From positions 1 to 40,353 of the IMG/VR virus record IMGVR_UViG_3300032579_000940: DNA of 40,353 bases, one strand, 5' to 3'. This document shows, piece after piece, positions 1 to 40,353 of this stretch. The DNA is from a virus. A program made the position numbers and the translations under genes. The notes below the pieces were generated by a model. That model saw nothing but the letters and a program-made list of their open reading frames with translations, searched no databases and had not been told where the DNA came from. Within the stretch, counting starts at the first letter, position 1. Each line of letters opens with the position of its first letter.

Positions 1-61
1 GGCCGCTGGACCTGACAGCCGCGGCGCGCGAAATCGCCCTGAAGGATGCGACGTCCTCGCT

Positions 62-307
62 ATGGCTGACCAGAAGACCACGGGCGACCTCCGGAAGGCT
101 GCCGAGATCGCCGACGATGAGATCAACGCTGCGGTCGACGCGCTGCTCGCGAAGCCGAAGACAGGCTCCTACCCAATCGGCGGCGGCTACCTGCTCGACC
201 TCGGCGTGGCCGAGGAGGCTTACCTTTTCTCGAGAGGCGCTCCCCACGCCGGATCGCGCGCGCCAGCCAAAGCAGCGCACACAGAACATGGGATGGCGTC
301 CCGCTAA
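62..307 (+). CDS. possible small hypothetical protein
   Basis: An 81-codon reading frame starting at ATG. The first 50 residues are acidic and helix-like, with the segment DEINAAVDALLAK and a later GGGYLLDLGVAEEAYLF. The last 25 residues look like low-complexity shadow sequence. I do not recognise a family. Another frame is also open across the left edge to about 371, so this could be the frameshifted 3' end of a gene that begins outside the window. No convincing ribosome binding site is visible before the ATG. Confidence 0.3.
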   Translation: MADQKTTGDLRKAAEIADDEINAAVDALLAKPKTGSYPIGGGYLLDLGVAEEAYLFSRGAPHAGSRAPAKAAHTEHGMASR

Positions 308-399
308 ATTCTTTTATGCAACGCAATCAGACGCTTATCATCAGAATATTGCGATTTTATCAGTTTTCTGATCATTAAGCGGATCAAATCCGATTTTCG

Positions 400-534
400 C
401 ACCTTATTCATATAAACCAAGCACGATCTAGGCGCAGTGCGATAATCAAAAGATATAGTCAGGCTACTTAGCTGATGAATCTTTTGATATTGCATATTAA
501 ATAATACTCTGATATATTTGATCAGGAGGACACA
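400..534 (+). promoter_or_regulatory. AT-rich leader of the phasin gene
   Basis: The 230 bases before the phasin gene are much richer in A and T than the surroundings, most strongly around 480-520. A perfect AGGAGG lies at 525-530, five bases before the ATG at 535. Several -35/-10-like hexamers occur (for example TTGATA at 484 and TATATT at 513), but none can be picked with confidence. The promoter is inferred from composition and position only. Confidence 0.35.
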
Positions 535-1137
535 ATGACATCCAACCAAGCCACAGCCCAGAATAAGAACAACATCAAGGCAGAGAATTATTCTGAAGCC
601 ACGAAGGCAAATATAGACAAATCTGCCGAGCAGGGCGCACAATTCGCCGATGCCTCCCGCGAGGGGGCAAACAAGATCGTCGATCTCACCGAGCGTGCCG
701 CTGAGAATACCAAGCAAATCGTGCAGAGAGGCGTTGAGACAACCTCGAACCAAGCACGGGAAACCGCCGATCGTATCAACCGCACCCTCGGCTACACGGG
801 CGAGGGAAGCGAGCGCTTGGCTCAGCAGTCCAAGCAGAACATGGAAGCGGTCGTCCGCTGCGGGACCGTGCTCACCCAGGCCTTCCAGGATACGTCGCGG
901 ATCTGGCTTGATCTGAGCCAGAAGCAGTGGCAGCGCAACCTCGACGGCTTGAACAAGTTGGCTCGCGCTAAGTCGGTGCAGGAGTTCTCCGCGATCCAGA
1001 GCGAGCTCGTCCGTGAGGGGCTGCAGTCCATGGTTCAAGATGGGAAAGCCATCGCTGACACCTCGGCGCGCGCTATCGAGGAGGCCAGTAAGACCTTCTC
1101 CGACATCGCACAGCAGGGCTCAGCGAGCGCGCGCTGA
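535..1137 (+). CDS. phasin family protein
   Basis: A 200-residue protein that is hydrophilic and almost entirely helical, with no signal peptide or membrane segment. The N-terminal 90 residues are rich in Asn, Glu and Ala. The C-terminal half (about residues 115-195) has the phasin-type pattern, including WLDLSQKQWQRNLDGLNKL and a following SVQEF. Phasins coat polyhydroxyalkanoate granules in the cytoplasm and control granule size and number. The ATG at 535 is fixed by AGGAGG five bases upstream. The gene stands alone between an AT-rich leader and a terminator, so it is probably a single-gene unit. The family call is firm; a polymer-granule role is inferred from the family. Confidence 0.85.
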   Translation: MTSNQATAQNKNNIKAENYSEATKANIDKSAEQGAQFADASREGANKIVDLTERAAENTKQIVQRGVETTSNQARETADRINRTLGYTGEGSERLAQQSKQNMEAVVRCGTVLTQAFQDTSRIWLDLSQKQWQRNLDGLNKLARAKSVQEFSAIQSELVREGLQSMVQDGKAIADTSARAIEEASKTFSDIAQQGSASAR

Positions 1138-1186
1138 GGCGCCCGCTCCTCAAGGTCGAGTAATCCTTGATTCCGCAATGAACCCG

Positions 1187-1212
1187 AGGGCGGTCGCTTC
1201 GGCCGCCCTTTT
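1187..1212 (+). terminator. rho-independent terminator after the phasin gene
   Basis: AGGGCGG pairs with CCGCCCT (1187-1193 with 1203-1209) around a short loop closed by extra pairs, followed directly by TTTTCG. It lies 50 bases after the phasin stop codon and before the next plus-strand gene. Confidence 0.8.
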
Positions 1213-1262
1213 CGTTTGTCGCAGCCGCATCGATTTCAGCTCGGTGTGACACGGAGTGCGCG

Positions 1263-1508
1263 ATGTACAACCCATTTGCTATTATCCTGCTCGCTATCGA
1301 AGCGCAGAAGGTCATCGAGCTTCGGCTTGTGAAACTCGCCTGGGGTGGCGCTCACGGGCGGTTGGAGGCGCACCGGATGATCAGTGAGAAAATCGGCGCC
1401 TTCGTCGAGGCCTCAGGCACCTTGATGACCGGTGGCTCTGCTGACGTGGTGATTGCCCGCTACCGTGAGCACGTTGCCGCGAACACTAAGCGTCTTACTG
1501 CCACCTGA
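1263..1508 (+). CDS. small conserved-looking hypothetical protein
   Basis: An 81-residue protein beginning at ATG 1263, 50 bases after the phasin terminator. The N-terminus (MYNPFAIILLAIEAQKVIELR) is an amphipathic or hydrophobic helix. The rest is helical with a central AHRMISEKI segment and a C-terminal VIARYREHVAANTKRL. The layout suggests a small soluble helical protein that may associate with membranes or granules, but I cannot name a domain. Its position next to a phasin makes a granule-related role conceivable; that is inference. Its 3' end overlaps a decayed minus-strand remnant by 14 bases. Confidence 0.6.
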   Translation: MYNPFAIILLAIEAQKVIELRLVKLAWGGAHGRLEAHRMISEKIGAFVEASGTLMTGGSADVVIARYREHVAANTKRLTAT

Positions 1509-1743
1509 CAGGACCCAGAGCGGTCGAGTGCTTTGGTGAAGGGCAAGACTGGTCAAACTCCTGCCCTGCCTCGTTGTTGAGCGCGACGGCGCAGCGCAGT
1601 GGCTCGTGCCCGCTCATCATCAGATCGAGGGTAATCTCGGGAATGGCCCGGTGCGCTTCGAGGTCGGCGGTTTCCACGTCGGAGAGCTCGACGCCCAGAT
1701 GATCCTGCTCAAAGCCACGTGGCACCCAGATTAGCCGTGGAAC
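1495..1743 (-). pseudogene. decayed DUF6894-like gene
   Basis: Read on the minus strand from about 1743, the frame keeps recognisable DUF6894 features: a VPR start-like tripeptide, LGVELSDVETADLEAHRAI (the G-x-E-L-x-D and EA-rich helix of the family) and NNEAGQEF (the D/N-E-x-G turn before the last strand). The expected ATG is a GTT codon. The aromatic YFFD-type strand after it is scrambled, and the final strand is replaced by unrelated residues. I read it as a remnant that has lost its start and both end strands. The call rests on pattern resemblance only. Confidence 0.4.
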
Positions 1744-1797
1744 CGAGGAGGAGCTGGACTGTCGCCATAATTGCGTCACGGCCGAGATGACGGGCGC

Positions 1798-1911
1798 TTT
1801 CGCGAGGGCGATCGGCAGCTCGCTCACCTGGGTCGTCTCGCGCAGCTTGCGCATCTCGAACGTGTCCCGTGGCAAGGCTCCAGCAGCGCAGCGGAGCCAG
1901 AAGGCCGACAT
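1798..1911 (-). pseudogene. umuC: remnant of the UmuC C-terminus, copy 1
   Basis: The minus-strand frame contains TFEMRKLRETTQVSELPIAL, which aligns with the end of DNA polymerase V subunit UmuC (DUF4113 region, usually F-x-M-R-x-P-x-Y-T-T-x-x-x-E-L-P-V). The matching scrap at 4935-5153 shows the same segment better preserved as FEMRTPRYTTQMRELPVAVA. Here the conserved stop after the motif is missing and the Pro and Tyr are lost. Nothing of the polymerase body is present, so this is a dead fragment. Confidence 0.45.
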
Positions 1912-2028
1912 GTCCGCGCACCTCGCTCCGTCCCGACTTCCGGCCTCTAGGGAGGGAACTCATACAACCAATTGCTGCCGTTTGCGTTTTCTTCCTGAGT
2001 TTGGGTTTTCCAGCGCAGGAGGATCGCG

Positions 2029-2405
2029 ATGGCACGGCTGTTCTGGCTCTCCGATGAGGTCTGGGAGCGGATCGAGCCGCACCTGCCTCATGGCCAACCG
2101 GGCAAGCCACGCGTGGATGACCGGCGGCTCATCAGTGGCATCCTGCACGTCCTGAAGGTCGGCTGCCGCTGCCAGGATACGCCCTCCGCCTACGGCCCGC
2201 ACACGACGGTCTACAACCGCTACAACAGGTGGTCGCAGCGCGGCGTCTGGCAGCGTCTGTTTGCCAAGGTCGCCGCCACAGGCCTTGTCCCCGACGAACT
2301 GATGCTCGATGCCACGCACGAGAAAGCCCACCGCTCGGCATCGGGTGGAAAAGGGGGGGCCTGAAGCCAGGCCATCGGCCGCTCGCGCGGCGGCCTCACC
2401 AGCCG
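2029..2405 (+). pseudogene. truncated IS5-family transposase
   Basis: From ATG 2029 the frame encodes the N-terminal IS5-type domain (FWLSDEVWERIEPHLP, then VDDRRLISGILHVLKVGCR) and reaches the first catalytic Asp in DATHEKAHRSASGGKGG (about residues 93-110). An in-frame TGA follows at 2362. The same frame then continues with QAIGRSRGG, typical of these transposases, and loses similarity near 2405. The second Asp and the Glu of the DDE triad are absent. It is therefore a 5' fragment of an insertion sequence with a nonsense codon; no inverted repeats could be identified. Confidence 0.8.
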
Positions 2406-2504
2406 GCGACTGCAACGCAGGATGGAGGCTAGCGACAACCTTCGCCGTGTCGATGCGTTGGCCCAGGCAACTCAAGGGTCTGTGTTGCGGCTGGTGAGTT
2501 CGCG

Positions 2505-2732
2505 ATGTCCTGTGATGCGTTCCTGTGGATGGTGCAGACCGAAATCGGCGCTGCGGAAGGTCGAGCTTCCATGTTCGCCGAGGCGGCTCAATCGCGTCTG
2601 CGGGCAAGAGCCGATAGCACCACCATTGAGCATGCGCTTTTTCGCGAGCTTGATAACCTGATCGTTCTCCGCGCGAAGCCGCATGCCTTGCTAACAATCG
2701 AGCAGCGCTACCGACAATTCAACGCCATCTAG
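2505..2732 (+). CDS. possible small hypothetical protein
   Basis: A 75-residue frame. Its first part (MSCDAFLWMVQTEIGAAEGR) and last part (FRELDNLIVLRAKPHALLTI) look like genuine helical protein, rich in Leu, Glu and Ala. I do not recognise the family. It lies between an IS5 remnant and a low-GC zinc-ribbon gene. The ribosome binding site is weak (GGTGAG nine bases before ATG). It may be an authentic orphan or the tail of a broken gene. Confidence 0.35.
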   Translation: MSCDAFLWMVQTEIGAAEGRASMFAEAAQSRLRARADSTTIEHALFRELDNLIVLRAKPHALLTIEQRYRQFNAI

Positions 2733-2758
2733 ATGCGCATGCTCTTGGGGGAATGTAC

Positions 2759-2962
2759 TTAATGGGAATTTTTTTTCAATTTCTCATGGATAGTGAATAG
2801 ATTTAACTTATCATCGTATCCAACATTTACTGTATTTCCACATGATCCACATTGATATTTCGTAATCGACTTAAACCAAACTCCTCTCCTTCGGTGTTCT
2901 GATCCGCATATTGGGCAAAGGTGAGTTAGTAGATCTTCATTTATCTTTGGAGACAAGGGCAT
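2759..2962 (-). CDS. small zinc-ribbon protein, low GC
   Basis: A 67-residue protein with two Cys pairs, CPIC at about residues 16-19 and CGSC at about residues 38-41, separated by a basic stretch (HRRRGVWFKS). This is the layout of a one-ribbon zinc-binding protein. The C-terminus is charged (NLFTIHEKLKKNSH). The DNA here is far richer in A and T than the rest of the window, and codon use follows suit, which points to recent transfer. No partner gene is visible. It could be a stand-alone nucleic-acid-binding ribbon or the surviving end of a larger enzyme; function unknown. Confidence 0.6.
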   Translation of the reverse strand: MPLSPKINEDLLTHLCPICGSEHRRRGVWFKSITKYQCGSCGNTVNVGYDDKLNLFTIHEKLKKNSH

Positions 2963-3141
2963 TAAAATTCCGATCGAGGCTGTACAGGCGACTGAACGCC
3001 GACCGGATTGTTAATATTTTTTTGTCACACAAAATATCACAAAAGTTACTTATGGGTGCTGACCCTGCCGCGTGCGCTAGAGCGAGAGTGGTTATCAGCA
3101 GGCTCTGTAGATTTATCCACGCAAAAGCGGCGCTCAATTGC

Positions 3142-3231
3142 CTGCCTGCTATAGGCATGGTCGCGACGACCTTAGCGCACGAGATCGCGCGCAACCTTGC
3201 TGCAGCGATAGACAGGTTCCTGTCTCCATAG
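3142..3231 (+). pseudogene. possible scrap of a histidine-kinase dimerisation helix
   Basis: The plus-strand frame reads LPAIGMVATTLAHEIARNL and then AAAIDRF before a stop at 3229-3231. This resembles the H-box of FixL-type sensor kinases, where L-S-A-M-G-x-M-A-S-x-L-A-H-E-L-N-Q-P-L-A-A-I surrounds the phosphorylated His. The Asn-Gln-Pro after the His-Glu is lost and one residue is missing before the Met. No ATP-binding domain follows. If real it is a dead fragment; chance resemblance is possible. Confidence 0.25.
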
Positions 3232-3245
3232 CAGGCTACGGCGCA

Positions 3246-3500
3246 TCACGATCCAGCGCAGCGGGAAATCTTCCACTCTGCCACGAAAGTTACGGTCGCT
3301 ACGTAGACCTCATGTCCGGTCTCATCGCGGACTATTGCCCGGAGCACCCGAGCGCCGCCCGCCGGCATCACCTCCGCCGTCATGGCTCCGAGCGTCCTAT
3401 CCGCTGCGGTTCGCGCATGCGAGGAGTTCTCGAAGCTCTGTTCCGTATCGCCCGGTACGAACGTGCGGCCGTCGTCGGTATCGATGACATAATGGGGCAT
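3246..3500 (-). CDS. DUF6894 family protein
   Basis: An 84-residue protein starting at MPHYVIDTDDG, the position where all family members in this window start; a longer frame upstream lacks the family pattern. It keeps the first strand, the Ala/Thr-rich helix (ARTAADRTLGAM) and the last two strands, AIVRDETGHEVYVATVTF. DUF6894 proteins are small cytoplasmic-looking alpha/beta proteins of unknown function, common in Methylobacterium. This copy is more diverged than those at 7558 and 8009. No operon partner is visible. Confidence 0.75.
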   Translation of the reverse strand: MPHYVIDTDDGRTFVPGDTEQSFENSSHARTAADRTLGAMTAEVMPAGGARVLRAIVRDETGHEVYVATVTFVAEWKISRCAGS

Positions 3501-3788
3501 GCGCGTTCCGTGAGCCTTAGCAACCCGTCCCCAAGGAGCCAACCTGACGCACGCGCCATGGTTCAAACCATCGTCTCGACGTCGCGCCCGGCAAAGGCTT
3601 ACGCATCATGCCCGGAGAGCAGAAGTTGAGTCCCTGCGGGTCACGGATAGGGGCGACACGCCCCAACCCGCGGGGAGCCAACGAGCTGATGCCGTTGGCC
3701 GTCTTGACGTAAAACGTCACGCCTCGCCCACCAGCAGAGGGCGCCTACAAGAAGCAGGCCGTCACAACTATGTTGGGTGGCGTGAGCA

Positions 3789-4025
3789 TCAACTTGACTG
3801 TGGCGATAGCCGTAGAGCGATACGTCGGAGCATGGGCAACGTCTGCCTGAAGGCTGGCAGGTCTCGTTCGATGCCGCATGGATCGGTGATGCGGATATTC
3901 CAGAAGCCCTCAGTCGCCCACCTATCCCCGAGCACCATGGCGCTGTAGGCGTTAAGCCGAGTTGCTTCGCGCAGCCCTAATGTCGATACGGCCGATATCG
4001 TGAAGCGCACAATTTTCTTGATCAT
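3789..4025 (-). CDS. possible hypothetical protein
   Basis: A 78-residue frame starting MIKKIVRFTISAVS, with a mixed, non-repetitive composition and segments such as NAYSAMVLGDRWATEGFWN and ITDPCGIERDL. No family is recognised. The stretch 3501-4111 otherwise holds no gene I can support. The ribosome binding site is weak, and flanking sequence is full of decayed genes, so this may be a remnant. Confidence 0.3.
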   Translation of the reverse strand: MIKKIVRFTISAVSTLGLREATRLNAYSAMVLGDRWATEGFWNIRITDPCGIERDLPAFRQTLPMLRRIALRLSPQSS

Positions 4026-4111
4026 CGTCGACGCTCACGAACAGAAGACGACGAGTAATGCGCCCGATCAACGCGCGTCACAAATCAAAAAATTTCGGCG
4101 CAGATCGCTGG

Positions 4112-4359
4112 TTATGTGGCAGGTGGGATTTTCCACTCGCCTACGAACGTGATGGTGGCAACGTAGACCTCCTGCCCGGCTTCGTCGCGCACGATGGCCT
4201 GAAGGGCACGGTGCTCACCATCCGGCAGGGCACCGTGGGTCATGGACCCGATGACTCGATGGGCTTCCGTCTGGCATTCTTGGGACAGTCGAAGTCGGCC
4301 TCCGGGTCACCCGGTGCGAAGTCGCCAGCGTCATCGGTATCGATCGTTTAGGGCGGCAT
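4112..4359 (-). pseudogene. DUF6894 pseudogene with a nonsense codon and a frameshift
   Basis: Compared with the intact paralogue at 8009-8260, this copy starts ATG CCG CCC and then has TAA where the Tyr codon TAC is expected (codon 4). It continues TIDTDDAGDFAPGDPEADFD in frame. Near codon 31 one base has been lost in the CARTEAHR region, after which the next frame reads through the rest of the family: SMTHGALPDGEHRALQAIV, then EVYVATITFVGEWKIPPAT and a stop. Similarity is otherwise high, so inactivation looks recent relative to the other remnants. Confidence 0.8.
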
Positions 4360-4440
4360 CCCTGGTCAGTCCGGTATGCGGTCGTACAGAATCAACGCGA
4401 TGACCATTGGCGGGTTCGAGTCGGCCGGGTCATCAGGCAC

Positions 4441-4475
4441 GAAAAGGCCCACCGCGGCGCCAAGCCGAGCGGGCC
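4441..4475 (-). repeat. degenerate copy of the terminator-like repeat
   Basis: Sequence GAAAAGGCCCACCGCGGCGC followed by a GCGGGCC arm resembles the hairpin at 8338-8372. The stem is imperfect. As with the copies at 7896 and 8338, it lies about 80 bases upstream of a minus-strand DUF6894 gene (here the pseudogene), so it belongs to the same duplicated unit. Confidence 0.55.
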
Positions 4476-4770
4476 AAGTCGATCCAATGGGAACGGACAT
4501 CTAGGAATGTCCGCATTGCACCCACTATGGTTTGGGCTACAGCTCGATCGCTGCGCTGACACGGACATCGATATGTCATTCACGCGGGCGGCTCCGAAAG
4601 CCCCACCGCGCAAACCGATCGGTGTGCTGCTAGCTCGGCGGGCGCCAATGCTGAGGGGCATGACGGGCGCCTGCCGAGCAGAGACACAACCGGAAGTTGG
4701 GCCCAATCGAGCCGTAGCAGGCACGCCATCTGGAAGACAACCCGGATCCGGATCTATCGACGGACCTCAG

Positions 4771-4806
4771 CGAAGAAGAGCCCGCCGCGGCGGAGCCGGG
4801 CGGGCT
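4771..4806 (-). terminator. terminator-like repeat copy
   Basis: On the minus strand AGCCCGCC pairs with GGCGGGCT, with CTTCTTCG after the stem. The sequence is nearly the same as the late-operon terminator at 8338-8372. It lies downstream of the UmuC fragment and of a decayed copy of the small ORF found at 8465, so it seems to be part of a larger duplicated or related segment. Confidence 0.55.
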
Positions 4807-4853
4807 GAAGGTCGTGCTGTTGAGCATGAGGTAGACGCGCTGGCAGGGCCGGA

Positions 4854-4925
4854 TCATCCCGGCGGCCTATGCGCGGCCACCTCCTCGGCGATGATCAGCC
4901 CGGTTGGCACGCAGACCGGCACCAT
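4854..4925 (-). pseudogene. relic of the short ORF found at the end of the late operon
   Basis: A 23-codon frame ending LIIAEEVAAHRPPG. It matches the end of the 33-residue membrane peptide at 8465-8566 (LIIGGAVAARGPPG) and is followed, as there, by a copy of the terminator repeat. Two Glu residues interrupt the hydrophobic stretch, so it could not span a membrane. It starts ten bases after the stop of the UmuC scrap. Confidence 0.4.
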
Positions 4926-4934
4926 GACATTGGT

Positions 4935-5153
4935 TCAGGCCACCGCAACCGGCAGCTCTCTCATCTGGGTCGTGTAGCGCGGCGTCCGCATCTCGAACTT
5001 CGGGCTCCAGTCCCGCTTCTCCAGTACGCCCGCCCGGGCCGGCACTACGGCGCCCGCGCCCCAGCGCGCGTTGCAGGCGTCGATCGCCGCCATCAGCGGG
5101 GCCGAGCGCTCGCGGTCCATCTGTCCGATCAGGGTCCGCAGGCTGCCCTCTTC
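4935..5153 (-). pseudogene. umuC: remnant of the UmuC C-terminus, copy 2
   Basis: The minus-strand frame reads LMAAIDACNARWGAGAVVPA and, later, SPKFEMRTPRYTTQMRELPV before a stop. This is the C-terminal DUF4113 region of the Y-family polymerase subunit UmuC, which usually ends a protein of about 420 residues. The catalytic palm, fingers and little-finger regions are missing; an in-frame TGA precedes the fragment at 5154-5156. It is a dead 3' piece, probably left by a deletion. Confidence 0.75.
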
Positions 5154-5298
5154 TCACGTCGGATCGCGAGCGCTCCGCCCTCATGCTGCAATGGTTTCAG
5201 GCAAGGGAACGAAAGGGCATGGCCTCGGGAACTGGAACGGATACCGTCTGGTAAGCGTCGGTTGGGGGGGGGGCGGATCGGGTAGCGTGGGTAATGTC

Positions 5299-6033
5299 GT
5301 GATTGATGTGCTGATCCGCAAATTGAGTCACAGCTCCTTCCTGACAGAGGTGGATCATGCGACGCTTCGGCAGATCCCGCTGCGCACTCGATCCGTCGCT
5401 GCGAACCAGGATCTCATACAGGAAGGGGATCGGCCGGAGAATGTCATTCTCATCCTGTCCGGCCTCGCCTGTCGCTACAAACTCCTCGAGACAGGCAATC
5501 GCCCAATTGTTGCGCTTCTCATGCCTGGCGATTTCTGTGATCTGCACGTAGCAATTCTCGGCAGTATGGATCACTCTATCTCCACTTTAACACAGTGTGT
5601 TGTCGCTGAACTACCTCACGAGGTTATCGATGACCTGACAGAGCATCATCCGAGGATCACGCGTGCGCTCTGGTGGGCGACGCTGTTCGATGAGGGCATC
5701 CTGCGCGAATGGCTTGTGAGCATGGGTCAACGATCGGCGCAACGGCAAATGGCGCATCTCTTTTGCGAGCTGCACACGCGCTTTCTTTTGGTCGACCTTG
5801 CGACGCCGAATGCCTTCAACTTTCCGCTAACGCAAAGAGAGTTGGGGGACATCCTTGGAATGAGTGGCGTGCATGTCAATCGCACACTTCAAGAGCTCCG
5901 GGCATACAATTTAGTATCTCTGAAAGGAAAACGATTAGAAATACCAGATGTTAAGGCGCTGTGGTCCTACTGCAATTTCGACCCGAACTACCTTCACCTT
6001 GTGCCCCGAGTCGATAGGGCTCCACCTCCCTGA
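5299..6033 (+). CDS. Crp/Fnr-family transcription regulator
   Basis: About 244 residues from a GTG at 5299 (MIDVLIRKL); GTG 5308 is an alternative. The longer upstream frame is low complexity and is not used. Residues about 25-140 form a cyclic-nucleotide-binding-type barrel with QEGDRPENVILILSG and RPIVALLMPGDFCDLH. The C-terminal winged helix includes FPLTQRELGDILGMSGVHVN, a typical Crp HTH, followed by RTLQELRAYNLVSLKGKRLEI. The Cys cluster of oxygen-sensing Fnr is absent, and the cAMP-contact Arg-Ser pattern is not obvious, so its signal is unknown. It stands alone on its strand; its targets cannot be read here. Confidence 0.85.
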   Translation: MIDVLIRKLSHSSFLTEVDHATLRQIPLRTRSVAANQDLIQEGDRPENVILILSGLACRYKLLETGNRPIVALLMPGDFCDLHVAILGSMDHSISTLTQCVVAELPHEVIDDLTEHHPRITRALWWATLFDEGILREWLVSMGQRSAQRQMAHLFCELHTRFLLVDLATPNAFNFPLTQRELGDILGMSGVHVNRTLQELRAYNLVSLKGKRLEIPDVKALWSYCNFDPNYLHLVPRVDRAPPP

Positions 6034-6219
6034 GCTTAAGCCTCTGCCTAAGCCGATGATGCGCCGATCGATTTGTTGGAAGCCCGAAAAGAATTTCCCC
6101 TCAGACCGATGTAAACCGGTATGGGTCTCATTACATTGTTTTTATCGTCGATAGGGTGCTCGTGCATCGACGACAGAGAGACCAGATGGGCTCCCGCACG
6201 TGAAGCAGGCGGACTGTCC

Positions 6220-6462
6220 ATGGCACTTTATTTTTTCGACGTCCACAACTCCCAGTTCTCAGCGCGTGATGAGGACGGCAAAGAGTGCGAAAACCGCGAC
6301 TCTATCAGTGCCGAAGCGCTCCGGCAGCTATGTGTCATTGCCAAAGACGACCCGCTTCTCCACATGAACGGCACGATCGGAGCGGTTGTCCGTGACGAAC
6401 ACGATCACGTGGTTCTCACGGCCAACCTAGTCCTGGCCGTGGTGTGGGTTGGCGACGCTTAA
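6220..6462 (+). CDS. DUF6894 family protein
   Basis: An 80-residue protein starting MALYFFDVHN, the family's first strand. It continues with an acidic turn (DEDGKECENRDSISAEALRQL) and AVVRDEHDHVVLTANLVL at the position of the two final strands. It is the most diverged intact copy. It lies on the plus strand, 190 bases after the Crp-type regulator, so co-transcription with it is possible but not shown. Confidence 0.7.
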   Translation: MALYFFDVHNSQFSARDEDGKECENRDSISAEALRQLCVIAKDDPLLHMNGTIGAVVRDEHDHVVLTANLVLAVVWVGDA

Positions 6463-6491
6463 GCGCGTGCAGCCTCATCGAAGACACGACC

Positions 6492-6752
6492 TCAGAGATC
6501 GCTCACCACTATAGGAAAATGGCGCATTCTCGGTGCGGGCGGAATCTGTATCAAAACTTTGGCGCCACGGATGGCCGCTATCGTTGCGACTGGCGCACCC
6601 TCCGCCATAGCCTTTGCTTCCAGGGCTTCGAGACGCGCGAGCAGGTCCGTTACCATCTGGGCGCTGGCCCCCGGCCGGTACTCAGAGAGCACGGCTTGCA
6701 CCGTCACCATCAGGTGACAGCGAAAAATGCGCTGATGCGACTCAGTTTCCAT
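6492..6752 (-). CDS. hypothetical protein
   Basis: An 86-residue protein if started at METESHQRIFRCHLMV (6752); an ATG 18 bases earlier is possible. It has a mixed helical N-terminus, a Leu/Ala/Glu-rich central helix (TDLLARLEALEAKAMAEG) and a Val/Ile-rich end. Composition looks like real protein and the frame is free of stops in a convincing context. No family is recognised. It converges with the DUF6894 gene at 6220. Confidence 0.45.
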   Translation of the reverse strand: METESHQRIFRCHLMVTVQAVLSEYRPGASAQMVTDLLARLEALEAKAMAEGAPVATIAAIRGAKVLIQIPPAPRMRHFPIVVSDL

Positions 6753-6770
6753 CGCGGCAGCCCGAATCAT

Positions 6771-7188
6771 TGCTCTGGTCGCCGAATTTCTCCGATCCGT
6801 CGCCTAGCGCCATACACAGATGTTAGCGATGGGGCGCATTAAGATAAGCGTGCACGTCGTCGTGACTGAGCGATCTCGGTTGGCATCTTGTGCAACGCTG
6901 ACATCTTGGACACGCCCTGTCGCGGCGGTTAGGGTCGCGGACGCTCGGCCCACGACGCATCGACCTACCATGAGGTGCACCGCGGCGTTCGCGGCTGGAC
7001 ACCGTGATCCAGCAACTCGCGACCGACGCTTGGTCACAGATAGACGCCGCGCACGATCATCCGGAGTTTCTACAGTGTCAGCCCTGATCGTAGGTTAGGT
7101 CGAACGTCGAGCCCAATGCGGATCGCGCGAGGTGCCAGTGCCGTCGCCTCGCGCGGTTCCTCCTGCCGGCGTATGCTCGGCGTAAACA
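6771..7188. other. intergenic stretch without a supported gene
   Basis: Both strands carry short open frames here, but their translations are Arg/Thr/Ala-rich and look like shadows, with no family pattern. A GGGAGG at 7189-7194 belongs to the next gene. I see no tRNA, repeat or convincing promoter. Confidence 0.4.
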
Positions 7189-7200
7189 GGGAGGTCGCTC

Positions 7201-7446
7201 GTGTCCAAGACCAATAGACGAGAGCTGTACTGTAGCCCGCGCGGGGACTGCTGGTTCCTAGGGCGCGAGCCGGAGAGCGGTCGCGCCTTCGTGATCCATC
7301 AGCCGAACGGCCCCTCCGGCGGTCACCTAACGCACATTGCATTGGGAGACTTTTTGCACGACGGCGCGAGCGGTCCTGAGCATCAGGCCTTGTTACGTTT
7401 GATCGGCTCGCTTGTGGACGTTCCCCCGTTCGCCGAGCGAACCTGA
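7201..7446 (+). CDS. small conserved-looking hypothetical protein
   Basis: An 81-residue protein from GTG 7201, supported by GGGAGG six bases upstream. It reads ELYCSPRGDCWFLGREPESG, then FVIHQPNGPSGGHLTHI and a C-terminal helix ALLRLIGSL. The regular beta-rich pattern and strong start signal make it a confident gene. The family is unknown to me. It is likely cytoplasmic since no signal or membrane segment is present. Confidence 0.65.
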   Translation: MSKTNRRELYCSPRGDCWFLGREPESGRAFVIHQPNGPSGGHLTHIALGDFLHDGASGPEHQALLRLIGSLVDVPPFAERT

Positions 7447-7557
7447 AGGTGAGGATCGCCCGCACCTTCCTCGCCCCCACGGCGGATATATCAGACGCGG
7501 TGAGCGCGCCGCCCCAGCTTCGCCTGCGGGGCGATCGTAGGGGGTGAGGCATGAGAG

Positions 7558-7806
7558 TTAAGCGCCAAGCGGAATTTTCCACTCGCCTGTGAACGTGATG
7601 GTCGCGACGTAGACCTCCCGCCCCATGTCGTCGCGAACGATGGCCCGTAGGACGCGGTGCTCCCCATCGGGCAGAGCGTATCTTGTCATCGATCCGAGCA
7701 CCCGATGCGCTTCCATCCTGGCCTTTAGCGGACAGTCGATGCCGGTTTCTAGGGAACCCGCGACGAAGAGGTCCCCGTCATTGGTATCGATTGTGTAGAG
7801 GGGCAT
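7558..7806 (-). CDS. DUF6894 family protein
   Basis: An 82-residue protein starting MPLYTIDTNDG. It shares long identical runs with the neighbour at 8009, including ALPDGEHRVL and VLGSM, and ends VYVATITFTGEWKIPLGA. The upstream in-frame extension lacks family similarity, so the MPLY start is used. It lies in the second copy of a roughly 445-bp unit that also holds a terminator-like hairpin. Function unknown. Confidence 0.8.
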   Translation of the reverse strand: MPLYTIDTNDGDLFVAGSLETGIDCPLKARMEAHRVLGSMTRYALPDGEHRVLRAIVRDDMGREVYVATITFTGEWKIPLGA

Positions 7807-7895
7807 CACTGGCTCGGCAGGGGTGAGGCCGGGGCTAACGTGGATTAGGATACTATGCTCCCGCTCATTCACGAACCTGTGACCGGGTAGGACGA

Positions 7896-7928
7896 AGAAA
7901 CCCGCCGCGGCGCTGAGCCGGGCGGGCC
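7896..7928 (-). repeat. terminator-like repeat copy
   Basis: CCCGCC pairs with GGCGGG (7901-7906 with 7922-7927), with TTTCTTCG after the stem on the minus strand. It is a slightly decayed copy of the hairpin at 8338 and lies 90 bases before the DUF6894 start at 7806. It would end transcription arriving from the DUF6894 gene at 8009. Confidence 0.6.
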
Positions 7929-8008
7929 AAGTCTGGGAGGAAATGACCGCACCAGCGGTCGAGAGCAGGGTCGCGCCGAAGGGCGGCAAGATCAAGGCAG
8001 TGCGCTGC

Positions 8009-8260
8009 TCATTCCGCAGCCAGCGGAACCTTCCATTCCCCCGCGAACGTCACAGTCGCCGCGTAGACTTCTTGTCCGGAGTCATCACGAACGACGGCTT
8101 GAAGCACGCGATGCTCACCATCCGGCAAGGCGCTGTTTGTCATGGATCCCAGCACCCGATGCGCTTCCGTCCTAGCTTTCCTCGGGCAGTCAAAACCGGC
8201 CTCCGGGTCGCCTGGCACGAAGCTGCCAGCGTCATCGGTATCTATCGTGTAGAGCGGCAT
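8009..8260 (-). CDS. DUF6894 family protein
   Basis: An 83-residue protein starting MPLYTIDTDDAG, with RTEAHRVLGSM, ALPDGEHRVLQAVV and EVYAATVTFAGEWKVPLAAE. It is the first gene downstream of the late-operon terminator, on the same strand. Nearest paralogues in the window are 7558-7806 (intact) and 4112-4359 (broken). It could receive read-through from the phage late operon, or have its own promoter between 8260 and 8338. Function unknown. Confidence 0.8.
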   Translation of the reverse strand: MPLYTIDTDDAGSFVPGDPEAGFDCPRKARTEAHRVLGSMTNSALPDGEHRVLQAVVRDDSGQEVYAATVTFAGEWKVPLAAE

Positions 8261-8337
8261 CTCAGGCCCGTTTGGTAGGTGACGGTCGCGCATCAACGCG
8301 ATGCAGATCGCCGGGTTCGAGCAGACCGATCCGTGGC

Positions 8338-8372
8338 ACGAAAAAGCCCGCCGCGGCGGGGCCGGGCGGGCT
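8338..8372 (-). terminator. rho-independent terminator of the phage late operon
   Basis: On the minus strand AGCCCGCC and GGCGGGCT (8345-8352 with 8365-8372) form a GC stem followed by TTTTTCGTGCC. It lies about 95 bases after the last gene of the lysis cluster and before the DUF6894 genes. Related copies occur at 4441, 4771 and 7896. Confidence 0.8.
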
Positions 8373-8464
8373 GGAGTCTTGGGAGGAAACGCCCTTAGGG
8401 CGAGGCTGAGATAGGGCGTGGCATGCCAAAGCCCGCGTGCGCGAGCGCACTCGTCACGGGACCG

Positions 8465-8566
8465 TCATCCCGGCGGCCCGCGCGCGGCAACCGCTCCACC
8501 GATGATCAGCCCAGCCAGCAAGCAGATCACGGCGCTCAGATCCTGATCGGACGGTGGGCAGGTCAC
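8465..8566 (-). CDS. 33-residue single-pass membrane peptide
   Basis: The frame starts at GTG 8566, overlapping the previous stop codon as GTGA, and ends at TGA 8465-8467. The product is MTCPPSDQDL followed by a 17-residue hydrophobic helix (SAVICLLAGLIIGGAVA) and a short Arg-Gly-Pro-Pro-Gly tail. The overlap suggests translational coupling with the preceding gene of the lysis cluster. A small holin, antiholin or spanin-like role would fit the place, but nothing in the sequence proves it. A decayed relative lies at 4854-4925. Confidence 0.45.
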   Translation of the reverse strand: MTCPPSDQDLSAVICLLAGLIIGGAVAARGPPG

Positions 8567-8949
8567 GCGCCGTCCCGGCCGATCCGACGCGCCCGGTTCG
8601 CGATGCTCTGCTCCCGCTCGATCCGGTCGAGCAGGTCGACCATCCGACGGGCTAGATCGAGAAGCCCCCGCACCGCCTCACGGATATCGGACAGGTCCTC
8701 ATCGTTGCGCCGGCCGAGGTCCCGCAACTCGCGCATGATGTCGAGCATCTCGCGAGGGCCCTGCGCGAAGATCGGGGGAACGTCTGCGACCGTGCCAGCG
8801 GCCGGCGCAGGCGTGGCCGCCGTCTGCCGATCGCCGTGGCCGCGGATCACCATGTAGCCGATCACGATCAGCGCCACGCCGCCCACGAAAACCTGGAGGA
8901 TGGGCAGGGAGGTGAAGGTGTCCTTGAGCAGTCCGACCAGAGCCTCCAT
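8563..8949 (-). CDS. membrane-anchored coiled-coil lysis-region protein
   Basis: A 128-residue protein whose ATG (8949) overlaps the previous stop as TGATG. Residues about 16-36 form one membrane helix (LPILQVFVGGVALIVIGYMV). A short Ala/Pro/Thr linker follows, then a charged helix from about residue 65 to 120 with heptad-like Leu and Met (IMRELRDLGRR, LLDLARRMVDLLDRIE). One N-terminal anchor plus a long charged coil is the architecture of an inner-membrane spanin (Rz type), though similar proteins act as phage holin accessories. No outer-membrane lipoprotein partner is recognisable. Confidence 0.6.
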   Translation of the reverse strand: MEALVGLLKDTFTSLPILQVFVGGVALIVIGYMVIRGHGDRQTAATPAPAAGTVADVPPIFAQGPREMLDIMRELRDLGRRNDEDLSDIREAVRGLLDLARRMVDLLDRIEREQSIANRARRIGRDGA

Positions 8950-9536
8950 CAGACGTCCGCCCTCTTGAGTTCGATCAGCGCCCTGGCGAGCCGGTCGCTC
9001 CGGTTCGCGGAGTCGAGCATCGCCACATAGACGGACAGGGCCTCGAAGCCGGCGAGCGTCCCGAAGACCGGGATCATCAGGCTGGCCGAGTGCGACACCG
9101 TGCAGGCGTCGTAGACCAGCGCCGCCACGAACTGACCGAGGATCAGGCAGCTCAGCCCGGAGCAGCAGGCCCGAATGATTGCCCCCTTCGGGCCCACCCG
9201 GAAGTTGTTGATGTGACCGTTGAGGTAGAGGGCGAGCGCCCGAACCGAGCCGATGCAGCCGAAGAAAAAGGCCATGTTCTCCTCGCTGAAGCCGATCTCG
9301 GCGATGGGTTTCAGCGCGCCGCGCTCCATCGTGTCGCCCGGCAGCGCGAGGGTGAGGGCGATAAGGAGCATCATCACCGCCATGCACCACTCGAACAGGC
9401 GATAGGTGCTGTAGGGACCGGCCGGATGAGCCGGCATCAGGGGCTTGCGGTTCGGCAAAAGCGCCTCCCGGATGCAGAGATCTGCACGAAGGTTCGCCCC
9501 GCGCCGGAGCGCGGGACGGAAGAGTAGATCGCTCAT
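8949..9536 (-). CDS. polytopic membrane protein of the lysis cluster
   Basis: A 195-residue protein if started at ATG 9536, which overlaps the previous stop as ATGA; ATG 9437 is an alternative but lacks a ribosome binding site. Hydrophobic segments occur near MAVMMLLIALTLAL, AFFFGCIGSVRALALYL, CCSGLSCLILGQFVAALVY and SLMIPVFGTLAGFEALSVYV, so three or four membrane helices are likely. The C-terminus is charged. The position between a holin-like gene and a coiled-coil membrane protein suggests a lysis or superinfection role. No family is recognised. Confidence 0.6.
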   Translation of the reverse strand: MSDLLFRPALRRGANLRADLCIREALLPNRKPLMPAHPAGPYSTYRLFEWCMAVMMLLIALTLALPGDTMERGALKPIAEIGFSEENMAFFFGCIGSVRALALYLNGHINNFRVGPKGAIIRACCSGLSCLILGQFVAALVYDACTVSHSASLMIPVFGTLAGFEALSVYVAMLDSANRSDRLARALIELKRADV

Positions 9537-10057
9537 CGGGCCTGGATCGCGGCCTGGGCGGGCGCCAGCGTGTTGGCCGCGTTGGCCTCGGGGACGAGGC
9601 TGAGGCGGCGGAACACGATCTCGGCGATGCCGTTCGGGCCACCGGCCGCCGCGATCACCTTGGCAGGGACCACGTCGACCGCGCGCTGCACGGCCTTGGC
9701 GATGACGGCCGAGCCGACCGGGATGGTGAGCTGCTGGCCCTTGGCCACGCCGCCGACCGCGTTCAGGGCGTAGTCCGTGACGGCTTCGGCCATCTGCTCG
9801 ATGCGCTTCTGCGTGAGAAACAGCATGGCCCAGGGCGCGACCTGATAGACGGCCCGGCTGATCAGGCCGACGAGGACGGGCAGCAGCACCGCGGTGATGG
9901 CCTGGCCGATCGCCACGATCCAGTCGCCCCACGGTAGGACGACGGCGGTGGTGGCCGGTGCGGCGACCACTTCGGCAGCGAAGACGGCCGCCGGCGAGAC
10001 GAGCGTGAGGACGGCACAGGCGAGCGCCAGCGCCGCGAGGGTAGCCTTGCGGGTCAT
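9533..10057 (-). CDS. holin-like membrane protein with signal-type N-terminus
   Basis: A 174-residue protein. It starts MTRKATLAALALACAVL, a signal-peptide-like segment ending near VFAAEV. A long hydrophobic stretch at about residues 48-66 follows (IVAIGQAITAVLLPVLVGLI). The rest is amphipathic, with EQMAEAVTDYALNAVGGVA resembling the post-membrane helix of phage LL-H type holins. It follows the lysozyme gene by 209 bases, which supports a pore-forming lysis role. The holin call depends on context and general shape. Confidence 0.55.
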   Translation of the reverse strand: MTRKATLAALALACAVLTLVSPAAVFAAEVVAAPATTAVVLPWGDWIVAIGQAITAVLLPVLVGLISRAVYQVAPWAMLFLTQKRIEQMAEAVTDYALNAVGGVAKGQQLTIPVGSAVIAKAVQRAVDVVPAKVIAAAGGPNGIAEIVFRRLSLVPEANAANTLAPAQAAIQAR

Positions 10058-10266
10058 GTCGAAACTCTCGGTTGTGGTGGAGGGTGCGCGGCGCTACCCG
10101 GCCGGCGTCGGGATTGTGGATTCCTCGGATGGCCGAGGCTTCAGCTTGAGGCGGTCCATGCCGCACGCCATGCTGTGCGAGTCGTTGCGCTCCGCCCGAT
10201 CAGAGCAAGCGCACGGCCGGCGGGTCGGCGCGCTATTCCCCCATGCGTTGCCGGCCCGCTGCCTCT

Positions 10267-10935
10267 CTACGCCGCCCGGCGGACGGTCGGCTCAGCGTTG
10301 TCGTTGGCTGTGGCGTGCGAGCCCGCCCCGAACGTGACGTCGATCCAGCGGCCGAGCCGGGCCAGCCAGTTCGGCGTCGCCACCACGCGCGGCGGCGGCA
10401 GCACGGGCACGATGACGGGCGTCACTGTCTCCGGATGCACGACCTCGATCACGGGAGCGGCCACGCGGATCGGCTGGGCGGTCGTGGTCGGACGCGGCAG
10501 GGCCAGCGCGTAGGCCGTCAGGAACTGCTCGGCCTCGGCCTTCCGACGCGTGATGATGCCGGCCGGCTTCTGCCACATCAGGATCGCGTCGCGCGCGCCG
10601 GCCATGTCGCCCGCGTTGATGCGCTTCAGGAAAGTGGAGCCGAGGTAACCCGCGATGCCGATGTTGTAGCAGATCGAGACCAAGGCATCGAAGGCGTGCG
10701 AGCCCACGGGCACCTTCAGGCCGCGGTTCACGGCGGCGACGTACCGGGCCACCGTGACGTCGAAGAGCGCGTCGCACTGCGCGGCGGTGATCGTCATGCC
10801 CTTGCGCACGGGCTTGCCGTCGATCTCGGTCACGCCGATGCCGATGGTCCAGACGCCGACCGTGTCCTGGTAGGCAACGAGGCGCCGGCCCTCGCGCGCG
10901 ATCAGAACGGCCTCGCCGATGGGGCTGAGCTGCAT
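10267..10935 (-). CDS. phage lysozyme (GH24 endolysin)
   Basis: A 222-residue protein that would cleave the glycan backbone of peptidoglycan. The T4-type active site is visible as EGRRLVAYQDTVGVWTIGIG: Glu15, Asp24 and Thr30 have exactly the 9 and 6 residue spacing of the T4 lysozyme Glu-Asp-Thr triad. The lysozyme domain runs to about residue 150, with FDALVSICYNIG and RRKAEAEQFL as family landmarks. A Pro/Val-rich extension of about 70 residues follows. The ATG at 10935 is preferred because GAGG lies six bases upstream; a GTG 12 bases earlier overlaps that site. No signal peptide, so release needs the holin. Confidence 0.9.
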   Translation of the reverse strand: MQLSPIGEAVLIAREGRRLVAYQDTVGVWTIGIGVTEIDGKPVRKGMTITAAQCDALFDVTVARYVAAVNRGLKVPVGSHAFDALVSICYNIGIAGYLGSTFLKRINAGDMAGARDAILMWQKPAGIITRRKAEAEQFLTAYALALPRPTTTAQPIRVAAPVIEVVHPETVTPVIVPVLPPPRVVATPNWLARLGRWIDVTFGAGSHATANDNAEPTVRRAA

Positions 10936-10998
10936 GGTGGTCCTCACGATGTCAGGGATCGGGGCCGGCGTGGGCCGGCCGGGGTCAGCCCGCGCGGC

Positions 10999-12039
10999 TC
11001 AGTCGCCGGCCTTGCGGGAATCGGTGCCGGCCTTGTCGTCCGGCTGCTTCAGCTCGAGCTTCGTCGTGGCGCCTCCGCCCTCGCCAGCGCGCAGGGTGTG
11101 GGTGACGCTGGCGATCCGGTAGGTGCCGTCCATGCCGGGCCGCGTGCCGGAGACGATGCAGGTGCCCTCGGCGCGCGCCTGCGGCTCGATGTCGATCTCG
11201 ACCGTGCCGCTACCCTTGTCCCGCTCGGACGCGTTGGCCCGCCCCTCGGCGCGATCCTTCGCGTCTTCCTTGCTGGCGGCGCGCCCGCGCATGACTTTCT
11301 TGGCCGGGCCGGCGCCTGAGGTCGGGCCGGGCCGGATGTCAGCCTTCTCCTCCTCGAACTTCGCGCCCCGCCGGTCGAAGAACATAAAGCGCGCGTCCCG
11401 GAAGACCGCGCTGCCCTCGTAGGGCTCCATGTCGGCGTTGAGCAGGTTGCCCAGGGCGATGGCGCGGATCGTCGGCAGGGCCTGCCCGTTCGGGGCCATG
11501 CCCTTGCCGCGCTTGGCCAGCACCGCCTTCTTGCCGGAGAACTTGACGGTCGCGCCGTACTCGCTGGCGAGCGCCTGCGCCATGTGGTGGAAGCTGCGGC
11601 CCTCGGCGGCCCAGAAGGTGCGCTTCACCTTGGCCAGCGCCGGGTCGAGCTTCACCGTGTAGCCGGCCTTCTTGCCCATCTCGGTCAGGAACTCGCCGAG
11701 CGTCCCGTCCTCCTTCGTGGTTTCCTGCCCCTCCTTGCCCTTGCCCTCGGTGTCGTGGCCGGAGGCGTTCAGGATCATCAACCCGCCCTGGCCCTTCGCG
11801 TAGGTCAGCCGCGGCGTCTTGAGGATGCCGGTGAAGACCTTCACCCCCAGGATCACGACGGTGATCTCGGCGCCCTTGCGCGGCAGGATCAGGCGCCCGT
11901 CGTCGGCGAGCGTGATGCGGGCCGAATCGCCGCCGCCGCCGTCCCCGTCCGTGACCTCGATCTCCTGCACGTAGGGGTTCATGCGGGACGTGATGTCCTG
12001 GCCGTCGATCAGCACGGCCCAATCCACGGTCAGCGGCAT
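10999..12039 (-). CDS. P2 gpD-like tail protein
   Basis: A 346-residue protein of the late control gene D family, which forms part of the baseplate hub or tail tip and resembles the gp27-like ring. The N-terminus reads WAVLIDGQDITSRMNPYV, then ITLADDGRLILPRKGAEITV, typical of the family. The central part carries FLTEMGKKAGYTVKLDPAL. The C-terminus has GTYRIASVTHTLRAGEG, as in other gpD proteins. In P2 gpD is the last tail gene, after T, U and X; the order here is identical. Confidence 0.9.
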   Translation of the reverse strand: MPLTVDWAVLIDGQDITSRMNPYVQEIEVTDGDGGGGDSARITLADDGRLILPRKGAEITVVILGVKVFTGILKTPRLTYAKGQGGLMILNASGHDTEGKGKEGQETTKEDGTLGEFLTEMGKKAGYTVKLDPALAKVKRTFWAAEGRSFHHMAQALASEYGATVKFSGKKAVLAKRGKGMAPNGQALPTIRAIALGNLLNADMEPYEGSAVFRDARFMFFDRRGAKFEEEKADIRPGPTSGAGPAKKVMRGRAASKEDAKDRAEGRANASERDKGSGTVEIDIEPQARAEGTCIVSGTRPGMDGTYRIASVTHTLRAGEGGGATTKLELKQPDDKAGTDSRKAGD

Positions 12040-12047
12040 GGCGCGCC

Positions 12048-12287
12048 TCAGTCGTCGAAGAGCGATACGGCCGGCACCACTGCGCGGGGCTGAGCGGCGA
12101 CGGGCGGCAGGTCGGGCAGCGTCACCGGCGTGCCGAGCGGCAGGACGGGCCCGAGAGCGGCGAGTCCGGGGTTCAGCTCCAGCGTCTCGGTGAGCCGGGC
12201 GGAGGTGTTGCCGCGGCGGCCACCGTGCCGCCAGAGCAGCTTCGCGACCGTGATGCCGGCGCCGGCCACCTTGATGGTCAGGGGCAT
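12048..12287 (-). CDS. P2 gpX-like tail protein
   Basis: A 79-residue protein. The sequence TETLELNPGLAALGPVLPLG followed by TPVTLPDLP is the peptidoglycan-binding-like (LysM-type) tail protein X pattern. P2 gpX is of comparable size and is needed for tail completion. It sits between the U and D homologues with 4 and 8 base gaps, so the set is translated as a cluster. Confidence 0.85.
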   Translation of the reverse strand: MPLTIKVAGAGITVAKLLWRHGGRRGNTSARLTETLELNPGLAALGPVLPLGTPVTLPDLPPVAAQPRAVVPAVSLFDD

Positions 12288-12291
12288 GACG

Positions 12292-12738
12292 TCACCCGAA
12301 CAGGCTGATGAGCTGCGAGAGCAGGTCGGTGGCGGGCCCGACGCCCGGCTGCCCGACCGGCACCAGGTTGAGCTCGTGGTCGATCTGCTGGCCGATGCCG
12401 CCGGTGTGCGGGCCGATCGCGCTGTGGTCCTCCTTCACGCTCTCGATGCCGTAGAAGCCGAACACCCGGCCGTCGGCGCGCGTGACGAAGACCGGCTGCC
12501 CGGTGCGGCAGAGGCTGTGCGCCAGCTCCAGGCTCGACAGGCCGGCGATGGCGCGCCGGTTGAACGGGTGAAGCCGGCCTTTCAGGGTCAGCTTCTCCTC
12601 GCCCTCGCCCGTGAACTCACGATCCGGGCGCCGCCCGAGCAGATCCTTCTTCGCCCAGGACGCCGAGGCCTCCCGAGACCACTCCTCGATGTTGTACGGG
12701 CGCCGCGAGATGGTGAGCGGGCCCACCTGCCAGAGCAT
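12292..12738 (-). CDS. P2 gpU-like tail protein
   Basis: A 148-residue protein of the P2 GpU family. MLWQVGPLTISRRPYNIEE is the usual N-terminus. It is followed by GEGEEKLTLKGRLHPF, the GxRxHP-type signature, and GFYGIESVKEDHS, which is typical of the C-terminal half. GpU is a tail assembly component between tape measure and hub. It begins three bases after the tape-measure stop. Confidence 0.9.
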   Translation of the reverse strand: MLWQVGPLTISRRPYNIEEWSREASASWAKKDLLGRRPDREFTGEGEEKLTLKGRLHPFNRRAIAGLSSLELAHSLCRTGQPVFVTRADGRVFGFYGIESVKEDHSAIGPHTGGIGQQIDHELNLVPVGQPGVGPATDLLSQLISLFG

Positions 12739-12741
12739 GGA

Positions 12742-15213
12742 TCAGGCCTCCCCGGCCGAGGGCGAGTTCGCGAAAGCCTGCGCGACGCGGCCGGTGCGGG
12801 CGCCGGCCCCGGCGTTGGCGAGCGCGGCCGACGCCTGATTCCCGACGCTGGTCGCCTTCGCCCCCGCCTGAGCCAGCTTCGCGATCAGACGATCTGCAGC
12901 ACCCTCGGCGGCGGTGATGGACGAGGCGTCCACGTTCGGCGTCACAGTGACGTTCAGACCCTCGACCGCAGCCTTTGCCTCGTCGGCCTTCGGTTTGAGT
13001 GCCTCGACCTGGGAGGTGTCGACCTTCGGCGCGATTGTCTGCCCCGGCCCGAGCGCGTCGTTCATGTCGCCGTAGATGTTCGGCAGGCTGGCCGGCCGGC
13101 GCGGTGGCAGCGGCGTCACGGCGGGCAGCGGCTTGCGGCTCGAGGTGTCGAGCGGGAAGGCCTCGCCGAACGCCGAGCCGAAGCGAGAGCCGCCGCCCTG
13201 GCCGATCGGGCCCGTCTGCCCCTGGATCGGTGCGGTCGGGTCCTGCAGCATGCTCGGCGGGTCCTTCCGGAAGCCCGCGCCCTCCATGTCGAGATCGCCC
13301 TGCGCGCGCTTGGCCGCCGCGAGCGCCGCCCGCTTCGACCGAAGCACGCCGTCGATCTGTTCCTGCGAGCGCCCGGTCTGCCGCATCGTCCGCTCGGTCG
13401 CGGTGATGTCGTCCTCGATCGCCTTGATCTGGCCGGCCTGTTCCTTCTTCCGCTCCGGCAGGGTCTCGGCGAGCTTCTCGCGCGCGGCCTCGGCGGGCAG
13501 GTCCTTCAGGAACTTGCCGACGCCGCGCAGGCCGCCCTTGTTGTAGGCCTCGTTGATGCGCTCGATCGCCTGCGCCGTCGCCTCCAGGCCCTTCGCCACA
13601 CCCTGGATCCGGTCGCTCGTGCCGAACGCCGAATCCATGAACCGCGCCCCGGCCTCACCTGCGCGCTGCAGCGAGTTGCCGAGCCGGTCGAGGGCCGACT
13701 GCGAGTCCTTCGTGACCCGCTCGACGTCCTTCGCAACCGTGCCGGCCGAGGTGGCGCGGATCGTGGCCGAGAGCTTCTGCCACTCGCTGCGGTAAGTCAT
13801 CAGGGCGCGCACGCCGCGACCGAACTCCTGATCGGCGATGAGGTTCGGCAGCTTCGAGAGGTCGCCCTTCAGCGCCTTGTTCGCGGCCTCCTCGAACACC
13901 TCGATCAGGTTGCGACCCTCCTTGCGGCCCTTCTTCATGGCCGCCTCGAGGTCGACACCCATCTTCTTGAAACGCTTGACCGTCTCCTCGCTCTCCATCT
14001 TCTGGAAGATGTTGGTCAGGGAGGTCGCGGCCTCCTCGGACGAGCCCGCGCCCTTCCGGATCACCTGCAGCATGGCGACGATGTCGGAGAGGCCCTGCTG
14101 ACCGGCGAAACCGACCGCCTTCGCGGCCGGCGACAGGCTGGGCAGGTAGCGGGCCATGTCCTTGAGTTCGAACTGCCCGGCCTTGCCGCCCGCCGCCATG
14201 ATGTCGAAGGCGGCCTGCATCTCCTTGCCGGCGATGCCGAAGTTCGACCCGACCGAGTCCGCCGACTTCGCGATGTCGTCGACCTCGGAGCCCGTCGCGG
14301 CGGCGGTGCGCGCCACGGCTGGCAGGAACTCCATGGCCTCACGCAGATTGCGGCCCTGCGCGACGAGCGATTCCAGACCGCCGACGAGGCGATCGACCGG
14401 CGTGGCCGTCTCTTGAGCGAGGTCGTGGACGCTGGCGGCCAGCTTGTCGATCTCCGGCCTGGACGCATCGGCCGTCTGCCCGATCATGGTGATGCGTCGG
14501 TCGAAGGCAGCAGCCTGCTTGTAGGTGGCGGCAGCGGTGTAAGCCGCCGCGCCCGCGCCGAGGAACCGCCCACCGACCAGCCCCAGCCCGCCCGGTACGC
14601 CGCGCCGGCCGGGCGCACCGACTTCATGCGCCTGCGACGCCAGCGCGTCGGCCGCGCGCGCCCGCTTCTCGGCTCGGGTCTGCCGGTCCAGGGCGGTGGC
14701 AGCAGCCTGCGCCTTCGCCGCGACCGACGACTGCGCCGAGGCCAGCGAGGTCATCGGCACCCCGAGGGCCGCCAGCTCGCGACGGAGGCGCTTGGCCGCC
14801 TCGGCCTCCGCCTCGAACGCGCTGGCGGCCGAACGCACCGAGGCGCGGGCGCGGGCCTGCTCCCGCTCCAGCGTCCGCACGGAGCGGGCCGCCTCCTTTT
14901 CGCCAGCCGCCGACAGCTTGCGCGCCGCCTCCAGCTCGCGACTGATCCGCTCCAGATCCTGGCGCGCGCCGTTGAAGGCGGTGCGCGAGGTCCCGAGCGT
15001 CTTCATCCGGCCCTGCAGCTGCGCCAGCTTCTCGGCCTGCGCCTGCGCGTCCTTCAGATCCTTGGTCAGCTTGTCGAGGGCGGGCGTCGCCACGCCCTTG
15101 CCGAGCCGCTTGCCGGCCGCGGCGACGCCATCGAGTGCGCCGGCCATGCCCTTGGCCGGGCCGGAGACGCGGTCGACGAGCTGCGCGATGAGCTGCGCGG
15201 TGCGAGATGCCAT
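12742..15213 (-). CDS. tape measure protein
   Basis: An 823-residue protein that would set tail length and be ejected with the DNA. Residues 1-210 are Ala/Lys/Glu-rich coiled coil. The conserved tape-measure core follows at about 240-500, with AASVHDLAQETATPVDRLVG, KSADSVGSNFGIAGKEMQAA and SLTNIFQKMESEETVKRFKK. The region from 590 to 640 is again charged coil, then comes a Pro-rich linker and a helical end. Compared with P2 gpT (about 815 residues) the length is normal, suggesting a tail of similar length. It follows the tail chaperone frame by nine bases. Confidence 0.9.
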   Translation of the reverse strand: MASRTAQLIAQLVDRVSGPAKGMAGALDGVAAAGKRLGKGVATPALDKLTKDLKDAQAQAEKLAQLQGRMKTLGTSRTAFNGARQDLERISRELEAARKLSAAGEKEAARSVRTLEREQARARASVRSAASAFEAEAEAAKRLRRELAALGVPMTSLASAQSSVAAKAQAAATALDRQTRAEKRARAADALASQAHEVGAPGRRGVPGGLGLVGGRFLGAGAAAYTAAATYKQAAAFDRRITMIGQTADASRPEIDKLAASVHDLAQETATPVDRLVGGLESLVAQGRNLREAMEFLPAVARTAAATGSEVDDIAKSADSVGSNFGIAGKEMQAAFDIMAAGGKAGQFELKDMARYLPSLSPAAKAVGFAGQQGLSDIVAMLQVIRKGAGSSEEAATSLTNIFQKMESEETVKRFKKMGVDLEAAMKKGRKEGRNLIEVFEEAANKALKGDLSKLPNLIADQEFGRGVRALMTYRSEWQKLSATIRATSAGTVAKDVERVTKDSQSALDRLGNSLQRAGEAGARFMDSAFGTSDRIQGVAKGLEATAQAIERINEAYNKGGLRGVGKFLKDLPAEAAREKLAETLPERKKEQAGQIKAIEDDITATERTMRQTGRSQEQIDGVLRSKRAALAAAKRAQGDLDMEGAGFRKDPPSMLQDPTAPIQGQTGPIGQGGGSRFGSAFGEAFPLDTSSRKPLPAVTPLPPRRPASLPNIYGDMNDALGPGQTIAPKVDTSQVEALKPKADEAKAAVEGLNVTVTPNVDASSITAAEGAADRLIAKLAQAGAKATSVGNQASAALANAGAGARTGRVAQAFANSPSAGEA

Positions 15214-15222
15214 GCGGGGTTC

Positions 15223-15626
15223 TCAGCCTTCAGCGTGCCACTGCGCGATCCGGACCGCCTCGGCGTGCCACGCGAGGAGATCGGACCACGGCTCCGGGCG
15301 GAGCATCGGCAGGGGCGTACTCAGGAAGTGGGCGACGTCTGCGGCGAGGGTTCGCCACTCTCGCCAGGCTGGCGAGCGAAGGCGAAAGGGTCGAGCGCCT
15401 CGATGACCGCCTCCATCTCGGCGGCGGCGATCCGGCCAACGGCTTCCTGCGGCCAGCCGCACTCGACGGCGAGCATGGCGACGAGCGCCGCGGTCGAGGA
15501 TCCGGTGCTCGCCAGCACGCTCTCGTGCATGGCGACGCCGGCCAAGGTGGCGCCCTCCATCGTAAGGACGGCAAACTGGCGATTGTCCTTCAGCACAATC
15601 GGGGACTTCAGGGTATAGCTGGGCAT
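15223..15626 (-). CDS. frameshifted tail assembly chaperone (E+E'-like)
   Basis: Predicted 134-residue product: the first 81 codons of the chaperone frame (through Asp-Pro-Phe), then a -1 shift at the CCCTTTC heptamer (15390-15384), then 53 codons in the -1 frame ending at TGA 15223. The -1 frame reads RLRSPAWREWRTLAADVAHF, then MLRPEPWSDLLAWHAEA. This matches the P2 GpE pattern, where an acidic Leu-Leu-x-W-[HR]-x-x-A helix ends the protein. The shifted frame ends nine bases before the tape-measure start, as in P2 and lambda. The frameshift is inferred from the sequence and the known mechanism. Confidence 0.75.
15321..15626 (-). CDS. tail assembly chaperone, unshifted form (P2 gpE-like)
   Basis: A 101-residue protein: MPSYTLKSPIVLKDNRQFAV begins the beta-rich N-terminus common to phage tail assembly chaperones. 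A helical middle follows (AAEMEAVIEALDPF) and then a short Gly/Ser/Pro tail after the slippery site. Such proteins bind the tape measure and recruit tube subunits and are not part of the finished tail. Position between tube and tape measure is the standard one. Confidence 0.8.
   Translation of the reverse strand: MPSYTLKSPIVLKDNRQFAVLTMEGATLAGVAMHESVLASTGSSTAALVAMLAVECGWPQEAVGRIAAAEMEAVIEALDPFAFARQPGESGEPSPQTSPTS
15384..15390 (-). promoter_or_regulatory. -1 ribosomal slippery heptamer C_CCT_TTC
   Basis: In the zero frame the codons are GAC CCT TTC. The heptamer CCCTTTC fits X-XXY-YYZ exactly, so slipping back one base re-pairs on CCC and TTT. The only long open extension (53 codons, with GpE-like sequence) lies in that -1 frame. 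A downstream pseudoknot was not assessed. Confidence 0.7.
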
Positions 15627-15727
15627 GTGTTTGTCCGTGCCGCATCTCTGAGAAACATTTTAGGCGCAGCGAACTATTTATTGTCCGAATTGATTGTACA
15701 TATATCCAGGAAAAAGAGAGCTGCGCC

Positions 15728-15907
15728 GTGGGAAATAACAGTCAATTGATAATCGCCCTCGCGATGATGACGCTGGTTTCGGGCGTCGCAGCTGCCCTCA
15801 TCATGCGAATTCGGGTCGCACATCTAAAGGGCGACCCGAAGCGATCCAGCTTCGTGCAAAATTCCCAAGAGCCTATGCGTCAGAACCGTCCGGGCACGGA
15901 GCACTGA
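15728..15907 (+). CDS. small single-pass membrane protein on the opposite strand (moron-like)
   Basis: A 59-residue frame from GTG 15728 to TGA 15907. The N-terminal MGNNSQLIIALAMM leads into a membrane helix that ends at ALIMRIRV. A charged, Ser/Gln/Arg-rich tail follows (LKGDPKRSSFVQNSQEPMR). It is the only convincing plus-strand gene within the late block, and lies between tube and chaperone genes that run the other way. The 70 bases before it are AT-rich, with TTGTCC and TATATC elements and a purine run (AGGAAAAAGAGAG) that could serve as promoter and ribosome binding site. An independently expressed lysogenic-conversion gene is a fair guess; function unknown. Confidence 0.5.
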   Translation: MGNNSQLIIALAMMTLVSGVAAALIMRIRVAHLKGDPKRSSFVQNSQEPMRQNRPGTEH

Positions 15908-15972
15908 GGCGCGTGGACTGCCAGATCAGGACGAGGCGGAAGGCAGGCGGCAGGCGACCACCCCGCGGCTGA

Positions 15973-16503
15973 TCAGATCCCCAGCGCCCGGCGGGTCGGG
16001 GCGAACCAGTCCACCCCGCCCGACCGGGCAATGTTCTCGTCGTCGTCGAAGTAGAACAGCTCCTCGCCGTCGATGATCAGTTCGTAGTGCGTCACCTCCG
16101 CAAAGGTGTGATTGCAGCCCATGAGCTCGCCGGGCGTGTTCTCGTCCGGCTCCCAGGCGTTGACCACGCCCTCGATCGTGGCGCGCGCCGGCACGACACC
16201 GCCCTTCCGGACCCGCATCGAGCCCGCGAAGACCCACCGATCCATCTCGCTGCCGGCGGCGAGGCCGAAGTTCCGGAGCATGTCGAGGTCGGGGCCGTGG
16301 GTGGCATACTTCGGCTCCAGCGCCTCGATCTGCGGGAAGCTGAGGTTGAGCTTGGCGATCGAGCCGCCCGCCAGCATCTCGGAGGTGACGCGGGTGAGCG
16401 CTGGCAGCGCCATCGTCTTGATGATCTTGCTGCGGGTAGTATCGGGCTTCTGGGCGCGGCGGACGTCCACCGCCTCCATGATGTACGGATACTGCGCAGG
16501 CAT
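15973..16503 (-). CDS. P2 FII-like major tail tube protein
   Basis: A 176-residue protein of the contractile phage tube family. MALPALTRVTSEMLAGGSIA is typical of FII, where the tube subunit contacts the sheath. It continues with LNLSFPQIEALEPKYATHGP and ends in the beta-rich region VTHYELIIDGEELFYFDDDE. P2 FII has 172 residues, so the length is as expected. It follows the sheath gene by 50 bases, the usual order FI-FII. Confidence 0.9.
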   Translation of the reverse strand: MPAQYPYIMEAVDVRRAQKPDTTRSKIIKTMALPALTRVTSEMLAGGSIAKLNLSFPQIEALEPKYATHGPDLDMLRNFGLAAGSEMDRWVFAGSMRVRKGGVVPARATIEGVVNAWEPDENTPGELMGCNHTFAEVTHYELIIDGEELFYFDDDENIARSGGVDWFAPTRRALGI

Positions 16504-16553
16504 CGCGGTCGTCCTTCAGGCTGACGTGTCGGGAGAGCGGACCGGGGGCCCGA

Positions 16554-18284
16554 TCAGAGGATGGCGGAGGCGTTGATGCGCGCCGCGATGTCGGCGACGA
16601 GGTCGCTCACGGCCTGGCGGTAGCGGCGCACGTTGCGCTTCGCGACGCGGAAGACCGGCGCCTCCTCGATGCCGAGGTCGGTGGTGAGGCGGCCGGCGCG
16701 CACCTCCTCCGGGCTGTTCTGGTCGGGGAGGAACTCGACCTTGTAGCCGAGGATGTCGTCGGCAGCCTTGTGGTCCCGCAGGTTGAACTTCTGCGAGTTG
16801 ATCCAGGCCTCGGCGTTCGAGGCGCTGATGTTGCGGCCCAGGTACAGGCGGGTGATCCGCATGTGCTCGACGTCGATGATGTCGGCGCCGCGCACCTGAT
16901 GGATCTGCTGCCAGAGGTCGCCGTCCGTGGCGCAGTTGTCGGTGCCGATGAAGACGAAGCCGCCGTCCGCGATGGCCCCGTCGATGTCGACTTCGCCCGA
17001 GACCACGATCGAGACCTCGGCTGCGAGCAGCTGCTGGCCCTCGACCGAGCCGTCGCGCATGTCGAACTCGATGTCGCGCGAGGTGCCGACGAGGCCGTAG
17101 ATCTGCCGGTTGGCGAAGGGCTCGAACGGCTTGCCCGCGTTCTGGAAATCCACCCGGGTGATCAGGCCGAGGATGCGCGGCGCCATGGGGCGGGTGATGA
17201 CCGTGGCGCCGTCCGTGTCGAAGACCCGGGCCGCCACGCCCACGGGCATGATCCGCTCGGAGCCGATGGTCTGGCGGGCCGAGATCGCGCCGTCGCGGCT
17301 CGAATCGTCCACGTCGACCACCGCGATCGCGAGGAGCGCGTTCAGCGTCTCCGGCAGCGCGGCGATCACCGGGTTGGCGAGCACCTCGATGGTGGCGCTC
17401 GCAGCCGCGCCCGTGCCGGCCCCGCCCGTGAAAGCGACGGTCGGCGCGCCCGTGTAGCCCGAGCCGCCGTTCAGGACGTAGACGCTCTCGATGACGCCGG
17501 TCAGCGTCGGCGTGGCGAGCGCGCCCGAGCCCTCGCCGCCCACCAGGGTGATCGCCGGGACCTCGCTCGGGCCGTAGCCGTGGCCCTTGTTGGTGACGGT
17601 GATCGCCGTGACGGCGCCGCCCGAGACCGTCGCGGTCGCCACGGCGCGCGTGCCGCCGCCGGCCGGCGGAGCGACCACCACGGTCGGTGCGGAGGTGTAG
17701 CCGGTCCCGGCCGAATCCACGGCGATCGTGTCGATGCCGCGCGAGATCGTGGCGGCCGCGACCGCCCCGGTGCCGTTGCCGCCGGTCAGGGTGACGCTCG
17801 GCGCGGCGGTGTAGCCGGAGCCGCGGCTGGACGGCGTGATGCGGGTCACGCCCGTGAGGCGCTGGGCGGTGTAGCCCGGCGTGCCGACGAGGCGCGGGGT
17901 GGCCTTGATCTTGGGCGGGGCGGCCTTCAGCGCCTGCAGGCCGACGATGATGTTGGCCATGGTCTGCGCGAGCGAGCCGCCCTCGGCGCAGCGGATCACC
18001 GTGATGTCGGCGGCCTGGCCGCCGGGAGCGACCTGCTGGTTCACGGCGCGCACCGCGTCGGCGAGGTAGCCGGTGCCGAGCTTCGAGGTGAAGGCGACGT
18101 CCGTGGAGGCGAAGCGGACCGCCTTGTAGGAGGTCCGGTCCGCTGCGTAGCCGGCCGGGAACAGCTCGTCGTCCGCCCCCGTCGAGGTCGTGACGAAGGC
18201 GATCTTCGAGAAATCGACGGGGCCGGTTGGCACCGGCTCGTCGGAGAAGCGCTGGTCGATGGTGCCGAAAGTCGGGCTGGCCAT
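16554..18284 (-). CDS. tail sheath protein (P2 FI-like) with a four-repeat insertion
   Basis: A 576-residue contractile tail sheath protein. Start ATG 18284 gives MASPTFGTIDQRFSDEP. N-terminal core: RAVNQQVAPGGQAADITVIR and NIIVGLQALKA. The conserved sheath segment KATPRLVGTPGYTAQ is interrupted at about residue 142. The usual continuation (NPVIAALPETLNALLAIAVV) resumes only near residue 304. Between them lie four 38-40 residue Gly-rich repeats. The C-terminal core is standard (DNCATDGDLWQQIHQVRGAD, then ITRLYLGRNISASNAEAWIN). P2 FI has about 396 residues; the excess is largely the insertion. It is probably displayed on the outside of the sheath. Confidence 0.9.
   Translation of the reverse strand: MASPTFGTIDQRFSDEPVPTGPVDFSKIAFVTTSTGADDELFPAGYAADRTSYKAVRFASTDVAFTSKLGTGYLADAVRAVNQQVAPGGQAADITVIRCAEGGSLAQTMANIIVGLQALKAAPPKIKATPRLVGTPGYTAQRLTGVTRITPSSRGSGYTAAPSVTLTGGNGTGAVAAATISRGIDTIAVDSAGTGYTSAPTVVVAPPAGGGTRAVATATVSGGAVTAITVTNKGHGYGPSEVPAITLVGGEGSGALATPTLTGVIESVYVLNGGSGYTGAPTVAFTGGAGTGAAASATIEVLANPVIAALPETLNALLAIAVVDVDDSSRDGAISARQTIGSERIMPVGVAARVFDTDGATVITRPMAPRILGLITRVDFQNAGKPFEPFANRQIYGLVGTSRDIEFDMRDGSVEGQQLLAAEVSIVVSGEVDIDGAIADGGFVFIGTDNCATDGDLWQQIHQVRGADIIDVEHMRITRLYLGRNISASNAEAWINSQKFNLRDHKAADDILGYKVEFLPDQNSPEEVRAGRLTTDLGIEEAPVFRVAKRNVRRYRQAVSDLVADIAARINASAIL
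17381..17861 (-). repeat. four tandem Gly-rich repeats inside the sheath gene
   Basis: Each repeat follows G-x-G-Y-x-x-A-P-x-V followed by x-x-G-G-x-G-x-G-A-x-A-x-A-T-[IV]. Examples are GSGYTAAPSVTLTGGNGTGA, GTGYTSAPTVVV, GHGYGPSEVPAITLVGGEGS and GSGYTGAPTVAFTGGAGTGA, at sheath residues about 155, 193, 234 and 274. Similar GY-AP-V repeats occur in beta-rich surface proteins of other phages. The third copy carries two extra residues. Confidence 0.85.
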
Positions 18285-18379
18285 GGGTGGTGTCTCCACG
18301 CTGAGAGGCCCCACCGGCGACCGGCAGGGTGAAGGGTGGCCCGGAGGCCGGTTTCAGGAATGGGTGAGGGGCAGGCGGC

Positions 18380-18853
18380 TCAGAGGCGGCGCGCGGCGCG
18401 CTGGAACTTGTCGTCGAGGTCGGCCTCGGTCAGGTCGAGTTCGAGGCAGATGCCCATGACGTAGGGATTGAAGCGCTCCCAGGTGTTGGCGCGCGCGAAC
18501 CAGATCTGCACCGCCTTTGGCATGGCCCCAACGATCGCCTCGACTCGGTTGAGCAGCCCATCCTCGTCGAGGACAAGGCACGCCTGCGCCGAGGATACAG
18601 AGACGGGCGCAGGCTCGACGTGAGCCGGCCGGTCGTCGAGCCGCCACGCGCAGGCCACCTCATCCCAGGCGAGCACCTGCGTCGAGGCATCGAACGAGGG
18701 CCGCACCGGGGCGATCGTGAAGCCCCAGGCGGCCAATTCCTCGGCCGTGAAGGTTGAGGGATCGGTGCGCGTCATGCCGTCCGGGAGCATCACCCGGAAC
18801 GGGAGCGGCGCCGGGTAGGACCAAACGCCGCCGGCATTTTGGGTGTGTTCCAT
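18380..18853 (-). CDS. tail fibre assembly-like protein
   Basis: A 157-residue protein. The N-terminal 70 residues carry a fibre-assembly-type pattern (DGMTRTDPSTFTAEELAAWG and VLAWDEVACAW, where the input sequence is compared with W-x-V). The C-terminal half has AMPKAVQIWFARANTWERFN, then LGLTEAD-like helices (CLELDLTEADLDDKF). It follows the propeller-like fibre gene by six bases. Proteins in this place usually help fold or mount the fibre. The family call is moderate. Confidence 0.55.
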   Translation of the reverse strand: MEHTQNAGGVWSYPAPLPFRVMLPDGMTRTDPSTFTAEELAAWGFTIAPVRPSFDASTQVLAWDEVACAWRLDDRPAHVEPAPVSVSSAQACLVLDEDGLLNRVEAIVGAMPKAVQIWFARANTWERFNPYVMGICLELDLTEADLDDKFQRAARRL

Positions 18854-18859
18854 CGCCCC

Positions 18860-20167
18860 TCACACGTTCGCCGCATTTTCGGTCGCTCTCAGGATGAGAG
18901 CGTTGCTTGTCCATGCGTTCGGGCTTGCCCGTCCGAGGCCCAGCAGTTTCGGGGTCGCGACGCTGCTATGCATGAACCCGACTGGTCCGCTGATCGTTGG
19001 CTGTTGCAGGTCGATCAGCACACGCTTGGTAAAGCTGTCGTCTGAATACTTGTAGGCGACGATCTGGCCCGCCTTGGTGCAGGCAATGATTTCCGTATCC
19101 GTGCAGGCGAATGCCGTGAACGTCACGGTTGGGTCGATCGCGACGAACGACGCGGAGTTGCCGCTGGTCCCGGCCCAAGTCCCGAGGCCATTCGTGCGAT
19201 AGTGATACAGCTTGCGGTCGCCATCACTCCGCGAACCCTCGTCAACGAAGACGTATTGCCCGTCGAAGGACCATTGCGGATTGAATATCTGCCGATCGGA
19301 TGCGCCGCTGATGCCAGGTGTCGCGGTGCGCGCGGTCCCGGTTCGAGCGTCCAGGTTGACGCCGCCCACAGCCATTACGCAGTAGTTCGCGGAACCCTTG
19401 TTGCCCCACGTAAAGACGCCCCGCTTGTTCGGCGAGAGCAGCATGTTGAATTGGTTCCCGTTGCCGTACCAATCCCCGCCGCCATAGAAACTTTCTTCAC
19501 TGCCGGCACCCCAGGACAGTGTTTGCGGTGTCAAGATGCCCGTCGCGGGGTTGCGCGTCGAAAATTGCGAGCGCCGACTGTCCGTGCCGAATCCGTAAAT
19601 ATACTGACCGTCCGAAGACCAATTCATGCGGGGAACGGCCCACAGTCCACCGTTGAGATAGCCTCGACCTTGTGTTCTCGGCGTTCCGCTACTGAACGCC
19701 GACCTTGGGTTCGACAAGCTAAAACCGTCGCAGTCATAGACTAGGCAGTCGCCTCCGGCGGCGTAGTTCATGAAATGAACGTAAAAGTGAATACCGTCCG
19801 GAGATAACCCGTAATTGTAGATCGAGCTTCGGATATAGTTAGTCCCGTCAAACGCGGCCGACGCGACCGTAATAGGAGCCGCCCCGTTCAGAGAGTACGC
19901 GAGGACCGGGCTGGATTGGGCGGTTGCGTAGCTCTCTATCGCCCCGACAAGAACGACAAGCCGTCCGTTCGGATGGGGCACGGGCACAAGCCCGAGTTGG
20001 GCCGAAGGGGCAGGCGACGGCGCCGGGATCGCCAACCGCTTCGCAAGGTTCGGCTGGTGCCACGCGCTGCCCTTCTGAAGCGCGCAGACGTCCCCCAGGG
20101 AAAACACGCCGTTGGCCTTGCCGGACGTGAACGAGGCTTGTTTGTTCCCGATCAGGCCATAGGGCAT
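18860..20167 (-). CDS. beta-propeller-like receptor-binding candidate
   Basis: A 435-residue protein whose ATG (20167) overlaps the previous stop as TGATG. The N-terminal 50 residues, including FSLGDVCALQKGSAWHQPNL, resemble attachment segments of phage fibres. The rest is beta-rich with recurring TolB/WD-like blades: LSPDGIHFYVHF (about 121), WSSDGQYIYGFG (about 183), LLSPNKRGVFTWG (about 243) and WSFDGQYVFVDE (about 299). Base composition is lower in GC than the tail genes around it, as expected for an exchanged host-range module. Receptor binding is inferred from place and fold. Confidence 0.6.
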   Translation of the reverse strand: MPYGLIGNKQASFTSGKANGVFSLGDVCALQKGSAWHQPNLAKRLAIPAPSPAPSAQLGLVPVPHPNGRLVVLVGAIESYATAQSSPVLAYSLNGAAPITVASAAFDGTNYIRSSIYNYGLSPDGIHFYVHFMNYAAGGDCLVYDCDGFSLSNPRSAFSSGTPRTQGRGYLNGGLWAVPRMNWSSDGQYIYGFGTDSRRSQFSTRNPATGILTPQTLSWGAGSEESFYGGGDWYGNGNQFNMLLSPNKRGVFTWGNKGSANYCVMAVGGVNLDARTGTARTATPGISGASDRQIFNPQWSFDGQYVFVDEGSRSDGDRKLYHYRTNGLGTWAGTSGNSASFVAIDPTVTFTAFACTDTEIIACTKAGQIVAYKYSDDSFTKRVLIDLQQPTISGPVGFMHSSVATPKLLGLGRASPNAWTSNALILRATENAANV

Positions 20168-20496
20168 CAGGTAATCTCCACAACCGAGAGGGTCGCCTGC
20201 GCCGCGTTGTTGGCCGACGCGACGATCTGGATCGCGTCGCCCGGTTCCAGAATGAGGATTTTGGCAATGTGGTTGGCCGCCGCGCCTGGCGGAACCGTCA
20301 GAACCTTGGCGAGGCGCGTGGCCTTGTTCGCCGCGCTCGCGTCGAGCCACTGGCTCGTCGTATCGACGTCAACGGTGCCGTCCGTATTCGCGACCTGTGC
20401 CGCCAGGACAAGCGCGATCGTATTGGCCGGGCAAGTGTAGGCGGTTTGGAGAGCCGTCGTCAGGTCGAGCGAAACGGGCTTGAACTTGGTCGCCAT
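20167..20496 (-). CDS. small beta-rich phage structural protein
   Basis: A 109-residue protein: MATKFKPVSLDLTTALQTAY, then IALVLAAQVANTDGTVDVD and a C-terminal EPGDAIQIVASANNAAQATL. The alternating Val/Ala/Thr pattern suggests a beta sandwich, like small phage head-fibre or tail-decoration proteins. It lies between two fibre-like genes with 0-3 base gaps. No family name can be given. Confidence 0.5.
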   Translation of the reverse strand: MATKFKPVSLDLTTALQTAYTCPANTIALVLAAQVANTDGTVDVDTTSQWLDASAANKATRLAKVLTVPPGAAANHIAKILILEPGDAIQIVASANNAAQATLSVVEIT

Positions 20497-20499
20497 GAC

Positions 20500-21390
20500 T
20501 TAGCCCCCGAAGATGATTGCTGCGACGATCGGGTCGAGCTGATTGGAGACAGCCGCCTTGACGCTGGCGAGGTCCGCCGCGATCTCGCCGAGCGTGTCGT
20601 GGTCGGCGTCGGCCGAGCCCTTCAGCGCCGCGATCTTCCCGTCCGTGGCGGTGGCCGCGTCCGTGAGCTTCTGATCGACGGCGGCCTTCGCGTAGTAATT
20701 CGTCGGGTCCCAGGTCTTGGCCCGGTCCGCGGCAGCCACGGCCTCTGCCGCCTTCGAGGTGGCGGTGGCTGCGGCCTGCTCAGCGCCCGATTTCGACATG
20801 CCGACGACGAGTTTATCGCTCGCCACCTGCGCGGCCGCATCCTGCGCGGACTGCCGGGCCGCTACAGTCAGCGCGCGCTCGGACCGACCTTCGGCGATCC
20901 ACGCGCGCTGCGCGGTGACCACGCCCGGCCCGGAGACGAACTCCCAATCCGTGTGCGGGCCCGGGTTGCCGGTGATCTCCAGCACCTCGGCCGTGAAGGC
21001 GCCGCTAGCAGGGTCCCAGCCGGTCACCCGCAGAAGCGCGGTGTCGGCCATCGACAGGCGCCGCAGCGCCAGCACGTAGGGCGATGGTGCGAAGGTGGTC
21101 CGGTCGGCCTCGGCGACGACCCATGTGCGCTCGATCCCGCCGATCAGCAACACCTCGGTGTCCGAGGTCGCGGTGAGCACGCCGCGCTGAATCCGCGCGC
21201 GCAGCGTGTCCACCATCGGCGCGAGGTCCGCGGAGATACGCTTCAGCGCGTTTGCCCGGAACTCCCGCTCGGCCGCCGGCAGCGTGTCGGCCGCCTCCTG
21301 CGCCCGCTTCAGCCGGACATCGATGTCGGCGAGGATCCGGGTGAGCGTGCCGACGATGTCGGTCTCGCCCGGAGGGATCGTGTAGGCCAC
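20500..21390 (-). CDS. tail fibre-like protein with coiled-coil stalk
   Basis: A 296-residue protein. The N-terminal 90 residues are helical, with DIVGTLTRILADIDVRLKRA. A beta segment at 95-160 follows (ERTWVVAEADRT, GPHTDWEFVSGPGVV). An Ala-rich coil then runs from about 165 to 220. The Asn-Tyr-Tyr-Ala-Lys-x-x-V-D-x-K-L motif (WDPTNYYAKAAVDQKL, about 232-247) is common at the foot of phage fibre needles, and the Ala/Asp-rich end again looks coiled coil. A trimeric fibre stalk or adaptor is the best reading. It follows its upstream neighbour by three bases. Confidence 0.6.
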   Translation of the reverse strand: MAYTIPPGETDIVGTLTRILADIDVRLKRAQEAADTLPAAEREFRANALKRISADLAPMVDTLRARIQRGVLTATSDTEVLLIGGIERTWVVAEADRTTFAPSPYVLALRRLSMADTALLRVTGWDPASGAFTAEVLEITGNPGPHTDWEFVSGPGVVTAQRAWIAEGRSERALTVAARQSAQDAAAQVASDKLVVGMSKSGAEQAAATATSKAAEAVAAADRAKTWDPTNYYAKAAVDQKLTDAATATDGKIAALKGSADADHDTLGEIAADLASVKAAVSNQLDPIVAAIIFGG

Positions 21391-21393
21391 GCC

Positions 21394-21600
21394 TCAGCCC
21401 TCCGGCGGCAGGGGCGCGGTGTCGTGGGCCGGCACCTCGCGCGCGCTCTCGACCGCGGCCGGGTCGAAGGTCTTGAGCAGGGCGCCCGACACGGTGAGCC
21501 GGCGCGCGTCCGGGCGCACCACCCGGCCCGCGATGGTGACGGGCGCGGCCAGCGCGACCTCGTAGGTCGCCGCGGCCTTGATGGTCTTCGGCAGGGACAT
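21394..21600 (-). CDS. small phage hypothetical protein
   Basis: A 68-residue protein, MSLPKTIKAAATYEVALAAP then VTIAGRVVRPDARRLTVSGA. It begins 13 bases after the preceding large tail gene and ends three bases before the fibre-like gene. The pattern of short Val/Ala strands suggests a compact beta protein. Such little ORFs between baseplate and fibre genes are often minor structural proteins; function unknown. Confidence 0.5.
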   Translation of the reverse strand: MSLPKTIKAAATYEVALAAPVTIAGRVVRPDARRLTVSGALLKTFDPAAVESAREVPAHDTAPLPPEG

Positions 21601-21613
21601 GGTGCGCTCCGGA

Positions 21614-23914
21614 TCAGGTGGCCTGCGTGACGTCGATGACCTCGGCGACGTGGAAGAGGTCGCCGGTGTCGGTGGTGGTGCCCTGGACGATGCGCCGGAA
21701 CTTCGTGATGCCGGGCGCCGAGAAAGTGAAGGTGGCCGTGCGCACGATGCGCTTCGGATCGGCCGGATCCGGCTCGTCGACCACCGCGACCGGCGCCACC
21801 TCGCCGTTGTTGGCGAAGAGCTTCAGCGTGCAGGTGTGCTTGGCGCTGTTGAAGTTCTCCATCGTCGCGGAGAGGAACACGCTGCGCACCGCGGCCGGCG
21901 TGGTGCGCTCGGTCGAGACGTGCTTGAAGGCCGTCTTCGGCCGGGACAGCGTCACGGTCGCGTCGGCGAGGTCGAGCATCGCCTGCAACTGGGACGTGCC
22001 GGTGAAGACGAGGCGCCAGCCGAGCGTCTCGGGCGTACCGGCCAGCGTGGCCCCGTTGCCGAGCTGGCGGTACTGGCCGCCCTCCTCGACCTCGAACACG
22101 GCGCGGGTACCGGCCGGCGTGATCAGCTTGGCGAGCACGTCGATCGAGTTGAAGCCGCCGACGAGGTTGAGGGGCTTCAGCTGCAGCTCGGTCCGCGGCC
22201 GCACGAAATCGGCCACGCTCTGATCGAACATGATGGCCTTCGACGGATCGGCCTGGAACACGATCGGCGTCGGCCGGTAGAACAGCGTGCCGTCGCGATA
22301 GACCTCGAGGTCCGCGATGTAGAGCCAATAATCGGCCGGCGTGGACAGGTAGAAGCCGACGTTCGAGCCCTTCGAGAGCAGGGTCGGGGTGATCGACTGC
22401 ATCGAGGCGCCGGGCGCCAGCGCCCAATTGAGCCTTCCCTGCCCATCCTTCAGCGCCACCTCCTTGAAGGTGAGCATGCGCTTGGTGTCGGGCGCGCCGG
22501 CTTCGGTGGTGTCGCACAGGCCGATCGTCATGCCGCCCGCGGCCGGCAGCTTCGCGATGTGCGGGCCGAGCCCGACGACGATCGCGTCCTCCGGCTGCTG
22601 GAAGGTCTGGACCCAATCGTAGCCGGTCAGGGTGTGCGATGAGGTGAGGCGCGAGGTGTAGGTCTCGCCCGTGACCGTATCGAGCCAGGTCCGCCGCAGG
22701 CGCTTGATCTGATGACCCTCAGCGTCCTCGCGGCCGGTGTCGTAGACCTGATAGCTCTCGCCGTTGCGCGTGAAGATCTGGAACGGCCCGTTGCCGGCCG
22801 TGAACTTGCCGGTGTTCCAGAACTCGGCCGAAGAGGACAGCTCGTAGGCGGCGCCGAACCGGAAGCGCTGGCGGCTCATCTCCGCCTTGACGATCGTGTG
22901 CAGGTCGATCGCGAAGCTGTTGAGCTGGATGATGCCGCTGTTGCCCTGCGCCACGCGGGTGCGGCGCTCGGTGTAGTCCGGCAGGATCAGGGTGCCTGAG
23001 CGCCGGATCGACGTGTCGAGGTCCGAGAGCGGCTTGATCTCGGCCGTGATCGTGGCGGCCGCCGCGAAGCGCAGGCCCTCCTCGACCCGGGCATCGTAGG
23101 CCGCGAAGGTCTTGTCGCTCTCGTCGTCGTCGAGGAAGTGGTCGCCGCCGTAATCGGTGCGCACGTCCGGGATGTTGAGCACCTCCTGGATCCGGGCGAG
23201 CGCCACCTTGATCCGGCGCGTCTCGGCGTTGGTCGCCTTGCCGGAGACCTCGTCGGCGAGGCCGGTGAGCGCGGAGCCGAGCGAGGCGAGGCGCGGGGCG
23301 TAGCCGTCCACCACGGTGCTGAGGCGCAGCAGCTCGACGCGCTGACGCCGAGCGTTGGTGACGCGGTTGGCCACCACAGGCGTGATCGAGATCAGGCCGG
23401 CCGGCGAGACCAGAGCGTAGGCGACCACGACGCGGTCGTTGCCGACCGAGGCCGGGGGTTTGGCGGTCGCTGCGATGTCGCCCGGCACGATCGACAGCTC
23501 GGCGAGGTAGACTTCCTCGGTCTGCGTGTCCCGCTGGTAGACGTTGCGCGAGCCGTCCGGATTGCGCTCGGTCGAGCGCAGGAAGGCGCGGCCCTCGATC
23601 ACCGGAGCGACGCGCCCGCCCGCGCAGATCGCGAGGATCTGCTGATCGTAGGGCGGCAGGTCGTCGAGGATGTCGAGGACCTGCGTCTCGTAGCGACCGT
23701 AGACGTCGCCGTTCTTGTAGAACCGGCCGGTGCCGACGGTGATCTGCGTGTCACCGATGTTGGCGGCCATCGTGAAGCCTTCCCAGGCCAGCCCCGGCTC
23801 GACCGCGTCGCGCACGACGTTGGACAGGCTGGAGCGGATCTCGCGGAAGCCCTTGGTGATGTCGCTCGGCAGCGCCTGCTGCAGGTCGGTGATGACGGGC
23901 AGGGTCTCGGGCAT
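21614..23914 (-). CDS. large baseplate- or fibre-proximal protein, family not recognised
   Basis: A 766-residue protein started at ATG 23914 (MPETLPVITDLQQALPSDIT), with GAGG five bases upstream; a longer frame lacks coding character. N-terminal landmarks include TQITVGTGRFYKNGDVYGRY and YDQQILAICAGGRVAPVIEG. The middle (residues 270-480) is mixed, and the C-terminus ends with TFTFSAPGITKFRRIVQGTT. It lies where P2 has its fibre gene H, directly after I. Length and place suggest a baseplate arm or fibre-attachment protein like those carrying DUF4815-type domains, but I cannot assign a family. Confidence 0.6.
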   Translation of the reverse strand: MPETLPVITDLQQALPSDITKGFREIRSSLSNVVRDAVEPGLAWEGFTMAANIGDTQITVGTGRFYKNGDVYGRYETQVLDILDDLPPYDQQILAICAGGRVAPVIEGRAFLRSTERNPDGSRNVYQRDTQTEEVYLAELSIVPGDIAATAKPPASVGNDRVVVAYALVSPAGLISITPVVANRVTNARRQRVELLRLSTVVDGYAPRLASLGSALTGLADEVSGKATNAETRRIKVALARIQEVLNIPDVRTDYGGDHFLDDDESDKTFAAYDARVEEGLRFAAAATITAEIKPLSDLDTSIRRSGTLILPDYTERRTRVAQGNSGIIQLNSFAIDLHTIVKAEMSRQRFRFGAAYELSSSAEFWNTGKFTAGNGPFQIFTRNGESYQVYDTGREDAEGHQIKRLRRTWLDTVTGETYTSRLTSSHTLTGYDWVQTFQQPEDAIVVGLGPHIAKLPAAGGMTIGLCDTTEAGAPDTKRMLTFKEVALKDGQGRLNWALAPGASMQSITPTLLSKGSNVGFYLSTPADYWLYIADLEVYRDGTLFYRPTPIVFQADPSKAIMFDQSVADFVRPRTELQLKPLNLVGGFNSIDVLAKLITPAGTRAVFEVEEGGQYRQLGNGATLAGTPETLGWRLVFTGTSQLQAMLDLADATVTLSRPKTAFKHVSTERTTPAAVRSVFLSATMENFNSAKHTCTLKLFANNGEVAPVAVVDEPDPADPKRIVRTATFTFSAPGITKFRRIVQGTTTDTGDLFHVAEVIDVTQAT

Positions 23915-23921
23915 CAGAGCC

Positions 23922-25181
23922 TCACAGGAAGTTGAGGACGGGCGTGTTGAGAGGCGTCCCGACCGGCGGGAAGCCATCCGCGAAGGTGCGCGGGCGGTGG
24001 GTGGCGAGCGTGATGCGGACCTCGTCCCGGTTGGCCTTGGCGACGTTGATCGCCTCGGCCGCGCGCTCGAAGGGCTCGGGATCGTGCGGCTCGAGGAAGC
24101 CGTCGCCCCAGAAGCCGTCGCTCCAGGCGATGGCGGGGCCGACGAGCGTGGCCGGCACGTCCACGATCAGCTCGACGGTGTAGGCTTCCTGGCCGTAGCG
24201 GTCGGCGCCCCAGAAGCCCGCTGCCGAGCCGACCGGGCCCGGCCGGGCGGGGTCGTGCAACACGACACGGTCGTAGGCGAGGCCGTAGCCGACGTCGGGG
24301 AGCCAGAAGTTGTCGGCCGCCCAGAAGCCGTCGTTGCAGATCAGCTCTGGCCCCTGGGGGCGCTCGGCCGATTGCCGGGTCGAGCGCACGTCCTGCGGGG
24401 TGTAGCTCGGGTCGAGGGCGGTCGCGGCGAGGTGCGAGACCGTCTCGTTCCAGGTCCGGTCGAAGCGGTAGGTGAAGACCTTGGGCGCGCGCTCCAGAGC
24501 GTTCCAGTGGTCGTCGGCGCCGTAGAAGCCGTCGGCGAAGAACAGGGCCGGCCCGTCGCGGCCCTCGATCGTCACCCGCTCCTCGGCCGGCGTCTTCCGC
24601 GCGGCGTCGCTGTAGCTGAGGGTGGTGACGACGAGAGGTGTTTCCACCCCGCGATCGAAGAGCACGGCCTTGCGACGCTGGATCGTTGGCGCGAGGTCCG
24701 GCAGCCAGAAGCCCTCGCCGTAGAAGCTGTCGCCCCAGTAGAGCTCGGGCCCCTCCTTGCGCTCCTCGGAGACGAAGTAGACCCGCACCTGCGGCAGTGT
24801 GGCGAACCACGCCTCCATCTCGGCCACGGTCGGCGCGCGCCCGAGGAAGAACCCGCCGGGCGGCGTCGCGGACTGAACGATGCGCGCGTCCATGATCGCG
24901 AGGTGGGCGGCGAGCCCGGGGAGCGTGGTCTTCAGCGTCTGCAGGGTCGGCGCCTGCGCGATGACGTCCCGCTTCTTCAGCTCGCTCCAGTCGCCGCGCC
25001 AGAGGTCGACCGAGAGGGTGTTGGCGAGCCAGTCGAGCCACTCGACCGGCACGGCGTAGGGGTCGAGCGCCTTGCCGATCAGGTCGACCGGCAGCGTCGA
25101 CCACCAGGCCGCGACCGCGCTGCCGACCGCCTTCTCCCACGGCGTCGCGCTGACCGGCAGCAGGTGGGCCGTATCAGGCAC
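23922..25181 (-). CDS. P2 gpI-like baseplate protein with aromatic repeats
   Basis: A 419-residue protein. Residues 1-105 are typical gpI (TPWEKAVGSAVAAWWSTLPV, then LPVDLIGKALDPYAVPVEWL), and P2 gpI is only about 176 residues long. From about residue 145 five short aromatic motifs recur: DSFYGEGFW (151), DGFYGADDHW (217), DGFWAADNFW (284), GFWGADRYG (322) and DGFWGDGFL (355), spaced about 30-65 residues. The end (AAEAINVAKANRDEVRITLA) is again baseplate-like. It overlaps J by eight bases. Added repeats may form a surface extension of the baseplate. Confidence 0.8.
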   Translation of the reverse strand: MPDTAHLLPVSATPWEKAVGSAVAAWWSTLPVDLIGKALDPYAVPVEWLDWLANTLSVDLWRGDWSELKKRDVIAQAPTLQTLKTTLPGLAAHLAIMDARIVQSATPPGGFFLGRAPTVAEMEAWFATLPQVRVYFVSEERKEGPELYWGDSFYGEGFWLPDLAPTIQRRKAVLFDRGVETPLVVTTLSYSDAARKTPAEERVTIEGRDGPALFFADGFYGADDHWNALERAPKVFTYRFDRTWNETVSHLAATALDPSYTPQDVRSTRQSAERPQGPELICNDGFWAADNFWLPDVGYGLAYDRVVLHDPARPGPVGSAAGFWGADRYGQEAYTVELIVDVPATLVGPAIAWSDGFWGDGFLEPHDPEPFERAAEAINVAKANRDEVRITLATHRPRTFADGFPPVGTPLNTPVLNFL

Positions 25182-26076
25182 TGAACCGCGTCCAGGCGAG
25201 GTCGACGGCGCCGATCTCGATCACGCCGTCCTGCGGCGGGACGAGGTCGGCCGCGAGCGGCCGTCCGTCGACCGTGACGCCCGCAACGCTCTCGACAAGG
25301 TCGCTGGCCATGGCGCCGGCGAGCGCCGCGGCGGGCAGCGTCCGGCCGATCCTGCGCCGGGCCGCGCCGAGCGCGACGACGGCCGCGGTCCGGTCGGCCT
25401 GAACCCGAGAGCCGTCGGGGCCGGGGCGGAGGAACAGCGTGCCGGCGACGCGGACCGTGCGGCGCGCGGCGGGGCGCACGATGACGGTGTCGCTCTCGAC
25501 CTTGATCGGCCGCGTGCGGATCGCCTCGGCGATTCCGGCGCACAGGGCCGCCTCGTCGGCGCCGGGCTTGCCCAGCACCACGACGAGCGTCTCGCCGCGG
25601 CGGACGAGGCCCGAGGCCCAGTTGAAGACGGCTGCGTCCGCGACGTCGGTGCTGTAGGCGAGCGCCGTGTGCAGGTAGGCGCCGGGGGTGAGCGGCGCGC
25701 GAACCTCACTGGCGAGCGCGAGGCGGCGTTTGTAGGCCTCGTCGGTCTCGCCCGGCAGCCGGTCGAGCACCTGATCCGGGTAGAGGGTCAGGGAAAGGTG
25801 GTCGAGCTTCGCCCCGAAGCTGGTCGCGAGGTACTGCCCCCGCACGGCATCGTTGATGTCGGCGGTGGCGAGCGCGCGGCGGTAGGCGAAGGCCTCGGCC
25901 AGGATCGTGACGCTGTCCGTCTCCAGGCTCTGGACGTCGTAGGGAATGCCGGCCGCGTTGAGCCGGACCGCGATGTCGGCGCGCAGGGCCTTGGCCTCCG
26001 CCTCCTGATCGACGGAAACGAAGGTGACCTCCGGCAGGCGCGAGAGGTCGAGCTGCTCGGCGGTGAAGAGGCTCAC
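25174..26076 (-). CDS. P2 gpJ-like baseplate protein
   Basis: A 300-residue protein of the baseplate J family, the wedge component that joins hub and fibres. FTAEQLDLSRLPEVTFVSVD and ALATADINDAVRGQYLATSF are characteristic. They are followed by GAKLDHLSLTLYPDQVLDRL and the ETDEAYKRRLALASE motif. The start overlaps the W stop as ATGA. Length equals P2 gpJ (302). The central location V-W-J-I reproduces the P2 order. Confidence 0.9.
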   Translation of the reverse strand: MSLFTAEQLDLSRLPEVTFVSVDQEAEAKALRADIAVRLNAAGIPYDVQSLETDSVTILAEAFAYRRALATADINDAVRGQYLATSFGAKLDHLSLTLYPDQVLDRLPGETDEAYKRRLALASEVRAPLTPGAYLHTALAYSTDVADAAVFNWASGLVRRGETLVVVLGKPGADEAALCAGIAEAIRTRPIKVESDTVIVRPAARRTVRVAGTLFLRPGPDGSRVQADRTAAVVALGAARRRIGRTLPAAALAGAMASDLVESVAGVTVDGRPLAADLVPPQDGVIEIGAVDLAWTRFSA

Positions 26077-26498
26077 GCCGCCTGCTCCTCGTAGGTGCCG
26101 AAGCGCAGGTCGCCGTTGTCGTTGGCGGCCACGCTGACCAAGCGCAGCGTCGGCTCCTCGGTGAGATCGCCGAGATGGCCCTTGGGCCGGTAGACCACCT
26201 CCATGACGAAGGTGACGACGCCGGCCCGGAACTCCTCGACCGATGGCGCGACCCGCACGCGAACCACGCGCAGGCGCGGCTCCCAGATCGTGATCGCCAG
26301 CGCGAAGATCGCCGAGGCGAGCGCCAGGATGCCGGGCGTCAGCTTGCGGCCGAGCAGGCGGCGCAGGCCTCCGCCGAAGTGCTCCAGCATGATCCGCTCC
26401 CCGATCTCGGTCTCGAAGATCACGTCCACCGACTGCAGCGTGTGCTCCCAGCCCGAGAGGGGCTGTCCGGTGAAGCGGTTCAGGCCGTAGGAGGTCAC
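26073..26498 (-). CDS. P2 gpW / gp25-like baseplate protein
   Basis: A 141-residue protein from GTG 26498 (MTSYGLNRFTGQPLSGWEHT); an upstream ATG frame overlaps the previous gene without family similarity. It has the gp25-like signature TEIGERIMLEHFGGGLRRLL, in which the Gly-Glu-Arg turn precedes the wedge contact helix, and a basic strand RLRVVRVRVAPSVEE. P2 gpW has 115 residues. It overlaps J by four bases. Confidence 0.85.
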   Translation of the reverse strand: MTSYGLNRFTGQPLSGWEHTLQSVDVIFETEIGERIMLEHFGGGLRRLLGRKLTPGILALASAIFALAITIWEPRLRVVRVRVAPSVEEFRAGVVTFVMEVVYRPKGHLGDLTEEPTLRLVSVAANDNGDLRFGTYEEQAA

Positions 26499-26502
26499 GG
26501 CG

Positions 26503-26697
26503 TTACCGGGCGCGGCCCGGCTTCTGCGCAACGGGAGCGGGCGCGGACGCCTTCTCCTCGACCGGCGTGATCCGGCCCATGTCGCGCTCGTAGAGCGCCT
26601 CGGCCTCGGTCAGCTCGATCACGCTGCCGACCTTCGTGCCGTGCGGGAACACGTCGAGGTTGGCGGTCTCGCCAACCCGATAGCGGGCCTTCGTCAT
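26503..26697 (-). CDS. small phage hypothetical protein
   Basis: A 64-residue protein beginning MTKARYRVGETANLDVFPHG, with IELTEAEALYERDMGRITP and a Lys/Pro/Ala tail. It lies between V and W, where P2 has no gene. The gap to W is four bases, so it belongs to the cluster. No family recognised; a short hinge or chaperone-like tail protein is possible. Confidence 0.55.
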   Translation of the reverse strand: MTKARYRVGETANLDVFPHGTKVGSVIELTEAEALYERDMGRITPVEEKASAPAPVAQKPGRAR

Positions 26698-26709
26698 GGT
26701 GCTGCTCCG

Positions 26710-27852
26710 TCAGTAGCCGCCGAGGCGGTAGGACCGGGTGAGGCCCTTGGTGAGATTCTGCTGGCCGTCGAGCATGCCGCCGAGGTTGGCCGCCACGTCG
26801 AGCGCCCCGCCGAGCGCGCCGCCGAACTGGCCGCGCAGCAACGCGAAGGCGGCCTCCCCGGGCGTGGCGGCAAACGCGGCGCCGATCGTGTCGAGGTTGC
26901 GGTTGAAGACGCCGTGCGAGCCGCCCGCCGCGACGTCGAGGGCGAGCGCCTCGGCCGCACCGAGCGGGTCAGCGATGGCATCCGTGATGCCGTGGAGGCT
27001 GGCGAGGTCCGCGACCTGTCCGAGCAGGCCGCCGATCTGCCCCTGAACGAAGCCGTGCACCATGCCCATGACGCTCGACATGAAGCCGTTGGTCAGCTTG
27101 CCGAGCATCTGCTGCATGGACTTGGCGACGTACCCCTCGAGGTTGCCCAGCGCCATCTTGGCGGCCTTCTCCAGGCCGTCCGGCTTACCATCGAGGATGC
27201 TCTGGATCGCTGCCAGCTCGGGGATCCGCCCCTGCGCGATCTCCCGGAACCGCGAGGTGATCTCGTGCAGGCCGGCGACGTTGTTCTCCAGCTGGGTCAG
27301 GTTCGCCCGGATGCCCTGCAGCTGCCGGTTGAGCTCGTGCTGGACGTTGGCGCCGAGGCCGCCCGGCGCGCTGCCGTCGTCGGGCTGGTCGCCGGTCTCG
27401 GCCGTGATCTTGCCCTCGGCCTTCTTCGAGACCTTTGCCTTACCGACCTTGTCGACCGTGTCCTTCTCGCGGATCTCGCGCCGGTACTGGCCGAAGGTGT
27501 CGACGTTCTCCTCCAGCTTGTCCGAGGGCTGGGGGTTGTCGTCCGAGAATCCGCCCTGGGGTACCACGAAGGCGCGGCGCTGGTCGCCGCCGGGCGCGAC
27601 CACATAGACGATCTGGCCCTTGCTCGACGGGCGCCAGGTCTTGAAGGCGCCGCCCTGCTCGTGGTGCGGGAACCACGCGCTCGGGATCGGCTTGCCGTCC
27701 TCGTCCTTGCCGAAGTTGACCTGATAGCCCCGCTTGCCGTCGACCCTTTCGACCACGCCCTCGCGCAGCATGTTGGTCGCGGTGTGCTTCATCTCCTCCA
27801 GCTGGTGGCTCATCCGAACCACGACCCGGAGGAGGTCGTCGAAGTCGCTCAC
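26710..27852 (-). CDS. P2 gpV-like baseplate spike protein
   Basis: A 380-residue protein, longer than P2 gpV (211). Residues 1-115 carry the family OB-like domain: VVERVDGKRGYQVNFGKDED, then WFPHHEQGGAFKTWRPSSKG and GGDQRRAFVVPQGGFSDDNP. A charged linker follows, then a long helical region with LGANVQHELNRQLQGIRANL and MQQMLGKLTNGFMSSVMGMV, and a Gly/Ala-rich end with LGGALDVAANLGGMLDGQQN. It starts four bases inside the preceding gene (ATGA). The usual C-terminal spike with metal-binding His is not evident, so the tip may be built differently or supplied by another protein. Confidence 0.8.
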   Translation of the reverse strand: MSDFDDLLRVVVRMSHQLEEMKHTATNMLREGVVERVDGKRGYQVNFGKDEDGKPIPSAWFPHHEQGGAFKTWRPSSKGQIVYVVAPGGDQRRAFVVPQGGFSDDNPQPSDKLEENVDTFGQYRREIREKDTVDKVGKAKVSKKAEGKITAETGDQPDDGSAPGGLGANVQHELNRQLQGIRANLTQLENNVAGLHEITSRFREIAQGRIPELAAIQSILDGKPDGLEKAAKMALGNLEGYVAKSMQQMLGKLTNGFMSSVMGMVHGFVQGQIGGLLGQVADLASLHGITDAIADPLGAAEALALDVAAGGSHGVFNRNLDTIGAAFAATPGEAAFALLRGQFGGALGGALDVAANLGGMLDGQQNLTKGLTRSYRLGGY

Positions 27853-28640
27853 GGCTCGGCCTGGACGACGAGCGGGGCCCGCCCGCGGCGGTTGAGGGTG
27901 AAGCGCTGCGCCGCCGGCTCGCCCTCCGCGCGGAACAGCGGGCCGAGCCCAAGCGCGCGGTAGGAGCGGTCAGTCAGGCCGAGTTCGACCTGCGCGCGGT
28001 GCCAGTCCGGCAGCGGGGCGCCCGCGATCATTCGGCGGAGCAGCGGCACGTCCTTCGCGAGGTAGGTGTCCGCCTCCATAAGCGCGATCATCTCGGCGAA
28101 GAGGCCCTCCGGCTCCGTGCCAAAATCCGGCTCCGCGATGGTGTCAGCGGTGAAGACGTACTGCCGGGCCGCGAAGCGCGTGCCCTGCTCCGCGTTGGCG
28201 CCGCGGCGCACGGTGACCTTACTCAGGCCGTAGGCGATGTCGCGGAAGAGGTCGGACCACGCGCCGCCCACTAGGATCTCGCGGTAGATCTGCCGGCCGA
28301 CCATGTTGAGGGTGGTCTCTAACCCCTCGTCGGTGTGCGGGATGTCGAGGCGCAGCGCGGGCCCGCCGCCTTCCGACGCCGGCAGGTCGACCTTCGTCAT
28401 GCCGCCGATCGCCACCTCGACCACGATGTTGATGGCGCGCTTGGCGTCCAGAAGCTCCCAGCCCCGCGCCTCGGCCTCCTCGTCGTCCGTCGAGATGACG
28501 ATGAAGGGCTGCGGCTCGGGCTTGATCATCTCCTCCAGAGGCTCGACGGCGGAATCATGAATCCGGTCGCCGGCGAGCGTCTTGCCGAGCAGCGCCTGCC
28601 CGAGACAGGTCCGGATCGCGTAGGCGACGATGCCGCTCAC
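27849..28640 (-). CDS. tail completion-like protein, family uncertain
   Basis: A 263-residue protein from GTG 28640, overlapping the FII stop as GTGA; an upstream open frame has no coding character. It begins MSGIVAYAIRTCLGQALLGK and carries AINIVVEVAIGGMTKVDLPA, ETTLNMVGRQIYREILVGG and AEMIALMEADTYLAKDVPLL. It occupies the neck position between head-tail joiner and baseplate V, where P2 has R and S and lambda has Z, U and V. It may be a terminator or completion protein; no direct sequence match is recognised. Confidence 0.55.
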   Translation of the reverse strand: MSGIVAYAIRTCLGQALLGKTLAGDRIHDSAVEPLEEMIKPEPQPFIVISTDDEEAEARGWELLDAKRAINIVVEVAIGGMTKVDLPASEGGGPALRLDIPHTDEGLETTLNMVGRQIYREILVGGAWSDLFRDIAYGLSKVTVRRGANAEQGTRFAARQYVFTADTIAEPDFGTEPEGLFAEMIALMEADTYLAKDVPLLRRMIAGAPLPDWHRAQVELGLTDRSYRALGLGPLFRAEGEPAAQRFTLNRRGRAPLVVQAEP

Positions 28641-29068
28641 GGGCTCACCGTTGCAGCTGCCGTCTCGGTGGTCAGCTCCAGGCTCAGCTCGCCGCCATCG
28701 CGCGCGCCGACGCGGGCGATGCCGAAGCGCGGCTGACCGGGGCGGTCGAGCAGCACCACGGTGTCGGCGCTGGTGAGCGCGTAGCCGAGCTTGGCTGCCT
28801 CGCCGGGCGAGATCCGCATCGTCGTCGCGTTGCCGGCGATCCGGGTCATCGACTGGAACTTCGAGCCCTCCCGGTTGCCCTCCAGCTCGGCGGTGACCGG
28901 GCGGCTGCGGAAGCGGCCGATGATCTCGACGGGTTCGCGCTCCACGGCGCCCGCGATCGGCCGCCCGCGCAGGCCGGCCGGGGCCTGCGGCTCGACGCGG
29001 ACCCGCTCGCCGTGGGTGGCGTCGAGCGCGTCCTGCATCGTGTCGCCGAGATCGTCGAAGAGGGACAC
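28637..29068 (-). CDS. head-tail joining protein (lambda FII-like)
   Basis: A 143-residue protein starting MSLFDDLGDTMQDALDATHG, which is similar in layout to lambda FII-type attachment proteins: a short helical start and then a beta barrel (VEIIGRFRSRPVTAELEGNR, TMRISPGEAAKLGY, TVVLLDRPGQPRFGIARVGA). It closes the head module in the same place as FII of lambda. The call rests on architecture and order and is moderate. Confidence 0.65.
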   Translation of the reverse strand: MSLFDDLGDTMQDALDATHGERVRVEPQAPAGLRGRPIAGAVEREPVEIIGRFRSRPVTAELEGNREGSKFQSMTRIAGNATTMRISPGEAAKLGYALTSADTVVLLDRPGQPRFGIARVGARDGGELSLELTTETAAATVSP

Positions 29069-29076
29069 GACGGCGA

Positions 29077-29286
29077 TTACCGGGTCTTGGGCTCGGGCCG
29101 GGACTTCGGCTCCGGCTCGATCGGAGCCGGAGGCCCGTCGCCCCAGACCCCGCTGCGCACTTCGGGACCGCGCTCGCCCTCGTCCTCGACCACCTCGTAG
29201 GCGCCCGATTGGAGGGCGGCCTGGGCCTGCCCGAAGTCCATGTGGACGGGCTCGGCGTCCTTCCGGCCCTTCTCGCGCACGCGCAT
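29077..29286 (-). CDS. small hypothetical head-region protein
   Basis: A 69-residue protein. ATG 29286 is chosen because AGGAGG lies six bases upstream; the in-frame Met 36 bases earlier lies within the end of the capsid gene. It reads MRVREKGRKDAEPVHMDFGQ, then an acidic middle and a Pro/Glu/Lys-rich end. It lies between capsid and FII, where lambda encodes FI, a protein active in packaging. Acidic, Pro-rich character loosely fits FI, but no similarity is proven. Confidence 0.55.
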   Translation of the reverse strand: MRVREKGRKDAEPVHMDFGQAQAALQSGAYEVVEDEGERGPEVRSGVWGDGPPAPIEPEPKSRPEPKTR

Positions 29287-29296
29287 GTCGACCTCC

Positions 29297-30352
29297 TCAG
29301 TTGCTGGAGAAGCCGCGGGCAAGCAGGTTCGGGCGCTTGCACAGCGGGAGCGGGTTCGACTCGGTGTGGACCTCCATGCCCTTGCCGAACTTCATCCGTT
29401 CGAGCGGAGCGACGAAGACCTGCGCGTCGAGGCCGGGCGCGGTGTTGACCTCGTCGACGAAGTCCGGCGGCGCCCAGTAGTTCTTGAAGGTCTCGGTCGT
29501 GCCGAGCGGGAAGAAGCGCACGTCCCCGTCGGGGATGAAGCGCTGCACCGTCGAGGTCGAACCGTCCGCGTTCAGGAAGGTCGCCGAGCCGCGGTACTCC
29601 CGGATCGTGACGCCCTGGAACGTGAAGCCGAGGCGCAGATCGGCGCGGTTCGGGTCAGCGTTCGGCGCCGTGGCCGCGTAGTACCGGAACGCCTCCTTGA
29701 CGCTGGCGTGGCCGATGTAGCGGGCAAACCACGCGGGCGATGCGAGCCCCATGACACCGGTCATGGTGTCGCCGAGCAGGTTGTCCTCCATGTAACCGGA
29801 GACCTCCCGCAGCTTGGCGCCGACATCCGTCCCGGCCGTGCCGAGCGCGAAGTCGAACACCTTCTCGGTGACGCCGAATTCCTGGAACAGGTCGATCACC
29901 ACGGCGCCGTCGTAGTCGAGAATCCGCCCCTTCAGCGCGCTGACCCGGATGTTCTCGAGCGTGATCGCGTGCTTGCGGCGCATGGTGATCAGCTTGCGGT
30001 TCACCGCGCCGATTACCGTCTCCAGGCCGATCTGCGGGGCGCGGGCGAGCATGTTCTGCACGTCGAGCGCCAGCACGGAATCGTCATGCGGGATGTGCGG
30101 GATGACGAAGCTCTTCAGCTTCTGCCGCTCGCGCGTTCCCACGCTGGCCGGTGCGCCGCGCGGGCGCATCGGCAGCAGGCCGAGCACGCCATTGGCGATG
30201 TCGAGCGCCACCGACGTGGTCGCGACCGGCTCGTCCTCGAACAGCCCCATCTGGCCGACCAGGCCATAGGTGTTCGGGACTAGGTTGACCGTATCCGTCA
30301 GCGTCACCGCGCTGAAGGCCTGGTCGTTGAAGATGTCGAGGATCTCGGGCAC
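29297..30352 (-). CDS. major capsid protein (lambda gpE-like)
   Basis: A 351-residue protein of the lambda E family (341 in lambda), which forms the icosahedral shell. The N-terminus MPEILDIFNDQAFSAVTLTD leads into the HK97-fold core, with GTRERQKLKSFVIPHIPHDD, MRRKHAITLENIRVSALKGR and AVVIDLFQEFGV, and later ATFLNADGSTSTVQRFIPDG. It follows the decoration gene by three bases. No unusual lengthening was seen, so the capsid probably holds a genome of ordinary size. Confidence 0.9.
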   Translation of the reverse strand: MPEILDIFNDQAFSAVTLTDTVNLVPNTYGLVGQMGLFEDEPVATTSVALDIANGVLGLLPMRPRGAPASVGTRERQKLKSFVIPHIPHDDSVLALDVQNMLARAPQIGLETVIGAVNRKLITMRRKHAITLENIRVSALKGRILDYDGAVVIDLFQEFGVTEKVFDFALGTAGTDVGAKLREVSGYMEDNLLGDTMTGVMGLASPAWFARYIGHASVKEAFRYYAATAPNADPNRADLRLGFTFQGVTIREYRGSATFLNADGSTSTVQRFIPDGDVRFFPLGTTETFKNYWAPPDFVDEVNTAPGLDAQVFVAPLERMKFGKGMEVHTESNPLPLCKRPNLLARGFSSN

Positions 30353-30355
30353 AGG

Positions 30356-30757
30356 TCAGGCTCCTTCGCGGGTCACGATGCCCACCGCGGCGAGCTGGCC
30401 GTGGGCCGCCGCACGCTTCGTCGCATCGGTGATGGTGGGGCCGTAGGTGAGGCCGGCATGGCTCACGTCGGCTTGGCGGCTGAGGATCACGACGCGCTGG
30501 TCGGTGCCGGTCGCATCGACCGTCGTCCGGCCGTCGGCCCCCTCGATCAGACAGGCGACGGCGGTCTGCGAACCGTCCGAGCCGGCCGCTGCCACGGGCA
30601 CGTACTTGCCGGTGGCGGTGAGCTTGGCCAGCACGGTCCCGGACACCACGATGCCGGAGCCGGCCGAGAGGATGGCGGTGTCGCGGGAGTGGTAGTTCGG
30701 GCTCTCATACTTGAGCCAGTCCGACACGAGGATCGGGTTGAGCAAGGTCGTGGCCAT
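30356..30757 (-). CDS. head decoration protein (lambda gpD-like)
   Basis: A 133-residue protein of the HDPD family, which binds at threefold sites and stabilises the expanded head. MATTLLNPILVSDWLKYESP and HSRDTAILSAGSGIVVSGTV are typical. So are VLAKLTATGKYVPVAAAGSD and the end HGQLAAVGIVTREGA. Lambda gpD has 110 residues. It begins two bases after the protease-scaffold stop and runs directly into the capsid gene. Confidence 0.9.
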   Translation of the reverse strand: MATTLLNPILVSDWLKYESPNYHSRDTAILSAGSGIVVSGTVLAKLTATGKYVPVAAAGSDGSQTAVACLIEGADGRTTVDATGTDQRVVILSRQADVSHAGLTYGPTITDATKRAAAHGQLAAVGIVTREGA

Positions 30758-30759
30758 GA

Positions 30760-31260
30760 TCAGGCTCCCTTCGTAAGCAGGCCGCGGCGCTCGAGCTGCG
30801 CGCGCATGTTGGACAGGGTCGCCTCGCGCCCGCCGCCTCCGGCCGTCCGGCCGGGCACGCGCTGCGTCGAGACCACGGTCTCCTCATCGCGGGCGACCAT
30901 CTTGTCGAAGAGGGCGGCGCGGGCCTGCTCGACCGTCTTGCCCTCGGCGATCAGGGCCGAGGCAGTCGCCTCCGGGATCTCCGGGTTGGAGCGACGCGCG
31001 AGCGCCACGAGGTCCTTGATCTGGCCGGCCATCTCGATCCGGCCCCGCGTGCGCTCGGCCGTGGCGCCCTCGGCCAGGAGGCCGGCGATCATCTCGGGCA
31101 CGCCACCCTCGGTGCAGAGGCGGGCGACCTCGGCAGCCTGTGCCCGCGGCAAGGCCGTCGCGAGTGCCTCGGCCCGGCCGGCGGCCCGGGCCTCGTCGAT
31201 CGGCTCGTTGGGCGCGGTGGTAAATTCCGCGGAGGGCGCCGCGGGCTGATTGGCTGCCAT
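30760..31260 (-). CDS. scaffold protein from an internal start (Nu3-like)
   Basis: Predicted 166-residue product made from an in-frame ATG at 31260 within the protease gene. A perfect AGGAGG (31271-31266) lies five bases upstream. MAANQPAAPSAEFTTAPNEP begins the segment, and a long helical, charged region follows (RAEALATALPRAQAAEVARL, AEGATAERTRGRIEMAGQIK). It ends with the basic helix LSNMRAQLERRGLLTKGA, a usual capsid-binding end. This copies the lambda C/Nu3 arrangement. The separate product is inferred from the start signals. Confidence 0.75.
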   Translation of the reverse strand: MAANQPAAPSAEFTTAPNEPIDEARAAGRAEALATALPRAQAAEVARLCTEGGVPEMIAGLLAEGATAERTRGRIEMAGQIKDLVALARRSNPEIPEATASALIAEGKTVEQARAALFDKMVARDEETVVSTQRVPGRTAGGGGREATLSNMRAQLERRGLLTKGA

Positions 31261-32001
31261 GGTGGCCTCCTGACGGGGTTGCGGGCTGGTTGGGCCAGCG
31301 CGCAGAGCGCTGGCGGTGGCAGGCGCCCGGCCCGTCCAGGCGCGCCGATCGGCCAGGGCGACGAGGCGCGCCGGCGGATGCTGATAGAGGCGGAAATCGA
31401 AAGCGGTGGGCTCGGGTCCACCGTCAGGGGCGTCGGCCGTGATCCCGGTTGCGGTGTCGTCGGGGCCGCCGGCCGATGCGGCGCGCGCCTGAATTCGATC
31501 GGCGTAGCCGGCCGCAACCGCTTCCTCCGGGGTCATCCAGAGTTCGGCGCGCATGTCGGCGCGCGCCTGCTCCACGCTACGACCGGACGCCTCGGCGTAG
31601 ACCCCGGCCATCGTCTCGGATAGCGCGCTCAGCGCCCGGATCTGCAACTCGTGATCCGCGACCGTGCCGAAGGTGAAGCCCGACGGATCGTGGATCATCA
31701 TCAGCGAACCGAGGGCCATCACCCGCTCGTCGCCGGCCATGGCGATCACGGAGGCGGCCGAGGCGGCGATGCCCTCCACGATGATCGTCTTGCGCCCGCG
31801 GTGGGCACAGAGCGCGGCGTGGATGGCCGCGCCCTCGGTGGCGATGCCCCCACCGCTGTTCAGGCGGATGGTGACGTCGCGGTCGCGCCCGACCCGCGCC
31901 AGGGCGAGCACCACGTCGGCGGCGTCGAAGCAGTCGTCCCAGTAGAGATTCCCGACCGTGCCCGAGAGCACGATCTCGTCCCCGTTGATCAAGACGGGCA
32001 T
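30760..32001 (-). CDS. ClpP-like head maturation protease fused to scaffold (lambda C-like)
   Basis: A 413-residue protein from ATG 32001, with AAGGAA six bases upstream. Residues 1-170 are a ClpP/S49-type serine protease: LSGTVGNLYWDDCFDAADVV, IRLNSGGGIATEGAAIHAAL, and the nucleophile region GIAASAASVIAMAGD (Ser near 81). The active-site His is near 104 in MMIHDPSGFTFG. After a Pro/Ala linker the scaffold domain starts at residue 248 with its own ribosome binding site. In lambda-like heads the protease cuts scaffold and itself during maturation. Two bases separate it from the decoration gene. Confidence 0.88.
   Translation of the reverse strand: MPVLINGDEIVLSGTVGNLYWDDCFDAADVVLALARVGRDRDVTIRLNSGGGIATEGAAIHAALCAHRGRKTIIVEGIAASAASVIAMAGDERVMALGSLMMIHDPSGFTFGTVADHELQIRALSALSETMAGVYAEASGRSVEQARADMRAELWMTPEEAVAAGYADRIQARAASAGGPDDTATGITADAPDGGPEPTAFDFRLYQHPPARLVALADRRAWTGRAPATASALRAGPTSPQPRQEATMAANQPAAPSAEFTTAPNEPIDEARAAGRAEALATALPRAQAAEVARLCTEGGVPEMIAGLLAEGATAERTRGRIEMAGQIKDLVALARRSNPEIPEATASALIAEGKTVEQARAALFDKMVARDEETVVSTQRVPGRTAGGGGREATLSNMRAQLERRGLLTKGA
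31266..31271 (-). promoter_or_regulatory. internal ribosome binding site for the scaffold
   Basis: AGGAGG on the minus strand, five bases before the in-frame ATG at 31260 and well inside the protease gene. It is one of the strongest Shine-Dalgarno matches in the block and decides the internal scaffold start. Confidence 0.75.
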
Positions 32002-32036
32002 CGGCAATTCCTTCGTCAGACGGTAGGGGTCGGCCC

Positions 32037-33569
32037 TCAGGCCGCGTCGTCGTCGGGGCTCGGATCCTGGACGGTCCCACCGTCGATGCGCAGGCCGAGG
32101 CGCGCGGCCCGGTCCTGGTCGTCCTTGCGCCGGGCATCGACCTCCTCGGGGTCGCCGCCGCGCGCCTCGATCACGTCGGTGCGGGAGGTGACGCCCATCA
32201 GGACGTCGAGCTCGTCGGCCTTGCGGTCCTTGAGCGGATCGACCCAGTCCCACTTCGGGGGCTGCCACTTGACCGTGCCGAGGGCCGTCCGGTCGCGCAG
32301 GTAGACTGCCGGGGTCAGGCCACGCACCGAGCCGGCGAAGGCGGCGACCTCGACGAAGCGTGCCCAGATCGGGCGGCACATCTGGAACACCATGACCTGG
32401 TGCTGGTGCTGCCCGACCCGGCGCTTGTACTCGAGCTCGACCGCGCGTTGGGACGAGAAGTTGCCCTTCGACGCGTCGTTCGACATCGGCGCATACGGCA
32501 CGCCGACGCCCGCCGAGATCGCGAGCTGCTGGCGATACTGAAACGCCTCGTAGGAGCCCCCGACGTCGGCCGGGTTCGAGAACGTGATGTCCTCCCCCGG
32601 GTTCAGAACCTGTCCTGTGCCGGGCTCCAGATCGGCCACGACCTGCTCCAGCTCCGCGGGCGGGGGCGGCGCCTCGATGCCGCTGAACAGGCCCCCGCCC
32701 TCGGGCCGGTGGCCCGGCACAACGGGGAGCGGATCGCCCAGGGCGCTCTTCTTGATGAAGAACGCGAACATCGCGGCTGTGCGCTTCCGGTCGAGCTCGG
32801 CGTCGTCGTAGCTGTCGAGCAGGTGCGCGCGCACCATCGACGGGGCAAGCGCGGTCTGCCCGCGGATCTGGCCGGCCTCCAGTGGGCGGAAGATGTGCAA
32901 CACCTCGGAGGCCGGGACGCGGACCCGGTCTCCGCTCTCCAGGCCGTACGCGTAGGCCCCGTCGCCGGGCCGGACCTTCAGGAAGTGGTAGGCGACGCGT
33001 CGCCCGATCCGGTCGAACTCGATGCCATGGCGGACCTCGTTGCCCGTCTCGGTGCGCGCCACGTTGTGAGAGAGCGGCAGCTGCTCGGCCTCGATCACCT
33101 GGATCTGCAGCGGAACGGTGAGGCCGTCACCCGGGCGCCGGGCACGGAAGCGGATGAAGCACTCGCCCGACACGAAGACGGACCGGGCGACGAGAGCCTG
33201 CAACCCGTAGAAGTCGCACCGGCCGTCTGCATCGCACTCGTCGGTCCAGCGCAGCCACGCGACCTTCAGGGCTGACTTCAGCGCCTTGTCAGACAACGTA
33301 GGCGAGGGCGTGATGCCGTCGCCGACCACCGATCCCACCCAGGTCTCGGTGGCCGAGGCGATGAGCGCGTTGTCCCGTGCAAGCTGTCGGGCGCGGGCGC
33401 GCAGAACCTCGCCGCCCTGGGAGAGCAGGGCGTTGATGCTCGCCCGCTCGGGAAGCCAGCCGCGCAGGCGTCGCGTGAGGCGGGACCCTTCGTAGCCGAG
33501 GCCCGGCGCGAAGTAGGCCCGCGCGGCCGAACGGCGCGCCGCACCGAACATGCGCGAGATGATCCCCAC
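32037..33569 (-). CDS. portal protein (lambda gpB-like)
   Basis: A 510-residue lambda-family portal, the dodecameric ring at one head vertex through which DNA passes. Typical segments: NALIASATETWVGSVVGDGI, ARSVFVSGECFIRFRARRPG, VIEAEQLPL, HIFRPLEAGQIRGQTALAPS and the late GVPYAPMSNDASKGNFSSQR, all at the expected places. Lambda gpB has 533 residues. It follows the gpW-like gene by three bases and precedes the protease by 35 bases. The C-terminus ends with an acidic tail that could contact the terminase. Confidence 0.92.
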   Translation of the reverse strand: MGIISRMFGAARRSAARAYFAPGLGYEGSRLTRRLRGWLPERASINALLSQGGEVLRARARQLARDNALIASATETWVGSVVGDGITPSPTLSDKALKSALKVAWLRWTDECDADGRCDFYGLQALVARSVFVSGECFIRFRARRPGDGLTVPLQIQVIEAEQLPLSHNVARTETGNEVRHGIEFDRIGRRVAYHFLKVRPGDGAYAYGLESGDRVRVPASEVLHIFRPLEAGQIRGQTALAPSMVRAHLLDSYDDAELDRKRTAAMFAFFIKKSALGDPLPVVPGHRPEGGGLFSGIEAPPPPAELEQVVADLEPGTGQVLNPGEDITFSNPADVGGSYEAFQYRQQLAISAGVGVPYAPMSNDASKGNFSSQRAVELEYKRRVGQHQHQVMVFQMCRPIWARFVEVAAFAGSVRGLTPAVYLRDRTALGTVKWQPPKWDWVDPLKDRKADELDVLMGVTSRTDVIEARGGDPEEVDARRKDDQDRAARLGLRIDGGTVQDPSPDDDAA

Positions 33570-33572
33570 CGC

Positions 33573-33821
33573 TCAGAGGCCCTTGCGCCCGATGACGCGG
33601 ACCTGCCGGATGCGCCCGGTCTGGACGCCTCCCTGCGCAGCAGGGTTGCCCACCTCCGCGATGAGTTCGTCCCGGCGCCGATACAGCAGCTTCAGGTCGT
33701 GCTTGATCCCACGGTCTTCCTCGCGAACCTCGGTCACGCCCCGGCTCAGGATGCGGTTGATGCGCTCGATCTCGGCCAGCTTGTCGGATCGGATCTGATC
33801 GGGGGTCCTGACGTCGGCCAT
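33573..33821 (-). CDS. head-tail joining protein (lambda gpW-like)
   Basis: An 82-residue protein: DKLAEIERINRILSRGVTEV, then KHDLKLLYRRRDELIAEVGN and a basic C-terminus (TGRIRQVRVIGRKGL). The mix of helix, charged hairpin and helix and the location between large terminase and portal match lambda W (68 residues), which plugs the head and joins the tail. Two bases follow the terminase stop. Similarity is weak in places; the gene order makes the call likely. Confidence 0.75.
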   Translation of the reverse strand: MADVRTPDQIRSDKLAEIERINRILSRGVTEVREEDRGIKHDLKLLYRRRDELIAEVGNPAAQGGVQTGRIRQVRVIGRKGL

Positions 33822-33823
33822 GC

Positions 33824-35707
33824 TCAGCGTCCCATGTACGAGGAGCGGCGAACCGCGCGCGCGGGTGGTGGCGATGGTGGGCGGACAGGGCTGGCGTCGC
33901 CCAGGCGGCGCTCCCGAGCGTCGAAATCGATCGGCGGTAGGCCGTAGCGCGCCGCGAAGGCGTAGACGGTGGCGTCGAGTGCCTCGGCCGCCGCGTTCTT
34001 GATCCGCTCGAAGCGGCGGGTGGGTCGGCCGCCGACGCGCCGGACGACACGCCGCTCAGCGCACAGCTGATCGAACCACGACAGCGACAGGCTCGACGAG
34101 AACCGAACCTGATCCGGGTAGCGGGCGAGCTTCGTGAAGAGGATCTGCTTCACCTCGTCGATGCCGACGATCCAGAGCCGTCCCTGTCCGCCGAGCGCGC
34201 CGCCCGAGACCTTGCCCTTCGACGCTTCGATCACCGGGCGCCGGCCCCAGACGCCCTTGATCGGCAGAACGTTGCGGGCGAGGCGCGGCCAGCAGAAGGC
34301 GTAGACAGCCTCGACCGTGCCGCCGTCGCCCGAGTCCACGCAGGTCGCCTCGATGCCGAGGCCGCCGCCGAGCGGGTGCTTCCAGCGCTGCAGCAGCAAC
34401 TCGTCGAGCTCGCGCCAGACGTGGCCCTCCAGCGTGTTGCCCCAGATCACGAAGTGGCCGAGCGCGTAGGCTCGACCCTCACGGTCCCAACCGTAGATCA
34501 CCGCCTCCAGGCGATCGGGCTGGACGTCCACGCCGCAAGTGAGGAGCAGCACCGCCGCGGGCAGCGCCAGCATCTCGCCGTCGGGCATCGTCACGTTCAG
34601 GCCGATCGGCTCAGCTCTGGCGGCCAGCACGTCGGCGGTCGTCATGTCGACGCTCTCGGACCAGCCCTCGCCGAGCAGCGTGTTGCGGAAGGTCCGGAGC
34701 CGGTCCGGGTCGTTGTGGATCTCGACGTACTCGGCCGCGAGCGCGGACCAAGATGCGTTGACGTGGGGCGAGATCAGCGCCGAGAGGGCGAAGCCCGCGT
34801 GGCCCTCAACCTCCGGCCGGGTCGCGCGCCAGCGCCCGTTGGCGACCATCTCCGCCTTGAACCGCTCGGGGATCAGCACGCCGCAGCGCGGGCAGGCCCA
34901 GGAAGCGGTCTTCGTCCGGTGGGCCGTCACGACGCCCTGCGGGTCGCGATCCTTCTCCCACTCGATGTGCTCCCACCTCGGCTCCGAGAACTCCTCGCAC
35001 TCGACGCAGCGAATCTCGTAGATGCGCCGGTCGCTCGCGTCGTACTCCCGGCAGATGGTCGAGGTGTCGGCGTCTGTTGGCGTCGAGCCGCGGATGATCT
35101 TGCGGTTCGGGAACGAGAGCGTGCGCTTGATGGCGAGGTCGAGCGCATCACCCTCGTTCGTCACCTCCATGCCGTCCTCCTCATCGATGAGGAGGATGCG
35201 CACCGTGTGAGCGCGGAGGTTTCGCGGTGAGCGAGCCGCGACGATCTTGAGCGAGCCGCCCGGGAAGCGACGGTGCCGGATGGTGTTCCGGCCGGTCTCG
35301 TCGGCCGCGGTGGCGAGGATGCCGGCGACCGAAGGACTGGCATCGAAAATCGGCTCTAGGTCGGAGACGATGTAGTTCCGGCAGTCGTCCTCCGTGGGGA
35401 GGAGTGTCAGGATCGGCGCTGGCTCGTTCGCGACGTAGCTGGCCGTGACGCCGGTCAGCAGCGTCGTGTAGCCGACGCGGACGCACTTCTTGACGGTGAC
35501 GCGCTCGATCGTCGGATCGGTCATCGCGTCCGCAATCTCGCGCTGAAACGGCCAGAGCCGCACCGGGCCCGGCTTGGCGACGAGGCCTTCCGGCAAGCGG
35601 ATGCCGTCCCGGCTCTCCATCCACTCCGACAGGGGCAGGCGCGGCGGCGGCCGGAGCTTGGCCAGCGCGGCCGCGACGGTGCGGTCAAGGAGCGTCGTCA
35701 CCGGCAC
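33824..35707 (-). CDS. terL: terminase large subunit (lambda GpA-like)
   Basis: A 627-residue DNA-packaging motor and nuclease of the GpA family. The ATPase P-loop-like KKCVRVGYTT lies at about 73-82, LTLLPTEDDCRNYIVSD at about 100, and the Walker B ILLIDEEDGM at 171-180. RGSTPT follows as the coupling motif. Two Cys pairs (RCVECEEF and WACPRCGV) may form a zinc site, as in some GpA relatives. The nuclease part includes LLTCGVDVQPDRLEAVIYGW and CVDSGDGGTVEAVYAF with its acidic residues. GpA enzymes act with Nu1-type subunits at cos sites, so cohesive-end packaging is likely. It overlaps the small subunit by 23 bases. Confidence 0.93.
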   Translation of the reverse strand: MPVTTLLDRTVAAALAKLRPPPRLPLSEWMESRDGIRLPEGLVAKPGPVRLWPFQREIADAMTDPTIERVTVKKCVRVGYTTLLTGVTASYVANEPAPILTLLPTEDDCRNYIVSDLEPIFDASPSVAGILATAADETGRNTIRHRRFPGGSLKIVAARSPRNLRAHTVRILLIDEEDGMEVTNEGDALDLAIKRTLSFPNRKIIRGSTPTDADTSTICREYDASDRRIYEIRCVECEEFSEPRWEHIEWEKDRDPQGVVTAHRTKTASWACPRCGVLIPERFKAEMVANGRWRATRPEVEGHAGFALSALISPHVNASWSALAAEYVEIHNDPDRLRTFRNTLLGEGWSESVDMTTADVLAARAEPIGLNVTMPDGEMLALPAAVLLLTCGVDVQPDRLEAVIYGWDREGRAYALGHFVIWGNTLEGHVWRELDELLLQRWKHPLGGGLGIEATCVDSGDGGTVEAVYAFCWPRLARNVLPIKGVWGRRPVIEASKGKVSGGALGGQGRLWIVGIDEVKQILFTKLARYPDQVRFSSSLSLSWFDQLCAERRVVRRVGGRPTRRFERIKNAAAEALDATVYAFAARYGLPPIDFDARERRLGDASPVRPPSPPPARAVRRSSYMGR

Positions 35708-36269
35708 CTGCCGTCATGGCATCCCGCACCACCCGGTCGATCACCGAGAGGTCGTGCTTCGAGAGGTGGCCCAGCTCCAGCGCGATATCGCCTGGGATGG
35801 CGAGGAGCCGGGCCCGGAGCTTCGCGGTCTCGTCGGCCCAGCGCCGGCCCGCGGTCTCGGCATCAATCAGGCGCTCCGCCTCCTTCGCGTGCGCCTGATC
35901 GCGCTGCCAGGTCTGGACGATCTTCTCCGCCGTCCTGGCGTGATTGAAGGTCAGCTCCTCGCCGTCGGCGATCACCACGCCCTCGGCTCGCAGGATCTCG
36001 CGGACCCGAGTGGTCGCCAGCTGCGCCTCGGCGGTCGCCTGAGAGAGGACCGCCGGCGTCGGCTCGGCGGGCGTAGTGTGCGTACCCTGCGTACCGGTGC
36101 GCACCCCGGTACGCGCCGGGTCCGTCGACCGAACCCAAGCCGCCCGGACCGCCTCCGGATCAAGCGTGCCGTCGGCCTCCACAGAGACGCGGCCCGCCTT
36201 GATCGCCTTCCGGATGGCGGCCTCGGTGACGCCGATGATCTTGGCGCACTCGCGCCGGCTCACACCCAC
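35685..36269 (-). CDS. terS: terminase small subunit (Nu1-like)
   Basis: A 194-residue protein from GTG 36269, with GAGG six bases upstream. A winged-helix DNA-binding start (RRECAKIIGVTEAAIRKAIK, residues 5-24) is typical of Nu1, which binds cos DNA next to the terminase nuclease. A Thr/Pro linker follows, then a helical dimer or contact region with NHARTAEKIVQTWQRDQAHA and LARLLAIPG-like order (RARLLAIPGDIALELGHLSK). Lambda Nu1 has 181 residues. It is the first gene of the late block; the promoter must lie in the following gap or beyond. Confidence 0.85.
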   Translation of the reverse strand: MGVSRRECAKIIGVTEAAIRKAIKAGRVSVEADGTLDPEAVRAAWVRSTDPARTGVRTGTQGTHTTPAEPTPAVLSQATAEAQLATTRVREILRAEGVVIADGEELTFNHARTAEKIVQTWQRDQAHAKEAERLIDAETAGRRWADETAKLRARLLAIPGDIALELGHLSKHDLSVIDRVVRDAMTAGAGDDAP

Positions 36270-36591
36270 TGCGAACCTCGAATTTCAGGGCTGCAGAGAG
36301 CCAAAAATCGGGAGCATCTCTGCCCGCAAGGGGGTGCCCCCTTGGGGAGGACCCACGTCGCCCACAGATGCGGGCGGATATCATCTGCGTCGATGCAGAC
36401 TTCCGTCTGAAGTGTCATCATGTCGGTCGGTGATGTTGGTGCTTGCTCATTCGACCGTAGCGGCCTGCGTCGATGACGAATGGTTGTTCGCAAGCGACCG
36501 CCGTGCGAGGGTTCTCTATCGCTGGCCGGACAACTCGGGCGCCAGCGGCCGGAAGATGCGTGTGCTCCCGCCCAAATCATTGGAGAGCCGC
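36270..36591. promoter_or_regulatory. divergent intergenic region with a perfect inverted repeat
   Basis: This 322-base gap separates the minus-strand late block from a plus-strand DUF6894 gene. It holds a perfect 8-bp inverted repeat, CAAGGGGG-TG-CCCCCTTG (36327-36344), about 60 bases upstream of the small-terminase start, which could be an operator or a hairpin in the leader. Cos or late-promoter sites would be expected here, but I cannot identify them. Confidence 0.35.
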
Positions 36592-36867
36592 GTGCCACGC
36601 TACTTTTTCGATATTCACGACCGCGCGTTCCTGGCTGACGAAGTTGGCACTGAGTGCGCGGACTTCGAGGCAGCGCGGAGACAGGCGATGATCACGCTCC
36701 CCGAGATTTCACGGTGGGCAATCCCTAGTGACGGCGACAATCAAGCCTTCACCGTGCTCGTGCGCGATGAGCGGGGCGCGCTTGTTTACACCGCGACTCT
36801 GACGTTCGCCGGGCTGAGATTGAACAACGCGCCTGAACAGTGTCAGCCTACGGTGAAGTTGCCCTAG
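36592..36867 (+). CDS. DUF6894 family protein
   Basis: A 91-residue protein from GTG 36592 (read MPRYFFDIHDRAFLADEVGT), with GGAG six bases upstream. It has the full family pattern: acidic turn, TECADFEAARRQAMITLPEI, then the end strands VLVRDERGALVYTATLTFAG. It resembles the textbook family form more than the left-flank copies do. Its stop overlaps the end of a convergent small gene by four bases. It diverges from the phage late block. Function unknown. Confidence 0.85.
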   Translation: MPRYFFDIHDRAFLADEVGTECADFEAARRQAMITLPEISRWAIPSDGDNQAFTVLVRDERGALVYTATLTFAGLRLNNAPEQCQPTVKLP

Positions 36868-37040
36868 GCCGTCCCGTGCCCGTCTGCCGCTCCGAAAATA
36901 TCGTCGGCAACGAGCTTCGCCAGCGCGTACATCAGCGCCTTGGAGAAAGCTTGCATCTCGGGCGTGCCGTGATCCATTACGGCCTCATGCGCCTCGATGC
37001 ATTTGCGAACGAGTTCTTCCTGCTCGTCCTGCGTCATCAT
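36864..37040 (-). CDS. small acidic hypothetical protein
   Basis: A 58-residue protein from MTQDEQEELVRKCIEAHEAV (a preceding Met is possible; GGGG lies nearby). It is helical, with HGTPEMQAFSKALMYALAKL, and ends ADDIFGAADGHGTA. Composition is convincingly that of a protein. It converges with the DUF6894 gene. No family recognised. Confidence 0.5.
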   Translation of the reverse strand: MMTQDEQEELVRKCIEAHEAVMDHGTPEMQAFSKALMYALAKLVADDIFGAADGHGTA

Positions 37041-37190
37041 GGCAGTCCCCATAGGCATGCCCGGACGCGCGGCTGCTGACGCGGCTTGACCGTGACATGG
37101 TTAGGCCGCTGAGACAATCAGTGCTACCAAAACACTTGGCACAATAGGGTGTCATGGACGCCATCAATGTGCCAGCCAGACGAAACACCG

Positions 37191-37406
37191 ATGCCTGTCA
37201 CTCGTCAAAGTAGGCTCCGGGAAAATCTTCGATTAATCGCCGGAGCACTTGGTGTGTCTATCGAGTCCTTGATTGAAGGCGCAAGAGACGGCACTTACGG
37301 CGATGAGGCCGCTGAACTCGTCCGCTTATGGTTCAGCATCACTGATCCAGCTGATCGTCGTTCGGTTCTTGAGCAGGTGCGGAAGCTCGCAGCAAAGGAG
37401 GCGTGA
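37191..37406 (+). CDS. small regulator-like hypothetical protein
   Basis: A 71-residue protein from ATG 37191; GTG 37149 gives a longer form. SRLRENLRLIAGALGVSIES looks like one half of an XRE-type helix-turn-helix. The C-terminal EAAELVRLWFSITDPADRRS resembles the tail commonly attached to such regulators. Only one DNA-binding helix pair can be seen, so it may be a shortened repressor. A link to control of the phage block is possible but unproven. Confidence 0.5.
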   Translation: MPVTRQSRLRENLRLIAGALGVSIESLIEGARDGTYGDEAAELVRLWFSITDPADRRSVLEQVRKLAAKEA

Positions 37407-37454
37407 TCTCGCTCGTGAATTTCTGCCTCGGCTGCCGACTCTTCTGGCCGCCCC

Positions 37455-38060
37455 TCAGAGCCCCGGCATCCCCATCAAGTGCCCGATCTCGTGGCTGACG
37501 CGGGCTTCGAGCTCCTCGCCCATGACGTGCATGAACGCCGCCTCGGTGGCGCCCTGCAGCATCTCGTCGGGGATGGAGACGCCGGAGTTCTGCAGCTCGG
37601 CCTTGCCCCGCCACGCGTGGTTCGGGTCGATGTTCTTGAAGACGTGGCCGCCCATCACGGGGCCGACGCGGTCCGGGAAGCAGCCACCGTGGGTGAAGGT
37701 GCCGACGAACAGCTGCCGCCGCCCGCGCGGCTTTGCCGAGACGCCGCCCTTCACCTCCTTCGGGTCGAAGAACTTGAGGCTGATGTCCCCACCGCGGGTC
37801 GTGAGGGTGTAGGTGAGGCGCCCGCCATACCCGAACTGCTCGTTCGCCGCGGTCGCCCGGTTCACCTTGACCGCCTTCACGATCACCGAGCGCTTGAGCC
37901 CGGTCTGTTTCGTCAGGTTGCGGATGACCTGGGTGCGGGCCTTGGCACCCGTGTGGTTGAGGGCGCGGGACAGGGCGATCGGAGCATTGGCGCCGAGCAC
38001 CGCGAGCTGGTTGGCGAAGCGGCCGAGCAGGCCGTCGCCGGTAAACGTCAGGGCGGACAT
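37455..38060 (-). CDS. minor tail protein Z-like (lambda gpZ family)
   Basis: A 201-residue protein from MSALTFTGDGLLGRFANQLA (38060). ALSRALNHTGAKARTQVIRN and TKQTGLKRSVIVKAVKVNRA are the basic, helix-forming stretch of the family. HGGCFPDRVGPVMGGHVFKN and ATEAAFMHVMGEELEARVSH follow. Lambda gpZ has 192 residues and acts in tail completion, where it normally sits between FII and U. Here it lies about 1.2 kb beyond the terminase, cut off by plus-strand genes, but on the late strand. Its 5' end is duplicated at 38687-38761. Confidence 0.8.
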   Translation of the reverse strand: MSALTFTGDGLLGRFANQLAVLGANAPIALSRALNHTGAKARTQVIRNLTKQTGLKRSVIVKAVKVNRATAANEQFGYGGRLTYTLTTRGGDISLKFFDPKEVKGGVSAKPRGRRQLFVGTFTHGGCFPDRVGPVMGGHVFKNIDPNHAWRGKAELQNSGVSIPDEMLQGATEAAFMHVMGEELEARVSHEIGHLMGMPGL

Positions 38061-38149
38061 GGGCAGCCCTCGCAATGTGGCTGAAGCGTAGCCACCTGGA
38101 CCTTATCCCTCCGCATAATCCCGTGCTCTGTGCAACGATGCGGAAGCTC

Positions 38150-38311
38150 ATGATGGCCCGTACTCCGACCAACGGCAGGGCAATTTCTGTCTCGACAGAG
38201 GAATTCAACGAGCGTGGGAAGCGCCTCCTCGTAGACAAGCCCGAACCTCAGAAGGCAGCGAGCCGTCGGACGAGCGCAGCTTGGCCTAAGGAGTCGATAC
38301 CAAGGCAGTAA
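38150..38311 (+). CDS. small duplicated hypothetical protein, copy 1
   Basis: A 53-residue protein from MMARTPTNGRAISVSTEEFN, with the core RLLVDKPEPQKAASRRTSAA and end WPKESIPRQ. It is basic and Pro-rich, possibly largely unstructured. The paralogue at 38850 is of equal length and similar throughout. The chosen ATG follows GGAAGC; an in-frame ATG at 38138 is also possible. Function unknown. Confidence 0.6.
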   Translation: MMARTPTNGRAISVSTEEFNERGKRLLVDKPEPQKAASRRTSAAWPKESIPRQ

Positions 38312-38384
38312 TCAGCGGCCGGGACTGTGCTAAGGTCATCTTCAGCCCCGCATCTGCTGCCGAGCTGATGGAGGGCCTTTTCCC

Positions 38385-38621
38385 ATGCGCTACGAGTGCG
38401 ATACGCGGGGCGAGTGGCTGGTAAATCCAGAGGAGCTTGCGGACAAGCTCGGAATCACCAGCGAACAGCTGAAGGAGGAGACCGCCCTTGGCTTGATCCG
38501 CATTCGCATCGAGTGCGGATGCGATGAGGATGAAGGGCGCTCGCGTATCACGGTCCAAAGCCGTCAGTGCACCTGGGAGGGCATCTTCGACAGGGACGGT
38601 TCGCTTCTCAAGGAAGCGTAG
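38385..38621 (+). CDS. DUF6522-like protein, copy 1
   Basis: A 78-residue protein with GGAGGG 11 bases before ATG. It has the family-like pattern W-L-V-N-P-E-E-L-A-D-K-L-G-I-T followed by LKEETALGLIRIRIECGCDE, and ITVQSRQCTWEGIFDRDGSL at the end. The paralogue at 39084 keeps the same plan. Small DUF6522 proteins of methylobacteria have no known role. It may be transcribed with the 53-residue ORF 73 bases upstream. Confidence 0.7.
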   Translation: MRYECDTRGEWLVNPEELADKLGITSEQLKEETALGLIRIRIECGCDEDEGRSRITVQSRQCTWEGIFDRDGSLLKEA

Positions 38622-38686
38622 TCCGCCGGCCACAAATCCTCACCAACCGTCTGCCTTGCCTGTCCGCCTCCCTCAATCCCTCGATC

Positions 38687-38761
38687 GCTGGCGTCAAGCA
38701 CTGCGAACTGGTTGGCGGAGCGCTGGATCAGGCCATCGCCGGTAAATGTCAGGGCGGACAT
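38687..38761 (-). pseudogene. 5' fragment of a gpZ-like gene
   Basis: The frame reads MSALTFTGDGLIQRSANQFA then VLDAS, matching the first 25 codons of the gpZ-like gene at 38060 (MSALTFTGDGLLGRFANQLA). After that similarity stops and the remaining 40 codons are shadow of the DUF6522-like gene. It is a truncated copy made by the tandem duplication. Confidence 0.75.
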
Positions 38762-38849
38762 GGATTGCCCTCGTAATCGAGCCTGATCGTATCCACTTCC
38801 TCATTATCCCTCCGCGCATACCGTGCTCTGGGCAACGATGCGGAGGTCC

Positions 38850-39011
38850 ATGATGGCCCGGATTCCCACCAACGGCAGAGCGGCCCCTGTCTCGACCGAG
38901 GACTTCAACGAGCGTGTGAAGCGCCTCCTCGCAGGTAAACCCGAACCCCTGAGGGTCGTGAAACACCGGACGAGCGCGGCTTGGCCGAGAAAGCCTGCAC
39001 CCACTCAATAA
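38850..39011 (+). CDS. small duplicated hypothetical protein, copy 2
   Basis: A 53-residue paralogue of the protein at 38150: MMARIPTNGRAAPVSTEDFN, then KRLLAGKPEPLRVVKHRTSA and WPRKPAPTQ. GGAGG lies three bases before the ATG, better than in copy 1. Basic and Pro-rich; function unknown. Confidence 0.6.
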   Translation: MMARIPTNGRAAPVSTEDFNERVKRLLAGKPEPLRVVKHRTSAAWPRKPAPTQ

Positions 39012-39083
39012 TCTTTGGCTGAAAGTGTGCTAGGGTCAGCCTCAGCCCTGCATCTGCTGCCGAGCTGATGGAGGGTCACGCCC

Positions 39084-39332
39084 ATGCGCTTTGATCTCAA
39101 CATCGCTGGCGAGTGGGTTGTCGACCCCAACGAACTTGCGGACAAGCTCGGAACCACGACTGCTTTTCTGAAAGAAGGGTACCGCCGCGGTTTGATCTGG
39201 GTCACGGTCGTGTCCGGACAGTATGAGGATGCCGGGTCCAATCGCATCACGATCCGAGGCCATGATTTGTTCTGGCAGGGAACCTTCGGTCCGAAGGGGG
39301 CGCTGATCAGCGAGCGCTTCGGCAACAACTAA
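39084..39332 (+). CDS. DUF6522-like protein, copy 2
   Basis: An 82-residue paralogue of the protein at 38385: GEWVVDPNELADKLGTTTAF, then LKEGYRRGLIWVTVVSGQYE and ITIRGHDLFWQGTFGPKGAL. GGAGGG precedes the ATG by 10 bases. It has diverged enough that the two copies are not recent. Function unknown. Confidence 0.7.
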   Translation: MRFDLNIAGEWVVDPNELADKLGTTTAFLKEGYRRGLIWVTVVSGQYEDAGSNRITIRGHDLFWQGTFGPKGALISERFGNN

Positions 39333-39333
39333 T

Positions 39334-39355
39334 CCAGTGGAAGGCCTTCCTCTGG
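39334..39355. repeat. near-perfect 22-base inverted repeat
   Basis: CCAGTGGAAGG faces CCTTCCTCTGG with a single mismatch, a few bases after the DUF6522-like stop codon. No T-run follows, so it is not a classical terminator. It could be a protein-binding site or a weak hairpin end. Confidence 0.4.
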
Positions 39356-39385
39356 GAACGATGCCGAAACACAGGATGCCATCGC

Positions 39386-39709
39386 ATGCGCCTAACGATC
39401 GTTCTCGTCCTTCTGGCGGCTGCCACGCTCGCCGGAGGATCGTTCCTGAACGGCGCAAGGTCAGCCGAGATGGCTGTGCCTCAGGTATCAGGCACGGCTC
39501 CGACGGGAGGGCTGACGGATGCTGTCAAGCGGAAGTTCAAGCTTGAGGCAGACCAGCGTGAGGAAGCCAACAAAAAGAGGCAGGCGCGAACCGAGCGGCT
39601 GACAAGGTCCGTGTGCTTCGGGTGCGGTGGGCCGATCATACCCTTCGATCCGACCGGCGGCGAAGCTGCACGGAAGGATGTTTCTCCTGCCCGTCACAGG
39701 AAGCGCTGA
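39386..39709 (+). CDS. exported small hypothetical protein
   Basis: A 107-residue protein. MRLTIVLVLLAAATLAGGSF is a clear signal peptide, with a possible cut near ARSAEM. The mature part is charged (KRKFKLEADQREEANKKRQA) and contains a CFGCGGPI motif with two Cys, then a Lys/Arg-rich end. It is probably periplasmic, where the Cys pair might bind metal or form a disulphide. No family recognised. Confidence 0.6.
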   Translation: MRLTIVLVLLAAATLAGGSFLNGARSAEMAVPQVSGTAPTGGLTDAVKRKFKLEADQREEANKKRQARTERLTRSVCFGCGGPIIPFDPTGGEAARKDVSPARHRKR

Positions 39710-39854
39710 GACCGACTGGCGCGGCAAGCCTCATGACGACAACGGCGATCGACGATACGGAGCATGAGCTTTCAGCACCCTGCTGTAGCAATGCCGCCAA
39801 GTCGCATCGTTGGCCCAGCAAATCGTCTGCAACGTTATTCGAAGGGGTGCCGCT

Positions 39855-40223
39855 ATGTCCCTTCTCACGTATCTCAAGGCCAGGCTTCGGTGGTTTGCGT
39901 CCGGCAGCCAAGCTGATCAAGACAGCTACAAGCTTGCTCGGGTCGCGGAGCGCGGCAAGTCGAAGAGCCGCGACACCTATTGCCGTGCCCATTTTGAAAG
40001 GGACTACAACACGGCCTGTGCGCTGCTTGAGCAGCGCATGAACGCCAAGTTTCCAGACAGCTTCCACGACAGGCTCGGAACGGGACCGAACAACGCCTAC
40101 GCGCACGGTGAGAAGCGGTCGCATACCGTAGACGATGCCTCGATCGCCATCGCCAAGGCGTTACGTAAGGGCGCTACGATCGAAGAAGCTGCAGAGGCTG
40201 GAGCTGCTAAGATCGGCATCTGA
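39855..40223 (+). CDS. hypothetical protein
   Basis: A 122-residue protein from MSLLTYLKARLRWFASGSQA, with AAGGGG eight bases before ATG; an ATG 45 bases upstream is less likely. SKSRDTYCRAHFERDYNTAC and EQRMNAKFPDSFHDRLGTGP look like a folded basic domain. The C-terminal helix TIEEAAEAGAAKIGI is regular. It may be cytoplasmic; no family recognised. Confidence 0.55.
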   Translation: MSLLTYLKARLRWFASGSQADQDSYKLARVAERGKSKSRDTYCRAHFERDYNTACALLEQRMNAKFPDSFHDRLGTGPNNAYAHGEKRSHTVDDASIAIAKALRKGATIEEAAEAGAAKIGI

Positions 40224-40267
40224 CTAAGAGCGTGGGACAAAACCGCGGCTGAGGGGGTTGGGAGAGG

Positions 40268-40353
40268 ATGGACGCTCTCGTACCCGACGATCTCTGGGCG
40301 GTGGTCGAGCCGCTTCTGCCGCCTGAGCCCGAGAAGCCGAAAGGCGGTCGCCC
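40268..40353 (+). CDS. IS5-family transposase, 5' end only
   Basis: The first 28 codons, MDALVPDDLWAVVEPLLPPE then PEKPKGGR, match the N-terminus of IS5-type transposases (DUF4096). GGGAGAGG precedes the ATG. The gene runs off the window. The insertion sequence boundary probably lies near 40225-40240, just after the stop of the preceding gene, but its inverted repeat cannot be paired here. Confidence 0.8.
   Translation, partial: MDALVPDDLWAVVEPLLPPEPEKPKGGR

Follow-up and report, generated by a model that had tools for sequence, protein, structure and literature searches.

A phage contractile tail sheath with an inserted GY-repeat domain: a probable optional tail decoration of a known kind

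Why should the sheath protein of a contractile tail be interrupted by a tandem repeat array, and does such an array set this tail apart? The question is raised by a viral record of 40,353 nucleotides (IMGVR_UViG_3300032579_000940), which we refer to as the window. According to the original prediction, the sheath core encoded in the window is interrupted, between a strand and a helix that are normally close, by four glycine-rich repeats, an array regarded as unusual that would decorate every subunit along the tail and could serve in adhesion or immune masking. The features on which the analysis rests are these:

12742..15213, minus strand: tape measure protein gene (PF10145 and phrog_34270)
15973..16503, minus strand: tail tube gene adjoining the sheath gene (PF04985 Phage_tube, E 1.2e-20)
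16554..18314, minus strand: contractile tail sheath gene of the FI / R2-pyocin type (phrog_23; model match to R2 pyocin 3j9r; tail tube gene next to it)
16557..17375, minus strand: C-terminal part of the sheath core, starting NPVIAALPET... (84-90% identity to close relatives, insert-bearing or not)
17376..17861, minus strand: inserted GY-repeat domain, 162 aa, predicted all-beta (missing in L008-L018, L099 and L101-L105; present in L100)
17379..17495, minus strand: repeat 4 (best match is the second repeat of two-repeat domains)
17496..17618, minus strand: repeat 3 (belongs to the additional pair in the middle)
17619..17735, minus strand: repeat 2 (belongs to the additional pair in the middle)
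17736..17855, minus strand: repeat 1 (best match is the first repeat of two-repeat domains)
17862..18284, minus strand: N-terminal part of the sheath core, ending ...PRLVGTPGYTAQ (placed by alignment to empty-site relatives and the R2 pyocin sheath)

Profile, fold and gene order all assign this gene to the contractile tail sheath family (FI / phrog_23). The phrog_23 tail sheath profile covers residues 16-572 of the protein at E 2e-34, the predicted structure superimposes on the R2 pyocin sheath 3j9r with a Z-score of 40.3 over 368 aligned residues, and the sheath gene is followed by the tail tube and then the tape measure gene. The protein is encoded by a single ORF, 586 aa long if counted from a GTG; the true start is probably the ATG at 18284 ('MASPTFG'), which gives 576 aa. 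Since the record contains just one sheath gene, every sheath subunit carries the repeats, as had been supposed. DUF1421 as the sole Pfam match of the protein, and likewise its sole NCBIfam match, were judged spurious. Directly upstream of the sheath gene and a small gene at 18380-18853 lies an ORF of 496 aa (18860-20350, minus strand), for which comparison with Pfam and PHROG returned no match. The host is probably Methylobacterium; we infer this attribution of the phage from its nearest relatives with named sources, which are Methylobacterium genomes.

The insert lies in frame in the loop after PRLVGTPGYT, the one following the first strand of the conserved alpha/beta domain (PF04984, 'subtilisin-like'), and is flanked by '...ATPRLVGTPGYTAQ' and 'NPVIAALPETLNALLAIAVVDV'. 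Its predicted position was good overall, but the domain spans 17376-17861 (residues 142-303 of the 576-aa form) rather than 17381-17861, and its four glycine-rich GxGY units, correctly recognized, are 38-41 rather than 38-40 residues long. The repeats are genuine: unit-versus-unit alignment scores lie 5 to 12.8 standard deviations above those of shuffled units for all pairs, and every pair exceeds the maximum of 500 shuffles. The insert thus represents a GY-repeat virion module, that is, a tandem G-x-GY-x-x-AP-x-V array with a period of about 40 aa that matches the array profile. With this profile, built from 46 GY arrays (that of the window among them), the sheath was the single gene matched in the window (E 2.6e-53). 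No Pfam family, Ig-like ones included, matched the insert at a meaningful score, which is still compatible with a distant Ig-like relation, and no ligand-binding or carbohydrate-binding family was detected.

The clearest view of the interruption comes from sheaths without it. In the R2 pyocin sheath (PA0622; PDB 3J9Q/3J9R), which has the same core as the window sheath, both flanking core segments are matched with few residues between them. A profile of 48 sheaths aligned to the R2 pyocin chain (E 5e-118) in two stretches, omitting just the repeat domain. Flanks are similarly almost adjacent in the closest relatives, in full agreement with the notion of a core split between a normally close strand and helix. 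None of the 11 relatives that the viral contigs yielded first, with C-terminal parts 59-90% identical to that of the window, has the insert, and neither do the six genome-contig loci other than L100. L009, one of the 11, reaches 90% identity to the window in the C-terminal part but has 11 bases at the site where the window has 479. Window and L009 offer a pair of nearly identical sheaths differing by one clean in-frame domain, which makes the role of extra sheath domains, be it adhesion, stability or none at all, directly testable through deletion or comparison. L100, from a Methylobacterium genome, has the same four repeats at 78% overall identity to the window. A sequencing or assembly artefact is ruled out, as the same array occurs in this independent genome and is under constraint. 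Related sheaths were found in nine of 111 Methylobacterium genomes; one of the nine has GY repeats, one (L114) a different domain and the rest a short loop, either read directly in the sequence or inferred from abutting matches. In L114 (positions 763-2319, a prophage-like sheath), an unrelated domain ('...FSVVDPDGTVLADATVGTAYTGVVKFTIADGATDFVVDDGFDLTV...') fills the loop that holds the GY repeats in the window. A motif rule had labelled it as a GY domain for the tree; the label was dropped once the sequence had revealed a different domain.

In the wider sheath family, GY repeats at this site turned out to be common. Among 103 distinct sheaths surveyed at the same site, they are recognizable in at least 62, with two motifs in 51 sheaths, one in five, and three or four in six (the window, L100, KA2-1, L134, L136 and L156). 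A further four of the 103 have a similar domain at the same loop without the strict motif, and 32 have fewer than 25 aa at the insertion loop. A scan with Jilinvirus-type sheaths gave 80 loci; as its query carried the repeats, the counts should not be read as unbiased frequencies. They nevertheless show that a GY-bearing sheath is not an unusual kind, contrary to what had been assumed, and that a two-repeat module fills this loop across a large sheath lineage. Comparing sheaths with and without the insertion, as the original prediction had proposed, gave a two-sided answer: the domain is absent in the closest relatives of the window but common in the wider lineage. It is a normal part of more distant relatives, which might have pointed to a buried component of the sheath fold; its absence in the closest relatives and in the functional R2 pyocin sheath rules out a required buried element.

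Some of these sheaths have been modelled before. Enterobacter phage Arya (Jilinvirus, 477 aa) has a sheath of the same family with a GY domain in the same loop, as read directly from its sequence; it has two repeats as opposed to four in the window, and the Jilinvirus core is only about 35% identical to that of the window. The sheath of Escherichia phage vB_EcoM-ep3 (Jilinvirus, 475 aa) was matched by tblastn only, and the coliphage ECO1230-10 (L007), a genus-mate of ep3, has the GY domain. Both Arya and ep3 sheaths were modelled in 2022 as two-domain 'type 2' sheaths (PMC9230969), defined as sheaths of 426-713 aa in which a main domain is accompanied by a single further domain, mainly of beta structure (PMC9230969). 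The window sheath, with its 576-586 aa, complete core and single 162-aa insert modelled as all-beta, matches this type in length and make-up. The window thus adds a member to a known class of optional, probably decorative, tail domains and does not found a new one. Since repeats 1 and 4 best match the first and second repeat of two-repeat domains, respectively, the middle pair (repeats 2-3) looks to have been added to the two-repeat form. Four GY repeats at the same site are also present in the sheath of Klebsiella phage KA2-1 (PQ571296), which is 91% identical to the two-repeat Arya sheath. On the tree, KA2-1 clusters with Arya at a great distance from the window; it probably went from two to four repeats separately from the window. 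In our literature search we found no papers naming GY repeats in sheaths and no experimental data on GY-bearing sheaths of the window's lineage.

How did the domain come to be present in the window sheath and missing in its nearest relatives? We built an unrooted tree of 69 sheath cores with the insert columns removed, excluding L114 before presence/absence changes were counted. At least six such changes are required. A single clade of the window and L100 is not rejected (AU p 0.81). For the two neighbouring genes of the window, tube and tape measure, the nearest counterparts are those of the insert-less L009 and L104 (88% and 86%), whereas L100, which has the insert, shows 77% identity to the window in the tube and a largely unrelated tape measure. 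Taken together, these sequence comparisons indicate that the domain comes and goes independently of the neighbouring genes. Between the window and L100, the inserts are 66% identical (dN/dS 0.40), compared with 77% (dN/dS 0.39) for the N-terminal and 87% (dN/dS 0.20) for the C-terminal core part. Judged by these values, the insert is variable and faster-evolving than the C-terminal core, yet constrained.

The domain is optional, length-variable, exchangeable, constrained and predicted to be all-beta, and many sheaths leave the same loop empty. We lean towards the view that a permissive loop of an R2-pyocin/FI-type sheath here accommodates a surface domain that is optional, dispensable and exchangeable, faces outwards and serves as a decoration with weak binding. 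According to this scheme, the insert would point outwards from every sheath subunit, and the repeats would line the tail as an array that plays no part in contraction. Less certainly, the array might bind weakly but at many points to the surface of the host or to its extracellular polymers, and the domain might be gained, lost, lengthened or swapped for other domains as hosts change. The outward orientation at the window loop, which differs from the loop bearing domain I in T4 gp18, is inferred by analogy from several observations. The N- and C-terminal handshake arms and the C-terminal domain are uninterrupted, and the insert resembles gp18 domain I (see below). In the R2 pyocin, the connecting arms comprise residues 2-24 and 361-386 (PMC8195476); the insertion site, near residue 138, is far from them in sequence. 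Additional sheath domains elsewhere sit away from the tail tube (PMC9230969), and the less conserved ones are nested insertions, without which sheaths still assemble (PMC6088184). A comparable case is the sheath of Vibrio phage XM1, where, as in the window, an extra domain is found in the alpha/beta domain of a small-phage sheath (PMC10457771), although that domain reportedly resembles the flagellar cap FliD D3 and not GY repeats (PMC10457771). As to the proposed functions, adhesion by the repeats may be entertained as a hypothesis by analogy, and immune masking was set aside as unsupported.

For extra sheath domains as a whole, both adhesion and stabilization have been suggested (PMC9230969). 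The repeats might alternatively act as a clamp, touching those of neighbouring subunits on the outside and holding the extended or contracted sheath without any host binding. Such a role has been put forward (PMC9230969) for the additional sheath domains of phages such as Staphylococcus phage 812, and it would predict what is seen for the two-repeat form, namely its retention across a large lineage. On the other hand, close relatives with near-identical cores lack the insert, the R2 pyocin sheath functions without it, and a repeat number ranging from 0 to 4 is hard to square with fixed contacts. We regard the clamp as unlikely, and weak multivalent binding to the host surface as a more likely putative role than sheath stabilization. 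Another thought is that GY repeats are a neutral or selfish module, spread among virion genes by recombination and tolerated in exposed loops without any benefit. The same repeats do occur in head, connector, baseplate and fibre proteins, and within sheaths they occupy several sites with a patchy presence. Yet the dN/dS of 0.40 between the window and L100 inserts signifies constraint, some 160 residues in each of many sheath copies would be costly, and the domain persists throughout a large lineage, all of which makes a useless passenger quite improbable.

The remaining alternative concerns origin and fits any function: the domain may be ancestral to the sheath lineage, kept in the window and lost in its nearest relatives. 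Mae-JY30, which falls outside the 21-row clade of the window but on its side of the tree, has the two-repeat form at the same site, and the window-L100 clade is compatible with the data, as the AU test indicates. However, all 19 other members of the 21-row clade are without the insert, so that several losses would be needed, and gain and loss are inseparable on a tree without a root. We consider an ancestral origin possible but somewhat doubtful.

The preferred reading, an exchangeable outward-facing domain, leans in part on the predicted fold. Since two repeats are the rule among the aligned relatives, repeats 2-3 came out poorly in the full-length sheath model (pLDDT <50), and the insert was therefore folded alone; AF2 then produced an all-beta domain with a pLDDT of 95.5. 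The repeat profile matched no solved structure by sequence at E 0.01, and Foldseek of the insert against PDB gave nothing under E 0.3. With a second aligner, the best PDB match was T4 gp18 residues 99-187 (Z 6.4 and 6.2; rmsd 3.0-3.2 across 75-76 aa), the next match having a Z of 3.1; Z-scores below 8 can arise by chance, and 6.4 on its own is in the range reachable by unrelated models. The matched region is essentially gp18 domain I (residues 98-188), in which six strands form a beta-barrel accompanied by one helix, and which is more exposed than the other three domains of gp18 (PMC8570332). Like the insert, it is an inserted beta domain of a sheath, and in gp18 it is the outermost one; it differs in having a barrel plus helix and no clear GxGY motifs, and in occupying another core loop, directly after Gp18_domIII_N.

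Sequence profiles point weakly in the same direction. A domain I profile from ten T4-like phage sequences aligned with the two-repeat profile in hhalign at E 0.004, a weak score but in register (GSNYxVGD with GSGYTxAP, then DGKI with GxVT), compared with E 0.67-0.96 for three control regions. When a domain I HMM was run against 2289 ORFs and an equal number of reversed decoys, its best matches, mostly GY proteins, outranked all decoys, although they were themselves weak (E 0.02-0.7 at best). The top match, the RHph_N34 sheath, combines a T4-like 'GTNYTIGD' with a canonical 'SNGTGY' repeat. The structure match, the hhalign result and the HMM ranking together suggest that gp18 domain I may be a diverged GY pair. 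For the broader proposition, that domain I is such a pair and that one beta module placed at several sheath sites serves contractile tails in general as an interchangeable decoration, present also on heads, connectors and baseplates, we see the case as evenly balanced. If the domain I link holds, it would explain where the outermost domain of a textbook contractile tail came from.

The repeats also occur well beyond the sheath. A search of viral contigs with the insert alone gave more than 450 relatives, and few of the 80 kept match the sheath core. PHROG matches and predicted viral structures place GY repeats in head, connector, baseplate and fibre proteins. Within the window insert, matches were obtained to phrog_701, phrog_19630, phrog_460 and others; these families, along with 5342, 708 and others, share the same repeat unit and are mostly virion proteins other than the sheath. 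Where the window sheath matches PHROG families of head closure, baseplate wedge and tail fibre proteins, it does so through the repeats only. Thus phrog_460 ('head closure'), phrog_708 ('baseplate wedge') and others amount to a trap in the automatic annotation of GY-bearing proteins.

In sheaths, too, GY repeats are not confined to the loop used in the window. The sheath of L147 (positions 3001-4755) has its main site empty, but after 'GTAPDS' it carries a further inserted domain within which a GY pair is nested; L194 and L195 seemingly have this outer domain without the repeats. In the T4-like sheath L098, GY repeats are found at the gp18 domain I site, directly after Gp18_domIII_N. The same holds for the T4-type sheaths of Agrobacterium phage Atu_ph04 (L207) and Rhizobium phage RHph_N34 (L219, positions 101-2584), whose sequences at this site look intermediate between T4 domain I and GY repeats. 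Finally, the T4-type sheath of Xanthomonas phage X1 (L203) has a GY pair at residues 238-318, considerably further downstream than the domain I site, perhaps within domain II.
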